Under the pieces are notes generated by a model. It saw nothing but the letters and a program-made list of their open reading frames with translations, was not told the DNA's origin and did not search any database. A stretch of DNA of 64,000 bases from the NCBI RefSeq assembly GCF_036173065.1, contig NZ_CP108041.1, positions 2,669,001 to 2,733,000 on the forward strand, given 5' to 3'. The position numbers and the translations under genes are program-made. Source of the stretch: Rhodococcus sp. NBC_00297. GTDB taxonomy: Bacteria; Actinomycetota; Actinomycetes; Mycobacteriales; Mycobacteriaceae. The number at the start of each line of letters is the position of its first letter. The stretch's first letter is position 1. Below are positions 1 to 64,000 of this stretch, in pieces.

Positions 1-561
1 CGTGGCGAGGCGGCGCTGCAGTGCCGAGATCTGCGCACGCGTCTGCACCCGGAGCTTGGCGTCGAGGTTGGACAGCGGTTCGTCCATCAGGAACACCTTG
101 GGCTTGCGGACGATGGCACGACCCATCGCCACGCGCTGACGCTGTCCACCGGACAGCGCCTTCGGCTTGCGGTCCAGGTATGCCGTGAGGTCGAGGATCT
201 TCGCGGCGTCCGCGACTCGGCGCTTGATCTCCGCCTTGTCCTCGCCGGCGATCCGCAGTCCGAAGCCCATGTTCTCGCCGACGGTCATGTGGGGATACAG
301 CGCATAGTTCTGGAAGACCATCGCGATGTCGCGATCCTTCGGCTGGTGCTCGGTGACGTCCTCGCCGCCGATCGCGATGGTGCCCCGGTCGACGTCCTCG
401 AGACCGGCGAGCATCCGCAGCGACGTGGACTTGCCGCATCCCGACGGACCGACGAGGACGAGGAACTCGCCGTCCTCGATCGCGAGGTCGAGATCGTCCA
501 CGGCGGGCTGTTCTCCGCCGGCGAAGAATTTGGTGACGCCTTCGAATGCCACGGTGGCCAT
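1..561 (-). CDS. Sugar ABC transporter ATP-binding protein (MsmK/UgpC type), C-terminus off window
   Basis: This is the nucleotide-binding subunit that powers a CUT1-family carbohydrate importer at the inner face of the membrane. The 187 visible codons contain Walker [10 protein letters not shown] (residues 38-46), the Q-loop Gln in FQNYALYP (84), the signature LSGGQ (136-140), Walker B VFLMDE (156-161) and the D-loop SNLD. The start is the ATG complementary to 559-561, giving [11 protein letters not shown]. Members of this family are about 360-400 residues with a C-terminal TOBE regulatory domain, so roughly half lies left of the window. It diverges from the uronate dehydrogenase. It probably serves the two permeases and binding protein at 4032-7240, which lack an ATPase of their own; that pairing is inferred. 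Confidence 0.93.
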
Positions 562-650
562 GATGGTGTGTCCTTTCACCGACAGGAACGTGTCGGACGA
601 TCCGAGTGAGAAGTACGAAGGACCGCGGTGACGACCGCGGGTCGCGAGCG

Positions 651-664
651 TTCACGTACATGAA
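651..664. promoter_or_regulatory. Palindromic operator candidate, TTCA-N6-TGAA
   Basis: The sequence TTCACGTACATGAA lies in the 191-bp divergent region between the ABC ATPase and the uronate dehydrogenase. Its arms TTCA/TGAA enclose three alternating pyrimidine-purine steps. The same pattern recurs at 3954-3967 and, with one arm mismatch, at 2828-2841, each upstream of another gene of this locus. A weaker relative, TTCACCGACAGGAA, sits at 575-588 just upstream of the ATPase start. The IclR protein encoded at 8507-9319 is the obvious candidate ligand, but nothing here proves it. Confidence 0.5.
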
Positions 665-752
665 CTACCGTCAGTACGGTGACTTCGTCTAGAAGTATGT
701 ACTAGCGTGATCTGTATTACAAGAGATTCGATCGACGAGAGGTCCTGACGTC

Positions 753-1562
753 ATGAGCACACTGCTGATCACCGGAGCCGCCGGAAACATGGGGCGGATG
801 CTGAGGCCACTCCTGCGGCGACCTGGTCGTACCCTCCGACTTTTCGACATCGCTGCGATCGACGACATCGACACGGCCACAGAGGAGTTCGTGCTCGGAT
901 CGGTGACCGACCGTGAGGCGGTCGACGCGGCCGTGGCAGGGGTGGACGTCGTGCTGCATCTGGGGGGCCTCAGTACCGAGGACTCGTGGTCGAACATCCT
1001 GTCGGTCAATGTCGATGGCACACAGGCGATCTACGAGGCTGCCGTGCGGCACGGAGTCACCCGGGTGGTGACCGCGTCGAGCAATCACGCCGTCGGTTTC
1101 TGGACGCACGACGAGGCCGGCGAGACCGCGCTCGCCGGAGACGTCGAGACCCGTCCCGACGGGTTCTACGGCTGGAGCAAGGCGGCGATCGAGGCGCTGG
1201 GCCGGTTGTACCACGACCGTTTCGGCATCGACGTGATCAATCTGCGGATCGGGTCGAGCTTCGATCGACCGCCGAACTATCGAGGGCTGGCCTCCTGGAT
1301 GTCGCCCGCTGACACGGCCCGCCTGATCGAGGCGTCGTTGTCGGCCCGTGCCAATGGCTTCCACACCGTGTGGGGTGTCTCGAACAACACGCGGGGATGG
1401 TGGTCGCAGGCGCAGGGCGCCGTCATCGGCTACGAACCCGAGGACGACTCCGAGGTGTTCGCCGAGGAGTTGCTCGCCGATCACGAGTGGACGTTCGACG
1501 ATCCGATTCTGCAGCGAGTGGGTGGCGCGTTCTGCGATCACCCACTAGGACAACGTATGTGA
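753..1562 (+). CDS. udh: Uronate dehydrogenase (NAD-dependent SDR)
   Basis: The 269-residue cytosolic extended short-chain dehydrogenase is predicted to oxidise D-glucuronate or D-galacturonate to the aldaro-lactone with NAD+. It has the Rossmann motif TGAAGNMGR (7-15, glycines at 8, 11 and 14), HLGG at 69-72, the TASSNHAVG segment with the catalytic Ser, and Y139-x3-K143 in YGWSK. The tail VWGVSNNTRGWW and the overall length match Agrobacterium/Pseudomonas Udh as I recall them. An AGAGG ribosome-binding site lies about 10 nt upstream of the ATG. It diverges from the importer ATPase behind an operator-like palindrome and ends at a strong hairpin. The enolase-family enzyme at 7284 could take the lactone product. 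The uronate assignment is firm by motif; the exact sugar is unknown. Confidence 0.85.
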   Translation: MSTLLITGAAGNMGRMLRPLLRRPGRTLRLFDIAAIDDIDTATEEFVLGSVTDREAVDAAVAGVDVVLHLGGLSTEDSWSNILSVNVDGTQAIYEAAVRHGVTRVVTASSNHAVGFWTHDEAGETALAGDVETRPDGFYGWSKAAIEALGRLYHDRFGIDVINLRIGSSFDRPPNYRGLASWMSPADTARLIEASLSARANGFHTVWGVSNNTRGWWSQAQGAVIGYEPEDDSEVFAEELLADHEWTFDDPILQRVGGAFCDHPLGQRM

Positions 1563-1564
1563 CC

Positions 1565-1594
1565 CACCCGGCGGGGGAGTTCCCCCGCCGGGTG
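1565..1594. terminator. Bidirectional hairpin terminator
   Basis: A perfect 14-bp stem (CACCCGGCGGGGGA with TCCCCCGCCGGGTG) and a 2-nt loop sit between the convergent uronate dehydrogenase (stop 1562) and the unrecognised gene ending at 1599. No U-tract follows, as is common in actinobacteria. Confidence 0.8.
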
Positions 1595-1598
1595 TGGT

Positions 1599-2777
1599 TC
1601 AGCGGTGGGCCGCGACGATCGCGCTGAGCGCGTCGAGCTGGGCCTTGTCGACGAGACCGAGGTGGTAGAGATGCAGTTCGTCCGCGCCGGCCGCCACCGT
1701 GGCCGCCACGTGGGCGTCGACCTCGTCGAGCTTCTTCGGGGGCAGTACGGACACGTAGGCCCCGAGATTCACGCCGTCGCCGATGAGCTCACGGGCGGCC
1801 CGGACGACCGACACCGTGTCCGCCGTGCCCGGCCATGCCGACACGAGGACCGCGTCGACGTCCGCGGTGGCCGTCTCGGTGAGGGCGGGGGAGGGTCCGG
1901 TCCGCCACGGGTCGGGATGCGCGTGGAGGGTCACCCGCGCCTCCGGTGCCTCGGTCCGCACCGAGGTGAGAACCTCGCGGCGCAGCGCGTCGGCGTCGGC
2001 ATGGCGGACGGCCAGCACCGCGGAGGCCTCGGACTCGTCGAGCATGTCCGTGATGAAGGAGTCCGGCGCGAGTCGACCGGTGGTGAGAGAGTCGATGCCC
2101 GCGCGGAGCTTCGCGACGACGGCGTCCGGATCGGCTCCGCGCTCGGCCCACCGTGCCCGCTGTCGATCACTGCAGTCGATGGACATGAGCGTGTCCCCGA
2201 TACCCGGGAATGCACCGTCGGTCTTCTCGTGGGGACCCACGTGGGCGATGCCGAGTTGGCCGCACGCCTCGATGGACACTCCGCTCACCGGGACGCCTCG
2301 GACGGCTTCGGCGGCGAGCGTGGCGGCGTAGCGGACGACGTCGGGATGGCCCGGCGCCAAGGCATAAGAGTACCTGTCCCCGAAACAGTTCACCACGGTC
2401 GCGTCGGGATGAGCCGTGCCGAGGATCGTGCTGTGTGCGAGCACGATCCACGCGTTCACGGCGAAGCCGGCCGCCACGAGGATCGAGGTGGCGTCCGCGA
2501 ATGCATCCTCCGAGCCCGCCCAGGACGCGCTGACGGCCCTGATGGGGTGTGCGTCCCAGGCGTCGCTGCGCACGGGTCGATACAGCGCGGCGTGGTGTGC
2601 GTCGACGACCTTGTGTCGCGGATGCAGAGGGGTCGCTGCCCGGGTCGAGTGATAGCTGGCCGCGAGGGCGATCTCGCCGACGCCGACCGCGCGGGCTCGG
2701 TCCACGAAGTGCGGGTCGCCCAGGACGTCCCAGGGGTACGCGTGCGCGACGAGGCGCTCGACAGGTGAGCCGGACAT
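1599..2777 (-). CDS. Unrecognised alanine-rich protein, possible TIM-barrel fold
   Basis: I do not recognise a named family. The 392-residue soluble protein has no signal peptide or membrane segment. It alternates short hydrophobic strands with helices in a way suggestive of a (beta/alpha)8 barrel: EIALAASYHS, HAALYRPV, FAVNAWIVLAHS, GVSIEACGQLG, ADELHLYHLGL. Conserved-looking polar clusters such as ASYHSTRAATPLHPRH, NCFGDRYSY and HVGPHEK could form an active site. The start at 2777 is preferred because AAAGGG lies 6 nt upstream; an ATG at 2813 would add 12 residues. It is divergent from the alpha/beta hydrolase across 57 bp holding an operator-like site, so it likely belongs to the uronate regulon. 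A sugar-acid isomerase or hydrolase role would be speculation. Confidence 0.75.
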   Translation of the reverse strand: MSGSPVERLVAHAYPWDVLGDPHFVDRARAVGVGEIALAASYHSTRAATPLHPRHKVVDAHHAALYRPVRSDAWDAHPIRAVSASWAGSEDAFADATSILVAAGFAVNAWIVLAHSTILGTAHPDATVVNCFGDRYSYALAPGHPDVVRYAATLAAEAVRGVPVSGVSIEACGQLGIAHVGPHEKTDGAFPGIGDTLMSIDCSDRQRARWAERGADPDAVVAKLRAGIDSLTTGRLAPDSFITDMLDESEASAVLAVRHADADALRREVLTSVRTEAPEARVTLHAHPDPWRTGPSPALTETATADVDAVLVSAWPGTADTVSVVRAARELIGDGVNLGAYVSVLPPKKLDEVDAHVAATVAAGADELHLYHLGLVDKAQLDALSAIVAAHR

Positions 2778-2827
2778 GAAAGCCCTTTCGTAGGTCGAGA
2801 TGGGACTGTTCATCAGAAAGAACGGGA

Positions 2828-2841
2828 TTCACACATGGGAA
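2828..2841. promoter_or_regulatory. Operator-like site, one-mismatch copy of TTCA-N6-TGAA
   Basis: TTCACACATGGGAA overlaps the start codon of the hydrolase gene and lies in the short divergent region opposite the alanine-rich gene. It keeps the left arm TTCA, the alternating pyrimidine-purine centre and GAA of the right arm. The position suits repression of both flanking genes. Confidence 0.35.
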
Positions 2842-3911
2842 CACATGCAGCTCGGCGCTGTCCACGATCCGAGAACATCGCCGCCGCACTCGGCCTCCTC
2901 GGGCACCCGGCGTGCCCGGAGGTGACGGTCGGGCGTACCTGGAAACGCGACGGCGTCGAGGGTCGGGAACTGTTCTGGTCGGTGGACGACGGCCCACACA
3001 CGGAGGCCTGGCTCCTGCGTCCGGCAGGGGAGGACGGGGACCTGCCCGGCGTACTGCTGCTCCACGGTCACGACGGCGTGAAGTTCCACGGCAAGGAGAA
3101 GGTCGCCGACGGGCCGGACGGCATCGCCGACGGCATCGCCGACCTGCGGCGACGCGGCTACGACGGTCTGTGTGTGGCGGACGGACTGGTGCGGGCCGGC
3201 TTCGCGGTACTGGTTCACGACGTGTTCGGGTGGGGGAGCCGCAGAGTGGCGTGGGAGGACCTTCCCTCTCGGGCCGTGGCGGCCGGTTTCGACGCTGTCC
3301 CGCGGGGACGAGAGTCCGACTCCGACCGCAGGTGCCGCTACGAGGCAGCAGCGCGGGAGCACGAGCACGGTCTGGCCAAGATCGCGGTGTTGACCGGGAC
3401 ATCACTCGCCGGCCGTGCCCTCGTCGAGGATCTGGTCGCGTTGTCGGTCCTCCGCGACCGGTCCGGCGTCGATGCCGCTCGGGTCGGCGTGTCCGGGTTC
3501 TCCGTCGGTGGAGCCCGCGGGTGTCACCTCCTCGCCTGTGCACCCGGCCTGGTCCGGGGCGGTGTGATCACCGCGTCCATGAGTACGTTCGCCGACATCG
3601 CCAAGGGACATGCCGACGACACGTCCTGGTGGATGGTCACGCCCGGACTCCCGGCGGTGTGCGACTGGCCGGACCTGCTCACGGTGGCGCCGACGCGGGT
3701 TCTGGTTCAGTTCGCGCAGTTCGACGCCCATTTCGGAGAGGCGGGAATGCGTGAGGCAGAGTCGGTACTACGGTCTGCGCGCACGAGCGTTCCGTGCTCG
3801 GACTCGGCGTGGTACCCGGAACCTCACAGGTTCAGCGCGGCCATGCAGGCCGACGCCGCGTCGTGGTTGAGCGCGGTCGTGGCGCCGCACGCTCTTGACA
3901 GTGGTTTGTGA
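2835..3911 (+). CDS. Alpha/beta hydrolase (dienelactone-hydrolase/acetyl-esterase-like)
   Basis: The 358-residue predicted cytosolic serine hydrolase shows the nucleophile elbow G-F-S223-V-G, an oxyanion-hole segment LLLHGHDG (74-81), a probable acid D297 in FAQFDAHF and a probable base H331 in YPEPHRF. These are in the order expected for the alpha/beta-hydrolase fold. There is no signal peptide, so any ester or lactone it acts on would be intracellular. It sits between the divergent alanine-rich gene and the sugar importer operon, and the importer promoter overlaps its 3' end. Cleaving acyl or lactone groups from imported uronate derivatives would fit, but the substrate is not visible. The ATG at 2835 has only a weak ribosome-binding site, so a later start is possible. 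Confidence 0.8.
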   Translation: MGTHAARRCPRSENIAAALGLLGHPACPEVTVGRTWKRDGVEGRELFWSVDDGPHTEAWLLRPAGEDGDLPGVLLLHGHDGVKFHGKEKVADGPDGIADGIADLRRRGYDGLCVADGLVRAGFAVLVHDVFGWGSRRVAWEDLPSRAVAAGFDAVPRGRESDSDRRCRYEAAAREHEHGLAKIAVLTGTSLAGRALVEDLVALSVLRDRSGVDAARVGVSGFSVGGARGCHLLACAPGLVRGGVITASMSTFADIAKGHADDTSWWMVTPGLPAVCDWPDLLTVAPTRVLVQFAQFDAHFGEAGMREAESVLRSARTSVPCSDSAWYPEPHRFSAAMQADAASWLSAVVAPHALDSGL

Positions 3912-3924
3912 CAGCGGTCATAGT
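3895..3924 (+). promoter_or_regulatory. Sigma-70-type promoter of the sugar importer operon
   Basis: A consensus -35 TTGACA (3895-3900) and a -10 CATAGT (3919-3924) are separated by 18 bp and overlap the last codons of the hydrolase gene. The predicted transcript would start near 3931 and run through the palindrome at 3954-3967 before the permease start at 4032. Confidence 0.5.
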
Positions 3925-3953
3925 GTGTCCACGGTTCATATTTGCGGCAAGCA

Positions 3954-3967
3954 TTCATATATGTGAA
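3954..3967. promoter_or_regulatory. Palindromic operator candidate upstream of importer operon
   Basis: TTCATATATGTGAA has TTCA/TGAA arms around an alternating pyrimidine-purine core, as at 651-664. It lies just downstream of the predicted transcription start. A further GGTTCATA half-site at 3933-3940 pairs with TATGTGAACC at its right end, extending the dyad. This is the most AT-rich spot in the locus. Confidence 0.55.
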
Positions 3968-4031
3968 CCAACAGCAGGCTCGGACAGTCCCGTCCGCCCT
4001 CGACCCCGGCCCACCCAACGGAGCGTGCACC

Positions 4032-4979
4032 ATGGTCACCACCATCTCCCCGACACCGGGAGGATCGTCGGCGCCGGCATCTCCCGGCCCCATGCGGCGG
4101 CGTTCACGCCGCCGTCTCTCGGCGCCCTATCTGCTGATCGCCCCCGTCGTGCTGCTGCTCGTGGTGTTCATCTTCTATCCCGTGGGCAGCGTCTTCTACT
4201 ACAGCCTGCAGTACTACAACCCCACGACGCCCTGGGAGAACGGCTTCGCAGGGCTGGACAACTTCCGCCTGATGTTCGCCGACGATCTGTTCTGGACGTC
4301 GCTGGTCACCACCGGCAAGTGGGTCCTGTTCCAAGTAGTGTTCCAGCTCGTACTCGGTCTGGGCCTCGCGCTGCTGGTGAACGAGGTGTTCCGCGGACGT
4401 GGACTCGCTCGCGCCCTCGTGTTCTCGCCCTGGGCCGTGTCGGGTGTGCTCACCACCGGGATCTGGCTGCTGATCTACAACCCGTCCACCGGCATCTTCA
4501 AGTTGCTGGGGGACATGGGAATCGGTGACGGCGCAGCTGCTCCGATCGCCGACCCGGACACCGCCTTCTGGGCGACGGGTGTCGCGGAACTGTGGCGAGG
4601 TGTCCCTTTCTTCGCGATCCTGATCCTGGCCGAACTGCAGAGTGCGCCCAAGGACCTGTACGAGGCGGCCAACGTGGACGGTGCCAGCCGCTGGCAGCGC
4701 TTCCGTTTCGTCACGCTCCCGCACCTCAAGGCCGTCATCATCCTCTCGACGCTGCTCCGCGGCGTGTGGGAGTTCAACAACGTCGACCTGCTCTACACCC
4801 TCACCGCGGGCGGTCCTGCGGACGTCACCACCACGTTGCCGCTGTACGTTTCCCAACTCGCGATCACCGCGCAGGACTTCGGGTACGGATCGGCCTTGAC
4901 CACGGTCGCGTTCCTCATCCTGCTCTTCTGCTCGATCCTCTACTTGCGCCTGAGCAAGTTCAACAACGAGAAGGGCTGA
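4032..4979 (+). CDS. Sugar ABC transporter permease (MalF/UgpA type)
   Basis: This integral membrane subunit forms half of the translocation channel of a CUT1 sugar importer. The 315-residue protein has a basic cytoplasmic N-terminus (MRRRSRRRLS), a first membrane helix at about 32-52, about six helices in total, and the ATPase-coupling EAA loop seen as YEAANVDGASRWQRF near residue 213. The ATG at 4032 is chosen because GGAG lies about 10 nt upstream and the protein then starts with a typical short leader; an in-frame ATG at 3942 would place the operator inside the gene. It is followed 6 bp later by the partner permease. Substrate preference cannot be read from it; the neighbours suggest uronate-containing sugars. 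Confidence 0.92.
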   Translation: MVTTISPTPGGSSAPASPGPMRRRSRRRLSAPYLLIAPVVLLLVVFIFYPVGSVFYYSLQYYNPTTPWENGFAGLDNFRLMFADDLFWTSLVTTGKWVLFQVVFQLVLGLGLALLVNEVFRGRGLARALVFSPWAVSGVLTTGIWLLIYNPSTGIFKLLGDMGIGDGAAAPIADPDTAFWATGVAELWRGVPFFAILILAELQSAPKDLYEAANVDGASRWQRFRFVTLPHLKAVIILSTLLRGVWEFNNVDLLYTLTAGGPADVTTTLPLYVSQLAITAQDFGYGSALTTVAFLILLFCSILYLRLSKFNNEKG

Positions 4980-4985
4980 TCCACC

Positions 4986-5864
4986 ATGACCACGACTGCA
5001 GATCGCCCTGCTCTGACGACCTCCTCGCGCTCCGAACCTCCACTGCGGATGTACAAGACGAAAACTCGGTATCTCAGCGTCGGGCTGCCGCTGGCGATCT
5101 ACCTGCTCTTCACCCTCGTGCCGTTCTACTGGATGGTCGTCTTCGCCTTCCGCCCCGCGGACTCGAACTCGATGCTTCCGTGGCCCATCACGTTCGAGAA
5201 CTTCGACACCGTGTGGAACACGCTGGGGTTCAGCTTCTTCTTCAAGAACTCCATGATCGTCGCCGCGCTGTCGCTCGTCCTGACGACGTTCGTGGCACTC
5301 GCGACCGGATATGCGTTGGCACGGTTCAAGTTCCGCGGCCGGCTTCCTCTGGTGATGGCGTTGCTGTGCAGCCAGTTCGTCCCCGGCGCGATGCTGCTCA
5401 TCCCGCTGTTCGAGATCTTCCGCGAGATGAGTCTCATCAACAACCTGGCCGGACTGATCGTGGCCGACACCGTGTTCCAGCTCCCTCTCGCCGCGATGCT
5501 GATGGCGGGCTTCATCGCCCAGATTCCGGTGGAGCTCGAGGAAGCGGCCATGGTCGACGGGTGCTCGCGGCTGAAGGCCTTTCGTATGGTCATGCTGCCT
5601 CTCCTCAAGCCGGGGCTGATCGCCGTCGGCTCGTTCGCCTTCATCGGCAGCTGGAACAACTTCCTCTTCGGCCTCATGTTCATCAGCAGCCAGGAGAAGT
5701 TCACTCTGCCGGTGGGACTCAGCTACACCATCGGGTCGTACAACGTCGACTTCGGTGTGCTCGCTGCAGGCGGGTTGATCGCTGCGGTTCCCGTGGTGCT
5801 CGTGTTCGCCGTCATTCAGAAGTACCTCGTCCAGGGCCTGAGCGCCGGCGCGGTCAAGGGCTGA
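4986..5864 (+). CDS. Sugar ABC transporter permease (MalG/UgpE type)
   Basis: This is the second channel subunit of the CUT1 importer, 292 residues with about six transmembrane helices. The EAA loop appears as LEEAAMVDGCSRLKAF at about 180-195 and contacts the ATPase. The N-terminus is hydrophilic (Thr/Ser/Pro-rich) before the first helix at YLSVGLPLAIYLLFTLVPF. The start is an ATG 6 bp after the stop of the preceding permease, with an AAGGGCTGA ribosome-binding site overlapping that stop. It is cotranscribed with the binding protein that follows after 44 bp. Confidence 0.92.
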   Translation: MTTTADRPALTTSSRSEPPLRMYKTKTRYLSVGLPLAIYLLFTLVPFYWMVVFAFRPADSNSMLPWPITFENFDTVWNTLGFSFFFKNSMIVAALSLVLTTFVALATGYALARFKFRGRLPLVMALLCSQFVPGAMLLIPLFEIFREMSLINNLAGLIVADTVFQLPLAAMLMAGFIAQIPVELEEAAMVDGCSRLKAFRMVMLPLLKPGLIAVGSFAFIGSWNNFLFGLMFISSQEKFTLPVGLSYTIGSYNVDFGVLAAGGLIAAVPVVLVFAVIQKYLVQGLSAGAVKG

Positions 5865-5908
5865 CCCGCCGTGACCGCCTACCATCCGAAGTCGACCGAA
5901 GGACCGTC

Positions 5909-7240
5909 ATGAAGAATATCGACCGGAGGACCCTGCTGCGCACCTCCATCGTGGGGGCCGTGGCCACCCTGATGCTCACGTCCTGCAGTTCCGAGACGAG
6001 CCTGCCCGACGGTGCGCTCGGAGACCCGAACAACGCGACGCTCACCTTCTGGGACAACAATGCCGGGCCGGACCGAACCCCGTTGTACGAGGAACTGATC
6101 CGCCGTTTCGAAGCAGCCAATCCCGGTATCGACATCGAGTACGTCGGGCTGCCGTCGGACAGTGCGCAGCAGAAGTATCAGACCGCCCTGGCCGGCGGTA
6201 CGGCACCCGATCTGGGCATCGTCTCCACGGCGTATCTCGCGCCCTTGGTCGCGCAGAACGCGGTCATCCCGCTCGACGACTTCGTCGAGGCGTCGCCGCA
6301 ACGTGACGACTACGACGAGGGCATCCTCGACTCTGCTCGCGAGTCCGGCGGTGGCGAGAATCTGTACGGGCTTCCGTACACGAGTAACAACGCCACTCTC
6401 TGGTACCGCAAGGACTGGTTCGAGCAGGCCGGTATCGAACCACCGGACGACTACGACGAGTTCTTCGCCGCGGCAGACACACTCACTGACAAGGACCGTG
6501 GGCGCTACGGGTTCACCATCCGCGGCGGCGCGGGGTCCATCTATCCGCTTCTGCAGTACATGTTCGCCAGTACCGGCACGAAGGCCTTCTTCGAGGACGG
6601 TGCGTCGACTCTGAACCGACCGGAGATGGTCGAGGCCATCGACAGGTTTGCAGCACTGTACGACGTGAACACCCCGACCGCCGACGTCAACAACGGCTTC
6701 CCCCAGATGGTCGCCAGCTTCGGGGGCGGCTCGGTGGGAATGTTGCAGCACAACCTCGGATCATTGAGCAACCACCGGAAATCTCTGGGCGACAACGCTG
6801 GAGCGGTGGCTCTACCCCGCAATGACGAGGGGGTGCGCACCATCATGACGGATCCGTTCCCGTCCTACACCGTCTTCCGGAGCAGCCCCCACCAGGCGGC
6901 GGCGTGGAAGTTCCTCGAGTTCATGACGTCGTCGGAATCGCAGGCGTACTGGAACGGCAACGTCGGTCAGATCCCCGTGAACAAGGCGGCTCGGCAGGCT
7001 CCCGAGTTCGCCGCGATGCCGTCGGTGCAGGCCGCTCTCACCGCGCTCGACGACCCGGAGACCGTGCTCGTCACCCCGCCCGACTACCTGTCCAGTTTCG
7101 GCAAGATCGTGCAGGTGCAGATGGTCAGCGAATGGCAGAAAGTACTGATCGGCTCGCTCAGCGCACAGGACTTCGCGGACGACTTCGCCGAGAAACTCGA
7201 CATGGCACAGGCCAAGTACGACGCGCGTAACGGCAAGTGA
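5909..7240 (+). CDS. Extracellular sugar-binding lipoprotein of ABC importer
   Basis: The 443-residue substrate-binding protein captures the sugar outside the membrane and delivers it to the permeases. The N-terminus reads MKNIDRRTLLRTS, a twin-arginine-like export motif, then a hydrophobic stretch ending in the lipobox LTSC (acylated Cys about residue 24). The mature part has the family-1 SBP opening ATLTFWDNNAGPDRTPLYEELIRRFEAANPGI. Internal features such as GLPYTSNNATLWYRKDWFEQAGI are typical of sugar binders. The start is the ATG at 5909; a long open stretch upstream in the same frame lacks coding character and overlaps both permeases. The ligand is inferred to be a uronate or aldarate-related sugar from adjacent enzymes only. 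Confidence 0.9.
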   Translation: MKNIDRRTLLRTSIVGAVATLMLTSCSSETSLPDGALGDPNNATLTFWDNNAGPDRTPLYEELIRRFEAANPGIDIEYVGLPSDSAQQKYQTALAGGTAPDLGIVSTAYLAPLVAQNAVIPLDDFVEASPQRDDYDEGILDSARESGGGENLYGLPYTSNNATLWYRKDWFEQAGIEPPDDYDEFFAAADTLTDKDRGRYGFTIRGGAGSIYPLLQYMFASTGTKAFFEDGASTLNRPEMVEAIDRFAALYDVNTPTADVNNGFPQMVASFGGGSVGMLQHNLGSLSNHRKSLGDNAGAVALPRNDEGVRTIMTDPFPSYTVFRSSPHQAAAWKFLEFMTSSESQAYWNGNVGQIPVNKAARQAPEFAAMPSVQAALTALDDPETVLVTPPDYLSSFGKIVQVQMVSEWQKVLIGSLSAQDFADDFAEKLDMAQAKYDARNGK

Positions 7241-7283
7241 GTCCTCGCCCGCTGTTCCTTCACCCAGTAGAAAGCAGAACCTC

Positions 7284-8444
7284 ATGGCCAGCGTGATCGA
7301 ACACGTCTCAGTCCAGGTGTTCAAGACCGAAGCCCGTACCTCCGTGGACTCCTATGGGCATCGGCACCCGGGTCCGTCCGCGCAGACGACCCAGGCGTTG
7401 CTGAGCATCACCGACTCCGACGGTGCGACGGGCCGAGTGCTGGGCAAGCCCAACTACCTTCGACGCGACCAGGTCGAACAGCATTTCCGCCCGGTGCTGG
7501 TGGGCACCGACATCCTGATGAGAGAGGCCGTCGACACGAAGTTCGGCATCCGGCAGCGGACGCGCGCGGTGGAGCTGCCGGAGCATTCACTCAGCTACGT
7601 CGATCAGGCGCTGTGGGACCTGGCCGGCAACGCCTTCGATACCCCGGTGTGGAAGCTGTTGGGCGGCGCCCGGTCCGAGGTCAAGGCGTATGCGAGCACG
7701 ATGTGCGGAGACACTCTGGAAGGAGGGCTCTCCACTCCGGAGGAATACGCGGCGTTCGCTGTCGATCTGAAGAACCGCGGCTATCGAGGTATCAAGCTGC
7801 ACACATGGATGCCGCCCATCGCCGGCGCTCCCGACCTCACCCGTGACATCGATGCCTGCGCCGCGGTGCGGGACGCTGTGGGGGACGGGTTCTCGCTGAT
7901 GCTGGACGGATACCACTGGTACTCGCGTACCGAGGCGCTGACGTTGGGCCGTGAGCTCGACCGTCTGAAGTTCGACTGGTTCGAGGAGCCGATGGACGAG
8001 TTCTCGCTGCGGTCGTACAAGTGGTTGGCGGAGCAGGTGGCGACTCCGGTGATCGGTCCCGAGACCGTCCCCGGCCGGCATCGCGCCCGCGCGGAATGGA
8101 TCGTGAACGACGCGTGCGACATCCTCCGGGTGGGTGCGATGAACGGCGGCGGGATCACGCCGGCGCTCAAGACCATGCACATGGCCGAAGGCTTCGGGCT
8201 CGAGTGCGAGGTGCACGGGAACGGGGCCCCCAATCTCGCACTGGTGGGCGGGAGCTTCGTCGCCCACTGGTACGAGCGGGGGCTGCTGCACCCGTTCGTC
8301 GACTACGACTGGGTGCCGCCGCATCTCACCTCCATCGTGGACCCGGTGGACGAGCACGGCATGGTAGCCATGCCGACGGCACCGGGCCTGGGCGAGCAGA
8401 TCGATCTCGACTACGTCGCAGCGAATCTCGTCGAGGAGTACTGA
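7284..8444 (+). CDS. Enolase-superfamily acid-sugar dehydratase or lactone cycloisomerase
   Basis: The 386-residue mandelate-racemase-subgroup enzyme abstracts the proton alpha to a carboxylate using Mg2+. Predicted metal ligands are D208 (LMLDGYH), E234 (WFEEP) and E260 (IGPET). The second-strand base motif is K171-x-H173 rather than the canonical K-x-K, and H311 in CEVHGNG with an upstream Asp (277 or 279) resembles the His-Asp dyad. K-x-H variants occur among acid-sugar dehydratases. With a uronate dehydrogenase in the locus, an aldarate-lactone cycloisomerase or aldarate dehydratase is plausible, but the exact reaction is open. It follows the binding protein by 43 bp and is probably the last structural gene of the importer operon. 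Confidence 0.82.
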   Translation: MASVIEHVSVQVFKTEARTSVDSYGHRHPGPSAQTTQALLSITDSDGATGRVLGKPNYLRRDQVEQHFRPVLVGTDILMREAVDTKFGIRQRTRAVELPEHSLSYVDQALWDLAGNAFDTPVWKLLGGARSEVKAYASTMCGDTLEGGLSTPEEYAAFAVDLKNRGYRGIKLHTWMPPIAGAPDLTRDIDACAAVRDAVGDGFSLMLDGYHWYSRTEALTLGRELDRLKFDWFEEPMDEFSLRSYKWLAEQVATPVIGPETVPGRHRARAEWIVNDACDILRVGAMNGGGITPALKTMHMAEGFGLECEVHGNGAPNLALVGGSFVAHWYERGLLHPFVDYDWVPPHLTSIVDPVDEHGMVAMPTAPGLGEQIDLDYVAANLVEEY

Positions 8445-8506
8445 CGGTGCGAGGTCGACTCACCCTGATGGGTGAATACGTGTCGACAGTGGGTACCGGG
8501 TTCATC

Positions 8507-9319
8507 ATGAAGGATAAAGTTCCTGGTGTGACAGACGCACGCGTCGCGACCCCCGAGTCGCAACCGGTGAAATCGGCAGAGCGCACCATCCACATCCTCG
8601 AGACGCTGGCGGCATCGCCGACGCGCATGAGTCTCGGCGAGCTCCAGGAGGCGTGCAAGTACCCGAGGTCGAGCCTGCACGCGTTGCTGCGGACACTCAA
8701 GGAACTGCGATGGATCGAGGCCGACGAATCCGGCAGCCGGTACGGCATCGGCACGCATGCGTTGCTCGCGGGCACGTCGTACCTCGACAAGGACTCGGTG
8801 GTGGGTCGAGCGGCGTCGGTGCTCGAGTCGCTGCGGGCCGAGATCGGTCACACGGTGCACTTCGCGCGGCGGGACGAGTCCAGTGTCATCTACCTCGCCA
8901 GCCGCGGTTCACGCCAGGAAGTGCGCCGGATGCATCGTGTGGGCCGCAAGTTGCCCTGCAGCGTGACCGCCCTGGGGCAGGCGCTGCTCGCCGAACTCAC
9001 CGACGACGAGGTGCGCGCCCTGCTGCCGGAGACATTGGACCGTGTCACCGAGAACTCCATCACCGACCACGAGCAGCTGATCGCCGAGCTCGGCGAGGTG
9101 CGGCGGCGCGGCTGGTCACTCGAGCGGGAGCAGGGCACCGTCGGCGTGGTCTGCATCGCGACCGTCGTGCCGTACCGGATACCCGCGACGGACGCATTGA
9201 GCGTGTCCATGCAAGCCGACGTCGCGGCGTACCCCGCCGAGCTCGAGCGCATCGCGGAAGTGCTGACGCGGCATGCAGCCGTGTGGGCGCGCGAGTTGCG
9301 TTCAGAGGGTGTTCGCTAG
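8507..9319 (+). CDS. IclR-family transcriptional regulator
   Basis: The 270-residue DNA-binding regulator has the IclR winged helix-turn-helix at about 20-85 (SAERTIHILETLAASPTRMSLGELQEA...SSLHALLRTLKEL) and a C-terminal effector-binding GAF-like domain (about 100-265), including HFARRDESSVIYLASRGS and LPCSVTALGQALLAEL. Family members commonly control aromatic or sugar-acid catabolism and bind short palindromes. Three in-frame starts are possible: ATG 8468, ATG 8507 and GTG 8528. ATG 8507 gives a normal length. It sits 62 bp after the enolase-family gene and is the only regulator near the shared TTCA-N6-TGAA sites, so it is the likely regulator of the locus. Confidence 0.88.
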   Translation: MKDKVPGVTDARVATPESQPVKSAERTIHILETLAASPTRMSLGELQEACKYPRSSLHALLRTLKELRWIEADESGSRYGIGTHALLAGTSYLDKDSVVGRAASVLESLRAEIGHTVHFARRDESSVIYLASRGSRQEVRRMHRVGRKLPCSVTALGQALLAELTDDEVRALLPETLDRVTENSITDHEQLIAELGEVRRRGWSLEREQGTVGVVCIATVVPYRIPATDALSVSMQADVAAYPAELERIAEVLTRHAAVWARELRSEGVR

Positions 9320-9326
9320 CCGCGCC

Positions 9327-9396
9327 CTCTCCGATTCCGCACGCACTCTGATTCCGCACGCACACTGTTCCCGCGCGCACTCTGTTCCCGCACCCA
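9327..9396. repeat. Four tandem degenerate ~17-bp units
   Basis: Four head-to-tail units of 17-19 bp follow the consensus CTCTG-ATTCCGCACGCA or CTCTGTTCCCGCACCCA. They begin at 9327, 9346, 9363 and 9380. The last unit overlaps the left arm of the 80-bp palindromic element at 9384, suggesting the array arose from repeated copying of that arm. Confidence 0.7.
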
Positions 9397-9463
9397 TGCT
9401 CGTGTACCGCACGCGTGTTGCTCGGCGAGGTCGCGTGCGACGCGCAAGCATGGGTGCGGAAAC
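9384..9463 (+). repeat. 80-bp palindromic repeat element, copy 1
   Basis: The outer arms GTTCCCGCACCCATGCT and AGCATGGGTGCGGAAAC form a long imperfect hairpin around an asymmetric core containing CGCGTGTTGCTCGGCGAGGT. A second 80-bp copy at 10355-10434 carries the same core in reverse orientation. The pair flanks the broken AbiEi-like gene. The structure is that of a REP/MITE-like non-coding repeat; it may also terminate iclR transcription. No transposase or clear target duplication is visible. Confidence 0.75.
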
Positions 9464-9555
9464 GGAGGAGCAGGGCTGTGGACGGACCGTGCGCCATCCA
9501 CAGGACGCCGCCCGGTCCGGTGTCGGCGCCCCGGTCATCCGCTCATGCTCGACCG

Positions 9556-10354
9556 ATGGATCTCGATGCATCACGGCTGGTGCTGCGGCAGAACGCTCTC
9601 CAGGACGGGTACACCGACAACGAGCTGCGACGGCTCTACACGAGGGGCGACATCACCCGGCTGGGTCACGGGGCGTATCTGGACGCGACTCGTCTCGACG
9701 GGTTGGACCGCCTCGAGAAGCACCGGGTGGCCGCCGTGGGCGGTCGATCTGACCAGGGTGCACGTGACGCGCGATCGGCGGAACGGCGGACGGCGGCGCG
9801 CCGACACGTTGGTGCACTGCGCGCCGCTGCCGGGCTCCGCCGTGCACGTGGTGAACGGGTTCACGGTGACGTCGCCGGCTCGGACCTTGGTGGACGTGGC
9901 GCGGACCGTCCCCTTCGAGCAGGCCGTGGTCATGGGCGACGCTGCGGGAATCGAGGGCGACTCCCTGGTGGACGAACTCGCCGTGGCCAGTCGTCGGCAC
10001 GGCATCGCGGGCGCGAGGCGGGTCGCGGCATTCCTCGACCCGCTCTCGGGGAGTGTCGGTGAGTCGCGCAGCCGCGTGCTGTTCCATCGCGTCGGGCTCC
10101 CGCCACCAGTGCTTCAGGCGGGAATCGGGGTGTGGCGCGTCGATTTCCTGTGGGGCGATGTGATCGGCGAGTTCGACGGTCGCGTGAAGTACGGTCGCTT
10201 TCTCCGACCCGGGCAGGACGCAGGGGACGCCGTGTTCGAGGAGAAGCGGCGCGAGGATGCATTGCGCGCGCTCGGCTTCCGCGTCGTGCGCTGGACGTGG
10301 GCGGATCTCGCACGGCCCGAGGCGCTCATCGCCCGGTTGCGCGCCCTCCTCTGA
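9556..10354 (+). pseudogene. Broken AbiEi antitoxin-type/DUF559 protein
   Basis: Two frames together encode one protein family. The frame beginning at ATG 9556 gives an AbiEi-like winged N-terminus (NELRRLYTRGDITRLGHGAYLD) up to about 9727. Coding then continues in another frame from about 9728 (VDLTRVHVTRDRRNGGRR) to a DUF559/Vsr-like nuclease-fold end (VDFLWGDVIGEFDGRVKYGR, EKRREDALRALGFRVVRWTW) stopping at 10354. The central segment normally separating these parts seems shortened at the frame change. This points to an internal deletion of non-triplet length, or less likely a sequencing error. No AbiEii-like nucleotidyltransferase partner is adjacent. An 80-bp repeat begins right after the stop. 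Confidence 0.75.
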
Positions 10355-10434
10355 GTTCCCGCACCCTTGCTCGTGGCCCGCACGGGACCTCGCCGAGCAA
10401 CACGCGTGCGGCGTACGAGCATGGGTGCGGGAAC
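10355..10434 (-). repeat. 80-bp palindromic repeat element, copy 2 (inverted)
   Basis: The arms GTTCCCGCACCCTTGCTCGT and ACGAGCATGGGTGCGGGAAC surround the core seen in copy 1, here reversed (ACCTCGCCGAGCAACACGCG). It begins at the base after the stop codon of the broken gene. Both copies are exactly 80 bp and differ by scattered substitutions. Confidence 0.75.
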
Positions 10435-10448
10435 AGGCAGGAACAGCA

Positions 10449-10482
10449 CTGCGGCCCGGCTGGAATACCAGCCGGGCCGCAG
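10449..10482. terminator. Strong hairpin terminator of fadE5
   Basis: A perfect 15-bp GC-rich stem (CTGCGGCCCGGCTGG with CCAGCCGGGCCGCAG) with loop AATA lies 15 bp downstream of the fadE5 stop. It is placed to end leftward transcription. Confidence 0.85.
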
Positions 10483-10497
10483 TGGGGATTGAGCGGA

Positions 10498-12333
10498 TCA
10501 GAACGCCGCTTCGTCGAGCTCCATGACGTCGTTGTCCAGGTCGGACAGGATCTGACGGGTGGAGGTCAGGCGGGGCAGGATGTTCTTGGCGAAGAACGAC
10601 GCTGCGCCGATCTTGCCCTCGTAGAACGCCTTGTCCTTCTCGCCGGCGCCGTTGTCGAGTGCGGCGATGGCGATCTCGGACTGACGCAGCAGCAGCCAGC
10701 CGATCATCAGGTCGCCGACGCTCATGAGCAGGCGGACGGATCCGAGGCCGACCTTGTACAGCTCGGTCGGCTGCTCCTGGGCACCCATGAGGTGCTGCGT
10801 GAGTGTGGCGACCATGCCCTGCACGTCCTCGAGGGCGGTGTTGAGCAAGGCACGCTCGCTCTTGAGGCGACCGTTGCCCGCCTCGCTGTCGATCCACGTC
10901 TTGATCTGGCCGGCGACGTGGGCCAGTGCGACGCCGCGGTCCCGGGCGATCTTGCGGAAGAAGAAGTCCTGCGCCTGGATGGCCGTGGTGCCCTCGTACA
11001 GCGAGTCGATCTTGGCATCGCGGATGTACTGCTCGATTGGGTAGTCCTGCAGGAAGCCGGAGCCACCGAGCGTCTGGAGGCTCTGCGCCAGCTGCTCGTA
11101 CGCGACCTCGGAACCCACACCCTTGACGATGGGGAGCAGCAGGTCGTTGACGCGGAACGCGGTGTCCTTGTCGGCGCCCGAGACGTGCAGTGCGGCAACC
11201 TCGTCCTGGTGAGCGGCCGTGTAGAGGAACACCGCGCGCAGGCCCTCGGCGTACGCCTTCTGCGTCATCAGCGAGCGACGGACGTCGGGGTGATGCGTGA
11301 TGGAGACGCGGGGCGCGGCCTTGTCGGTCATCTGCGTCAGGTCAGCACCCTGAATGCGCTGCTTGGCGTAGTCGAGCGCGGTGAGGTACCCGGTGGACAG
11401 CGTCGAGATGGCCTTGGTGCCCACCATCATTCGAGCGTGCTCGATGACGTCGAACATCTGCGCGATGCCGTTGTGGACGTCGCCGACGAGCCAGCCCTTG
11501 GCGGGGACGCCGTGTCCGCCGAGGGTCAGCTCACAGGTGGCCGAGACCTTGAGGCCCATCTTGTGCTCGACGTTGGTGACGAACACGCCGTTGCGCTCGC
11601 CGAGTTCGCCGGTCTCGCTGTCGAAGTGGAACTTCGGGACGAAGAACAGCGACAGTCCCTTGGTGCCCGGCTTGGCGCCCTCGGGGCGAGCGAGCACGAG
11701 GTGGAAGATGTTCTCGAAGAGATCGTCCGAGTCGGCCGAGGTGATGAAGCGCTTGACGCCCTCGATGTGCCAGCTGCCGTCGGCCTGCTCGACGGCCTTG
11801 GTGCGGCCGGCGCCCACGTCCGAACCCGCGTCGGGCTCGGTGAGGACCATGGTGGCGCCCCAGTTGCGCTCGGAGGCGAGTACGGCCCACTTCTTCTGCT
11901 GCTCGTTGCCGTTGTCGGAGAGGATCTGCGCGAAGCCCGGGCCGGCGGAGTACATGAAGGCGGCGGGGTTCGATCCGAGGATCATCTCGGCGACGGCCCA
12001 GAACACCTGGCGCGGTACCGGCATGCCGCCGAGTTCCTCGTCGAGGCCCAGGTGGTCCCAGCCGGCTTCCTGCAGCGCGCGGTACGACTTCTTGAACGAC
12101 TCCGGGAGGGTGACGGTGTGCGTCTCGGGGTCGAAGGTCGGCGGGTTGCGGTCGGCGTCGGCGAAGGACTCCGCGAGCGGGCCCTCGGCGAGGCGGCGGA
12201 CCTCGGAGAGCATGTCACGCACGGTGTCGACGTCGAGATCGCCGAACTGTCCGGACTCGAGCGTCTTGTCCAGGGCGAACAGCTCGAACAGGTTGAACTC
12301 GAGATCGCGAAGATTGCTCTTGTAATGACCCAT
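10498..12333 (-). CDS. fadE5: Acyl-CoA dehydrogenase FadE5-like
   Basis: The 611-residue FAD enzyme introduces the trans-2 double bond into acyl-CoA during beta-oxidation. Its length equals that of M. tuberculosis FadE5 (Rv0244c), a broad-range medium/long-chain dehydrogenase with an extra N-terminal and C-terminal domain. Visible are the FAD/substrate loop [27 protein letters not shown], the central [13 protein letters not shown], and the active-site region [15 protein letters not shown], whose Glu is the probable catalytic base. GGAG lies 11 nt upstream of the ATG. Its 5' region carries an 8+8 bp palindrome overlapping a possible -10, so it is probably regulated on its own, although a methyltransferase gene reads toward it from upstream. 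Confidence 0.93.
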
Positions 12334-12409
12334 GGTGATGCGTTCTCCGTCTCAGTGGTGCGGTCCGGCCTCGGTACCGCCTGTGTGGCCCGGCGCTACC
12401 TACTCGCCA

Positions 12410-12429
12410 GTAACATACGGCTATGTTAC
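12410..12429. promoter_or_regulatory. TetR-type operator candidate upstream of fadE5
   Basis: GTAACATACGGCTATGTTAC has perfect 8-bp arms around CGGC, 77 bp before the fadE5 start. Read on the fadE5 strand, TATGTT within the right arm could serve as the -10. The cognate regulator is not encoded in this window. Confidence 0.6.
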
Positions 12430-12458
12430 GCCGGATCGGGAACACTGCCAATAGGGGT

Positions 12459-13061
12459 CTACTCGTCGGTAACTCGTCCCACCACAAGGGCGTCGATCGC
12501 TGCGGAATCACCTACGTGCCGCACCCTGTCCTCGGCGACGAGAATGCGCATCCTGTCGCCGATGTCCGCGACCAGATCGTCTGGGCTGTACAGGATCTCG
12601 GGATCCTGAGGACCGCCGACGCCATTCTTCAGATTGGCAGAATGGTGACCCACGATCACGAGGATTCCCTCATGTTTCAACGCCTGGACGGCAGTCGCGA
12701 GGACGTTTTCACGCTCGGTCCGCGATAAATGCAGGTAGGCGATGACAACGAGATCATAATTCCGCTCCGGTGTGAGTGTGGTCACGTCCGCGTGGACCCA
12801 CCGCACACGCTCGCGGATCGACGCGGTGGCCGTGGCGGCGATGCGGACCGCCTTGGTCAGCGCCACGCTGCTGAAGTCGACGGCGTCGACACTCCATCCG
12901 CGCGTGGCGAGCCAGAGGGCGTTGCGCCCCTCGCCGCACGCGAGATCGAGCGCCCGGCCGCGCGGCAGGGAGGTGCAGAACTCGACGACCATGTCGTTCG
13001 GCGGTGCGCCCCAGATGAGTTCGGCGCGTTCGTACTTGGCGTCCCAGGCCGCGGCGTCCAC
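12459..13061 (-). CDS. SAM-dependent methyltransferase (class I, TehB-like)
   Basis: The 200-residue Rossmann-fold methyltransferase has motif I LDLACGEGRNALWLA (about 39-53), the acidic end of strand 2 in VDAVDFS, and HADVTTL and YDLVVIAYLHLSR as motifs II-III. This layout resembles small TehB/UbiE-like enzymes, which do not reveal their substrate. It starts at the base adjacent to the stop of the upstream alpha-methylacyl-CoA racemase gene, so the two are cotranscribed. A link to lipid metabolism is possible but not shown by sequence. Confidence 0.85.
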   Translation of the reverse strand: MDAAAWDAKYERAELIWGAPPNDMVVEFCTSLPRGRALDLACGEGRNALWLATRGWSVDAVDFSSVALTKAVRIAATATASIRERVRWVHADVTTLTPERNYDLVVIAYLHLSRTERENVLATAVQALKHEGILVIVGHHSANLKNGVGGPQDPEILYSPDDLVADIGDRMRILVAEDRVRHVGDSAAIDALVVGRVTDE

Positions 13062-14150
13062 TCAGGTCCAGACCGAGTCGGGGTCGACGGACGAGCGGGC
13101 CGGACCCGCCGGCGTCGACGTGGCGGTACGCCCGAAACGCGGCGCCGGGGCGTGCTGGGTGACCGCGTCGATGTCGATGAGGCTGCCGCGTTCGGCCATG
13201 TGGCGGTGGCGTGTGGCCTCGTCGAAGGTCAGCACGGGGGTGACGCAGGCGTCCGTGCCGTCGAAGACGGCGGCCCACTCGTCGCGCGTGCGGGAGGCGA
13301 ACACCTCCGTGAAGGTCGACCGCAGCGTCGGCCACTGCTCACGGTCGAGCTGGTGGGGCAAGGCCGACGGATCGAGCCCGAGTCCCTGCAGCATCGCGGC
13401 GTAGAACTGGGGTTCCAGCGCACCGACGGCGACGTGCTTGCCGTCGGACGTCTCGTACGTGTCGTAGAACGGGGCACCGGTGTCCAGCAGGTTCCTGCCG
13501 CGCTCGTCGGACCACATGCCGATCCCGCGCCACCCCCAGATCATGTGCGACAACGCGACGGTGCCGTCGACCATGGCCGCGTCGATCACCTGGCCCTTCC
13601 CGGACCGACCGCGTTCGACCAGCGCCGCGAGAATGCCCATGACGAGGAACATCGATCCACCGCCGAAGTCGCCGACCATGTTCATCGGGGGTACCGGGCG
13701 CTCACCCTCGCGTCCGATCGCGTGCAGCACTCCGGTGACCGAGATGTAGTTGATGTCGTGTCCCGCGACCTGCGACCACGGACCCTCCTGGCCCCACCCC
13801 GTCATGCGTCCGTAGACCAGACCGGGGTTGCGCTCGGCGACGACGTCGGGTCCCAGACCCATGCGCTCGGTGACCCCCGGACGGAAGCCCTCGATGAGGA
13901 CGTCGGCGCGGGAGATCAGGTCGAGCACCCGCTCCAGCTCGGCCGGATCCTTCAGGTTCGCCTCGACGATGCGGCGGTTGCGGAGCAGGGGGTCGCCCGG
14001 TGATCCCTCGGCCGGCAACGCGCCCGCACGCTGGACGCGCACGACGTCGGCGCCGAGGTCGGCCAGCAGCGTCGCGGTGTGCGGTCCGGGGCCGATGCCC
14101 GCGAGTTCCACGACCTTGATTCCGGCGAGAGGTCCACCTGCAGTAGTCAT
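13062..14150 (-). CDS. mcr: Alpha-methylacyl-CoA racemase (CaiB/BaiF family)
   Basis: The 362-residue family III CoA-transferase-fold enzyme interconverts (2R)- and (2S)-methylacyl-CoA, needed for breakdown of methyl-branched lipids and sterol side chains. Length and motifs match mycobacterial [27 protein letters not shown] at the N-terminus, the catalytic His in GHDINYI, the catalytic Asp in [10 protein letters not shown], and a Glu in GALEPQFYA. The [12 protein letters not shown] segment and the short family length argue against a formyl-CoA-transferase role. It is the first gene of a two-gene unit with the methyltransferase downstream. Start: ATG 14150. Confidence 0.92.
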
Positions 14151-14212
14151 GGCGCGACCCTATCCACCGGAACCTGCCCGACGACAGGACCGGACTGTGC
14201 GGGTCGGGAGAC

Positions 14213-14785
14213 TCAGAGGAACTCCGACGCGGCGTCGGCCACCCGCGACCGGTAGTCACCCCACCAGTCGGCGTCACCGTCTGCCAGGTTGGAGTTGCCG
14301 GGAGCCAGTCCGGCGCTGCCGTCGGCGAGTTCGCGCACGATGTCGGCGTGGCCGGCATGGCGGTGTGTCTCCGCGATCAGGTGCACCAGGATGTACTCGA
14401 CGGTCACAGGGTTCTTCGCCGTCCACCACGGCACCGTCCCCTCCGCTCTCGGTCCGAGGGTGCGCACCGTCTCGTCGGCATGGGCGTTCACCCGGCGGTA
14501 GAGGTCGACGAGAGAATCGCGGGACTGGTCGGGTGTGGCCCACATGTCGGCATTGAGTTCGAGTGTCGGGTCGGACCACGGGATCGGTTCGGGGAACGGT
14601 CGCCCGAACGTGGACCCGAGGTACCCCGCCTCGGTCATGGCCAGGTGTTTCACGATTCCCAGCAGGTTGGTACCGGTCGACGTGAGGGGCCGACGGATGT
14701 CGTACTCCGACGCGCCGTCGAGTTTCCACACCACCGCGTCCCGTCCTCGCTGGAGGTAGGTGAGCAGGTCCTCGGTGTCCGCCAT
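14213..14785 (-). CDS. DinB-superfamily protein (DUF664)
   Basis: The 190-residue four-helix-bundle protein belongs to the DinB/YfiT-like metal-dependent superfamily, which in actinobacteria includes mycothiol-dependent enzymes. The metal-site histidines are visible in [10 protein letters not shown] and in the [10 protein letters not shown] helix. [12 protein letters not shown] ends the protein. I chose ATG 14785 ([16 protein letters not shown]), since an upstream start would run into purT. It is divergent from purT with only 19 bp between start codons. Enzymatic activity and substrate are not predictable. Confidence 0.82.
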
Positions 14786-14791
14786 GCCCGA

Positions 14792-14797
14792 TAGCAT
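14792..14797 (+). promoter_or_regulatory. -10 element for leaderless purT transcript
   Basis: TAGCAT ends 7 nt before the GTG start of purT, the spacing of a leaderless actinobacterial promoter. The complementary strand reads TGCTAT here and can act as -10 for the divergent DinB gene, whose ATG is 5 nt further on. The two promoters therefore overlap. Confidence 0.5.
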
Positions 14798-14804
14798 TCC
14801 AAGA

Positions 14805-16013
14805 GTGACGTGCTCCCGCATCGGTACTCCGCTTTCTCCGTCGGCCACCAAGGTGATGCTGCTGGGCTCCGGTGAGCTCGGCAAGGAAGTGATCATCGCG
14901 TTCCAGCGCCTGGGCGTCGAGGTGATCGCCGTCGACCGGTACGCGGACGCCCCCGGCCATCAGGTCGCGCACCGCGCCCACACGGTGGACATGAGCGATC
15001 CGGACGCCCTGCTCGCCGTCATCGAGTCCGAGGCGCCGCACTTCGTCGTGCCGGAGATCGAGGCCATCGCCACCGAGGCGCTCTCCGTGGTCGAGGACCG
15101 CGGGGTCACCACCGTCGTGCCGACGGCGCGCGCGACGCAGCTGACGATGAACCGCGAGGGCATCCGCAGGCTCGCGGCCGAGGAGCTGGGGTTGCCCACG
15201 TCGCCGTACGCCTTCGCCGACAGTGTGGACGAGGTTCGCGCGGCGCTCGAGCACACGGGCTTCCCGGCGGTGATCAAGCCGGTGATGTCGTCGTCGGGCA
15301 AGGGGCAGTCGGTCGTGACGAGCGACGACGACGTCCAGCGGGCCTGGGACCACGCTCAGGCCGGGGGACGAGTCGCGCTGGGCCGGGTCATCGTCGAGGG
15401 CTTCGTCGACTTCGACTACGAGATCACCCAGCTCACCGTCCGCGCGGTCGACGAGAACGGCGCCGACGAGACCTCCTTCTGCGAGCCCATCGGCCACCTC
15501 CAGAAGTCCGGCGACTACATCGAGTCGTGGCAGCCCCAGCCCATGTCGGCGGCCGCTCTGCACGCCGCACGCGAGGTCGCACGCACGGTCACCGCGGCAC
15601 TCGGCGGCCGCGGCATCTTCGGCGTCGAGCTCTTCGTCAAGGGCGACGACGTGTACTTCTCCGAGGTCAGCCCACGACCGCACGACACGGGCCTGGTCAC
15701 GCTCGGCACCCAGCGGCTGTCGGAGTTCGAGCTGCACGCGCGCGCCATCCTCGGGCTTCCGGTGGACACCACGCTGCTGACACCCGGCGCGTCCGCGGTG
15801 ATCTACGGCGGTCTCGACGAGGTGGGCATCGCCTTCGAGGGCGTCGAGCAGGCGCTCCGCGTCCCGGAGACCGACATCCGCCTGTTCGGCAAGCCTGAGA
15901 GCTTCGCGAAGCGCCGGATGGGCGTCGCCGTGTCGACCGGTCCGGACGTCGAGACCGCGCGGGAGCGTGCACGCGACGCCGCGAGCCGCGTGCGTCCGGT
16001 CTCGGCACGGTGA
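14805..16013 (+). CDS. purT: Formate-dependent phosphoribosylglycinamide formyltransferase (GAR transformylase 2)
   Basis: The 402-residue ATP-grasp enzyme makes formyl-GAR from GAR, formate and ATP in purine synthesis, replacing folate-dependent PurN. The N-terminus from GTG 14805 ([22 protein letters not shown]) aligns closely with E. coli PurT. Also visible are [10 protein letters not shown], the ATP-grasp loop [52 protein letters not shown] with metal-binding acidic residues, and RLFGKPES near the end. It overlaps by 4 bp (GTGA) with the DUF456 gene. Expression is probably from the leaderless promoter just upstream. Confidence 0.95.
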
Positions 16014-16492
16014 CCGCCGGTGCCGAGGTCCTCGTCGGACTGGTCGTCCTGATCGGCCTGATCGGGATCGTCGTCCCGGTGCTCCCCGGTGTCGTCCTGA
16101 TCTTCGCCGCGATCGGCGTCTGGGCCTTCGTCGTCGGCACCGCATCGGCGTGGACGGTGTTCGGCATCGCGACGGCGCTGCTGGTGGCATCGGGCGTCGT
16201 CAAGTACCTGTGGCCGGGCAGACGACTGAAGACGGCCGGAGTGCCCACCCGTTCCATCGTCGCGGGCGGCGTCGTCGGCATCGTCGGATTCTTCGTCGTC
16301 CCGGTCGTCGGACTCTTCCTCGGGTTCCCCCTCGGTGTGTACCTGGCGGAACTTCCTCGTGCCCGCACGTCGGGATCCGCCTGGCAGTCGACGGTCCACG
16401 CCACCAAGGCGGTGGGCCTGTCGATCCTCGTCGAGCTGTTCGGTGGTCTGCTCGCGGCCGGCGTGTGGGTCGTTGCCGTCATCGTGCTCTAA
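16010..16492 (+). CDS. DUF456 membrane protein
   Basis: The 160-residue polytopic inner-membrane protein is almost entirely hydrophobic, with about four to five transmembrane helices and glycine-rich motifs ([46 protein letters not shown]). These match the DUF456 family, whose function is unknown. Translation is coupled to purT by a GTGA overlap. The stop overlaps the convergent amidohydrolase stop by 4 bp, leaving no room for a terminator. Confidence 0.85.
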
Positions 16493-17223
16493 CGCTCCCG
16501 GTACCAGGCCCTCGCGTTCCTGAACAGCACCTTCTGGAGATCGCCGCCCACTGCCTCGGTCACCAGGTCGATGTCGGAGGGGACGAAGCGTCGCGGGGAG
16601 CGCGTGCCGGGCAGATCGGTCCCGAACATCAGTGCCTCGGGGTTGACGGCATGGATCCTGCTCATCGCCTCCACCGGGTCGTGGCCGATGCGGCCGAAGC
16701 CCGCCGCCTTGACCCGTGCTCCTCTGTCGACGAGATCGAGGAGGTACGGCATGGCGTCCTCGGCCATGCCGAGGTAGTCGATGCTGATGGCCGGCAGTTT
16801 GGACAGGACCGGCTCCAGGGACAGCAACAATCCGGCGTCCGCGTAGAACTCGGCGTGCCATCCGGCGATCTCGTGCGCGCGGACGGCCTGCTCGGTGAGG
16901 GTCGACACGTCGGTGTCGCCGCGCCGCAGATTGAATCTGAGCGCTCGGACGCCCGCGTCGTCGAGCGCGATGATGTCCTCGTCCTCGGCGTCCCACGGCA
17001 GGTGGGTCACGCCCACCCATCCGTCACCGAGTTCGGTCAGCGCCGCGAGCAGAAAGCTCTGGCCGCAGCCCTGGAACGACCCGGCGATGACGGCGCCGCC
17101 CACGACCCCCAGTCCGTCGGTCTCCTCGCGATAGTCGTCGGCAGTGAACACGGGGGGTTCGTATCCGCCGTTCGACACGAGAGGGAACCGCGGATCGATG
17201 ATGTGGACGTGGCTGTCGAACAC
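16489..17223 (-). CDS. Amidohydrolase-2 family hydrolase (LigI/TIM-barrel lactonase-like)
   Basis: The 244-residue metal-dependent hydrolase starts with the HxH metal motif in MFDSHVHIIDPRFP and ends with the conserved Asp in MFGTDLPGTRSPRRF. A SIDYLGM strand lies between them. This places it in the amidohydrolase-2 family with pyrone-dicarboxylate lactonase and decarboxylases. It is on the short side for the family. The start is GTG 17223. It diverges from an SMP-30 lactonase gene across 77 bp that contain an inverted repeat, so the two predicted lactonases may be co-regulated. The substrate is unknown. Confidence 0.82.
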   Translation of the reverse strand: MFDSHVHIIDPRFPLVSNGGYEPPVFTADDYREETDGLGVVGGAVIAGSFQGCGQSFLLAALTELGDGWVGVTHLPWDAEDEDIIALDDAGVRALRFNLRRGDTDVSTLTEQAVRAHEIAGWHAEFYADAGLLLSLEPVLSKLPAISIDYLGMAEDAMPYLLDLVDRGARVKAAGFGRIGHDPVEAMSRIHAVNPEALMFGTDLPGTRSPRRFVPSDIDLVTEAVGGDLQKVLFRNARAWYRER

Positions 17224-17243
17224 GTCTGCCAGGATGCCTCATG

Positions 17244-17266
17244 ATGTGATGAGGCGTACGTCACAT
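17244..17266. promoter_or_regulatory. Inverted repeat ATGTGA-N11-TCACAT
   Basis: Perfect 6-bp arms separated by 11 bp lie in the divergent region between the amidohydrolase and the SMP-30 gene. The spacing does not fit a CRP site (N6). It is a plausible operator for both genes. Confidence 0.4.
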
Positions 17267-17300
17267 TCGATCATCCGTCTCGTCGTGCGAGGAGCTACAC

Positions 17301-18170
17301 ATGAAGGCAGAGCCGACCGTGGTCCTGGAGGGCTACACCTACTTCGAGTGCCCACGGTGGCGGGAGGGTCGTGTCTGGGTCTCCGACTTCTACACCCACC
17401 AGGTGCTGTCGGCGAACGAGGACGGCAGCGACGTCCGGGTGGAGGCCGAGGTGCCGCACCAGCCGTCCGGGCTCGGGTGGCTTCCCGACGGTCGGCTCCT
17501 GGTCGTCTCGATGCGAGATCAAACCGTTCTGCGGCGCGAGGAGAACGGCGACCTCGTGGTGCACGCGGACCTGTCCGCGCACGCGACCGGCAACGCCAAC
17601 GACATGCACGTGGATGCGGACGGGCGCGCCTACGTCGGCAACTTCGGATTCGATCTCATGAACATGGCGCCCATCGAGACGGCCTCCCTGCTGCGTGTCG
17701 AGCCGGACGGCAGTGTGCACGAGGACGCCACCGATCTGCACTTCCCGAACGGCATGGCCGTCACCGCAGGCGGCGATCTCCTCGTCGACGAGACGCTCGG
17801 CAACCGGATCAGCGCCTTCGCGATCGGCGACGACGGTGTCCTCGGACCGCGCCGCGACTGGGCCGTGCTCGGTCCGATGCCCGAGTCGACGGACATGGCC
17901 AAGGGCATCGGCCAGGTGGTGGTGGCGCCCGACGGTTGCGCTCTCGCGCAGGACGGCACGCTGTGGGCGGCCGACGCACTGGGGCAGCGCATCGTGCAGA
18001 TTCGCGAGGGCGAGGGAGTGGTCGACGAGTTGACCTTCGACACCGGGGTGTTCGCGTGCGGGTTCGGCGGCGACGACGGCCGCACCCTTTTCGTCTGCGC
18101 CGCACCCGATTTCAACGAGCACGCCCGCAAGGACGAGCGCGAGGGACGGCTGCTGTCCGTCCGGATCTGA
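17301..18170 (+). CDS. SMP-30/gluconolactonase-family protein
   Basis: The 289-residue beta-propeller hydrolase has the family's start (EGYTYFECPRWREGRVWVSDF), in which the Glu is the usual divalent-metal ligand. NANDMHVDADGRAYVGNFGFD and HFPNGMAVTAGGDLLVDET supply the Asn and Asp metal-ligand positions. A later DGTLWAADALGQRI blade and VFACGFGGDDGRTLFVCAA follow. Such enzymes hydrolyse sugar lactones or similar esters. There is no signal peptide, so it is cytosolic. It could open lactones produced by the uronate dehydrogenase far upstream, but it is 16 kb away and nothing ties them together. Confidence 0.88.
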   Translation: MKAEPTVVLEGYTYFECPRWREGRVWVSDFYTHQVLSANEDGSDVRVEAEVPHQPSGLGWLPDGRLLVVSMRDQTVLRREENGDLVVHADLSAHATGNANDMHVDADGRAYVGNFGFDLMNMAPIETASLLRVEPDGSVHEDATDLHFPNGMAVTAGGDLLVDETLGNRISAFAIGDDGVLGPRRDWAVLGPMPESTDMAKGIGQVVVAPDGCALAQDGTLWAADALGQRIVQIREGEGVVDELTFDTGVFACGFGGDDGRTLFVCAAPDFNEHARKDEREGRLLSVRI

Positions 18171-18177
18171 CACGCAC

Positions 18178-18205
18178 GAAGCCCCGAGGACATCCTCGGG
18201 GCTTC
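18178..18205. terminator. Bidirectional hairpin terminator
   Basis: GAAGCCCCGAGGA and TCCTCGGGGCTTC form a perfect 13-bp stem with a 2-nt loop, flanked by complementary GCAC/GTGC. It lies between the convergent SMP-30 (stop 18170) and fprA (stop 18225) genes. Confidence 0.85.
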
Positions 18206-18224
18206 GGTGCGTCAGGTGCTGGGG

Positions 18225-19604
18225 TCAGGCCTTGTCGGGCTCGCTGGCGCGCAGCATGTCCTCGCGCTCGACGACCTTGACGCGCTCGCGGCCCTGCGGC
18301 TCGCCGAGGCTGCGCTCGTGCGCGTCGAGGCGGTACCAGCCGTCCCACGTGGTGAACGGGACCTTCTTGTCCTCGAGGAACGCGACGACGGCGTCCGCGG
18401 ACGGGTCGGTGGCACCCGCGAACGACGGGGCGTCGGCGAGGAGGTTCGCGACGGTCTCGTTGGCATCACCCTTGGTGTGGCCGATGAGGCCGACGGGTCC
18501 GCGCTTGATCCAGCCGGTGACGTACGTGGCGTCGACGGGGGTGCCGTCGTTGTTCTTCACGCGGCCGGCCTCGTTGGGGATGGTGCCCGCGAGGTCGTCG
18601 AAGGGGAGGTCGGCGATGTTCTGCGACAGGTAGCCCACCGCGCGGTAGACGGCCTGGACGTCCCAATCGGTGTAGTTGCCGGTGCCCTTGACGTTGCCGG
18701 TGCCGTCGAGTTCGGTGCGCTCGGTGCGCAGTCCGACGACCTTGCCGTCCTGGCCGAGCACCTCGTGCGGCGACTCGAAGAAGTGCAGGAACAGCTTGTG
18801 CGGGCGGTCGCCGGCATCGCGAATCGCCCAGTCCTGCAGCGTGTTCGCGACCATGTCGACCTGCTTGGACTCGCGGCGGGCCTTCTCCGAGCCCTCGTCG
18901 TAGTCGATGTCCTCGGGAGCGACGATGACCTCGATGTTGGGGGAGTGGTCCAGCTCGCGGAGCTCGAGCGGCGTGAACTTGGCCTGGGCGGGGCCGCGGC
19001 GGCCGAACACGTGCACCTCGACGGCCTTGTTGGCCTTCAGGCCCTCGTAGACGTTCGCGGGGATCTCGGTGGGCAGCAGCTCGTCGCCCGTCTTGGCCAG
19101 TACGCGGGCCACGTCGAGCGCGACGTTGCCGACGCCGAGGACGGCGACCTTCTCGGCGTCGAGGGGCCAGGTGCGTGGCACGTCGGGGTGACCGTCGTAC
19201 CAGGAGACGAAGTCGGCGGCGCCGTAGCTGCCGTCGAGGTCGATGCCGGGGATGTTCAGCGCGCGGTCCGCGTTGGCGCCGGTGGAGAAGATGACGGCGT
19301 CGTAGAAGCGGCGCATCGTCTCGAGGTCGATGTCGGTGCCGTAGTCGATGTTGCCGAGCAGGCGGACCTGCGGCTTGTCGAGCACCTTGTGCAGCGCGGT
19401 GATGATGCCCTTGATGCGCGGGTGATCCGGTGCGACGCCGTAGCGGATCAGACCGAACGGAGCGGGCATGCGCTCGAAGAGGTCGATGCTCACGCCGGGG
19501 CCGGAGACGTTGTGGTCCGACTTCATCAACGCGTCGGCGGCGTAGATGCCGGCCGGGCCTGCACCCACGATGGCCACTCGGAGCGGGCGGGTCTGGTCAG
19601 TCAT
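18225..19604 (-). CDS. fprA: NADPH-ferredoxin reductase FprA
   Basis: The 459-residue adrenodoxin-reductase-type flavoprotein moves electrons from NADPH through FAD to ferredoxins, for example those serving P450s. The N-terminal FAD site is VAIVGAGPAGIYAADAL, followed by MPAPFGLIRYGVAPDHPRIK, the NADPH site VAVLGVGNVALDVARVL, and VFGRRGPAQAKFT. The C-terminus has GWIKRGPVGLIGHTKGDANET. Length agrees with M. tuberculosis FprA (456 residues). ATG 19604 is selected because the conserved MTDQTRPLRVAIVGAG begins there; a longer open stretch upstream has no homology. Confidence 0.95.
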   Translation of the reverse strand: MTDQTRPLRVAIVGAGPAGIYAADALMKSDHNVSGPGVSIDLFERMPAPFGLIRYGVAPDHPRIKGIITALHKVLDKPQVRLLGNIDYGTDIDLETMRRFYDAVIFSTGANADRALNIPGIDLDGSYGAADFVSWYDGHPDVPRTWPLDAEKVAVLGVGNVALDVARVLAKTGDELLPTEIPANVYEGLKANKAVEVHVFGRRGPAQAKFTPLELRELDHSPNIEVIVAPEDIDYDEGSEKARRESKQVDMVANTLQDWAIRDAGDRPHKLFLHFFESPHEVLGQDGKVVGLRTERTELDGTGNVKGTGNYTDWDVQAVYRAVGYLSQNIADLPFDDLAGTIPNEAGRVKNNDGTPVDATYVTGWIKRGPVGLIGHTKGDANETVANLLADAPSFAGATDPSADAVVAFLEDKKVPFTTWDGWYRLDAHERSLGEPQGRERVKVVEREDMLRASEPDKA

Positions 19605-19871
19605 CAGCGTGGATCTACCTAACATCGTCGTCGGCCGGCCGCCCATCGAGCTCGGAGCGGGCGTCGTGGCCGCAGGGAGGCGGACACCCCAGCATAAGTG
19701 ACGAGGCGGCGCCTCCGGTGCGCCAGGTGGCCGTGACGTGTGCACAGAGAACTGGGTGAACATCGGGATTCCACCGAGTGATGCGGCCCACAGTCGGGCA
19801 TGGATCGCGGACCCCTCAGGCTTGCGTCAGAGGACAGCTCGACAGTCAGCACCTTCGAAAGGCCGATCGAC

Positions 19872-20951
19872 GTGACCGAACTCAGTCCCGAATCACACCT
19901 GCTCCAGCCGCTCGAACTCGGCGACATCCACGCCCGCAACCGTGTCTTCATGGCGCCGCTCACGCGCAGCCGCAGTGGTGACGACGGTGTGCCCGGTGAC
20001 CTCGTCGTCGAGTACTACCGCCAACGTGCGGGTGCCGGCCTCATCGTGTCCGAGGGAACGCAGCCTTCCGCCGTCGGCAAGGGCTACACCAACACCCCGG
20101 GCCTGCACACCGACGAGCAGCAGGCCGGCTGGGCGAAGATCGCGGACGCGGTGCACGGTGAGGGCGGCAAGATCGTCGTCCAGCTGATGCACGCGGGTCG
20201 GGTGTCCCACCCCGACAACTCTGGCCTGGAGGCCATCGCACCGTCCGCCATCGCGCCCGGTATCGAGATGTTCACCAAGGGTGGGTCGAAGGAGATCCCC
20301 GCGCCGCGCGAGATCGCCGCGGACGAGATCGCTCGCGTGGTCGACGTGTTCGTCGACGCCTCGACCCGTGCGATCGAGGCCGGTCTCGACGGTGTCGAGC
20401 TGCACGCCGCCAACGGCTACCTGCTCCACCAGTTCCTGGCGGACGGCGCGAACCACCGCACCGACTCCTACGGCGGCAGCCCCGAGAACCGTGCGCGCCT
20501 CGTCGTGGAGGTCGTGCGCGCCGTCTCCGCCGCCATCGGCGCGGGCCGGGTCGGCATCCGCATCTCGCCCGGAGGCACCGCGAGCGGCATCACCGAGGAC
20601 GACACGACGGGTGCCTACGAGGCGCTGCTGTCGCAGATCGACGGCCTCGGCCTGGCGTACCTGCACGTGCTCGTCGACGCCGAGGATCCGTTCCTGGGCA
20701 AGCTGCGTTCGGCCTGGAGCGGCCCGTTCGTGCTCAACACCGGCTTCGCCGCGATGACCACTCGCGACGAGGCCGAGAAGCTGGTGTCCGACGAGATCGC
20801 CGACGCCGTCACGGTGGGTCGGCCGTTCATCGCCAACCCCGACCTGGTGACCCGGTGGACCCACGACACCGAGCTCAACACCCCCGACGAGAGCACCTTC
20901 TACGGCGGCGGCGCCGAGGGCTACACCGATTACCCATCGCTCGAGGGCTGA
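19872..20951 (+). CDS. Old yellow enzyme family ene-reductase
   Basis: The 359-residue FMN-dependent TIM-barrel flavoprotein reduces activated C=C bonds with NAD(P)H. Typical motifs are NRVFMAPLTRSRS, LIVSEGTQPSAVGKGY, QLMHAGRVSHP, the substrate-binding ELHAANGYLLHQFL, and TDSYGGSPENRARLV; phosphate-binding residues lie near GFAAMTTRDEAEKLV and VTVGRPFIANPDL. I prefer GTG 19872, with AAAGG about 10 nt upstream, over ATG 19800. The 267-bp stretch back to fprA shows no other gene. The physiological substrate is unknown; related enzymes detoxify quinones, nitro-esters or enals. Confidence 0.92.
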   Translation: MTELSPESHLLQPLELGDIHARNRVFMAPLTRSRSGDDGVPGDLVVEYYRQRAGAGLIVSEGTQPSAVGKGYTNTPGLHTDEQQAGWAKIADAVHGEGGKIVVQLMHAGRVSHPDNSGLEAIAPSAIAPGIEMFTKGGSKEIPAPREIAADEIARVVDVFVDASTRAIEAGLDGVELHAANGYLLHQFLADGANHRTDSYGGSPENRARLVVEVVRAVSAAIGAGRVGIRISPGGTASGITEDDTTGAYEALLSQIDGLGLAYLHVLVDAEDPFLGKLRSAWSGPFVLNTGFAAMTTRDEAEKLVSDEIADAVTVGRPFIANPDLVTRWTHDTELNTPDESTFYGGGAEGYTDYPSLEG

Positions 20952-20978
20952 GCTGCACCGAGCTGACATGATCGGAGC

Positions 20979-21380
20979 ATGAGCTCCGAAGAGGATCCGA
21001 GACCCACCACCGCAGCGCCCTTCATCGCGGCCGCTGCGGTGGTGGTCGTCGTGGCGGTGATCATCGCGATCCTGTCGCTGACCGGGTCGCCCGACGAGAA
21101 CGTCAGCGACAACCAGCGTGTCGGGACCGCCGTCGCCGCCTACGTCGAGGCTGTGAAGTCCGGCGACACCGCCGCTGTCACCGCACTGCAGTGCCCCGGC
21201 ATCACCGACGCACCGCTGGCGGATGCGGGTACGTCGGTGGATCTCGAGAACATCGAGGAGGTGCGGGTCAAGGGTGACGCCGCCGAGGCCGACGTGCGCG
21301 TCAGCCTCGACGGCAGCGAGCAGAGCCTCACCTGGAACGCGGTGCGGTCCGGTGACGACTGGCTGCTCTGCAGTCCCTGA
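20979..21380 (+). CDS. Small membrane-anchored protein, DUF4878-like exterior domain
   Basis: The 133-residue protein has a short acidic cytoplasmic tail (MSSEEDPRPTTAAP), one transmembrane helix at about 14-35, and an exterior domain of about 95 residues. That domain begins NQRVGTAVAAYVEAVKSGDTAAVTALQCPG and ends in NAVRSGDDWLLCSP. The pattern of a helix followed by a curved sheet is that of SnoaL/NTF2-like or DUF4878 domains common in mycolata envelope proteins. Two Cys could form a disulfide outside the membrane. It lies 27 bp after the ene-reductase on the same strand. Function unknown. Confidence 0.75.
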   Translation: MSSEEDPRPTTAAPFIAAAAVVVVVAVIIAILSLTGSPDENVSDNQRVGTAVAAYVEAVKSGDTAAVTALQCPGITDAPLADAGTSVDLENIEEVRVKGDAAEADVRVSLDGSEQSLTWNAVRSGDDWLLCSP

Positions 21381-21386
21381 CGTGTC

Positions 21387-23102
21387 CTACTCGGCTGCGT
21401 CCTTGCTCGCCGTGCGTTCCGACGCCTGAGCTGCGAGGCCGCCCTGGGTGCGCAACGGGACCTCCTTGTAGAACAGGTTGATCACGAAGGCCAGCGCCAG
21501 CACGAACCCGGCCACGACGAAGACCGAGTCCATCGCGTCGGAGAATCCGATCTGGAACGGCGCCGCCACCGCGTCGGGCAGCTTCTGGATGAAGGACGTG
21601 TCGTCCAGGATGCCCCCGGCGGCCGACCCGTTGCCCTGCACGAGCCCCTGCGCGAGGCCGGACACCGCGGGATCGGTGCTGGACGCGGCCTGACCCACCG
21701 CCTCGCGGAACTCGGGAGTCTCCGCGGCGGAACGCAGAGCCGACGCGATGGCGTCGGTCACGCGCGAGAAGAGCAGGGACAGGAACACCGCGACGCCGAT
21801 GGTGCCGCCGATCTGCCGGAAGAACGTGGCCGACGAGGTGGAGACGCCCATGTCCTGCGGCGGCAGTGCGTTCTGGATCGCGAGGGTCAGCGGCTGCATC
21901 AGATTGCCCAGGCCGAACCCGAAACCGAACATCGCGATCATGATCATCCACAGCGGTGTGTCGTACTCGATGAACGAGAACGCGAACATGCAGACCGTCA
22001 TGAGAGTCGTGCCGATGATGGGATACGGACGGTAGTGGCCCGTGCGGGAGATCATCTGGCCGGAGAAGATCGACGCGACCATGATGCCCAGCACCAGCGG
22101 GAGCATCTGGAACCCGGCGAGCGTCGGCGACGAGCCCTTGACCACCTGCAGGTACTGGGGGAGCAGCGTGATGCCGCCGAACATCGCCGCACCGGTGATG
22201 ACCGAGAGCACGAGTCCGACGCTGAACGTCGAGTTGCGGAAGAAGCGCATCGGGATGAGTGCGTTCGTCTTCATCCTGATCTCGATGGCGATGAAGGCCG
22301 CGATGCCGAGGACGCCGATGGCGTAGCAGATCATGGCCCGCCCGGAGCCCCATCCCCACGTGCGTCCCTGCTCGGCGATGATCAGCAGCGGCACCAGTCC
22401 GACGGCCAGCGCCGCGGCGCCGCCCCAGTCGACGACCGCGCTGCCGTGTCGACGCGGCAGATTCAGCACCTTGGCGACGACGAACAGAGCGACGATGCCG
22501 ATGGGCACGTTGACGAAGAACACCCAGCGCCAGCCGGTGATGTTCAGGATCTCGGACTGGCCCGACAACACGCCGCCGATGACCGGACCGAGCACGCTGG
22601 ACGTGCCGAACACGGCGAGGAAGTAGCCCTGGTACTTGGCCCGCTCCCGCGGCGGGACGATGTCGCCGACGATGGTCAGTGCGAGCGAGAACAGGCCGCC
22701 GGCACCGAGGCCCTGGAACGCGCGGAAGGCCGCGAGTTGGTACATCGACGTGGCGAAGCCGCACAGCGCCGATCCGATGACGAAGATCGTGATCGCGGTC
22801 AGGAAGAACTGTTTGCGCCCGTAGATGTCCGAGAGCTTCCCGTACAGCGGCGTGGAGATGGTGGCCGTGATCAGGTACGCCGTGGTGACCCACGCCTGAA
22901 CGGAGAAGCCCTGCAGGTCGTCCGCGATGGTGCGGATGGACGTCGAGACGATCGTCTGGTCGAGCGCGGCCAGGAACATGCCGAGCATCAGACCGGAGAT
23001 GATCGTCATGATCTGGCGATGGGTGAACTGCCCCGTGTCGCCGCTCGTGTCCGGCTGTGGTGAGCCGGCGCCCGTCGCAGGGCGCAGTGTGTCGTCCGTC
23101 AT
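21387..23102 (-). CDS. MFS drug exporter, DHA2 (EmrB/QacA) family
   Basis: The 571-residue proton-driven exporter has about 14 transmembrane helices. DHA2 signatures are visible: LDQTIVSTSIRTIADDL in helix 1, YGKLSDIYGRKQ (motif A) after helix 2, and GLGAGGLFSLALTIVGDIVPPRERAKYQG, with the family's motif C at SSVLGPVIGGVLSG. An exterior loop of about 80 residues lies before the last helix (RVTDAIASALRSAAETPEFREAVGQ). It diverges from the rhodanese gene across 82 bp. Several close actinobacterial relatives export drugs or lipids; the substrate is not evident. Confidence 0.92.
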   Translation of the reverse strand: MTDDTLRPATGAGSPQPDTSGDTGQFTHRQIMTIISGLMLGMFLAALDQTIVSTSIRTIADDLQGFSVQAWVTTAYLITATISTPLYGKLSDIYGRKQFFLTAITIFVIGSALCGFATSMYQLAAFRAFQGLGAGGLFSLALTIVGDIVPPRERAKYQGYFLAVFGTSSVLGPVIGGVLSGQSEILNITGWRWVFFVNVPIGIVALFVVAKVLNLPRRHGSAVVDWGGAAALAVGLVPLLIIAEQGRTWGWGSGRAMICYAIGVLGIAAFIAIEIRMKTNALIPMRFFRNSTFSVGLVLSVITGAAMFGGITLLPQYLQVVKGSSPTLAGFQMLPLVLGIMVASIFSGQMISRTGHYRPYPIIGTTLMTVCMFAFSFIEYDTPLWMIMIAMFGFGFGLGNLMQPLTLAIQNALPPQDMGVSTSSATFFRQIGGTIGVAVFLSLLFSRVTDAIASALRSAAETPEFREAVGQAASSTDPAVSGLAQGLVQGNGSAAGGILDDTSFIQKLPDAVAAPFQIGFSDAMDSVFVVAGFVLALAFVINLFYKEVPLRTQGGLAAQASERTASKDAAE

Positions 23103-23184
23103 CGGCTCATCTTGCCCCCTCGAGGCCGTACGCTGCGACTATCGGACATATCGGGCCGAGCCGACCATGTGAGAAACTGGCCTC

Positions 23185-23595
23185 GTGAGCTACGCAGGAG
23201 ACATCACGCCCGAGCAGGCCTGGGAACTTCTCAGCACCGATCCGGAGGCCTCGCTCGTCGACGTCCGCACCCACGCCGAGTGGAGCTACGTGGGTGTCCC
23301 GGACATCTCGTCGCTGGACAAGCCGACGGCCTTCGTCGAGTGGGTCGGCTACCCGGACGGCGCGAGGAACGAGAACTTCGTCGACGAGGTCCGTGCCGCC
23401 GGGGTCGAACGAGGACCCGTGGTCTTCCTGTGTCGCTCCGGTCAGCGGTCCATCGGTGCCGCCGAGGCCGCGACCGCTGCGGGGCTCGGACCCGCCTACA
23501 ACGTGCTCGACGGCTTCGAGGGCGCGACCGACGCCGAGGGACACCGCGGCAGTGCCGGGTGGCGCGCCGTCGGACTGCCCTGGCGGCAGAAGTGA
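23185..23595 (+). CDS. Rhodanese-domain sulfurtransferase
   Basis: The 136-residue single-domain rhodanese carries the catalytic Cys in the loop VFLCRSGQRS and the conserved LVDVRTHAEWSYVGVPD near the N-terminus. It moves sulfane sulfur between thiols. GTG 23185 starts the gene and its stop overlaps the metZ GTG by 4 bp. The same pair occurs as Rv0390-metZ in M. tuberculosis, so a role in sulfur delivery or handling of sulfide around homocysteine synthesis is likely but unproven. Confidence 0.92.
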   Translation: MSYAGDITPEQAWELLSTDPEASLVDVRTHAEWSYVGVPDISSLDKPTAFVEWVGYPDGARNENFVDEVRAAGVERGPVVFLCRSGQRSIGAAEAATAAGLGPAYNVLDGFEGATDAEGHRGSAGWRAVGLPWRQK

Positions 23596-24800
23596 TCCCC
23601 ACCGGCGGCGGGTTCTCCAAGCCCCTGCCCGACGGGGTCGGGCAGGGAACTCTCGGTGTCCGCGGCGGTCTGAACCGCTCGGGGTTCGAGGAGAACGCCG
23701 AGGCCCTCTATCTCAGTTCGGGTTTCGTGTACGAGAGTGCCGAGGCCGCCGAGCAGGCGTTCACCGGCGACATCGACCACTTCGTCTACTCGCGCTACGG
23801 CAACCCGACCGTCACCATGTTCGAGGAGCGGCTGCGGTTGCTCGACGGCGCCGAGGCGGCCTTCGGCACCTCGAGCGGGATGTCCGCGGTCTTCACCGGG
23901 CTCGGAGCGCTCCTGAAGGCCGGCGACCGACTCGTCGCGGCGCGGAGCCTGTTCGGCTCGTGCTTCGTCGTGTGCAACGAGATCCTGCCGCGTTGGGGAG
24001 TCGAGACCGTCTTCGTCGACGGCGACGACCTCGACCAGTGGGAACAGGCGCTCGCCGTGCCCACCACCGCGGTGTTCTTCGAGACGCCGTCCAACCCGAT
24101 GCAGTCGCTCGTCGACGTCCGGCGCGTGACCGAGATGGCGCATGCGGCCGGTGCGAAGGTGGTGCTGGACAACGTCTTCGCGACGCCCGTGCTGCAGCGC
24201 AGCTTCGACCTCGGTGCCGACGTGGTGGTGTACTCGGGGACCAAGCACATCGACGGACAGGGGCGCGTGCTCGGGGGCGCCATCCTGGGATCGAAGGAGT
24301 ACATCGACGGTCCTGTACAGACGCTCATGCGCCACACCGGTCCCGCGCTGAGCCCGTTCAACGCCTGGACTCTGCTGAAGGGTCTCGAGACGATGCCGCT
24401 CCGCGTGCGGCACATGAACGCCTCGGCGCTGGCCGTCGCGGAGTTCCTCGAGGCGCAGCCGGGTATCGGATGGGTGAAGTACCCGTACCTGCCGTCGCAC
24501 CCCCAGCACGATCTCGCGGTCTCGCAGATGAGCGGCGGCGGCACCGTCGTCACGTTCGAGCTCGAGGGCGGCAAGGCGCGCGCCTTCGAGTTCCTGAACA
24601 AGCTGCGCATCATCGACATCTCCAACAACCTCGGCGACGCGAAGTCGATGACGACGCACCCCGCCACCACCACCCACCGGGCCATGGGTCCGGAAGGCCG
24701 TGCAGCCGTGGGCATCACGGACGGAGTCGTGCGCATCTCCGTCGGCCTGGAGGACCTCGAGGACCTGCTCGGCGATCTGGCGGGAGCGCTCGCCCGGTAG
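23592..24800 (+). CDS. metZ: O-succinylhomoserine sulfhydrylase
   Basis: The 402-residue PLP enzyme makes homocysteine from O-succinylhomoserine and sulfide in methionine synthesis. Cys/Met-metabolism fold motifs are clear: YSRYGNPTVTMFEERL, GMSAVFTGLGALLKAGD, FFETPSNPMQSLVD, LDNVFATPVLQ, and the PLP-binding K218 in YSGTKHIDGQG. SLGDAKSMTTHPATTTH-like residues near the end (LGDAKSMTTHPATTTHRAM) bind the substrate carboxylate. The GTG start overlaps the rhodanese stop (GTGA), so the two are translated together. A strong hairpin follows. Confidence 0.95.
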   Translation: MIPTGGGFSKPLPDGVGQGTLGVRGGLNRSGFEENAEALYLSSGFVYESAEAAEQAFTGDIDHFVYSRYGNPTVTMFEERLRLLDGAEAAFGTSSGMSAVFTGLGALLKAGDRLVAARSLFGSCFVVCNEILPRWGVETVFVDGDDLDQWEQALAVPTTAVFFETPSNPMQSLVDVRRVTEMAHAAGAKVVLDNVFATPVLQRSFDLGADVVVYSGTKHIDGQGRVLGGAILGSKEYIDGPVQTLMRHTGPALSPFNAWTLLKGLETMPLRVRHMNASALAVAEFLEAQPGIGWVKYPYLPSHPQHDLAVSQMSGGGTVVTFELEGGKARAFEFLNKLRIIDISNNLGDAKSMTTHPATTTHRAMGPEGRAAVGITDGVVRISVGLEDLEDLLGDLAGALAR

Positions 24801-24826
24801 AGCCGAGTGCATCAACGGCCGGCTTC

Positions 24827-24863
24827 GGTGCGCTGAGCCGCGGTATCCGCGGCTCAGCGCACC
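24827..24863. terminator. Strong bidirectional hairpin terminator
   Basis: A perfect 17-bp stem (GGTGCGCTGAGCCGCGG with its complement) with loop TAT separates the convergent metZ and isochorismate synthase genes. Confidence 0.88.
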
Positions 24864-24872
24864 GGATCGACG

Positions 24873-25958
24873 TCAGAGGCCGAAGGGCCTGAGCACCGTC
24901 GCGAACTTCGCTGTCGTCTCCTCCAGCTCGGCGCTCGCGTCCGAGGCGGCGACGATGCCGCCACCCGCGGTCGCGACCCCGCTGAGGCCGTCGGCGGCGA
25001 TGTCCAGGCAGCGGATGGCCACCATCCACTCACCGTCGCCCGACGCGTCGCACCACCCCACCATGCCGGCGTAGAAGTCGCGGTTGCGTCCGGACTCCAG
25101 CAGATCGATGGTCTGGAGCGCCAGGTCGGTGGGGCTGCCCGCGACCGCGGGTGTCGGGTGCAGTGCGAGCGCGAGATCCAGTGCCGTGGTGGCGGGGTCG
25201 GCCAGTGTCGCGGTGATCGGGGTCGCCAGATGCCACACGGCCGGCGTGCTGGTCAGCGTCGGCCCGTCGGGGACGGACACCTCCGAGCACAGTGGCGCCA
25301 GGGCCTCGGCGATGGCGTCGACGACGAAGCGGTGCTCGGCCAGGTTCTTGGCGCTGGCGAGCAGGTCGGCGCCCGCCTGCTCGTCCGCCACCGGATCCTG
25401 TTGTCGTGCAGCAGTTCCGGCGAACGGTCGGCAGATCACCTGGGTTCCGGTACGCCGCACGAGGAGTTCCGGGCTCGAGCCCACCAGGTGGCGGCCGAAG
25501 TACGGACCACCCGCCGCGGTGAGATCGACGGCGAAACCGTTGTGCATCGGATTCGCCTCGATGAGCGTGTCCGCGAGCGCCGTCGGGGACAGCGGGGCAT
25601 CGAACACCAGCGTGATCGACCGCGCGAGAACCACTTTGCGTAGTGCGGATCCGGGATGGTTCAGCACCGTCAGGGCACGCTGCACCCGCGCGACGTGCTT
25701 GTCGGGTGGCGGGTTCTGGGAGGCGATCACGGCTCCGGGCAGGGTGCTCTGCTCGGGTGTCCGCGGCTCGTCGCGCCGGTCGAACGTCGACGGTTCGACG
25801 AGTGCACACCGCGTGGACGCATCGAACCCGATGGCCCCCACGAGAACCCGCGCCGACCCGTCCTCGAGAGCCTCGCGCGCGTCGTCGATGTGATCGAACG
25901 CCTGCCGGGTGCCCGTCGCCTCGACGCTGCGGTCGGGCCGGGAGTAGACGAATCTCAT
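24873..25958 (-). CDS. entC: Isochorismate synthase (MenF/EntC/DhbC family)
   Basis: The 361-residue Mg-dependent enzyme converts chorismate to isochorismate, a precursor of menaquinone or of salicylate/2,3-dihydroxybenzoate siderophores. The chorismate-binding domain occupies about 90-355: KVVLARSITL, GSSPELLVRRTG, CRPFAGTAARQ, LLASAKNLAEHRFVVDAI, TPAVWHLATPI, HPTPAVAGSP, FYAGMVGWCDASGDGEWMVAIR and AGGGIVAASDASAELEETTAK. The start ATG overlaps the upstream HAD phosphatase stop by 4 bp. No other men or siderophore genes are nearby, so its pathway is undetermined. Confidence 0.9.
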   Translation of the reverse strand: MRFVYSRPDRSVEATGTRQAFDHIDDAREALEDGSARVLVGAIGFDASTRCALVEPSTFDRRDEPRTPEQSTLPGAVIASQNPPPDKHVARVQRALTVLNHPGSALRKVVLARSITLVFDAPLSPTALADTLIEANPMHNGFAVDLTAAGGPYFGRHLVGSSPELLVRRTGTQVICRPFAGTAARQQDPVADEQAGADLLASAKNLAEHRFVVDAIAEALAPLCSEVSVPDGPTLTSTPAVWHLATPITATLADPATTALDLALALHPTPAVAGSPTDLALQTIDLLESGRNRDFYAGMVGWCDASGDGEWMVAIRCLDIAADGLSGVATAGGGIVAASDASAELEETTAKFATVLRPFGL

Positions 25959-26803
25959 CCGAACGGGTTCGCGGTGTGCCCGATGAGGTCGGCGACCGAC
26001 TCGATGACACGGGTGGGGCGGAACGGGAACATCTCGACGCTGGCGGGGGTCGAGATACCGGTGAGCACGAGGATGGTCTGGAGACCGGCTTCGAGCCCGG
26101 ACACGATGTCCGTGTCCATGCGGTCACCGATCATCAGCGTGTTCTCCGAGTGCGCGCCGATGGCCCGCAGAGCGGACCGCATCATCAACGCGTTCGGTTT
26201 GCCCACGTAGTACGGCTCACGTCCGGTCGCGCGCGTGATGAGCGCGGCGACGGATCCGGTGGCGGGCAGCGATCCCTCGCGTGACGGGCCGGTGGCGTCG
26301 GGATTGGTGGCGATGAAACGGGCTCCGCGTTCGACCAGCCGAATGGCGGTGGTGATGGCCTCGAAGGAGTACGTGCGGGTCTCGCCGAGCACCACGTAGT
26401 CGGGATCGATGTCCGTGATGATGTAGCCGATGTCGTGCAGGGCCGTCGTCAGGCCGGACTCCCCGACCACGTAGGCGGTACCGTTCGGCCGCTGGTTCCC
26501 CAGGAAGGTGGCGGTGGCGAGTGCCGACGTCCAGATCGACTCCTCGGGGATCTCGAGGCCGGTCCGTCGCAGGCGTGCCTGCAGGTCGCGACGGGTGCGG
26601 ATCGAGTTGTTCGTCAGGACGATGAACGGGGTGTTCGTGTCCTGGAGTTCCTTCAGGAAGCGGTCCGCTCCGGGGACGAGGTGCTCCTCGTGCACCAGGA
26701 CACCGTCCATGTCCATCAGGTACGTCCACGGGGGTGTCCCCGTCGTGGACGGAGCATCGTCAGGTCGCACGGCGTCGTCAGGACTCACTCTGTCGGGGCT
26801 CAC
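25955..26803 (-). CDS. HAD-IIA family phosphatase (NagD-like)
   Basis: The 282-residue phosphatase of the NagD/PGP type has motif I DMDGVLVHEE, where the first Asp is the nucleophile. Motif II is FIVLTNNS, a C2B cap lies between, the Lys is in YYVGKPNALMM, and motif IV is IGDRMDTDIVSGLEAG. Such enzymes dephosphorylate nucleotides or sugar phosphates, often as housecleaning. The first about 25 residues are poorly conserved, so the true start may lie nearer MDMDG. It is translationally coupled (ATGA) to the isochorismate synthase gene. Confidence 0.9.
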   Translation of the reverse strand: MSPDRVSPDDAVRPDDAPSTTGTPPWTYLMDMDGVLVHEEHLVPGADRFLKELQDTNTPFIVLTNNSIRTRRDLQARLRRTGLEIPEESIWTSALATATFLGNQRPNGTAYVVGESGLTTALHDIGYIITDIDPDYVVLGETRTYSFEAITTAIRLVERGARFIATNPDATGPSREGSLPATGSVAALITRATGREPYYVGKPNALMMRSALRAIGAHSENTLMIGDRMDTDIVSGLEAGLQTILVLTGISTPASVEMFPFRPTRVIESVADLIGHTANPFG

Positions 26804-26867
26804 GACACCATTCTGCCCCTCCGGAATCGTCGCGAGTACAACGCGCCGCGGCGTCGGAGCCGACCCT

Positions 26868-26873
26868 TACAGT
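26868..26873 (+). promoter_or_regulatory. -10 element of leaderless GNAT gene
   Basis: TACAGT lies with its last base 7 nt before GTG 26880. This supports that start and a leaderless transcript for the two acetyltransferase genes. Confidence 0.45.
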
Positions 26874-26879
26874 GGCCTG

Positions 26880-27596
26880 GTGCAGTGCGACGACCGAGTT
26901 CCGGTGATCCCGACCCTCCCCGACGCGCATCCGCTGGACGATCCCATCCGATCGTCCCTCGTCGGCGCCCACTCCCGGTTCGCCGAATGGCGGGGCCGGA
27001 TCGCGCGTTACCACCCCGAGGTGGCCGGGTTCTTCGGTCACCCCGAGGACATGACGGCGGAGGACTGGGCGGATCTCGGCGCCCTGCTCCCGGTGGGTGA
27101 GCAGGCTGCACTGCGGGGCGACGGCATCACCCCGCCCGCCGGGTGGCGCGTTCTCGACCGGATCGGGCTGCTGCAGTTCGACGGATCCGCGCTGGTGGTG
27201 GAGCCGGAACCGGCCGCGCAGGTGCTCACCGCCGACGACGTGCCGGAGATGCTCGATCTCGTGCACCGCACCCGGCCGGGACCGTTCCGCTCGCGGACCA
27301 TCGAGATGGGCACGTACCTGGGCGTCCGGGACGGGTCGCGGCTCGTCGCCATGGCCGGGGAGCGCATGCATCCCGACGGCTGGACCGAGATCAGCGCCGT
27401 GTGCACCGACCCCGAGTACCGAGGGCAGGGCCTGGCCACCCGCCTCATCCGCGCTGTCGGGTACGGCATCCGGGAGCGGGGCGAGGTGCCGTTCCTGCAC
27501 ACGAGTGTGACCAACACCCGCGCCGTCGCGCTCTACGACACCCTCGGATTCGTGCTCCGCCGACAGACCACCCTGACGATCGCCGAGGTCGCCTGA
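26880..27596 (+). CDS. GNAT-family N-acetyltransferase
   Basis: The 238-residue acetyl-CoA-dependent acyltransferase has the GNAT core in its C-terminal half: MAGERMHPDGWTEISAVCTDPEYRGQGLATRLIRAV holds the acetyl-CoA pyrophosphate loop RGQGLA, and SVTNTRAVALYDTLGFVLRRQ ends the fold. The N-terminal about 100 residues (DDPIRSSLVGAHSRFAEW...) are less conserved and typical of FR47-like proteins. The stop overlaps the start of the Eis-like gene by one base (TGATG). The substrate is unknown. Confidence 0.88.
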   Translation: MQCDDRVPVIPTLPDAHPLDDPIRSSLVGAHSRFAEWRGRIARYHPEVAGFFGHPEDMTAEDWADLGALLPVGEQAALRGDGITPPAGWRVLDRIGLLQFDGSALVVEPEPAAQVLTADDVPEMLDLVHRTRPGPFRSRTIEMGTYLGVRDGSRLVAMAGERMHPDGWTEISAVCTDPEYRGQGLATRLIRAVGYGIRERGEVPFLHTSVTNTRAVALYDTLGFVLRRQTTLTIAEVA

Positions 27597-28795
27597 TGGT
27601 CGACATCCGCATTCTCGAGTCGCGGTCCGACCTGCTGGAATCGCAGCGCGTCTTCCGTGCCGCGATGGTGGGACTGCCCACGCTGCAGGTCACCGAGGAC
27701 GAGATCGCGAGTCTGCGCGAGCCCGGTCGGACCTACGGCGCCTTCGACGGCGATCGACTTGTCGGGACCACCGATTCGGCCCGCGGAACCCTGACGCTGC
27801 CGGGCGGCGCTCGGGTTCCCCACCTGGCCGTCACCCATGTCGGGGTGTTGCCGACCCACACCCGCCGCGGTGTCGTGTCCGCTCTGCTGCGGCGCCAGCT
27901 GCGGGACGCGCGCGATGCCGGGGACGTCGTCGCCTCGCTCCGTGCGTCGGAGGCTGTCATCTACGGCCGCTACGGCTACGGCGTCGCCACCTCGTCCGTG
28001 TCCGCCGAGGTCGTCACCGCGCGTGCGTCGGTGCGGGAGGAGGCCGTGTCCAGCGGCACCGTCCGCCTCGTCGACGACGGGGACGTGTTCGACGTGCAGG
28101 CCGGCATCGTCGCGTCGCACCCGTCGAGTCGACCGGGCACCATCACCCGACTGCCCGTCTGGTGGAACGCGTCGAGGCTGCGCGGGCGGACCGACACCGG
28201 TCCGGTGTGGAACGCGGTGCACTCCACCGGCGGGGTCGACGACGGATACGTCCGGTACCGCCCGCGCGACCCGCGGACGTGGTGGTCCGGGAACGACCGC
28301 CGGGTGGTCGTCGAGGACCTCCATGCGCCCGACGACGCGGTGTTCGCCGACCTGGTCCGCTTCCTCCTGCGACTCGACCTCGTCGACCGCATCACGTTTC
28401 CCGCACTGCCCGTCGACACCGTGCTGCCACTGCTGATGCACGATCGCCGATCCGTACGACTCGATCGCACCGAGGACGAGACCTGGCTGCGCATCCTCGA
28501 CGTGTCCGCGGCACTGTCCGCGCGCACGTACGGGCCCGGGGACGCTGTGACCATCGCCGTGCAGGACCAGGACCTGCCGGAGAACGCCGGGACCTACGCC
28601 GTCGCACCGGACGGCGTGCGGGTGGTCGACGCGGCGCCGGATCTGACGGTGCACGTCCGAGATCTGGCGTCGGTGCTGCTCGGCGGGACGTCGTGGGCGG
28701 CCCTGGTCACCGCCGGTCTCGCGGAGGGTGAGGCATCGGCTGCCGACGAGCTGTTCCGGACTCCGCAGGCCCCCTTCGCCGGAGTGGGCTTCTGA
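27596..28795 (+). CDS. eis: Eis-type N-acetyltransferase
   Basis: The 399-residue enhanced-intracellular-survival family acetyltransferase has tandem GNAT folds plus an SCP-like C-terminal domain. Mycobacterial Eis acetylates aminoglycosides and lysines at several amines and forms hexamers. Visible are the acetyl-CoA motif HVGVLPTHTRRGVVSALLRRQ, the general-base region EAVIYGRYGYGVAT with the conserved Tyr, and a free C-terminal Phe (FAGVGF), whose carboxylate is catalytic in Eis. Length matches Eis (about 400-410). The start ATG overlaps the preceding GNAT stop. Aminoglycoside activity of this copy is not established. Confidence 0.88.
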   Translation: MVDIRILESRSDLLESQRVFRAAMVGLPTLQVTEDEIASLREPGRTYGAFDGDRLVGTTDSARGTLTLPGGARVPHLAVTHVGVLPTHTRRGVVSALLRRQLRDARDAGDVVASLRASEAVIYGRYGYGVATSSVSAEVVTARASVREEAVSSGTVRLVDDGDVFDVQAGIVASHPSSRPGTITRLPVWWNASRLRGRTDTGPVWNAVHSTGGVDDGYVRYRPRDPRTWWSGNDRRVVVEDLHAPDDAVFADLVRFLLRLDLVDRITFPALPVDTVLPLLMHDRRSVRLDRTEDETWLRILDVSAALSARTYGPGDAVTIAVQDQDLPENAGTYAVAPDGVRVVDAAPDLTVHVRDLASVLLGGTSWAALVTAGLAEGEASAADELFRTPQAPFAGVGF

Positions 28796-28832
28796 CCTTC
28801 CGGATCTTGGTGTTCGGCTCCCGTCGCCAGTA

Positions 28833-28851
28833 CGGCGTGCCCTACACGCCG
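28833..28851. terminator. Weak hairpin between convergent eis and DUF2510 genes
   Basis: CGGCGTG and CACGCCG form a 7-bp stem with a 5-nt loop in the 69-bp gap between the two stops. It is short, and termination is a guess from position. Confidence 0.4.
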
Positions 28852-28864
28852 ACGTGAGGGTCGA

Positions 28865-29269
28865 TTACTGATCGAACACACGCGACAGTTCGCCGCGTCT
28901 TTCCGACATCTCGTTCTCGATAGTCACTGCGTTCACTACACCCAACACCAGAGCTAACACCGCGAGAAGGCGCACGATCGTTGAGGCTCCAAGGAAGAAG
29001 GCCAGAGCCGTTCCCACAGCGATGACCGCGACACCTGTCCAGATGGGCCCGGAGCCGGTGAGGAGGCTCACCGATTGCATGGACATGAGTAGCCCGATGG
29101 CGACGAGCACGAAAGCACCGAAGTTGGCGGCTGCCCTACGGCCCTTGCCTGTCGGGCCTGCTGCTGCTGGACCGGCGGGCCCCACCCACGAACGTCCATC
29201 CCAGTAGATGTGGCGACTCGCGTCGGATGGATCGGGATACCACCCTGGTGGTGGAGGGGCTGGGTTCAT
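28865..29269 (-). CDS. DUF2510-containing small membrane protein
   Basis: The 134-residue protein begins with the DUF2510 motif PPPGWYPDPSDASRHIYWDGRSWV (about 6-29). Three hydrophobic helices follow (FGAFVLVAIGLLM, IWTGVAVIAVGTALAFFLG, IVRLLAVLALVLGVV), then a charged tail. DUF2510 is an actinobacterial domain usually at the cytoplasmic side of membrane proteins, of unknown function. Base composition is lower in GC than the neighbours and codons are less biased, hinting at recent acquisition or relaxed selection. Confidence 0.75.
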   Translation of the reverse strand: MNPAPPPPGWYPDPSDASRHIYWDGRSWVGPAGPAAAGPTGKGRRAAANFGAFVLVAIGLLMSMQSVSLLTGSGPIWTGVAVIAVGTALAFFLGASTIVRLLAVLALVLGVVNAVTIENEMSERRGELSRVFDQ

Positions 29270-29453
29270 CGGCTGAGATTATCAAGATGACCGCCCGGTT
29301 TATTCGCAATCCGAACACGCCCGGGCTTCGATTCGAGGCGCCACTGAGCGCAGCGGAGCACTGTCGTCGAGTGAGTTCATAACGAACAGGTGGCGAAGCA
29401 TTCCCCTCCGATCTCTGCGATTCCAACCCGTGTGCCGGGTGCGGATCCCTCCT

Positions 29454-29459
29454 AACCTC
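29454..29459 (+). promoter_or_regulatory. Putative -10 of the monooxygenase operon
   Basis: TAACCT lies 32 bp before the first ATG of the five-gene operon, which has a GGGAG ribosome-binding site. Further upstream, GTTCATAACGAAC (29375-29387) is an imperfect dyad. No -35 is convincing. The rest of 29270-29491 shows nothing else. Confidence 0.3.
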
Positions 29460-29491
29460 GGGTGTCCGGGGGCGATACGAGGGAGCGCACG

Positions 29492-30403
29492 ATGACCAGG
29501 ACGGTGACACTCGGCTTCGACGTCGGGGTCGGTTCGGCCGACGGACGAGCCGTGGCCGCCACGGTGACCGCGGCCGAGAACGCAGGATTCGGCTACGTCA
29601 CGTTCGACGACGACGACGTGGCGACGGGTGGTGTCGACGCCGTCACGCGCGCGGCCTTCGTCGCCGCGACCACCAGCACGGTGGGCCTCGTCGCCACCGC
29701 CAGCACCACCTACGCGGAACCGTTCCACCTCTCGTCGCAGCTCGCGTCGTTGGACTACGCGTCCCGCGGCCGGGCGGGTTGGGTGGCATCCCGGTCGCTG
29801 GCACCCGACGTCGCGGCAGCATGGGGTCGCGAAGTCGTCTCGGCCGATACCGATCTGGTTCGTGAACAGCGTGATTCGGTGACCGTGGCGCGTGGACTGT
29901 GGGACTCGTGGGAGGACGACGCGGTGATCCGCGACTTCCCGACGGGCCGGTTCCTGAACCAGCAGAAGCTGCACTACGTCGACTTCGTCGGGGAGGAGTA
30001 CTCGGTGAAGGGCCCCGCGATCGTGCCTCGCCCGCCGCAGGGTCAGGTGGTGGTGTTCGGCCGATTCGGCGAGATCGACGCCGATCTGCTCGACGTCGTC
30101 CTCGTGGAGAACGAAGCGGACGCGCGCGCGGTGACCGGGGCGCACGTCGTTCTCGACGTCGAGGCCCCCGGAAGCCCGACGGCCGCAGCGGCTCTCGTCG
30201 AGCGCATTGCTGCCCTCGACGACGCGATCGGCGGGATCAGGTTGCGTCCTGACCTGATCGACGACGATCTCCGCGTCGCCGCACGCTACGTCCTTCCTCA
30301 ACTGTTCGAGCGGGACCTGGCCCATCGGCCGGTCCCGGCCACGACGCTGCGTTCCACTCTGGGCCTGGCCCGCCCGGTCAACCGATTCGAGGCTGCGCGA
30401 TGA
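29492..30403 (+). CDS. Short luciferase-like flavin monooxygenase
   Basis: The 303-residue luciferase-like (LLM) TIM-barrel protein resembles the NtaA/SnaA/DszA group: TVGLVATASTTYAEPFHLSSQLASLDYASRGRAGWVASRS is its clearest stretch. It is about 100-150 residues shorter than full members and the C-terminal half is divergent, so it may be a non-catalytic partner or bind an unusual flavin. GGGAG precedes ATG 29492. It is the first gene of a five-gene run in which every junction is a 4-bp overlap. Members of this group oxygenate sulfonates, sulfones or chelators with FMNH2, or use F420. The substrate is unknown. Confidence 0.8.
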   Translation: MTRTVTLGFDVGVGSADGRAVAATVTAAENAGFGYVTFDDDDVATGGVDAVTRAAFVAATTSTVGLVATASTTYAEPFHLSSQLASLDYASRGRAGWVASRSLAPDVAAAWGREVVSADTDLVREQRDSVTVARGLWDSWEDDAVIRDFPTGRFLNQQKLHYVDFVGEEYSVKGPAIVPRPPQGQVVVFGRFGEIDADLLDVVLVENEADARAVTGAHVVLDVEAPGSPTAAAALVERIAALDDAIGGIRLRPDLIDDDLRVAARYVLPQLFERDLAHRPVPATTLRSTLGLARPVNRFEAAR

Positions 30404-31710
30404 CCGCTCTCTTCCGTCCCGACGCCACCGTCCACCTGGGTGTCTTCTACCAGGGCGTCAACCACACGACGATCTGGTCGGACCCGGCCAGTGGCTCGCA
30501 GATCGACTTCGAGACGTTCCGTCGGCTGATCACGACCGCCGAGCGCGGACTGTTCGACGCCTTCTTCCTCGGTGAGGGGCTCCGACTGCGCGAGCAGGGC
30601 GGCAAGATCCTCGACCTGGACATCGCCGGTCGTCCCGACGCCATCACACAGTTGGCGGCGCTCGCCGGCATCACCACGAACATCGGACTGGTGGCCACCC
30701 AGAACACCACCTACAACGAACCGGTGGACCTCGCGCGTCGACTGTCGGGACTGGACGTGCTGTCCGGTGGTCGCGCCGGCTGGAACGTCGTCACGACCGA
30801 CAACGCGTGGACCGGCGAGAACTTCCGACGCGGCGGCTACCTCGACCACGCGGACCGCTACGTGCGCGCCGGAGAGTTCCTCGACGTCGCCAGAGCCCTG
30901 TGGAACGCAGGAGGCACGCCCGACTCCGTGCGCATCCAGTCCTCGCAGTTCGACATCGCCTCTGCTGCACCGATTCCCCGCAGTCCGCAGGACCACCCGG
31001 TGATCTTCCAGGCGGGAGATTCCAGCACCGGTCGCGACTTCGCCGCCCAGCACGCCGACGTGATCTTCTCCGCGCACGGCACCCACTTCGACGACGCACT
31101 CGACTTCGCGAACGACATCCGCGCGCGACTCGTGGCCCGAGGGAGACCGGACGACGACATCAAGATCCTGCCCGGCACCCAGATCGTCCTCGCGGACCAC
31201 GAGCGGGACGTGGACGAGAAGGTGCGCTGGGTCAAGGAGGGTCAGTTCACCGGCCCGACGACGCTGTCGATCGCCGGCCAGGTGTGGGGGCGCGATCTGT
31301 CCGATCGTGATCCCGACGGACCACTCCCCACCGAGGATCCGATCGTCAGTGGCGTCGTCGGTGCTCGTGGCTCGGCGTTCAACGGCATCGATGTGGATGC
31401 ACGCGTGCGGGAATGGCGGTCGCTCGCCGAGGCGAAGAACCTGTCGCTGCGGCAGGTCGTCATCGAGACGTCGGCGCGTACCGGATTCGCGGGTACGCCG
31501 AGCCAGGTCGCGGACGAGCTCACCCGGTGGGTCCGCGGAGGGGCGAGCGACGGCTTCAACATCACGCCGTACCTCGTGCCGAGCGGGCTCGACGACATCG
31601 TCGACAAGCTGGTTCCCGAACTGCAGGAACGTGGTTCGTACCCAGCCGCCTACGGGGGGTCGACCTTGCGGGAGCACCTCGGACTACGTCGACCCAGCAT
31701 CGGCGAGTGA
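30400..31710 (+). CDS. NtaA/SnaA/DszA-type flavin-dependent monooxygenase
   Basis: The 436-residue LLM monooxygenase has the family hallmarks FRRLITTAERGLFDAFFLGEG, IGLVATQNTTYNEPVDLARRLSGLDVLSGGRAGWNVVTTDN and HPVIFQAGDSSTGRDFAAQHADVIFS. Its length (about 440-450) matches DszA/NtaA enzymes, which use FMNH2 from a separate reductase to oxygenate substrates such as dibenzothiophene sulfone or nitrilotriacetate. The ATGA overlap couples it to the gene before. No flavin reductase is in this operon, so a chromosomal one must serve. Which compound is attacked cannot be read from the sequence. Confidence 0.9.
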   Translation: MTALFRPDATVHLGVFYQGVNHTTIWSDPASGSQIDFETFRRLITTAERGLFDAFFLGEGLRLREQGGKILDLDIAGRPDAITQLAALAGITTNIGLVATQNTTYNEPVDLARRLSGLDVLSGGRAGWNVVTTDNAWTGENFRRGGYLDHADRYVRAGEFLDVARALWNAGGTPDSVRIQSSQFDIASAAPIPRSPQDHPVIFQAGDSSTGRDFAAQHADVIFSAHGTHFDDALDFANDIRARLVARGRPDDDIKILPGTQIVLADHERDVDEKVRWVKEGQFTGPTTLSIAGQVWGRDLSDRDPDGPLPTEDPIVSGVVGARGSAFNGIDVDARVREWRSLAEAKNLSLRQVVIETSARTGFAGTPSQVADELTRWVRGGASDGFNITPYLVPSGLDDIVDKLVPELQERGSYPAAYGGSTLREHLGLRRPSIGE

Positions 31711-32834
31711 GATTCCACTGGTTCCTCCCCACCGGGGGTGACGACGAGAGGCTCGGTGCGCGCTCGCACGGAGTCGCCATCGGCGGTGGGGGCGCCTCGG
31801 CAGCGGGTGCGGGACATCGGGACGCGACACTCGACTACCTGACCGAATTGGCCGTGACCGTCGAGGAACTCGGTTTCGAGGCAGTGCTCACTCCGACGGG
31901 CGGACACTGCGAGGACGCGTGGTTGGTCACCGCGGCGCTGATCCCGGCGACCACTCGTCTGAAGTTCCTGGTGGCGTTCCGGCCGGGCCAGGTCTCGCCC
32001 GTGACGTCGGCGCAGATGGTCAGTACATTCCATCGACTGTCCGGTGGCCGAGTGCTCCTCAACGTGGTGGTCGGGGGCGACGACGTCGAGCAGCGGTCCT
32101 ACGGCGACCGTCTGGCGAAGGAGGGCCGCTACGCGCGGGCGGGTGAGTTCCTCGGCATCGCGCGCGCCGTCTCCGACGGCCGGCCGGTGCGGCCGTCCGG
32201 CGACCACTACGCTGTGGACCGACCGAACGGCGGCGGTTTCGGCGGGCATCCTCCGGTGCCGCTTCCCGACGTCTATCTCGGCGGATCATCGGACGCCGCA
32301 CTGGATGTCGCCGCCGAGCATGCCGACGTCTTTCTCACGTGGGGCGAGTCTCCCGAGGCGGTGGCCGAGAAGATCTCCCACGTGCGGGAGCGTGCGGCTG
32401 CCCGCGGCCGCACCCTGCGTGCCGGACTGCGGATGCACGTGATCACCCGCGAGCGCGCGAAAGATGCGTGGGCTCGAGCCGAGGACCTGATCGCCGATGT
32501 CGACGACGCGACCGTCCGGACCCGACAGGCACAACTGGGCGCCGTGGGATCGGAAGGCCAGCGACGCATGCTGGCGTTGCACGGCGGTGATCGTCGGAAC
32601 CTGGTGGTGGGCCCCAACCTGTGGGCGGGCATCGGTCTCGTCCGCGGCGGCGCCGGCACCGCGCTGGTCGGCAGCCACGACGAGGTGGTGGCCCGCATCG
32701 AGGAGTATCGCGAGGCAGGTGTCGACGAGATCATTTTGTCGGGGTACCCCCATCTCGAGGAGGCACGTCACGTCGGCGCCGGTGTCCTCGGCAGAATCGC
32801 ATCGTCACCGTCCGAGAAGGAGTACGCATCATGA
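31707..32834 (+). CDS. Alkanesulfonate monooxygenase-like (SsuD family)
   Basis: The 375-residue LLM monooxygenase is of the SsuD type, which releases sulfite from alkanesulfonates with FMNH2 and O2. Motifs include FHWFLPTGGD at the N-terminus, AVLTPTGGHCEDAWLVTAALIPATTRLKFLVAFRPGQVSPV (a TGxxxED segment typical of SsuD), FHRLSGGRVLLNVVVGGD, and YLGGSSDAALDVAAEHADVFLTWGE. GTG 31707 overlaps the previous stop (GTGA). No ssuABC transporter or SsuE reductase is adjacent, unlike typical ssu operons, so I leave the gene symbol blank. Confidence 0.88.
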   Translation: MRFHWFLPTGGDDERLGARSHGVAIGGGGASAAGAGHRDATLDYLTELAVTVEELGFEAVLTPTGGHCEDAWLVTAALIPATTRLKFLVAFRPGQVSPVTSAQMVSTFHRLSGGRVLLNVVVGGDDVEQRSYGDRLAKEGRYARAGEFLGIARAVSDGRPVRPSGDHYAVDRPNGGGFGGHPPVPLPDVYLGGSSDAALDVAAEHADVFLTWGESPEAVAEKISHVRERAAARGRTLRAGLRMHVITRERAKDAWARAEDLIADVDDATVRTRQAQLGAVGSEGQRRMLALHGGDRRNLVVGPNLWAGIGLVRGGAGTALVGSHDEVVARIEEYREAGVDEIILSGYPHLEEARHVGAGVLGRIASSPSEKEYAS

Positions 32835-33625
32835 CAACATCCGTCACCACGTTCGAGCAGGACTGGGCTGCATGGCATTCCGATCGCGAGGAGTACTTCC
32901 GCGATCCGTTGGGCTGGGTCGCGCTCACAGGTCTGTACTGGCTGACCGAGACCGACGCGGCCGTGGGGGATCTGCCCGGTGTGTGGCGCGCCGACGACGA
33001 CGCTCTGCACGTCACCGCGAGCACGGGCGACGGGTTGTCGGTCGACGGGGTGGTCGTGGACGGGACTGTCGCTCTGCACCCTGTCGAGGGGGCTCCCGGC
33101 CTCCTCGTGGCCGCCGGTGAGCGGCGCGTCGAGGTGATTCGCCGCACCGGCTCGGTGGCCCTGCGCGTGCACGACCCCGCGGCCCCCACCTTGGCGTCGT
33201 TCGGCGGGATCCCCACCTTCGCACCCGACGAGAAGTGGCGCGTGAGTGGCACGTTCACGCCGTACGACTCCGAGCGCACGGTCACCACCGCGGCCGTCGT
33301 CGAGGGTCTGGAGCACCACCACGCCGGGCTGGGCGTCATCGACTTCACGCTCGGGAACGCACCGCAACAGTTCGTCGCATTCCGAGGGAAGGCGGGCGGC
33401 TTCCACATCCTCTTCACCGACGAGACCAGCGGCGTGAGCACCTACCCCGCGTGCCGGTCCCTCGCCGTCGGCGATGCGGACGCCGACGGCCTGGTGACAC
33501 TGGACTTCAACCGCGCGTCCAACCTGCCGTGCGCCCTCACCGACTACGCGACGTGCCCGGTGGCACCTCCCGAGAACCGGCTGACCGTCGCGGTGGAGGC
33601 CGGCGAGAAGCTTCCGATCAGGTGA
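32831..33625 (+). CDS. DUF1684 domain protein
   Basis: The 264-residue soluble protein matches the DUF1684 pattern. It starts FEQDWAAWHSDREEYFRDPLGWVALTGLYWL and has FGGIPTFAPDEKWRVSGTF in the middle. The signature tail is VTLDFNRASNLPCALTDYATCPVAPPENRLTVAVEAGEK; the consensus FNrAYNP is FNRASNL here. The family is widespread, possibly a beta-rich hydrolase or binding fold, with no established function. It is coupled by ATGA to the SsuD-like gene and by GTGA to the oxygenase, so it is likely an accessory of the same pathway. Confidence 0.85.
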   Translation: MTTSVTTFEQDWAAWHSDREEYFRDPLGWVALTGLYWLTETDAAVGDLPGVWRADDDALHVTASTGDGLSVDGVVVDGTVALHPVEGAPGLLVAAGERRVEVIRRTGSVALRVHDPAAPTLASFGGIPTFAPDEKWRVSGTFTPYDSERTVTTAAVVEGLEHHHAGLGVIDFTLGNAPQQFVAFRGKAGGFHILFTDETSGVSTYPACRSLAVGDADADGLVTLDFNRASNLPCALTDYATCPVAPPENRLTVAVEAGEKLPIR

Positions 33626-34593
33626 CAGCTCTGCCCGTTCTCGACATGTCGACCGCGGATGTCGACGGGTTTCGCTCGGCAGTGCGCGAGGCCACCCACG
33701 ACCACGGCTTCTTCCACCTGACCGGTCATGGTGTCGACCCCGAGCTCGTGTCGACGGTCCTGTCGCTGGCGCGCACCTTTTTCGCGCTGCCGGCGGACGC
33801 CAAGGACGAGATCAGTCAACTGAACTCGCCCCAGTTCCGCGGCTACAGTCGGCTCGGCGGCGAGCTGACCAACGGCGCCGTCGATTGGCGAGAGCAGATC
33901 GACATCGGTCCGGAGCGCGAGGTGATTCCCGCGGCGCAGGGATACTGGAACCTGCAGGGCCCCAACCAGTGGCCGTCCGCGCTACCCGAACTGCGTCCCG
34001 CGTTCGAGGCCTGGGACGCCGCCCTGTCGGACGTCGGGCTGCGGCTGCTCCGACACTGGGCAGTCTCCCTCGGCGCGGCCGAGGACACATTCGATGCCGC
34101 CTTCGCCGAGCTCCCCGCGACGTTGATCAAGGTGGTGCGGTATCCCGGCAGCACCGAGAACCCGCAGGGGGTGGGCGCGCACAAGGACTCGGGGGTGCTG
34201 ACGTTGCTTCTCGTGGAGCCGGAGTCGACCGGCTTGCAGGTGGAGCTGCGCGGCGGCGAGTGGATCGACGTACCGCCCGTGGCCGGCGCGTTCATCGTCA
34301 ACGTCGGGGAACTGCTCGAGGTCGCGACGGGTGGGTACCTGCGTGCCACTCGGCATCGCGTCCTCGCGCCGACGCCTGGCACGGACCGGGTGTCCGTTCC
34401 CTACTTCCTCAGCCCCGCACTGGATGCGCGCGTGCCGCTCATCGATCTTCCACCCGAGTTGGCGGCGCGGTCCCGGGGCGTCGACACTGATCCGGACAAC
34501 CCCCTCTTCCGGACCTACGGCGAGAACGCGTGGAAATCGCGTACCCGTGCACACCCGGACGTGGCCGAGAAGCACCACGGCATCAGGCGCTGA
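33622..34593 (+). CDS. 2OG-Fe(II) oxygenase, isopenicillin-N-synthase-like
   Basis: The 323-residue non-haem iron dioxygenase has the metal triad H187-x-D189 (GAHKDSG) and H245 (RATRHRV), and the 2-oxoglutarate-anchoring R256-x-S258 (DRVSVPYF). The N-terminal DIOX_N part reads HDHGFFHLTGHGVDPEL. Such enzymes hydroxylate, desaturate or cleave small molecules using O2 and 2-oxoglutarate. GTG 33622 overlaps the DUF1684 stop. It closes the operon and its stop overlaps the convergent ComB-like gene by 11 bp. It is not a TauD/alkylsulfatase-type enzyme, so its place in sulfur salvage is uncertain. Confidence 0.9.
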   Translation: MTALPVLDMSTADVDGFRSAVREATHDHGFFHLTGHGVDPELVSTVLSLARTFFALPADAKDEISQLNSPQFRGYSRLGGELTNGAVDWREQIDIGPEREVIPAAQGYWNLQGPNQWPSALPELRPAFEAWDAALSDVGLRLLRHWAVSLGAAEDTFDAAFAELPATLIKVVRYPGSTENPQGVGAHKDSGVLTLLLVEPESTGLQVELRGGEWIDVPPVAGAFIVNVGELLEVATGGYLRATRHRVLAPTPGTDRVSVPYFLSPALDARVPLIDLPPELAARSRGVDTDPDNPLFRTYGENAWKSRTRAHPDVAEKHHGIRR

Positions 34594-35353
34594 GGCCGCC
34601 GCTCGCAGCATCGACGAAGATCCCCTGACGGAGAATCGGAACGCCGGCGCTCTCCCCGACCTCCGCTGCCACCGCGACATCGCCGTCGAATCCGAGGGCG
34701 ATCAGCTCGCGACCGGAACTGCAGTCACGCAGTGCCGTCGACGGATCATCGGCCACCGCCGTCCAGGCTGCCTGCGCTGCGTCGGCCTCGGGAGACGGGT
34801 CGAGAAGACGCCCGACGGCGGCGAGTGCCGCGACGACTGCACCCGCTCCCCAGAAGTCCTCGATCGCGGGGCGTAGCGATCCGTCCGGCCATCTCTCGCC
34901 CGCAGCGATGATCGCCACGGAGTCGTCCGGTCCCGCGGTGCGCGCGATCCAGTGCGCGATCGCCGTCGCCGTGCGCAGGGACGCCGCTGCCAGGACGGGT
35001 GTCGCCGCCAGCGCCTCGGCGATGGTCGATCCGTTGGGTGACGGAAGAACGAGCCGGGCGGGCACGTCGCGCGCGGACCGGATCGATCCGGGGGACAATG
35101 TGATGCGGCCCGGAGCCGATTGCGAGCGGCGGAACGCCACGGACGCGTCGTGACGTCGGGCGACCTCCTCGGTGTCGGCGCCCGCGTGCGGGACGACGCC
35201 GATCCCTCGGTCGAGAGCGACACTCACCGTGGTGGTGAACGACAGGACGTCCACGATCACGGCGATGTCGGCGTCCGACGCGATCGCCTCGGCTCCGCGC
35301 AGGCCCCAGTCCACCCGGGTGCGATGTCGCCGCTGACGGTGCTCGGGGTTCAC
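34583..35353 (-). CDS. 2-phosphosulfolactate phosphatase family protein (ComB-like)
   Basis: The 256-residue Mg-dependent phosphatase-fold protein resembles ComB of coenzyme M synthesis. Segments are AVIVDVLSFTTTVSVALDRG, LVLPSPNGSTIAEAL and VAIIAAGERWPDGSLRPAIEDFWGAGAVVAAL, which carry the conserved Asp, Asn and Glu residues. Coenzyme M is not expected here, so the physiological substrate is probably another phosphorylated or sulfonated acid. GTG 35353 overlaps the stop of the membrane-protein gene upstream (GTGA). It converges on the monooxygenase operon. Confidence 0.82.
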   Translation of the reverse strand: MNPEHRQRRHRTRVDWGLRGAEAIASDADIAVIVDVLSFTTTVSVALDRGIGVVPHAGADTEEVARRHDASVAFRRSQSAPGRITLSPGSIRSARDVPARLVLPSPNGSTIAEALAATPVLAAASLRTATAIAHWIARTAGPDDSVAIIAAGERWPDGSLRPAIEDFWGAGAVVAALAAVGRLLDPSPEADAAQAAWTAVADDPSTALRDCSSGRELIALGFDGDVAVAAEVGESAGVPILRQGIFVDAASGGLSA

Positions 35354-36009
35354 GGCTGCTCGGCCAGCTCGGTGCCCCGCAGCTCGTAGGACTTCAGTGC
35401 CCAGTACACGCCGAAGGTCATGACTGCGACCGCTTCCACCACCAGTACCGCGAGCGCGCCCTGGCGGAGGACGAGCACCAGGGCGAGCGCCGACGCCGGA
35501 GCGACGACGACCACGACCGCCACGACTCGATAGGCTCTGCGGTAGCGGCGGATTCGCCGTTCGGAGTCCCGGGACGGATCCAGGGTGTCGTCCGCGCACC
35601 GCCAGACCGACACCGCGAAGCTGACGAAGAAGGCCACGGCGGCGACGGCGTGGACCGTCATACGCAGGCCGAAGTCGCTCTGCCCCGGTGGATCCGTGGG
35701 CACGAGCGCGACGACGACGAGGAAGGCGCCGGCCGCGTTCAACAGTCCGTTCTCGAGCGTCCCGTGACCGCGGTAGCAGATCAACGCGATACCGGTCCCG
35801 GAGAGCACTCCGACGAACACGTCGCGGGCCGGGCTGTAGTAGTACTCGCTCATCGATCCGAGCACAGGAAGGTCGGGATCGAGCAGCGACCAGGCGACGA
35901 GCAGGAGAGGCAACCCGACGGCCATGATCGCCATCGCCGCGCGCAACGCGAAATACGTGCCGACGATGTGCTCGGCGAGCGGGTCGGACCAGGCGCGGAG
36001 CGGGCTCAT
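35350..36009 (-). CDS. Polytopic membrane protein of unknown function
   Basis: The 219-residue protein has about six transmembrane helices: FALRAAMAIMAVGLPLLLVAW, FVGVLSGTGIALICY, GAFLVVVALVPTD, MTVHAVAAVAFFVSFAVSVW, VVAVVVVVAPASALALVLVL and LAVLVVEAVAVMTFGVYWAL. A charged cytoplasmic loop rich in Arg (SRDSERRIRRYRRAYR) sits before helix five. The layout recalls Frag1/DRAM- or DUF998-like membrane proteins, but I cannot assign it. It is translationally coupled to the ComB-like gene downstream. Confidence 0.78.
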   Translation of the reverse strand: MSPLRAWSDPLAEHIVGTYFALRAAMAIMAVGLPLLLVAWSLLDPDLPVLGSMSEYYYSPARDVFVGVLSGTGIALICYRGHGTLENGLLNAAGAFLVVVALVPTDPPGQSDFGLRMTVHAVAAVAFFVSFAVSVWRCADDTLDPSRDSERRIRRYRRAYRVVAVVVVVAPASALALVLVLRQGALAVLVVEAVAVMTFGVYWALKSYELRGTELAEQP

Positions 36010-36089
36010 GGGCTCGACTCTACGGCGCGCGGAGGGTGTCGGACCCTCGAGTTACCTTCTGCAGGAATCGAGGATCCGGGGGGAGATCG

Positions 36090-37436
36090 ATGAACGACAC
36101 GGTAGAGCTGCACCCACCGTCGGTGGACGAGATACGGCTGTTCACAGCGCGTTTGGGGCTGGTGGAGGACGGCGGGTCGGCGCGGGAAGGAATCGATGCC
36201 GTGACGGCCATCGAAGCCCTGAAGAGCGTGGGCGCGGCGACGCAGGCGGTAGTGACCGCCGGGGTGGCGGCGAGCGTTCGAGCCGATCGGCGTGATCGCG
36301 GGCTGCCGAGGAAGCAGTGGGATCTCGGGATCGCGTCGCAGGTGGGTCTGGCACGTCGCGAGTCACACCGGCGTGGTGGCACATACCTCGGACTCGCACG
36401 GGCACTGGTGCACGAGATGCCGTACACCCTGCAGTCGATGCGCGAAGGCCGCCTGAGCGAGTACCGCGCGATGCTGCTGGTGCGGGAGACGGCGCACCTC
36501 ACCGTGGCGGACCGGCGGGAGGTCGATCGCCGGTTGTGCGCCGACGCCTCGACGTTGGAAGGGAAGGGCGACAAGCAGGTGGTCGCGCTCGCGGTGGCCG
36601 CGGCGGTCGAGCTCGATGCCGCGGCCGTGGCGCGGAGGAACGCGCGTGCGGCTGCGCAGCGCCGCGTGAGCGTGCGTCCGGCTCCGGATTTCATGGGATA
36701 CGCGACGGCGCTGCTGCCGATGGACAAGGCGGTGTGCGTGTACGCCACGTTGCGCCGAGACGCGGACGCGCTCGTCGCAGCCGGCCGTGCCGAGGGTCGA
36801 ACGCGTGATCAGGTGATGGCGGACCTGTTGTTCGAGCGCGTGACCGGGGGAGATGCAGCGGCGGGTCCCCCGGTGGCCGTGCAGCTGGTCATGTCCGACG
36901 AGTCGTTGCTCGCCGGCGGTGACGAGGCCGCGCACGTTCCCGGCTACGGCATGGTTCCCGCCGAAGTGGCCCGCCGTGCGGTGGCCGACCGCATCGACGG
37001 CGGGAGTGTCGGTGCGACCCTGCGGCGGCTCTACGCCGTCCCGTCGACGGGACAGCTCACGGCGATGGACTCGACGGCGCGTGTGTTCCCGGCGGGACTC
37101 GGTCACTACATCGACGTCCGCGACCGGACGTGCCGCACACCGTGGTGCGATGCGCCGATCCGACACCACGACCACATACGCCCCTTCAGGTTCGGTGGCC
37201 CGACGACGGCGGAGAACGGCATGGGACTGTGCGCCGCCTGCAATTACGCGAAGGACGCGGAGGGGTGGGAGGCCCAGCGGGTCGTCGAGCACGTCGACGG
37301 CGGCCACATCGTCAGATTCCGGACGCCGACGGGCCACACCTACGACTCGGCTCCGCCGGCAGTACCGTTGCCGCTTCCCACCACGATGGTGGAGACGCAG
37401 CTGTACGAGCTGCTCGTTCAGCGTCGAGCCGGGTGA
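36090..37436 (+). CDS. DUF222/HNH endonuclease domain protein (13E12-type)
   Basis: The 448-residue protein has the helical DUF222 region (about 15-300) and a C-terminal HNH nuclease fold: CRTPWCDAPIRHHDHIRPFRFGGPTTAENGMGLCAACNYAK, with two CxxC-type zinc pairs and the HxH/N catalytic residues. This family (mycobacterial REP13E12-like) is highly repeated in actinobacteria and often tied to mobile or recombinogenic regions, though its role is unclear. A GGGGGGAG ribosome-binding site lies 5 nt before ATG 36090. The C-terminus overlaps the convergent FAD-protein gene by 19 bp. Confidence 0.88.
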   Translation: MNDTVELHPPSVDEIRLFTARLGLVEDGGSAREGIDAVTAIEALKSVGAATQAVVTAGVAASVRADRRDRGLPRKQWDLGIASQVGLARRESHRRGGTYLGLARALVHEMPYTLQSMREGRLSEYRAMLLVRETAHLTVADRREVDRRLCADASTLEGKGDKQVVALAVAAAVELDAAAVARRNARAAAQRRVSVRPAPDFMGYATALLPMDKAVCVYATLRRDADALVAAGRAEGRTRDQVMADLLFERVTGGDAAAGPPVAVQLVMSDESLLAGGDEAAHVPGYGMVPAEVARRAVADRIDGGSVGATLRRLYAVPSTGQLTAMDSTARVFPAGLGHYIDVRDRTCRTPWCDAPIRHHDHIRPFRFGGPTTAENGMGLCAACNYAKDAEGWEAQRVVEHVDGGHIVRFRTPTGHTYDSAPPAVPLPLPTTMVETQLYELLVQRRAG

Positions 37437-39238
37437 GACACAGCACGGTGGCCGGCCACGAGATCCGCGGCGATCGCGTCGTTGTGCCGGAAGAAGCCGG
37501 CGTCGATGCCGGGCCGGGCGAAGGCGCCGGACCAGGCGTGGCCCGCCACCCACATTCCCACCGCGTACCGATGGGGGTGCGCCGTGCCCGATGCGTCGAT
37601 CACGCGGGACGAGCCGTCGACGGCCAGTTTGGCCGGACTCGTCGGAGACGCACTCACCTCGCGGACCTCACCGCGCTCGTGCAGCGATCGCAGCAGGGCG
37701 TCGGCGCTGCGCGAGATGGACGCTCTGGGCAGTCGGGCTTCGATGAGCGTCCGCGCTCGCACCACGTCGTGGTGCACGTGCGAGGTCGCCCGGAAGCCGT
37801 CACCGTCCGCCTCGAACCGCACCTCGGGGCCGAGGTAGCGAATGACTCCGGCGCGGCCGAGTGCGAGCAGCTGCTCCAGGCGCTCGGGCGGGGGACCGCT
37901 CGCGAGGAAGCTGAAGAAGGAATGCAGCTGTCCCTCCACCTGCGACGCGACGTCGTCCGGGCGCAGTCGCTCTGTCCGAACGAGCTCTCCCACAGTCCGA
38001 TACACCGACAGCAGGGCCGAGAACACGGCGGCGTCCGCGCTGAAGCGGGGGTCGCGCCGTCGTGCCAGGTCTGCCTCGATGTAGCGGTGCACCTGCTCTG
38101 CGGCATCGGCCGCTGAGTCGAATCGGGCGTGCCGCAGCGGTCGGTCGAGCGTGTCGATGTCGAAGTGGTCCTCGGGATCGGGGACCATTCGTTCGACCAG
38201 TTCACCGACTGCACGGGCGCCGTCACGGCCCAGGGCGGCCTCGAGTTCGATGAACGGCCCGCGGACACGGTCGGGGTGGGAGCGGAACAGCTCGTGATAG
38301 TGCGCCCACGCAAGTTCCGCGACCGCGAGAGGCCAGACCGCCGTACGGAAGTCGAGCGTCTCCGTCCCGGGAAAAGCCTCGGGTACGAAGAACCTCGGGA
38401 GAGGCGGTGCCGCATCGGCGATGGAGTACGAGATCTTGGCGTGATACGGAACCCCGCGTCGAGATCCGGCGTACACCAGGGATTCCCGGCCGGAGGCCGT
38501 GTACACCAGGGTGCCGTCACCGGAGCGCGAGAAGGTGCCGCCGCGTGACTCCGCGAGCAGCACCATCCAGTCCACGAAGGCGAGACCGAGGCCCGAGATC
38601 AGGACGGGTTCGGCCTCGGGAACCAGCGCCGGGTCGAGGTCGGCTGTGTATCCCGGCCCGATGTACCGGAGACCGTGGGTCTCGGCATGGGCGGCGAATG
38701 CCTGGACGTCTGCCGGCGGCAGAGTGTCGGGTTGGCCCTGCGCCAGAACGACATCGGTCACCTCGAGCACGGTGCCGTCGTCGAGGATCAGACGCTGGTG
38801 GACACCCCGATCCTCGATGTCGACGACGCAGGCCCGGTGCACGTGCACTCGAACACGATCCGGCCGCGCCTTCACCGCGCTCTCGAAGACGTGAGCGAGA
38901 TAGAGGGACTGCAGCGACCGGGACGCGAACGACGACGGGGTGAAACGGAGAACCTCCTCCCGCAGAGCCGGATCCGTGACGAGGGTGTCCCGGTTCGCCG
39001 TCACCCACTCCGCGAGGGTGGGACCGCCCGACCCGTCGGGCAGCATGGCCACGTCCGCCGCGACGGAGTTCATCCACAGCAGGGGGTCCTGGTTCCGTCG
39101 CCAGATCCGCCCTGCACCCGGCGGGTGGGGGTCGACGACATGGACGTCGATCGGTTCGGTCAGCTCGTCGGCCCGGCCGACGATCCGCTCGAGGATGCCG
39201 GTCGCGCGGGGTCCTCCGCCCACGAACGCGATGCTCAC
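37418..39238 (-). CDS. FAD/NAD(P)-binding protein (large, HI0933/lysine-N6-oxygenase-like fold)
   Basis: The 606-residue protein begins with a Rossmann dinucleotide site VSIAFVGGGPRATGILERIV, followed by VHVVDPHPPGAGRIWRRNQDPLLWMNSVAAD. A second glycine-rich strand (EPVLISGLGLAFVDWMVLLAE) and a DVVLAQGQPDTLP segment are typical of FAD_NAD_binding proteins of this size in actinobacteria. GTG 39238 is chosen because the Rossmann strand begins immediately; 18 extra residues upstream have no pattern. There is no membrane segment. It is probably a flavin oxidoreductase, but reaction and partners are unknown. It diverges from fgd. Confidence 0.82.
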   Translation of the reverse strand: MSIAFVGGGPRATGILERIVGRADELTEPIDVHVVDPHPPGAGRIWRRNQDPLLWMNSVAADVAMLPDGSGGPTLAEWVTANRDTLVTDPALREEVLRFTPSSFASRSLQSLYLAHVFESAVKARPDRVRVHVHRACVVDIEDRGVHQRLILDDGTVLEVTDVVLAQGQPDTLPPADVQAFAAHAETHGLRYIGPGYTADLDPALVPEAEPVLISGLGLAFVDWMVLLAESRGGTFSRSGDGTLVYTASGRESLVYAGSRRGVPYHAKISYSIADAAPPLPRFFVPEAFPGTETLDFRTAVWPLAVAELAWAHYHELFRSHPDRVRGPFIELEAALGRDGARAVGELVERMVPDPEDHFDIDTLDRPLRHARFDSAADAAEQVHRYIEADLARRRDPRFSADAAVFSALLSVYRTVGELVRTERLRPDDVASQVEGQLHSFFSFLASGPPPERLEQLLALGRAGVIRYLGPEVRFEADGDGFRATSHVHHDVVRARTLIEARLPRASISRSADALLRSLHERGEVREVSASPTSPAKLAVDGSSRVIDASGTAHPHRYAVGMWVAGHAWSGAFARPGIDAGFFRHNDAIAADLVAGHRAVSHPARR

Positions 39239-39302
39239 GAGTACGGTCCCGCCGTGAAGCCCGCAGCGCGCCGGGAATCGTCCTCGCCCCACAGCAGTGG
39301 TT

Positions 39303-39318
39303 CAGAACGTTCGTTCTG
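39303..39318. promoter_or_regulatory. Inverted repeat CAGAACG-TT-CGTTCTG
   Basis: Perfect 7-bp arms around TT lie 64 bp upstream of the FAD-protein start and 175 bp before fgd. The form is that of a TetR/MarR-type operator. The rest of the 255-bp divergent region contains a GAGGGAG ribosome-binding site for fgd but no clear promoter. Confidence 0.5.
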
Positions 39319-39493
39319 CACCTCGACACCCACCACAGCCTCCTTGCGCTCGTGCAACCTCCCACGGTGCCGGGCCGCCCGCCTCGGTGACAGGGTTGCG
39401 CGCACTGCGATTCGAAGGCCTCGGGCGGATCGGAGGCCTCGACTGATAGACATGACGGTGACCGGGGTTCGGCGGTAGATGAGGGAGTTCGGC

Positions 39494-40507
39494 GTGGCAC
39501 AGGAACTGAAGCTGGGATACAAGGCGTCGGCCGAGCAGTTCGGCCCCCGCGAGCTCGTGGAGATCGCCGTTCTCGCGGAGTCGTCGGGCATGGATTCGGC
39601 GACCGTGAGCGACCACTTCCAGCCCTGGCGCCACGAGGGCGGCCACGCCCCGTTCTCGCTCGCGTGGATGACGGCCGTCGGTGAGCGCACGAAGACCCTG
39701 CAGCTGGGCACGTCGGTGATGACCCCGACATTCCGCTACAACCCGGCCGTGATCGCCCAGGCGTTCGCGACGATGGCGTGCCTGTACCCGAACCGGATCA
39801 TGCTCGGTGTAGGCACCGGTGAGGCCCTCAACGAGATCGCGACCGGATTCGACGGTGAGTGGCCGGAGTTCAAGGAGCGGTTCGCGCGTCTGCGCGAGGC
39901 TGTGTCGCTGATGCGCGAGCTGTGGCTGGGCGATCGCGTCGACTTCGAGGGTGAGTACTACAAGACGAAGGGCGCATCGATCTACGACGTGCCCGAGGGT
40001 GGGGTCCCGGTGTACGTGGCGGCCGGCGGTCCCGTGGTCGCGCGCTACGCCGGACGCAGCGGCGACGGCTTCATCTGTACGTCCGGCAAGGGTATGGAGC
40101 TCTACACCGACAAGTTGATCCCCGCGGTGGCGGAAGGTGCGGAGAAGATGAACCGGTCCGTGGGCGACATCGACCACATGATCGAGATCAAGATCTCGTA
40201 CGACACCGATGCCGATGCGGCGCTGGAGAACACGCGCTTCTGGGCGCCGCTGTCACTGACGCCGGAGCAGAAGCACTCCATCGACGATCCGATCGAGATG
40301 GAGAAGGCCGCGGACGAGCTGCCGATCGAGCAGGTGGCGAAGCGGTGGATCGTCGCCTCCGATCCGGACGAGGCGGTGGAGAAGGTCAAGCCGTACGTCG
40401 ATGCAGGCCTGAACCACCTTGTCTTTCACGCGCCGGGTCACGATCAGCGTCGGTTCCTGGAGCTGTTCAAGACCGATCTGGAGCCCCGTCTGCGCCGTCT
40501 GGGCTGA
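39494..40507 (+). CDS. fgd: F420-dependent glucose-6-phosphate dehydrogenase
   Basis: The 337-residue LLM-fold enzyme oxidises glucose-6-phosphate to 6-phosphogluconolactone and reduces coenzyme F420, feeding F420H2 reductases in mycolata. The sequence is very close to M. tuberculosis Fgd1 (336 residues): [45 protein letters not shown] with the conserved His and Trp of the active site, and [14 protein letters not shown]. Phosphate-binding Lys/Arg lie in EIKISYDTD and [20 protein letters not shown] 39494 is preferred over ATG 39479, because GAGGGAG lies 6 nt upstream and the N-terminus then aligns. Its 3' end overlaps marR by 41 bp. Confidence 0.95.
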
Positions 40508-40937
40508 CGACGCCGGAGGACACCGCGCCCGACAGGATCCGGTGCAGCACCGCGGCGTCCTCGTCGCCGAGGTCGGCGAGCGAGTCGGGTACCGGGTCGG
40601 TGATCGCGTGTACGCGGTCCATCAGGGCGCGGCCGTCGTCGGTGATCGTGACGCGCTTGCTGCGACGATCGCTGTCGTCGACGGTGCGGCGGACGTAGCC
40701 GCGAGACTCGAGTTCGTTGACGCACACCGTGGTCGCCGGTGCGTCCATCGCCGCCGCGGTGGCCACCCCGCTCATCGTCAGCGGTCCGTCGACCAGGCGC
40801 CGAAGCACCCGCACCCGGCTGAACGGCATGTCGACCTCGGCCGCCACCCGTCGGCGCCAGGTGTCGCGGTTCTCGAAGACCAGCGAGGTCATCGCGGCCC
40901 AGGCCTCGTCTATCGGTCGGCTCCGGCGGTCAGGCAC
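40467..40937 (-). CDS. MarR-family transcriptional regulator
   Basis: The 156-residue winged-helix regulator has the MarR core [64 protein letters not shown], including the DxRxK-type wing ([10 protein letters not shown]). It overlaps the 3' end of the MFS gene upstream by 8 bp, so the exporter and regulator form one unit. It probably binds the CAAG-N7-CTTG dyad at the exporter promoter and is released by an exported compound; that is inferred from position. Its stop lies inside the convergent fgd gene. Confidence 0.9.
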
Positions 40938-42381
40938 GGGCGGGCTCCGGTGTGCGGAACAGTGCGGCCACGTCGTCCGCGGTCCGCGTGGCCCGTCTGC
41001 TGGCGCTGACCAGCCCGAGGCCCGCGACGATCACACCGATGGCGGCCAGAGCCCACCAGACCGTGTGTGTGGAGGCGGCGAACCCCGCGTCGATGCCGGC
41101 CGCGGCGCCCGCGGTGGTGAGGCTCCCGCACAGCGCGACGCCGATGCTGACACCGATCTGGCGGCTGGTCGATGCGACCGCCGACGCCGCACCCGCGCGA
41201 TCGCGGGGCATCCCGCCGACGGCCGCGTTGGTGATGGGGGCGTTGACCAGCCCGAAGCCGACTCCGAAGATCGCGAACATGACCAGCAGTGCGCTGACGG
41301 GGGTGGTGGCGGAGAGGCGGGTGAGGGTCAGGCCGGCGACGGCGATGACCACACCGGCGATGGTCATCGAGGGGCGGGCACCCCACCGCGCCACCATCCG
41401 CCCGGACAGCGGCGAGCAGATCAGCGTGGCGAGTGCGAGCGGTAGGAAGGACGCTCCCGTGCCGATCGCGCTGAAGCCGCGCACCTCCTGCAGGTACAGA
41501 GACATGAGGAACAGGAACGCTCCGTATCCGCCGAAGGCGCACACGGCCACGATCGTCGCCGACGAGAACGGGATGCTGCGGAAGAAGCGCAGATCGATGA
41601 ACGGATCGACGCGCCTGTTCTCGTAGCGGACGAACGCGACGAACGTGGCCACGGACAGGGCGAACACCGCGAGGGTGATGGGCGACGACCATCCGAGCGA
41701 GGGACCCTCGATGAGGCCGAACACCAGGGAGGCCAGCATGACGACACCGAGCAGCTGACCGACCGGATCGAACGCGCGCACGACGGGCGACCGCGACTCG
41801 GGGACGAACACGGCGGCCAGAACGAACGCTGCGAGACAGACCGGGATGTTGATCCAGAAGACGGACCGCCACCCGGAGATCTCGATCAACAGTCCGCCGA
41901 GCATGGGACCGAGGGCCATGGAGATGCCGACCACGGCGCCCCACATACCGATCGCCCGGGCACGCTCGGCCTTCCCGGTGAAGACCTGCGTGATGATCGA
42001 CATGGCGACGGGGTTGAGCATCGACCCACCGATCGCCTGGATCATGCGCGCGAGGATGAGGACCGGGGCGGTGGGGGCGAGGCTGCAGAGCAGCGAGCCG
42101 ACGGCGAAGCTGACGAGTCCGATTTGGAAGACACGGCGCCGCCCCACACGGTCGGCGGTGGTGCCGGACAGCAGCAGCAGACTGGCGAGCACCAGTGTGT
42201 AGACGTCGATGGTCCACTGGAGCTGGGACACGGATGCGCCGAGTTCGGTGCGGACGGCGGGCAGCGCGACGTTCACGATGGTGGCGTCCATCGAGACGAT
42301 GAGCAGGCTGAGGCAGCACGTGGCCAGCACGATCATCTTGTGACGCTGGTCGAGACCGCCTGACGCGACAGTTGTGGGCAC
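40930..42381 (-). CDS. MFS multidrug-type exporter (DHA2, 14 helices)
   Basis: The 483-residue exporter has about 14 transmembrane helices. MDATIVNVALPAVRTELG is the helix-1 signature, LLLSGTTADRVGRRRVFQIG is motif A, and AVVGISMALGPMLGGLLIEISGWRSVFWINIPV is motif C with the conserved end of helix 6. GTG 42381 sits 7 nt after CATAAT on this strand and is probably the first transcribed base. It is followed by marR in the same transcript. The substrate is unknown. This pair is inserted between fgd and pta, which I recall as neighbours in M. tuberculosis. Confidence 0.9.
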   Translation of the reverse strand: MPTTVASGGLDQRHKMIVLATCCLSLLIVSMDATIVNVALPAVRTELGASVSQLQWTIDVYTLVLASLLLLSGTTADRVGRRRVFQIGLVSFAVGSLLCSLAPTAPVLILARMIQAIGGSMLNPVAMSIITQVFTGKAERARAIGMWGAVVGISMALGPMLGGLLIEISGWRSVFWINIPVCLAAFVLAAVFVPESRSPVVRAFDPVGQLLGVVMLASLVFGLIEGPSLGWSSPITLAVFALSVATFVAFVRYENRRVDPFIDLRFFRSIPFSSATIVAVCAFGGYGAFLFLMSLYLQEVRGFSAIGTGASFLPLALATLICSPLSGRMVARWGARPSMTIAGVVIAVAGLTLTRLSATTPVSALLVMFAIFGVGFGLVNAPITNAAVGGMPRDRAGAASAVASTSRQIGVSIGVALCGSLTTAGAAAGIDAGFAASTHTVWWALAAIGVIVAGLGLVSASRRATRTADDVAALFRTPEPARA

Positions 42382-42382
42382 A

Positions 42383-42397
42383 CAAGTATTATGCTTG
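42383..42397. promoter_or_regulatory. MarR operator candidate over the exporter promoter
   Basis: CAAGTATTATGCTTG is a near-perfect 15-bp dyad. On the minus strand it contains the -10 CATAAT of the exporter. Binding there would block transcription of the MFS-marR unit. Confidence 0.6.
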
Positions 42398-42483
42398 CGT
42401 AGGCTAAGAAAGTGCGGAGTTGTTCCCGGGATCACAGCCCGACCGCGGGACATCGTCTCGGACGACCGCGGCGGCGCGCCCAT

Positions 42484-42489
42484 TAGGCT
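42484..42489 (+). promoter_or_regulatory. -10 of leaderless pta-ackA transcript
   Basis: TAGGCT is followed by 6 nt and the ATG of pta. The same hexamer and spacing precede the VirR-like gene at 63158. Confidence 0.55.
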
Positions 42490-42495
42490 GAGACC

Positions 42496-44613
42496 ATGGT
42501 CGCCGCGCCCGCAGACACGCCCAGTTCGCCCGTCTCCAGCATCTACATCGCGTCGCCCGAGGGGGACACCGGCAAGTCGACCATCGCGTTGGGGCTGCTG
42601 CGCATGCTCGGTGCCTCGACGGCTCGGGTCGGTGTGTTCCGGCCGATCGCTCGGTCGTCGTCCGAGACCGACTACATCCTCGAGCTCATGATCGACCACA
42701 CCACCGCGGACACCACGTACGAGCAGTCGCTCGGCGTCACCTACGACGAGGTGCACGCGGATCCCGACGCCGCGCTCGCCGAGATCGTGCGCCGCTATCA
42801 CGACGTCGCGTCCCAGTGCGATGCCGTGGTGATCGTGGGCAGCGACTACACCGACATCGCCAGTCCCAGCGAGCTGGGGTTCAACGCGCGCGTCGCCGTG
42901 AACCTGGGCGCCCCGGTGCTCCTCGCGCTGCGTGGCTCCGAACGCACGCCCGAGGAGATCGCCCACCTCGCCGACGTGTGTCGATCGGAACTGTCGACGC
43001 ACCGCGCCCATCTGGCCGGCATCGTCGCCAACCGGTGCGATCCCGACGCGTTGGACGACGTCATCGCGCAGCTCTCGACAGAGGACGTGCCGGCGTGGGC
43101 TCTGCCCGAGGTACCGCTGCTGGTCGCACCGACCATGGACGAACTGCTGCACGCGATGAAGGGCGAACTCTACAGCGGCGATGCCGAACTGCTGCAACGG
43201 GAGGCCCTGCGCGTGATGGTCGGCGGCATGACGGCCGAGCACATTCTCGAGCGACTCACCGAGGGAGTCGTCGTCATCGCTCCGGCCGACCGCTCCGACG
43301 TCGTGCTCGCGCTCGTCAACGCCCACGAGGCCGAGGGGTTTCCGTCGCTCGCCGGCATCGTCATGAACGGCGGACTGACACCGCATCCCATGATCGCCAA
43401 GCTCATCGAGGGTCTGCAGCCCCGACTACCGATCCTCACCACCGAACTCGGAACCTTCGACACCGCGAGTGTGGCCGCGTCCACTCGCGGGCGGGTGGCC
43501 GTCGGATCGCAACGCAAGGTCGACACGGCGCTGGCGCTCATGGAGCGCCACGTCGACGCCGCCGAGATCCTGGGCCGCCTCGACGTCGCGATGCCGTCGG
43601 TGGTGACGCCGCAGATGTTCGAGTACCAGCTCATCGACCGGGCCCGCGCCGACCGCAAGCACATCGTGTTGCCCGAGGGGTCGGACGACCGGATCCTGCG
43701 CGCGGCCGGACGACTGCTGCAACGGCAGGTCGCGGACCTGACCATCCTCGGTGACGAGGCGGCGATCACGCGCAGGGCCGGGGAACTGGGGGTGGACCTG
43801 TCCGAGGCCACCGTGCTGGATCCGACGAACTCGGAGTACACGGACGACTTCGTCGCGGAGTACGTCCAGCTGCGCAAGCACAAGGGCATGACCGAGGACA
43901 AGGCCCGCGACATCATGTCCGACATCTCGTACTTCGGAACCATGATGGTGCACAAGGGCATTGCCGACGGCATGGTCTCGGGTGCCGCGCACACCACGGC
44001 GCACACCATCAAGCCGTCCTTCGAGATCATCAAGACCATGGACGGGGTCTCGACGGTCTCGAGCATCTTCCTGATGTGTCTCGCGGACAAGGTGCTCGCC
44101 TACGGCGACTGCGCCGTGGTTCCCGACCCCACGTCGGAACAGCTCGCCGACATCGCCGTCTCGTCCGCGGCCACCGCGTCGATGTTCGGCATCGAGCCGC
44201 GGGTGGCGATGCTGAGCTACTCCACCGGCGATTCCGGATCGGGTGCCGACGTGGACAAGGTCCGGACGGCGACCGACCTCGTCCGCGACCGGGCGCCGGA
44301 TCTGCTGGTGGAGGGGCCGATCCAGTACGACGCGGCCATCGACCCGTCGGTGGCGAAGTCCAAGCTGCCCGACTCCGAGGTGGCGGGCCGGGCGACCGTG
44401 TTCGTCTTCCCCGACCTCAACACCGGCAACAACACGTACAAGGCGGTGCAGCGCAGCGCCAACGCCGTGGCGGTGGGACCGGTCCTGCAGGGACTGCGCA
44501 AGCCCGTCAACGATCTCAGTCGAGGAGCCCTGGTGCAGGACATCGTGAACACCGTGGCGATCACCGCCATCCAGGCCCAGTCCGGTACCGACGGTCTGGA
44601 GGTCGCGAAGTGA
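42496..44613 (+). CDS. pta: Phosphate acetyltransferase
   Basis: The 705-residue long-form enzyme converts acetyl-CoA and phosphate to acetyl phosphate and CoA. The N-terminal part is a DRTGG/AAA-like regulatory domain with the P-loop-like [21 protein letters not shown] and a DRTGG-like middle (about 215-325). The C-terminal catalytic domain starts near [24 protein letters not shown] and includes [42 protein letters not shown] and [17 protein letters not shown]. Length and order match M. tuberculosis Pta (Rv0408). The stop overlaps the ackA GTG (GTGA), as expected for the acetate pathway pair. Confidence 0.96.
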
Positions 44614-45797
44614 GCACGGTGCTGGTCGTCAACTCGGGATCGTCGTCGGTGAAGTTCCAGGTGGTGGACCCCGACTCGGGACACAGCGTCCTGCAGGGCA
44701 TCGTCGAGCGCATCGGGGACGCCGACGGGCGCGTGGCCGTCACCCGCGGCGACGACACGACGGAGAAGACGACCGACATCCCCGATCACGTCACGGGCCT
44801 CCGGCTGGCGTTCGAGATGATGGCCGACGCGGGACTGCCCCTGGCGGAGGCGGGCATCACGGCAGTGGGGCATCGAGTGGTGCACGGCGGCACCGTCTTC
44901 AGCGAGCCCACCCTCATCGACGACTCGGTCGTGGCCACCATCGACGAGCTCAGTGCGCTGGCGCCCCTGCACAATCCGGCCAACCTGCGCGGGATCGAGG
45001 TGGCGCGCCGGGAGCTGCCCGACGTGCCGCAGGTCGCCGTGTTCGACACGGCGTTCTTCCACACCCTCCCCGCCGCCGCCTCGACGTACGCCATCGATGC
45101 GGCCACCGCCGCCGAACACGACATCAAGCGGTACGGGATGCACGGCACGTCCCACGAGTACGTGAGTGGCCGTGTGGCAGAGCATCTGGGACGGTCGCCG
45201 TCGGACGTGAACCAGATCGTGCTGCACCTCGGCAACGGCGCCTCGGCATCGGCCGTGCGCGGCGGCGTCGCGGTGGACACGTCCATGGGCCTCACCCCGC
45301 TCGAGGGGCTCGTGATGGGAACCCGCAGCGGCGACATCGATCCCGGCATCGTGATGCACCTGCGGCGCAGTGCCGACATGGACGTCGATGCCATCGACGA
45401 ACTGCTCAACCGCCGCTCCGGTATCAAGGGATTGAGTGGTGTCACCGACTTCCGTGAGCTCCGGCGCCTCATCGACGACGGTGACGAGGCCGCGGCCCTG
45501 GCCTTCGACGTGTACGTCCATCGCCTGCGGCGCTATCTCGGCGCGTACATGATCGAGCTGGGCCACGTGGATGTCGTCACGTTCACCGCCGGCGTGGGCG
45601 AGAATTCGGCCGAGGTGCGCGCAGCGGCCCTGGCGGACCTCGAGATGTACGGGATCGAGCTGGACGAGGAGCGTAATGCCGAGCGCGGCAAGGGAATCCG
45701 TGTCATCTCGACGGACGATTCCCCGGTGACGGTCCTCGTGGTGCCCACCAACGAGGAGTTGGCCATCGCCCGCGCCGCGGTGGCCCTGATCGGCTGA
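44610..45797 (+). CDS. ackA: Acetate kinase
   Basis: The 395-residue ASKHA-fold kinase makes ATP and acetate from acetyl phosphate. Clear motifs are [13 protein letters not shown] (phosphate-1 loop), [85 protein letters not shown], and [13 protein letters not shown]. Catalytic Arg and His residues are present in GTRSGD and HGTSH. It is translated with pta through a GTGA overlap. Its stop codon is directly followed by the stop of the convergent pknG, with no gap for a terminator. Confidence 0.96.
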
Positions 45798-49092
<3,295 letters not shown>

Positions 49093-49093
<1 letters not shown>

Positions 49094-50403
49094 CACAGGT
49101 ACTCCCGGATACGCGACCACATACCGCCCACGACGGCGAGCACGGCCAGGCCGCACACGATGCCGGTGCCCACGGTGAGGCCGGCCAGCACGCCCGACGC
49201 ACGCTGGACGTCGTCTCGCAGGGACGCGCGGGACGCCTCGATCTCCTCGACGAGAGCCGAGTCGAGCCGACCGAACACGTCGCTGGAGTCGCCGGCAGCC
49301 GTTCCGGTGGCGATGGTGACCGCCGTGTCGAAGTCGCCGACGTCCAGCGACGCGTTCATCCGGTCGTGCGAGCTGGTCCAGAGCGACACCAGCGCACGGG
49401 CGTCGTCCATCCGGGGACTGTGCGTGTCGTCGTCGTGCGCGAGTGTGCCGAGGGTGTCGGCGAGGCCGGACACCGCGTCGGAGTACGACTTCTCGTAGTC
49501 GGCGAAGCCGCCGCGCCGCGTCATGCCGATGGTCTCGTCGGCGCGTGCCTGCTGGGCGAGGATCCGGCTGGTGGTGAGCAGGTCCAGGGGCTCCGCGCCG
49601 CGCACCAGAGCGCGGTCGGTGGCGGTCGAGGAGATGAGCCCCGCGACGAGCATCCAGCCGAGCAGCAGTACGACGCCCACCGTGGCACCCGCGAAACCGA
49701 CGTTGACGGTGCGCTTGGTCTTCCGGCTCAGGAACATCTGCGCGCCGACGAGCACGAGCACGGTGATGCCCAGCACGACGAACGCCGACCAGGGTGGTGT
49801 CGCGAACTGGCGCTGCGCATCCGACACGTCACCGGACTTCTCCGCGTGCAGTTCCTCGGCCCACGGCAGGATCGTGTTCTGCATGAGGGTCGACGCCTCG
49901 GCCAGATACGCGGAACCCACCGGATTGCCGACGCGGTTGTTCGTCCGCGCGGTCTCGATGATGCCGGCGTACAGCGGCAGGTTCGTGGAGATCGTCGCCA
50001 GCAGTTGCCGCGACGTCGCGTCGTCGCTCGCGAGTCCGGTGGACGCGCGGACCACCTCGCCCGCCGCCGCTCCGAGCGAGTCCGTGTACCGACCACGGAC
50101 GTCGCCGGGTTCCAGACCGCCCGAGAGGAAGGCCGTCGCCGCCGTCGCGTCCGCGACCGACAGCTGCACGTACAGGTTCTGCGCCGCATCGGACAGCGGC
50201 TCGGTGCGCGCGAGCAGAAGTTCGAGGGTGCGCTGGCGGTCCGACACCGACAGCGTCGTCACGAGAGCGGTGGTCACGAGCGTCGCGACCACCAGCAGAC
50301 CCACCGCCAACAGCCGGACGGGAGTGGAACGGAGGAACTCCGACCGTTCGGAGCGGGTGTCGACGGGCGCGCGCAGAGTCAGCGCACTCGTCTGCTGTGA
50401 CAC
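49093..50403 (-). CDS. glnX: Membrane sensor GlnX
   Basis: The 436-residue membrane protein has four predicted transmembrane helices: VRLLAVGLLVVATLVTTALVTTL, AFVVLGITVLVLVGAQMFL, VGFAGATVGVVLLLGWMLVAGLI and SGVLAGLTVGTGIVCGLAVLAVVGGMW. Two exterior helical regions (about 55-200 and 265-400) look like four-helix-bundle sensor domains. This is the Rv0412c layout. It is thought to relay ligand-bound GlnH outside to PknG inside. GTG 50403 is the start, and it is the first gene of the operon, divergent from mutT3. Confidence 0.9.
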
Positions 50404-50521
50404 CTCGACCCCTTCCCGCGCGATCGGTCGCCCTCATGTCCGGATTCGAGCATAGGCCCACCGTGGTCCGAGCACAGGCAACGCGAGGAGCAATAAGGTG
50501 GGGGAATGCGGACGGTGAACC

Positions 50522-51214
50522 ATGCGCGGTGACGGGGACGGCTGGGTCTTCAGCAGCGACGGGAGCCGGCACTGGGGACGACACGGCGCGGCCGGTCTGC
50601 TGTTGCGGGCTCCGACCGGGTCGGCGGGCTCCGTGGTGTTGCTGCAGCACCGTGCGGCCTGGAGTCATCAGGGCGGGACGTGGGCGCTGCCCGGTGGTGC
50701 CAGGGACAGTCACGAGAGCGCCGTCCACGCGGCCGTACGCGAGGCCGGCGAGGAGGCGGGCATCACGGACGACCTGCTGACCGTGCGGGACGAGCACGTC
50801 ACCAAGATCGAGGACTCGGGGTGGTCCTACACCACTGTGATCGCCGACGCGGAGCGCGAACTCGACACGGTTCCCAACGGTGAGAGCACCGAACTGCGCT
50901 GGGTCGCCGAGCACGAGGTGGACTCGCTGCCGCTGCACCCCGCCTTCGCCGAGAGTTGGCCGTCGCTGCGCACCGTGCCCGTCCGCGCCGTCCTGGCCGC
51001 CGACGCCCCCGACGATCTCCCGGCGCGCACCGTACGACTCGCCGTCGGCAGCTTCGGGTGGATCGTCGACACCGTACGGGCCGAGAACGTGGACGCGGCG
51101 CTCGCCGCCGTCCGGAACGACACCGACCTGCGCGTCGTCGTCGTGACGGCCGACGACGCGGTGCGCTCGGCGGTTCCCGCCGACGTCACCGTCCTGTCGC
51201 CGGACGGACTCTGA
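50522..51214 (+). CDS. mutT3: NUDIX hydrolase MutT3-like
   Basis: The 230-residue NUDIX hydrolase has a complete 23-residue box at 59-81 (GARDSHESAVHAAVREAGEEAGI, with the metal-binding REAGEE). The preceding segment SVVLLQHRAAWSHQGGTWALPGG is near-identical to M. tuberculosis MutT3 (Rv0413) as I recall it. Such enzymes hydrolyse oxidised or alternative nucleoside triphosphates. About 70 residues beyond the NUDIX domain (TVRLAVGSFGWIVDTVRAENVDAALAAVRNDTDLRVVVV) form a separate C-terminal region. It lies between glnX and thiE, as in mycobacteria. Confidence 0.92.
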   Translation: MRGDGDGWVFSSDGSRHWGRHGAAGLLLRAPTGSAGSVVLLQHRAAWSHQGGTWALPGGARDSHESAVHAAVREAGEEAGITDDLLTVRDEHVTKIEDSGWSYTTVIADAERELDTVPNGESTELRWVAEHEVDSLPLHPAFAESWPSLRTVPVRAVLAADAPDDLPARTVRLAVGSFGWIVDTVRAENVDAALAAVRNDTDLRVVVVTADDAVRSAVPADVTVLSPDGL

Positions 51215-51217
51215 CGG

Positions 51218-51901
51218 TCAGACCGACGGCAGCAGATCGAGCAGTCGACGGGCCGCCGCCTCGGGGTCGCGAGCCTGCGTGATCGCCCGCACCACCGCGA
51301 TGCGGGACGCGCCCGCCTCGAGCGCCTGCGCGACGTTGTTCTCCTCGACCCCGCCGATGACGAACCACGGCCGGGTGGGATGCGATTCGGCGACCTCACG
51401 CACGACGTCCAGGCCCGCGGCCGAACGGTTCGGCTTGGTGGGAGTCGCCCACACCGGTCCCGTGGCGAAGTAGTCGACGCCGTCCTCGATGTCGGCGAGC
51501 GTGGCCTGTGCCCGGTTCTGCGTGGAGCGCCCGATGACGACGTCCGGGCCCACGATGCGGCGCGCGTAGTGCACCGGCAGATCGTTCTGGCCGAGGTGCA
51601 GCACGTCGGCGCCCGAGGCGAGCGCCAGATCGGCACGATCGTTGACGGCCATCAGCGCGCCGTGACGGCGGCACGCGGCGGAGATGACCGCGAGAGCGGC
51701 GAGCTCGTCCTTCGCCTCGATGGCGCCGTACTTTTTCTCGCCCGCCGACCCCTTGTCGCGGAGCTGCACGATGTCGACGCCCCCGGACAGCGCCGCGTCC
51801 ACGAACTTGGCCAGGTCACCGGTGTCGCGGCGGGCGTCGGTGCAGAGGTACAGACGAGCGGTGGCGAGCCGCTCGCGGGCGGTGGTCCTCGAAGTCGTCA
51901 C
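51218..51901 (-). CDS. thiE: Thiamine-phosphate synthase
   Basis: The 227-residue TIM-barrel enzyme joins HMP-pyrophosphate and thiazole phosphate to thiamine phosphate. Motifs are [96 protein letters not shown], and [33 protein letters not shown] 51901 is supported by TACATT 7 nt upstream, indicating a leaderless transcript. The frame remains open through the 30-bp repeats to an ATG at 52018, but that longer form would include the promoter. It diverges from thiOSG. Confidence 0.94.
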
Positions 51902-51908
51902 GAGTGTG

Positions 51909-51914
51909 AATGTA
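51909..51914 (-). promoter_or_regulatory. -10 of leaderless thiE transcript
   Basis: TACATT on the minus strand lies 7 nt before GTG 51901. Its -35 region would fall at about 51932-51937, inside the first 30-bp repeat. Confidence 0.5.
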
Positions 51915-51930
51915 GTACCACCCAGTACTG

Positions 51931-52020
51931 CGGGAAGGCCGGAGGCCGGTCGGGTGATGGCGGGAAGGCCGGAGGCCGGTCGGGTGATGGCGTGAAGGCC
52001 GGAGGCCGGTCGGGTCATCA
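51931..52020. repeat. Three tandem 30-bp repeats between thiE and the TPP riboswitch
   Basis: Units start at 51931, 51961 and 51991. The first two are identical and the third differs at three positions (including its last bases). Each contains GGCCGGAGGCCGG. The array fills the gap between the two divergent -10 elements. Identical copies suggest a recently expanded, length-variable locus. Confidence 0.9.
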
Positions 52021-52045
52021 GCCGGTTAGGGTGAAGGGGAACGAA

Positions 52046-52130
52046 CACGGGAGTCCCGGACGGGGCTGAGAGTGGGCGAGGCCGCCCAGACCGTAACCAC
52101 CTGACCCGGGTCATGCCGGCGGAGGAAGTG
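52046..52130 (+). ncRNA. TPP riboswitch (THI element)
   Basis: The aptamer hallmarks are GGGGCTGAGAGTGGGC (pyrimidine-sensing arm) and ACCTGACCCGGGTCATGCCGGCGGAGGAA (pyrophosphate-sensing arm closing P1). A -10 TAGGGT at 52027-52032 places the transcript start near 52039. The ribosome-binding site GGAGGAA (52121-52127) lies in the closing strand, 9 nt before the thiO ATG, so TPP binding should hide it and lower translation of thiOSG. M. tuberculosis has, as I recall, a THI element at the same position. Confidence 0.93.
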
Positions 52131-52136
52131 AGTTTC

Positions 52137-53231
52137 ATGCAGCGATCCGTCTCCGTCGTGGGCGGCGGGGTGATCGGCCTGTTCTGCGCCCGCGCCGCCG
52201 CGGCGGCGGGATGGTCCGTCACCCTGCACGACCCGACGTTCGGTGCACGCGCTGTCGGCGACGGCGCCGCCAGCTGGGTGGCGGGCGGCATGCTCGCGCC
52301 GCTGTCCGAGGGCTGGCCCGGCGAACACGCACTCTTGGCACTCGGTTCCGCGTCGCTGCGGCGGTGGCACGATCCGGTGCTGCGCGCGGACCTGGAGGGT
52401 CGGGGCGTCGTCGTGTCGAGTGGATCGTTGACCGTCGCGTTCGACTCGGCCGACGCGGCGGACCTGCGCACTGTCGCCGACTGGGTGGGTGCGCAGGGCC
52501 ACGATCTCGAGATCCTCTCGCGCAGCGAGGTGCGCACTCTGGAGCCGTCGCTCTCGCCGCGCGTTCGTCTGGGCCTGTCGGCGCCGGGGGAGTTGTCGGT
52601 GGACAACCGGGCGTTGGTGCTCGCGTTGGAGTCCGCGGTCCGCGACCGGGGAGTGCGGATCGAGCGTGCTCCCGTCACCGACCTCGACGCGCTCACCACC
52701 GATCGTGTGGTGGTCGCCGCGGGGTGGTCGACGTCCCGTCTGCTGCCGGACGTCCCGGTGCGGCCGGTGAAGGGCGAGATCCTGCGCCTGCGTGCGCGCC
52801 CCGGCTCCGCGAGTTCGCCGACGCGCACCGTCCGCGCGAGCGTCAACGGTCGCGCGGTGTACCTGGTCCCCCGTGGCGGGGGTCTGGTGGTCGGTGCGAC
52901 GCAGTACGAGCACGGTGACGACACCGCCGTGACCGTCGCCGGCGTCCGCGACCTCCTGGCGGACGCCGAGGCCGTGTTCCCGGCCGTCGGTGACTACGAG
53001 TTGGCGGAGACTGCGGCGGGCCTGCGGCCGGGGAGCCCCGACAACATCCCCGTGGTCGGGCGGTGGGACGACCGCGTGATCGTCGCCGCCGGGCACGGTC
53101 GCAACGGGGTGCTGCTCGCGCCCGTCACGGCGGACGCCGTGGTGGCAGAACTGGAGGGCGAGCCGTTGACGGAAGCGGCATGTGCTCTCCCCGAACGATT
53201 TTCGAGTCTCACGCGGACTCGGGCACGGTAG
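52137..53231 (+). CDS. thiO: Glycine oxidase ThiO
   Basis: The 364-residue FAD amino-acid oxidase makes dehydroglycine (iminoacetate) for thiazole synthesis. The FAD site is [28 protein letters not shown], followed by [55 protein letters not shown], and the C-terminal [18 protein letters not shown] and [20 protein letters not shown] 52137 follows the riboswitch-embedded GGAGGAA by 9 nt. Length matches M. tuberculosis ThiO. It is the first of the thiO-thiS-thiG operon. Confidence 0.95.
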
Positions 53232-53240
53232 GAGACGAAC

Positions 53241-54198
<958 letters not shown>

Positions 54199-54224
54199 CC
54201 ACCCCGGGGGCGGCTCAGGGTCGC

Positions 54225-54259
54225 GTCATCCCTTCGGATGACCCGGGTCGAGACCCGGG
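54225..54259. terminator. Tandem hairpins after thiG
   Basis: GTCATCC/GGATGAC with loop CTTC (54225-54242) is followed at once by CCCGGGTC/GACCCGGG (54242-54259). They separate thiG from the ABC transporter genes and probably end the riboswitch-controlled transcript. Confidence 0.65.
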
Positions 54260-54300
54260 AGCGATGTGGTCGGTGGTCCTGCTCGGGCATCCTGATGCAC

Positions 54301-55260
54301 ATGATCGAAGTGACAGGTTTGACCAAACAGTTCGGCGCGAAGAAAGCCGTGGACGATCTCTCCTTCACGGTGCGCCCGGGTATCGTGACGGGCTTCCTCG
54401 GCCCCAACGGTGCCGGCAAGTCCACCACGATGCGGATGATCCTCGGGCTCGATCAGCCCACGTCCGGAACGGCACTCATCGAGGGTCGGCCCTACCGTGA
54501 GCTGAAGAATCCCATTCGCACCGTCGGCGCTCTGCTCGACGCGAAGTGGGTGCACCCCAACAGATCCGCGCGTGCTCACCTGCAGTGGATGGCGGCCTCC
54601 AACGGCATAGCCTCGTCCCGCGTCGACGAGGTGCTCCGCCTCGTCGGTCTGTCCGAGGTGGCCAAGCAGAAGGCCGGCGGGTTCTCCCTCGGCATGTCGC
54701 AGCGACTCGGTCTGGCCGGTGCGTTGCTCGGTGACCCGAAGGTCCTGATGTTCGACGAGCCGGTCAACGGACTCGATCCCGAGGGCATCGTCTGGATCCG
54801 CAAGTTCATGCAGCGCCTCGCCGCCGAGGGGCGGACCGTGCTGGTGTCCTCGCACCTGCTCTCCGAGATGGCGCTCACCGCAGAACAACTGATCGTCATC
54901 GGCCGCGGCCGGCTCATCTCGGACTCGTCCGTGCAGGAGTTCGTCGACCGCGCCTCGGAGGCGTCGGTCCGCGTCCGCAGCCCCCAGCTCGACGCCCTGC
55001 GCAGCGCGCTCACGTCGGCAGGTCTGACGGTCAAGGAGCCCAGCAGCCTCGATCAGGTGCATCCGACCCTCGTGGTGGCCGAGTCCACCACGGAGGCGAT
55101 CGGCGAGATCGCCGCGCGCCACAACATCGTCCTGCACGAGCTGGCGTCCCAGCACGGTTCGCTCGAGGACGCGTTCATGAAACTCACCGGTGACGACGTG
55201 CAGTACCACGGCGCCGGTACCGGTACCGATACTGACGTGATGGGAGGGGCACTGCGATGA
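54301..55260 (+). CDS. ABC-2 type transporter ATP-binding protein
   Basis: The 319-residue ATPase has Walker A GPNGAGKSTT (about 36-45), signature FSLGMSQRLGLAGALL, Walker B LMFDEPVNGLDPEG, and the switch His in VSSHLLSEM. The signature is SLGMSQ rather than LSGGQ, as is usual in bacitracin/daunorubicin-type exporters. The C-terminal 100 residues bear the accessory domain of this group. ATG 54301 is chosen; ATG 54295 is also possible. It is coupled by ATGA to the permease. The pair interrupts the thiG-lpqL neighbourhood known from mycobacteria. Confidence 0.9.
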   Translation: MIEVTGLTKQFGAKKAVDDLSFTVRPGIVTGFLGPNGAGKSTTMRMILGLDQPTSGTALIEGRPYRELKNPIRTVGALLDAKWVHPNRSARAHLQWMAASNGIASSRVDEVLRLVGLSEVAKQKAGGFSLGMSQRLGLAGALLGDPKVLMFDEPVNGLDPEGIVWIRKFMQRLAAEGRTVLVSSHLLSEMALTAEQLIVIGRGRLISDSSVQEFVDRASEASVRVRSPQLDALRSALTSAGLTVKEPSSLDQVHPTLVVAESTTEAIGEIAARHNIVLHELASQHGSLEDAFMKLTGDDVQYHGAGTGTDTDVMGGALR

Positions 55261-56051
55261 GTGTGCTTGCAGCGGAACGAATCAAACTCACCTCGACGAA
55301 GTCGCCGTGGTGGTGCACCGTCATCATCGTGGCGCTCGGGCTGGGCATCGGTGCCGTCATCGGCATCACGGCCAAGTCGACGGTCACCACCGTGCAGAAC
55401 GACATCGCCGCCGGAAACGACCCCGGCTTCGAGCCGTACCTGCCGACCCTCGCGGACGCCGTCGCCGGCGTCAGCGGGTTCGGCGTTCTCGTGCTCATGA
55501 TTCTCGCGGCGCTGTCGATCACCAGCGAGTATCGCTTCGGCATCATCCGGACCACGTTCCAGGCCATCCCCAGCCGTGCCTCGGTACTCGGCGTGAAGGC
55601 GCTGCTCATCGGCGTCTTCGGTGCGGTGTTGTCCCTGGTGCTCACGCTGGGCGCGTTCTACATCGCGAAGGCCACGGCCGGTCCCGATGCGGGCGCCGCA
55701 CTCGTGCTCGAGGGTTCGGACGCGTGGCGTGCCATCTACGGTGTCCCGATCTACGCCTTCCTGTGCGTCGTCCTCGCCGTGGGAGTCGGTGCGCTGCTGC
55801 GACAGTCGGCCGCCGCGATCGCACTGCTGCTCCTGTGGCCGCTGTTGATCGAGTCGCTGTTCAACCTGTTCGGCAGCATCGGGCGCGACATCATGCCCTT
55901 CCTCCCGTTCATGAACGCGAACAACTTCCTCGGCTCGCCCGGCGGAGTGGAGTACCACTGGGGACCGTGGGGCAGCCTGGCCTACTTCGCGGCCTTCGTC
56001 GCCGTCGTCTTCGGCGCCGCAGTGGTGGTGGTGAACAAGCGAGACGCGTGA
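55257..56051 (+). CDS. ABC-2 type transporter permease
   Basis: The 264-residue membrane protein has six predicted helices, beginning WWCTVIIVALGLGIGAVIGIT, and an exterior loop between helices 1 and 2 (TVQNDIAAGNDPGFEPYLPTLADA). ITSEYRFGIIRTTFQAIPSRASVLGVKALLI is the typical cytoplasmic coupling region of ABC-2 permeases. It forms the channel for the ATPase encoded just upstream. The exported compound is unknown; such pairs often give peptide-antibiotic resistance. Confidence 0.88.
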   Translation: MSVLAAERIKLTSTKSPWWCTVIIVALGLGIGAVIGITAKSTVTTVQNDIAAGNDPGFEPYLPTLADAVAGVSGFGVLVLMILAALSITSEYRFGIIRTTFQAIPSRASVLGVKALLIGVFGAVLSLVLTLGAFYIAKATAGPDAGAALVLEGSDAWRAIYGVPIYAFLCVVLAVGVGALLRQSAAAIALLLLWPLLIESLFNLFGSIGRDIMPFLPFMNANNFLGSPGGVEYHWGPWGSLAYFAAFVAVVFGAAVVVVNKRDA

Positions 56052-56076
56052 CCGCTCTTTCGTTAGGGTGACGTTC

Positions 56077-57561
56077 ATGCGGACGACACGATCGACCCTG
56101 TCCATCGCGATCTGTGCGGCGGGAGTGCTCGCGCTGTCGTCCTGCTCCTCCGGCTCGTCCGGTGAGGAAGCCACCCCGTCCGAGGAACCCGTGGCCGCAC
56201 CGGTCACGGGTTCCTCGCTGTCCGAGGCCGTCACCCTCGACGCGGTGGTGAGCCACCTGCAGGAGCTCTCCGACATCGCCGACGCGCACGACGGGAATCG
56301 CGCCGCCGGCACCGCCGGATACGACGCCAGCGTCGACTACGTGGCCGGCGCACTGCGGGACGCGGGCTTCGACGTCGAGACGCCCGAGTTCTCGTTCGAC
56401 AGCTACACCCTCGACTCGGTGGCGCTGCGCGCTGCCGACCGCGACGTGCCGGTGAGCGCGTTCACGTACTCACCGGCCACGCCCGCCGGTGGGGTCTCCG
56501 GTCCGATCGTGGCAGCACCTGCCGACGACTCACCCGGCTGCGAGGCCACCGACTACGACGGCCTCACGCTGACCGGCGCGGTCGCTCTGGTCCCGCGCGG
56601 GGTGTGCTCTTTCGCGCAGAAGGGGCAGATCGCCGCCGAGCGCGGCGCCGCCGCGATCATCGTGTCCAACAACGAGGACGGTCCGCTCGACGCCGGCACG
56701 CTCGGCGCGAAGGAGGATGCCCGCATCCCGTCGGTGGGTGTCAGCCGTGAGGACGGTGCCGCTCTGGCCGCGGCCCCGACCACCGCGCAGATCACGCTCG
56801 CCGCGGAGACCGAGACCACGACCAGCCGCAACATTCTCGCGCAGACCACGACGGGATCCACCGAGAACGTCGTCATGGCGGGAGCGCATCTCGACTCGGT
56901 CCCCGAGGGCCCGGGCATCAACGACAACGGCACCGGTACCGCCGCCGTGCTCGAGTCCGCTCTGCAGATGGGTGGCTCGCCGGACGTGACCAACGCCGTG
57001 CGGTTCGGGTTCTGGGGCGCGGAGGAACTCGGTCTGGTCGGATCCACGAAGTACGTCGAGGGACTGTCCGACGAGGACAAGGCCGCGATCGCGCTCTACC
57101 TGAACTTCGACATGGTCGGGTCGAACAACGCCGGCTACCTCGTCTACGACGGAGACGACTCGGATCAGGTCGGCGAGCCCGCCGGCCCCACCGGCTCGGA
57201 CGCGATCGAGCGAGTCTTCGAGGAGCAGCTCACGACGCAGGACGCCGACGGCACCGACTTCGACGGGCGCTCGGACTACGGCCCCTTCATCGAGGTCGGC
57301 ATCCCCTCGGGCGGTGTCTTCAGCGGCGCCGACGACGTGAAGACCGAGGAGCAGGCCGCGCGCTGGGGCGGGACGGCGAACGAGCCCTTCGACCCGAATT
57401 ACCACACCGCCGAGGACACGCTCGAAAACGTCGACCGGGAGGCTCTCGGCATCAACTCGAAGGCCGTCGCCTACGGCATCGGCACGTACGCCGAGTCGGT
57501 GACGGGCCCGAACGGCGTCCCCGTGGGTGCCGATCGAGACGCCGCCCGTCAGGCCGAGTGA
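56077..57561 (+). CDS. lpqL: M28-family aminopeptidase lipoprotein LpqL
   Basis: The 494-residue exported metallopeptidase has a signal peptide with lipobox LSSC (acylated Cys about 22) and a PA domain insertion (about 130-245: GAVALVPRGVCSFAQKGQIAAERGAAAIIVSNN). The M28 catalytic domain has zinc ligands and catalytic residues in GAHLDSV, NDNGTGTAAVLE, FGFWGAEELGLVGS, LNFDMVGSNN and NYHTAEDT. It is placed after thiG as lpqL (Rv0418) is in M. tuberculosis. TAGGGT ends 7 nt before ATG 56077, indicating a leaderless transcript. It trims peptides in the envelope. Confidence 0.93.
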   Translation: MRTTRSTLSIAICAAGVLALSSCSSGSSGEEATPSEEPVAAPVTGSSLSEAVTLDAVVSHLQELSDIADAHDGNRAAGTAGYDASVDYVAGALRDAGFDVETPEFSFDSYTLDSVALRAADRDVPVSAFTYSPATPAGGVSGPIVAAPADDSPGCEATDYDGLTLTGAVALVPRGVCSFAQKGQIAAERGAAAIIVSNNEDGPLDAGTLGAKEDARIPSVGVSREDGAALAAAPTTAQITLAAETETTTSRNILAQTTTGSTENVVMAGAHLDSVPEGPGINDNGTGTAAVLESALQMGGSPDVTNAVRFGFWGAEELGLVGSTKYVEGLSDEDKAAIALYLNFDMVGSNNAGYLVYDGDDSDQVGEPAGPTGSDAIERVFEEQLTTQDADGTDFDGRSDYGPFIEVGIPSGGVFSGADDVKTEEQAARWGGTANEPFDPNYHTAEDTLENVDREALGINSKAVAYGIGTYAESVTGPNGVPVGADRDAARQAE

Positions 57562-57578
57562 CGTTTACTGTCACTCGG
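57554..57578. terminator. Hairpin overlapping the lpqL stop
   Basis: CCGAGTGAC and GTCACTCGG form a perfect 9-bp stem with a 7-nt loop between lpqL and the cyclase-like gene. Confidence 0.55.
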
Positions 57579-57603
57579 AGTAACGACAAGATATGGTCGA
57601 GCG

Positions 57604-58422
57604 GTGAAGATCAGCGCAGGTGACGCCGCCCGTCGGGCTGCCGACGCTGCCCGCACCGTCAACCGGACGCCGCGGGTCGTCGAACTGGTCCGCCGCGTAC
57701 GCGGAGTGCTGCCCGGTGATCCGTCGTTCGGCGATCCGCTCTCGACGGCCGGACCCGGAGCCGCGCGCATGGTCGCGCGGGTCACCGACCGGCTGCAGGG
57801 CGACGCTCCCGGCGCCTCGAAGGAACTCTCGCTGGGTGCGCTGCAGGTGTGGCAGGCGGTGCTCGAACGCGCGGGCCGCGGGCGGGGCGAACGCGAGGTC
57901 ACCATCGTCTTCACCGATCTCGTTGGCTTCTCCACGTGGTCGCTGTCCGCCGGTGACGCCACCACGCTGGTGCTGCTCAAGCAGGTGGCCCGTGCGGTCG
58001 AGCGGCCGATGCTCGATCGCGGCGGTCACATCGTCAAACGCCTGGGAGACGGGCTGATGGCCGTCTTCCCGAGCGCGGACAACGCGGTGCGGGCCGTCTT
58101 CGAGGCGCAGACTGCTCTGGCGCGTGTCGACGTGAACGGCTACACCCCACGGATGCGCGTCGGCATCCACACCGGCTGTCCGCGCGCCGTGGGATCGGAC
58201 TGGCTCGGCGTCGACGTCACCGTGGCCGCTCGCGTCATGCAGACCGGTGCCGACGGCAACGTCATGATCTCGAACGCCGCGCTGGATCTGGTGTCACCCG
58301 AGGTGCTGGACACCGTCGGGCTGGCCACCAAGCCCTACCGGCGCGGGTTGTTCTCGCCGAAGCTGACCGGTGTTCCCGAGGATCTACGCATCAGCCGACT
58401 GGTGCAGTCGCCAGAGCGGTGA
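57604..58422 (+). CDS. Class III nucleotidyl cyclase-domain protein
   Basis: The 272-residue protein has a helical N-terminus (1-95) and a class III cyclase domain (about 97-265). Metal-binding Asp residues are D105 in IVFTDLVGFS and D149 in KRLGDGLMAVF, and K145 is at the usual adenine-recognising position. R210 of the transition-state pair is present, but the preceding Asn is replaced by Thr (T206 in GVDVTVAAR). It has no membrane segment. Start GTG 57604; TATGGT lies 6 nt upstream. It is convergent with thiD, overlapping by 39 bp. It could make cAMP at low rate or act as a sensor. Confidence 0.88.
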   Translation: MKISAGDAARRAADAARTVNRTPRVVELVRRVRGVLPGDPSFGDPLSTAGPGAARMVARVTDRLQGDAPGASKELSLGALQVWQAVLERAGRGRGEREVTIVFTDLVGFSTWSLSAGDATTLVLLKQVARAVERPMLDRGGHIVKRLGDGLMAVFPSADNAVRAVFEAQTALARVDVNGYTPRMRVGIHTGCPRAVGSDWLGVDVTVAARVMQTGADGNVMISNAALDLVSPEVLDTVGLATKPYRRGLFSPKLTGVPEDLRISRLVQSPER

Positions 58423-59238
58423 GACCGGGCCGTGCCCGTGGCCGAGGTCGTACGCGGCCTCGAGCGACTTCGTGACCCACTCCTTCGCGAACTCGAACGC
58501 GTCCGGCACCGCGTAGCCGTGGGCGAGGGCGCACGCCAGCGCTGCGGCGAGGGTGTCGCCGCCGCCGTGATCATTGCCCGTGTCGATACGAGGGTTCGTG
58601 AACTCGAGCATCCGCTCACCGTCGAAGAGCAGATCGGTGCTCGACGACGAGGTCCGCAGGTGCCCACCCTTGACGACGGCCCACTGGGCGCCGAGAGCAT
58701 GCAGTGCCTCGGCGGCCCGTCGCGCCGTCGCCTCGTCCTCGACGTCGATGCCGGTGAGCAGCCGGACCTCGTCGAGGTTGGGCGTGACGATCGTGGCGAG
58801 GGGAATGAGTTTGGTGCGCAACGCATCCAGCGCATCGGCGTGCAGGAGGGAATCGCCGTGCATCGACGCCGAGACCGGGTCCACGACGAGCGGTACCGAG
58901 CCACCGCGGCCGATCCCGACCTCGGTGCACACGTCGGTGACGGCCTCGATGATGGCGGTGGACGCCAGCATGCCGGTCTTGGCCGCGCCGATGCCGATGT
59001 CCGACACCACCGTTCGCACCTGGTCGGCCACCACGGCGGGTGGGATCTCGTGAAAACCACTGACTCCCACCGTGTTCTGCACGGTCACGGCGGCAACCGC
59101 GACGCAGGCATGCAGTCCGCACAGAGCGATGGTGCGCGAGTCGGCCTGGATTCCGGCGCCGCCGCCGGAGTCGGTGCCGGCGATGGTGAGGACGCGCAGT
59201 GGCGTCGTCCCGGAAGGTGCCAGGGGCAGCGTTGTCAC
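58384..59238 (-). CDS. thiD: Hydroxymethylpyrimidine/phosphomethylpyrimidine kinase
   Basis: The 284-residue ribokinase-fold enzyme phosphorylates HMP to HMP-P and then HMP-PP for ThiE. Motifs are VLTIAGTDSGGGAGIQADSRTIALCGLHACVAVAAVTVQNT, GIGAAKTGMLAS, LVVDPVSASMHGDSLL, TPNLDEVRLLTG, WAVVKGGHL and the anion-hole NDHGGGDTLAAALACALA. The catalytic position here reads GGGDT where GxGCT with Cys is usual in ThiD, so a Asp replaces Cys. GTG 59238 has TACAGT 7 nt upstream, suggesting a leaderless mRNA. It corresponds to Rv0422c. No thiC lies next to it in this window. Confidence 0.93.
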   Translation of the reverse strand: MTTLPLAPSGTTPLRVLTIAGTDSGGGAGIQADSRTIALCGLHACVAVAAVTVQNTVGVSGFHEIPPAVVADQVRTVVSDIGIGAAKTGMLASTAIIEAVTDVCTEVGIGRGGSVPLVVDPVSASMHGDSLLHADALDALRTKLIPLATIVTPNLDEVRLLTGIDVEDEATARRAAEALHALGAQWAVVKGGHLRTSSSSTDLLFDGERMLEFTNPRIDTGNDHGGGDTLAAALACALAHGYAVPDAFEFAKEWVTKSLEAAYDLGHGHGPVSPLWRLHQSADA

Positions 59239-59334
59239 ACGCCGAACTGTACTCGAGCGCTTTTCCCGTGAGTTCGCCACATATTCACCCGCTCCCCCGG
59301 CGAAGACGCGAATCCTGTGCAATAGTGGTCTACG

Positions 59335-59352
59335 TCACATGCACCCATGTGA
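59335..59352. promoter_or_regulatory. Inverted repeat TCACATG-N4-CATGTGA
   Basis: Perfect 7-bp arms lie about 100 bp upstream of the first small acetyltransferase gene. They sit close to a possible -10 (AATAGT at 59321-59326), which would put the dyad at the transcription start. It looks like a repressor site; the regulator is unknown. Confidence 0.5.
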
Positions 59353-59448
59353 TGCACACGACCGCGGCGACGAGGCTGCTCGTGTCCCGCCCCGCGCCCG
59401 GGTTCGCACAGGAACCGGGTGAGCCCCACGGCCGCCAGGAGAAGAATG

Positions 59449-59775
59449 ATGCTGTCGGATGCGCCCGTCACCGATGTGACAGACAACCCGCACCAGAACC
59501 GGTTCGAGCTCCGGCTCAACGGTGACCTCGTCGGGATCGTCGGGTACTTCCCCGTCGACTCCGTCGGACGCGGTGCGCGTCGTCAGCCCGTCGTCAGCTT
59601 CATGCACGCCGTCATCACCGAGGACTTCGGGCATCGCGGCCTCGCCGCCATCATGGTCCGCAACTCCCTCGACGCTGCTCGCGGCTACGGCTGGAAGGTC
59701 AAGCCGGTCTGCACCTACGTGCAGCGCTTCGTCGCCGAGAACCCCGAGTACCGCGACATGGTGACCGCCGACTGA
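59449..59775 (+). CDS. Small GNAT acetyltransferase (Acetyltransf_CG type)
   Basis: The 108-residue protein matches the small YidJ/YjdJ-like GNAT family. FELRLNGDLVGIVGYF is the first strand, HAVITEDFGHRGLAAIMVRNSLDAARGYGWKVKPVCTYVQRFVAENPEYRDMV carries a GHRGLA acetyl-CoA loop and the conserved Cys-Tyr-Val near the end. AGGAG lies 7 nt before ATG 59449; ATG 59446 is one codon earlier. A paralogue follows 87 bp downstream. The substrate is unknown. Confidence 0.85.
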   Translation: MLSDAPVTDVTDNPHQNRFELRLNGDLVGIVGYFPVDSVGRGARRQPVVSFMHAVITEDFGHRGLAAIMVRNSLDAARGYGWKVKPVCTYVQRFVAENPEYRDMVTAD

Positions 59776-59862
59776 TCTCGACACCGTGACGACTTCGTCG
59801 CGATTGCGCATCAACAGTCACAGGAACACCATCCGTCACAACATCGGTGATGAACTGTTGTC

Positions 59863-60243
59863 ATGGACACCAGTCTCGTGTCGGACGATCCGAGCAACTC
59901 GCGCTTCGTCCTGACCGTCGGCGATGCGCTCGTCGGCATCCTCGCGTACGAGGTCGCACCCGACAGCGACACGGTCGTGCTTCAGCACACCGTCGTCAAG
60001 GAGGAGTTCGGCGACCACGGGTGGGCAGCGGTCCTCGTGCGCGGCGCCCTCGACATCCTGCGTATCGGTGACCTGTCGATCTGGCCCCAGTGTTCCTACG
60101 TGCGGCGATTCATCGGCGCGAACATCGAGTACCTCGACATGGTGGCCGATCAGGCCCCGGCCGGCTCGGTCACCGCGGCGTCCCCACCCAGCTCGACGAC
60201 GACCGGCGCGTGGTCGCTGGCGCCCTTCCCCTTGCGCTCCTGA
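59863..60243 (+). CDS. Small GNAT acetyltransferase paralogue with extended tail
   Basis: The 126-residue protein parallels its upstream neighbour along the whole domain (RFVLTVGDALVGILAYE, HTVVKEEFGDHGWAAVLVRGALDILR, PQCSYVRRFIGANIEYLDMVAD). Where the neighbour stops, this one continues for about 30 low-complexity residues encoded antisense to the 3' end of xthA. That suggests a lost stop codon. The acetyl-CoA loop is GDHGWA, missing the second consensus Gly/Arg pattern, so activity is uncertain. Confidence 0.75.
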   Translation: MDTSLVSDDPSNSRFVLTVGDALVGILAYEVAPDSDTVVLQHTVVKEEFGDHGWAAVLVRGALDILRIGDLSIWPQCSYVRRFIGANIEYLDMVADQAPAGSVTAASPPSSTTTGAWSLAPFPLRS

Positions 60244-60983
60244 CGATCGATCGAGGCGTCGGTGACCTGCGCCGCGAGTGCGGGTGAGGCCAGCACGAAG
60301 TCGATGCGGAGCCCTTCGCGGCGCGGGAAACGCAGCTGCGTGTAGTCCCAGTAGGTGTAGACACCGGGGCCGGGGGTGAACGGTCGCACCACGTCCGCGA
60401 ATCCTTCGTCGACGATGGCTCGGAACGCGTCGCGCTCCGGTCCCGAGGTGTGCGTGCGGCCCTCGAACAGCGCCGGGTCCCAGACGTCGTCGTCGGTGGG
60501 GGCCACGTTCCAGTCACCGACCAACGCGATGCGTGCCTGCGGATCGGCGGCGAGCCACGACCGGGCGTCGTCGCGCAGGGTCGCGAGCCAGTCCAGCTTG
60601 TAGCGGTAGTGCGGGTCCTCGAGGGACCGTCCGTTGGGGACGTACAGGCTCCAGACGCGCACGCCCCCGCAGGTCGCGCCGATGGCCCGGGCCTCGTCGG
60701 CGGGCGGGACCTCCGGGTCCTTGCTGAACCCCGGCTGGTTCTGGAACCCGATCTGCACGTCGTCGAGCCCGACGCGTGACGCGATGGCGACACCGTTCCA
60801 CTGACTCGTGCCCACGTGCGCGACCTGGTACCCGATGTCGGTGAAGCGCTGGTACGGGAACTGCTCGTCCTTGCACTTCGTCTCCTGGATCGCGAGAACG
60901 TCGACGTCGGAGCGCTCGAGCCAGTCGACGATGCGGTCGACTCGCGAGCGGACGGAGTTCACGTTCCAGGTAGCCAGGCGCAC
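60150..60983 (-). CDS. xthA: Exodeoxyribonuclease III (AP endonuclease)
   Basis: The 277-residue Mg-dependent AP endonuclease/3'-exonuclease acts in base excision repair. The endonuclease/exonuclease/phosphatase fold is intact: RLATWNVNSVRSRVDRIVDWLE, LAIQETKCKDEQFP (metal-binding Glu), WSLYVPNGRS (catalytic Tyr), ALVGDWNVAPTDDDVWDP (Asp/Asn), RIDFVLASPALA and GASDHAPVVVEL (final Asp-His). GTG 60983 gives the standard VRLATWN start. It follows a GNAT gene by 11 bp and corresponds to Rv0427c. Its last 94 bp lie opposite the preceding small GNAT gene. Confidence 0.95.
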   Translation of the reverse strand: MRLATWNVNSVRSRVDRIVDWLERSDVDVLAIQETKCKDEQFPYQRFTDIGYQVAHVGTSQWNGVAIASRVGLDDVQIGFQNQPGFSKDPEVPPADEARAIGATCGGVRVWSLYVPNGRSLEDPHYRYKLDWLATLRDDARSWLAADPQARIALVGDWNVAPTDDDVWDPALFEGRTHTSGPERDAFRAIVDEGFADVVRPFTPGPGVYTYWDYTQLRFPRREGLRIDFVLASPALAAQVTDASIDRQERKGKGASDHAPVVVELGGDAAVTEPAGA

Positions 60984-60994
60984 GGTGAGCGACC

Positions 60995-61924
60995 CTAGCC
61001 CGGGGCGGTGACACCCTCCGGGCTCGCGTAGCGGTAGCGATGATGCTCCGTGAAGCCGAAGCGCTCGTACAGCGATCGCGCCTCGTCGTTGTCCACCTCG
61101 ACCTGGACGTAGGCGTGCGTCGCGCCGTGGTCGGCTCCCCACCGCATCGCGTCGGCACACACCGCGGACCCGTGACCGCGCCGACGCTCGTCGGGTCGAG
61201 TGGCCACCGCGGTGATGCCGACCCAGCGTCGTCCGGTCGGCGATGCGGTGACGGCAGCGCGGGCGACCGCGGTGTCGCCTCGTCGGAGAAAGGTCACGAC
61301 ACCGTCGTGGACCGCGGTGAGGAGGTCCGGACGATGCCGGTAGCGGGGATGGTGCGCCAGCCATCGGTCGTCGGGCGCGGCGATGCGCTCGGTGTCCGTG
61401 TCCGTGTCCGTGTCCGGCCCGGTCGACGACGGGATCGGCAGCGTCAGCACCAGTGCCTCGGCCGACAGGCTCCATCCCGCCGGCGCCCCGAGAAGTCGGT
61501 CCGGCAACGACAGCGAGGGTTGCAGGTCCCGGTCGCCATACCAGGCGGCGACGGCCGGCAGGTCGACGGTGGACGCGTCGGGACGCAGGGGGCTCGCCGA
61601 ATTGCCTCGTCGGGTCACGCCGGCGCCGGCGCGGAGCAGCCATCCACCGATCCACTCCTGCTCGAGGCCCGGCCACGCATCGGCCGCCGCACTCTCGAGA
61701 CCGCGGATCTCCGAATTGCGAACGGGCCGAGGTGCCAACGCCTTGAGTGCGACGATGCGCTCGGCCGGCACGGTCACCGGGTCACCGGACTCCGGCTGCA
61801 CGGTCACCGCGGTGCCGGACGCCGCGAGGACGCCGATCACGTCGGTGAACGGCGGGGTCGACCCGTCCGGCAGGCGGTACCGCAGCACCACCCGCGAGCC
61901 CGGAACCGGGGCGTCCGGAGTCAC
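60995..61924 (-). CDS. GNAT acetyltransferase with N-terminal accessory domain (Rv0428c-like)
   Basis: The 309-residue protein has an N-terminal beta-rich part ([38 protein letters not shown]3-like) and a GNAT domain at the C-terminus. There, [32 protein letters not shown] contains the RRGHGSA acetyl-CoA loop and [26 protein letters not shown] ends the fold. It lies between def and xthA as Rv0428c does. GTG 61924 overlaps the def stop by 4 bp (GTGA). A DTDTDTDT tract from a hexanucleotide repeat interrupts a linker. Substrate unknown. Confidence 0.88.
61392..61415. repeat. Hexanucleotide tandem repeat in GNAT gene
   Basis: Four GTGTCC units (GGACAC on the coding strand) encode Asp-Thr repeats in a linker of the GNAT protein. 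The 6-bp unit keeps frame when copy number changes. Confidence 0.85.
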
Positions 61925-62517
61925 TCGTCGTCGTCGTGGCCGAACGGATCCGCGACGGTGCCGGGGATCCAGCTCAGCCCGGGTACGCCCCACCCGTTCT
62001 TCTTGATGGCCTTCTTCGCCGCCCGCGCGTTGCGTCCGACCAGCACGTCGACGTAGAGGAACCCGTCGAGGTGGCCCACCTCGTGCTGCAGCATGCGCGC
62101 GAAGAAACCGTGCCCCTCGATGTCGACGGGCTCACCCTTCGCATCGGTTCCGGTGACCCGCGCCCACTCGGCCCGACCCGTCGGGTGCTGCTCGCCGGGA
62201 ACCGAGAGGCACCCCTCGTCGTCGTCGTCCGGATCGGGCATCGTCTCGGGAATCTCCGACGTCTCGAGAACCGGGTTGATCACCTCGCCGCGGCGGCGCG
62301 TCACCGTGCCGTCCTCGCTGTGGTCGGGGCAGTCGTAGATGAACAGACGGAGCGGTTCACCCACCTGGTTGGCGGCCAGTCCGACACCCTTGGCGGCCTC
62401 GAGCGTGTCGTACATGTCCGCGATCAACGTCTCGAGTTCCGCGGGCGACGCCGTGACCTGCTGGGTGGGGGTGTGCAGCACCGGGTCACCGACGATACGG
62501 ATGGGGAGAATTGCCAT
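61921..62517 (-). CDS. def: Peptide deformylase
   Basis: The 198-residue iron/zinc hydrolase removes the formyl group from nascent proteins. All three motifs are present: GVGLAANQ (44-51), EGCLS (metal Cys103) and QHEVGHLDG (H145, E146, H149). An insertion rich in Asp (DPDDDDEG) precedes motif 2 and the C-terminal extension [15 protein letters not shown] is typical of mycolata. ATG 62517 begins [14 protein letters not shown]. It is first in a def-GNAT-xthA run, matching Rv0429c-Rv0427c. The 271-bp divergent gap to 62789 shows no other gene. Confidence 0.96.
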
Positions 62518-62788
62518 GGTCCAGAAGGATACTGCCCGCCCGGTGGACGATTTCTGGTCCGGTCGGCCGGGCCGAGACGCGCCGCGGTGTCGCCGCATCC
62601 CGGAGCCCGGTCCGTGGTTAGATTGGCGGCGAACGACACGGATGTGATTCACCGCCGTGCGCGGACCTCTTCGGGTCCGGGGGACGCGCGAGAACACGGT
62701 CACGGCCGGGTTCACACGGCACAGCCCGAGGTCGACGGCAGAGCTCGCGAGACGGGATGCCGAGGGCGGCACAGACGACAGGAGTGAG

Positions 62789-63097
62789 ATGGACAGCGCT
62801 GCAGCGCGAAGTCACGGGCGAGCCGACGGGGCCGACGAGCCGAGTGACGGACTCTCCCGCCGGGAACACGACATTCTCTCGTTCGAGCGCCAATGGTGGA
62901 AGTACGCCGGCGCGAAGGAAGAAGCGATCAAGGAACTGTTCGACATGTCGGCGACCCGCTACTACCAGGTGCTCAACGCCCTGGTGGACAAGCCGGAGGC
63001 GCTGGCCGCGGACCCGATGCTCGTGAAGCGCCTGCGACGTCTGCGCGCGAGCCGGCAGAAGGCACGCGCTGCGCGTCGACTCGGCTTCGAGATCTGA
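62789..63097 (+). CDS. DUF3263 protein (Rv0430-like)
   Basis: The 102-residue soluble protein has a low-complexity N-terminus ([21 protein letters not shown]) and a conserved DUF3263 domain: [68 protein letters not shown]. The helix-turn-helix-like pattern ([19 protein letters not shown]) suggests DNA binding. Length equals Rv0430. GGAGTGAG precedes ATG 62789 by a few bases. It lies between def and the VirR-like gene, as in M. tuberculosis. Function unknown. Confidence 0.88.
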
Positions 63098-63145
63098 CGG
63101 GTGTCGTCCCGCGCCGCCCCGGGTCACCCGGTTCGGCCGAGTCGC

Positions 63146-63151
63146 TAGGCT
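63146..63151 (+). promoter_or_regulatory. -10 of leaderless VirR-like gene
   Basis: TAGGCT is followed by 6 nt and GTG 63158, the same hexamer and spacing as at pta (42484-42489). Confidence 0.5.
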
Positions 63152-63157
63152 CGCAGC

Positions 63158-63703
63158 GTGACTGATCAGACCCCCGCGAGCACTCCGACCCCGGACTCGT
63201 CCGGCCCACCGTTGCGAGCGCTGGCCATGGTTCTGCTGTCGCTGGCCGTCGTCTTCGCAGGTCTCGGCTTCTTCTCCCTCACGGGCTCGGACGAGGACAC
63301 GCCCACCTCCACGGCAGCGGCCGTGACCACCACCGCCGCTGCCGCAGCACCCGCCGCGCCGCAGTCCGACGCGAGCGCCGGGTCGGCCGCCACGACGACG
63401 ACCAGTGCGCCGTCCTCCACCACGGCCGCGGCACAGTCGTTGCGCGTCCTCAACAACAGCAATGTCAGCGGACTGGCCGCCGAGGTGGCGCAGACGCTCG
63501 AGTCGGCCGGTTTCACGGTCGGCGAGACCGGCAACTACAGCAGCGGCACCATCGCGGCCTCCACGGTCTACTACGACCCGTCGGTGTCCGGTCAGCAAGC
63601 CGAGGCCGAACGCATCGCGACCACACTGGGCTTCGGTGTCGAACCACGTTTCGAGGGCATCGAGTCCTCCACGCCCGGCATCATCGTCATCGTCACCGGG
63701 TGA
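63158..63703 (+). CDS. LytR C-terminal-domain membrane protein (VirR/Rv0431-like)
   Basis: The 181-residue protein has a short cytoplasmic tail, one membrane helix (LRALAMVLLSLAVVFAGLGFFSL, about 20-42), a Thr/Ala-rich linker (about 45-95), and an exterior LytR_C domain (QSLRVLNNSNVSGLAAEVAQTLESAGFTVGETGNY...VYYDPSVSGQQAEAERIATTLG). Position and architecture match Rv0431, named VirR for its effect on vesicle release and envelope integrity. GTG 63158 is preceded by TAGGCT with 6 nt spacing, indicating a leaderless transcript. Confidence 0.88.
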   Translation: MTDQTPASTPTPDSSGPPLRALAMVLLSLAVVFAGLGFFSLTGSDEDTPTSTAAAVTTTAAAAAPAAPQSDASAGSAATTTTSAPSSTTAAAQSLRVLNNSNVSGLAAEVAQTLESAGFTVGETGNYSSGTIAASTVYYDPSVSGQQAEAERIATTLGFGVEPRFEGIESSTPGIIVIVTG

Positions 63704-63750
63704 CTAGAGTTCAGGTCAGCACGTCCCCACACATCTAGGAGACCTTCACC

Positions 63751-64000
63751 ATGGCCAGCTGGAAGCGCAGCCGAGTCGCACCTCGCACCCTCGTCGTGGC
63801 GCCTCTCGCCGCAGTAGCCCTGTTCGGCATGGTGGCCTGCAGCAACGGCGAGGAAGCCAGCGACGTCGCCGGCACGACCCCGCCCGTCTTCACCAGCTCC
63901 GCCGCGCCCGCGGGTTCCGAGCACGGCGAGGAGTCCCACAGCGCGGGCGGCGAGGGTTCCGAGGGAGGGGGCTCGGCGACCGAGGCCGCGATGACCGGCG
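63751..64000 (+). CDS. sodC: Cu/Zn superoxide dismutase lipoprotein precursor, cut by window end
   Basis: The 83 visible codons give a lipoprotein signal peptide (basic MASWKRSRVAPR, hydrophobic core, lipobox MVAC with Cys about 30) and a low-complexity linker. The segment SDVAGTTPPVFTSSAAPAGSEHGEES matches the start of mature M. tuberculosis SodC (TVPGTTPSIWTGSPAPSG...DEES) in pattern. The copper/zinc-binding domain lies beyond the right edge. AGGAG lies about 8 nt before the ATG. Position after the Rv0431-like gene agrees with sodC (Rv0432). It would remove superoxide at the cell envelope. Confidence 0.85.
   Translation, partial: MASWKRSRVAPRTLVVAPLAAVALFGMVACSNGEEASDVAGTTPPVFTSSAAPAGSEHGEESHSAGGEGSEGGGSATEAAMTG

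Follow-up and report, generated by a model that had tools for sequence, protein, structure and literature searches.

Five overlapping genes of Rhodococcus sp. NBC_00297 probably make up the oxygenase half of an operon for sulfur scavenging in Rhodococcus (Rhodococcoides group) from which the importers have split off, and their most likely activity, as predicted from sequence, is C-S cleavage that depends on FMNH2 and 2OG and takes place under sulfur starvation. This view draws on gene content, Met/Cys depletion, the split, co-occurrence, a riboswitch and a heterodimer signature, all computed directly. The genes lie on the + strand of the window, i.e., the whole stretch of 64,000 nucleotides that was analysed. 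The first, g1 (29492..30403, start ATG), encodes a shortened NtaA-type luciferase-like (LLM) protein of 303 aa and is followed by g2 (30400..31710, start ATG), coding for an NtaA-type FMNH2 monooxygenase of 436 aa. Next come g3 (31707..32834, start GTG) for an SsuD-like FMNH2 monooxygenase of 375 aa, g4 (32831..33625, start ATG) for a DUF1684 protein of 264 aa, and g5 (33622..34593, start GTG) for an isopenicillin-N-synthase-like (IPNS-like) 2OG/Fe(II) oxygenase of 323 aa. Coordinates, profile matches and junctions all agree with a sequence-only reading that had described these five genes, their families and the four 4-bp overlaps between them (ATGA, GTGA, ATGA and GTGA at g1/g2, g2/g3, g3/g4 and g4/g5, respectively).

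The overlaps had also been read as pointing to fixed stoichiometry or a complex, a claim that we abandon, as a gap of -4 is ordinary both in the window and in related loci. It separates 4 of the 31 co-directional window pairs outside the operon. With gene starts from a simple in-house gene caller, and with some loci overlapping one another, it was found in 671 of 2197 pairs of related loci (30.5%) and in 51% of the 1313 pairs with a gap of <30; among 191 related loci, a set that includes the window and its two kin, 20 have a run of at least four consecutive -4 junctions. Thus, fixed stoichiometry is not implied by a junction type shared by half of the tight same-strand pairs. The run itself contains no gene for a transporter, a flavin reductase or a regulator. 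Neither an ssuABC importer nor an SsuE reductase is present in it or adjoining it, and it contains no DszB/DszC-type gene, in keeping with the earlier statement that this is not a standard ssu or dsz operon. The reported lack of an ABC transporter holds in cis but not genome-wide, since the cognate importers sit at another locus.

We keep the argument for a complex for g1 and g2 only, where it rests on features resembling those of NtfO1/NtfO2 and not on gene overlaps. The g2 protein scores 332.6 bits with TIGR03860 (NtaA/DmoA FMN monooxygenases), above the cut-off of 279.7; g1 belongs to Bac_luciferase, and its best NCBIfam model is also TIGR03860, at 146.3 bits and below that cut-off. NtfO1 (7e36_A) is matched by g1 over its full length, NtfO2 is the best solved-structure relative of g2, with YtnJ second, and DszA is no more than a distant relative of g2 by comparison. 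In alignment with NtfO1 and NtfO2, g1 keeps the side-loop-tail stretch DSWEDDAV..GRFLNQQKLH, and lacks approximately 110 lid columns; where g2 has H150, Y154 and Q204, the residues of g1 are D, V and G. Conversely, g2 has the lid, lacks the side-loop tail and keeps seven of the eight FMN-site residues of NtfO2. This sequence signature is of the NtfO1/NtfO2 type, and we predict that g1 is the FMN-less partner and g2 the catalytic subunit of a heterodimer. As NtfO1 and NtfO2 are the full-length or best solved relatives of the pair, the genes could by analogy with the NtfO1/NtfO2 (StmO1/StmO2) hydroxylases form a tailoring cassette for a secondary metabolite; we regard this as very improbable, given that the scanned share of the window proteins and the labelled neighbours include no PKS or NRPS family, that the parts are widely distributed, and that the proteins are depleted in Met and Cys.

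The best model for g3 is SsuD (TIGR03565), at 402.1 bits against an equivalog cut-off of 518.2, and its alignment with 7jv3 (E = 3.6e-102) covers almost the entire protein. The only Cys of g3 falls at the Cys of the CEDAW stretch of Escherichia coli SsuD, and the RxH, LVRGG and SGYPHLEEA stretches are likewise retained, all of which have catalytic roles in SsuD. The PTHGD stretch of SsuD reads PTGGD in g3.

A match of 137.6 bits (gathering cut-off, 25) identifies g4 as a DUF1684 (PF07920) protein, in which some 120 additional N-terminal residues precede the domain. C234 and C242 form a Cx7C pair; C242 is present in all 57 aligned relatives and C234 in 50, and 47 of these 57 proteins have no Met after the start. 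Corynebacterium glutamicum also has a PF07920 match. Several loci have DUF1684 but no LLM gene in its neighbourhood, which we counted against our preferred explanation. The family nevertheless gains a testable context, that of a Met-free, two-Cys protein of sulfur-starvation operons.

The last protein of the run, g5, matches DIOX_N (107 bits) and 2OG-FeII_Oxy (75.9 bits), both above cut-off, and carries what we take, by eye, to be the motifs HxD...H and RxS.

Together the five proteins contain 8 Met or Cys in 1692 residues (0.47%), and beyond their start residues g1 (302 residues) and g2 (435 residues) have none of either. The pooled value for 50 other window genes is 2.31%, a rate under which the probability of 8 or fewer is 1.4e-9, and the lowest value among 47 other five-gene runs is 1.07%. 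Proteins of the operon of related genomes that we consider the parent of the run are depleted as well (c1, 0.05%; c2, 0.08%; SBP, 0.59%), as are 20 homologues of g5 located elsewhere (mean, 0.26%), while LLM controls from the same genome are normal or closer to normal (fgd, 3.5%; an NtaA paralogue, 1.4%). Low content alone is not rare: values of <1.3% occur in 16 of the 50 other window genes and in 39% of 347 other related-locus genes, a set that still includes other genes of these operons, and three short window genes (157 to 229 residues) also contain no Met or Cys. In Gordonia, Met/Cys-poor oxygenases are reported to be up under sulfur limitation (PMC7661421). The depletion resembles a natural mutational scan, in which the few Cys residues that remain, such as the single one of g3 and the Cx7C pair of g4, mark positions that are probably indispensable.

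The parent operon, present in 25 of 38 related loci examined, encodes two ABC importers, one of amino-acid/cystine type and one of dipeptide/opine type, a GNAT protein, two LLM pairs, an SsuD-like enzyme, a DUF1684 protein and a further LLM. Upstream of its second importer lie g1-g2 in 9 of 14 genomes and also g3 in 7 of 14, and the g2 of the window falls within the clade of that position in the tree (support, 100/97). The exact five-gene order is found in three genomes only, the window genome and two kin. Restriction of the set to close strains is thus true of the complete run but not of its parts, which recur in the larger operon. In the window genome both importers and a GNAT gene stand together at 0.88 Mb, 1.8 Mb from the oxygenases at 2.70 Mb. 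Across 37 genomes of the genus, counted irrespective of kinship, 22 have both the importer and DUF1684 and 15 have neither; the two lie within 8 kb of each other in 19 of the 22, and the three genomes in which they are apart are the three with the five-gene run. These three genomes represent a natural experiment on operon break-up.

The restricted distribution of the exact order, together with the location of most g5 homologues elsewhere than in such a run, could suggest a chance neighbourhood of oxygenases with no common task. We rejected this as the main reading and give it hardly any credence, because relatives carry g1-g2-g3 and g4 within a single operon, as the content of that operon and the g2 tree show; in addition, all four junctions overlap, Met/Cys depletion is common to the five proteins, and in genome G154 g5 follows an operon of the parent type. 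The g5 gene may have been acquired from the large operon, for which G154 offers a parallel, or have been resident at the site, as in G067 and G121, where a homologue lies next to fgd and an Eis-like gene. Its tree is weakly resolved, which we counted against our explanation.

A SAM riboswitch (RF00162; 54.2 bits, gathering score 44.4) precedes the importer operon of the window genome, and this element scores above gathering in all seven loci searched. A Cys-rich leader ORF also precedes that operon, and 16 of 48 named loci carrying the importer have Cys-rich short ORFs. These may be leader-peptide attenuators of the Cys-responsive kind (Canestrari 2020, as cited in PMC9094748), in which a short ORF rich in Cys precedes sulfur genes and responds to cysteine. 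Between 22 and 46 kb of the window, neither the SAM riboswitch nor any other Rfam match was detected up to an E value of 0.5, which weighs against our explanation in that co-control of the two halves stays hypothetical. Upstream of g1, TGCGATTCCAACCCGTGTG (29416..29434, + strand) is a weak candidate control box, with a similar sequence in Rhodococcus sp. Leaf247 and a basis of three sequences, two of them from one species; a -10-like hexamer, TAACCT, lies downstream of it at 29453-29458. A possible 21-codon leader ORF with a GTG start and two Cys codons (29430..29495, + strand) ends in the ATGA of g1. It has the same length and stop in locus L107, and it is proposed with low confidence, since two of the three sequences behind it are of one species; with the -10 element at 29453-29458, the ORF would fall upstream of the transcription start. 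A palindrome search for an operator common to both halves gave the repeat CAGCGA-TCGCTG, which we discarded: some genomes have it ahead of the importers, but it is missing before g1, where the best match, at 7 of 12 positions, was equalled by every shuffle. A GCGATT box occurs before both g1 and the importer operon of the same genome; it is absent from the other 21 upstream regions listed and is therefore a weak candidate, which we did not retain.

The membership of g2 in the NtaA family and the scores of the importer SBP with NikA (182 bits) and the staphylopine binder CntA (124 bits), all under cut-offs, would suit a C-N bond salvage route for aminopolycarboxylates or metallophores (NTA, EDTA, opines), whereby the chelate enters through the dipeptide-type importer and glyoxylate is then split off by the NtaA-type enzyme. 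We find this unlikely: Met/Cys depletion, the SAM riboswitch, the Cys leader and the SsuD-like g3 all indicate sulfur, as do the TauE/SafE exporter and SfnB-like genes that, with SsuE-like ones, are present in related clusters. The earlier suggestion of organosulfur salvage by combined flavin and iron oxygenases is strengthened by the Met/Cys-poor proteins, the SsuD-type g3, and the riboswitch and Cys-rich leader of the importer operon.

Salvage of S-substituted, mercapturate-like cysteine conjugates, as by Bacillus cmo and yxe/scm, is a narrower form of sulfur scavenging, one that we put forward tentatively. It would proceed by cystine-type ABC import, N-acetylation by the GNAT protein and C-S cleavage by an NtaA-type enzyme. 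YtnJ, the runner-up among solved relatives of g2, is an enzyme that we take to be CmoJ, and a cystine-like SBP3 importer and a GNAT gene are found both in the parent operon, together with an NtaA-type LLM, and in the separate importer operon of the window genome. NtaA-type YxeK and CmoJ cleave the C-S bonds of such conjugates, according to the available parts of PMC9706529 and PMC10863075. Against this route, the labels of the operon genes name no deacetylase, the SsuD-like g3 and g5 would have no place in it, and NtfO2, the top solved relative of g2, is a polyketide hydroxylase.

For sulfur scavenging at large, we infer the induction, the substrate, the order of steps and the role of DUF1684 as follows. 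A fall in SAM and cysteine would allow expression of the importer operon through its riboswitch and leader peptide, and the importers would bring in an organosulfur compound. With its FMN-less partner g1, g2 would oxygenate the substrate beside the sulfur and open the C-S bond in an FMNH2-dependent reaction, g3 would free sulfite from a sulfonate, and g5 would oxidize a carbon adjoining a heteroatom. As an accessory thiol protein, g4 might use its two conserved Cys to handle intermediates of sulfenate or disulfide type. The supply of reduced FMN would fall to a reductase encoded elsewhere: the genome has five FMN_red matches, of which three sites were inspected and none was seen to adjoin the operon, and our guess at the partner is an FMN reductase at 4.12 Mb that is free of Met and Cys. 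In R. qingshengii, NtaA-type proteins are reported to be up on dibenzothiophene (PMC8557817), the IGTS8 proteomics not being gene-matched to the operon.

A literature search, mostly confined to papers outside subscription, found no description of such an operon and a single paper that mentions DUF1684. Whether the genes amount to an undescribed actinobacterial sulfur-scavenging system seems to us evenly balanced. Such a system would be one large operon controlled by a SAM riboswitch together with a leader peptide rich in Cys. It would encode two ABC importers, an SsuD-like enzyme, DUF1684 as a factor that handles thiols in C-S cleavage, and two flavin monooxygenases, paralogous heterodimers that each consist of a flavin-less partner and a catalytic subunit; in the lineage of the window its halves, split between distant loci, would still cooperate, the IPNS-like oxygenase having joined the oxygenase half. 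From the findings as a whole we would expect heterodimeric flavin monooxygenases to exist beyond antibiotic biosynthesis, and they offer concrete gene pairs for the breakdown of organosulfur compounds, including sulfonated pollutants, in Rhodococcus.

Among known systems, the ssu/seu genes of C. glutamicum are similar as described in PMC1779776: they form a sulfur-regulated operon, likewise actinobacterial, that encodes an SsuD and several FMN monooxygenases and serves the use of sulfonates and sulfonate esters. HVO_1043, a DUF1684 protein of Haloferax volcanii, shares the Cx7C pair with g4, noted as a thiol-relay candidate in the accessible text of PMC9426492; it is archaeal, that text mentions no LLM operon, and g4 differs by its N-terminal extension. 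The alkanesulfonate monooxygenases SsuD/MsuD (1nqk, 7jv3) resemble g3 in their near-full-length alignment and active-site stretches, and g3 departs from them by its score under the equivalog cut-off, the altered PTHGD stretch and the absence of SsuE and SsuABC in cis. Like g1 and g2, NtfO1-NtfO2 and StmO1-StmO2 (PDB 7e36; PMC8027225) pair a shortened, lid-less LLM with a full NtaA-type LLM and are encoded by overlapping genes; they hydroxylate polyketides, in contrast to the sulfur context of g1/g2, a pair recognized here from sequence alone. Finally, Bacillus YtnJ/CmoJ and YxeK share with the parent operon an NtaA-type LLM, a cystine-type ABC importer and a GNAT protein, whereas the Rhodococcus genes comprise two pairs of LLMs in which one subunit is shortened, an SsuD-like enzyme, DUF1684 and a 2OG oxygenase, with parts at two loci.

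The genes g1-g5 are a real, most likely sulfur-scavenging, oxygenase module that derives from a larger operon, not the free-standing new system proposed by the sequence-only reading. The genes lie where that reading placed them and belong to the families it named: g1 (29492-30403), a shortened NtaA-type luciferase-like monooxygenase (LLM); g2 (30400-31710), an NtaA-type FMNH2 monooxygenase; g3 (31707-32834), SsuD-like; g4 (32831-33625), a DUF1684 protein; and g5 (33622-34593), an IPNS-like 2OG/Fe(II) oxygenase. The claimed 4-bp overlap is present at all four junctions. Its strictness is nothing special, however, as a gap of exactly -4 occurs in 671 of 2197 co-directional gene pairs of related loci and in 51% of the 1313 pairs with a gap below 30, and 20 of 191 such loci contain a run of at least four such junctions (gene starts are those of a simple gene caller, and the window and its kin are counted among the 191 partly overlapping loci).

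The five proteins are strongly depleted in sulfur amino acids. After the start residue, Met and Cys account for 0 of 302 residues in g1, 0 of 435 in g2, 4 of 374 in g3, 3 of 263 in g4 and 1 of 322 in g5, or 8 of 1692 (0.47%) with the gene caller's slightly later g1 start. Pooled, the other window genes with 150 aa or more (50 genes) have 2.31%, at which rate the binomial chance of eight or fewer is 1.4e-9; the lowest value among the 47 other five-gene runs is 1.07%. Low values by themselves call for caution: contents below 1.3% are found in 16 of the 50 other genes and in 39% of 347 other genes in related loci, a set that still includes other genes of these operons. Three of the 50, all short (157-229 residues), lack Met and Cys entirely, but no gene with at least 290 residues does. 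The LLM fold itself does not impose such low values, because the content is 3.5% in the window's fgd and 1.4% in an NtaA paralogue encoded at 1.37 Mb in the same genome. In Gordonia NB4-1Y, oxygenases upregulated on organic sulfur sources average 0.88-1.33% versus 3.01% for the proteome (PMC7661421), and the proteins upregulated on dibenzothiophene in R. qingshengii IGTS8 include two with the annotation nitrilotriacetate monooxygenase component A (PMC8557817). Two flanking genes whose products are likewise very poor in Met and Cys, one ComB-like (PF04029; 34583-35314, minus strand; 0.4%) and one encoding an Eis-like GNAT (27596-28795, plus strand; 0.5%), may be members of the same set of sulfur-starvation genes.

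Taken singly, g4 is widespread: it has a match in 22 of the 37 genomes of the genus, in 108 of 301 drawn from the family and in 62 of 121 drawn from the order. The genes g3-g4-g5 stand together in only three of the 22 genus loci: this genome, its conspecific G131, and G135. The last is Rhodococcus sp. Leaf247, also the only one of 80 named loci (the best 80 of 590) with g3 before and g5 after the DUF1684 gene. In several loci DUF1684 has no LLM neighbor. Homologues of g5 occur in 204 of 301 family genomes and are Met/Cys-poor (mean 0.26%, 20 proteins); an SfnB-like neighbor in two tested loci scored 388 and 401 bits, under the cut-off of 430.9, and a LysR regulator adjoins another copy.

In 25 of 38 loci analysed, g4 lies within SBP5-permease-permease-ATPase-LLM(c1)-NtaA-LLM(g2')-DUF1684-LLM(c2), SBP5 being the binding protein of a dipeptide/opine-type importer (families assigned on genome G154). 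Among the same best 80 of 590 named loci, c2 immediately follows the DUF1684 gene in 54, g2' immediately precedes it in 43, and SBP5 is at most eight genes upstream in 48. Farther upstream, g1-g2 are present in 9 of 14 genus genomes, seven of which also have g3, and five lack g1-g3 there; the order is [perm3-ATP3-SBP3-DAO-GNAT-(LLM)]-g1-g2-(MFS)-g3-SBP5 and onward, where perm3-ATP3-SBP3 is an amino-acid/cystine-type importer, with MFS identified from two genomes and DAO from one. The window's g2 falls inside the clade of this upstream position (support 100/97), separate from g2'. In G154, a g5 copy lies 3' of c2, and beyond it come another NtaA-type LLM, an exporter of the TauE/SafE type and an ADH. 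A search of open-licence papers found no description of this parent operon. Related LLM-DUF1684 clusters also contain an SsuE-type FMN reductase-GNAT acetyltransferase fusion (L054:14614-15735, minus strand, and similar genes of cluster c19), whose SsuE-type part scores 182 bits, above the 164 cut-off. Homologues of a 606-aa FAD-NAD(P)-binding protein (PF13454; window 37418-39238, minus strand) adjoin such clusters in several genomes.

No ABC transporter accompanies the window operon, as had been noted, but importers of the parent-operon kind are present elsewhere in the genome, together at C1:0.884-0.892 Mb in the order perm3-ATP3-SBP3-GNAT-SBP5-permease-permease-ATPase. The last four are 87-93% identical to their G154 counterparts; no LLM gene adjoins the block, which recurs in G131 and G135. 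Within the genus, all 22 genomes that carry DUF1684 have a strong SBP5 match (at least 70% identity), and the 15 others have none (Fisher 1e-10 over 37 genomes, kinship ignored). The two genes are 6.6-7.6 kb apart in 19 of the 22; in the remaining three, which are those that have the five-gene run, they are separated by 1.8 Mb or lie on different contigs. The window operon sits between metZ/HAD and fgd-pta-ackA, and in several relatives the parent operon adjoins one or the other; the place of the window operon is therefore probably the old one. Two genomes without g4 (G067 and G121) have a lone g5 copy at the corresponding place, between an Eis-like gene and DUF998. The g1-g2 pair (29492-31710) appears to have undergone a recent exchange as one unit, because fourfold third-position identity to the Leaf247 locus is 79% in g1 and 87% in g2, versus 34-62% in 12 neighboring genes including g3, g4 and g5.

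A SAM riboswitch (RF00162; 54.2 bits, above the gathering score) precedes the genome's own importer operon. One search gave ten matches above that score in seven of seven loci, five before perm3, four before SBP5 and one, in G153, ahead of the GNAT-LLM-g1-g2-g3 run. Among seven named loci it precedes SBP5 in three (R. erythropolis, R. wratislaviensis and R. jostii), and none was found in Nocardia miyunensis, two mycobacteria or the oxygenase half of Leaf247. Cys-rich short ORFs lie downstream of the riboswitch, reading MNTVTTRRPHVLRLHLEWCRVCCCACTRR in the own importer leader and HVDLCRLTGSIC and similar in relatives; by sequence pattern they occur in 16 of the 48 named SBP5 loci (from the best 80 of 590), all Rhodococcus. 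Cysteine-responsive leader ORFs are reported from mycobacteria (Canestrari 2020, as cited in an excerpt of PMC9094748). The own leader (L236 upstream of 16300, minus strand) has both elements in tandem, and a 16-bp palindrome, GACGTCTCGAGACGTC, between promoter-like hexamers TTGACG and TACATT, a promoter read by eye. At the window operon, a scan of the 22-46 kb region against Rfam gave nothing at E values up to 0.5; upstream of g1 lie a short candidate control box and a possible leader ORF with two Cys codons, both of them weak.

g1 aligns full-length to NtfO1 (7e36_A), and NtfO2 (7e36_B) is the best solved relative of g2. NtfO1 and NtfO2 form a heterodimeric LLM hydroxylase (PMC8027225) whose complementarity the alignment reproduces: g1 retains the tail stretch but has no lid columns, and g2 has no tail. 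Seven of eight NtfO2 FMN-site residues are kept in g2, the exception being A58 (Gly); where g2 has H150, Y154 and Q204, g1 has D, V and G. The proteins c1 and g2' resemble another pair of this kind. The sole Cys of g3 falls at the CEDAW stretch. Across 57 aligned DUF1684 relatives C242 is invariant, 50 of them keep C234, and 47 are free of Met beyond the start residue; that this Cx7C pair is what remains in sulfur-stripped proteins argues that it is functional. An excerpt of PMC9426492 names the same motif a thiol-relay candidate in an H. volcanii DUF1684 protein. A lone 186-aa NADPH-dependent FMN reductase with neither Met nor Cys beyond the start residue (L237:9242-9802, plus strand; C1 4.12 Mb) is a candidate FMNH2 supplier.

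Gene arrangement, amino-acid composition, kinship and control elements are what the analysis shows, and induction, substrate and step order are what we infer. Most likely, the substrate would be taken up by the importers encoded elsewhere, a predicted g1-g2 dimer would use FMNH2 for oxygenation and C-S cleavage, g3 would desulfonate, g5 would add a 2OG/Fe(II) oxidation, and g4 would handle thiols. The g1-g2 step would resemble the salvage of cysteine conjugates by NtaA-type enzymes in Bacillus, as described in excerpts of PMC10863075 and PMC9706529.
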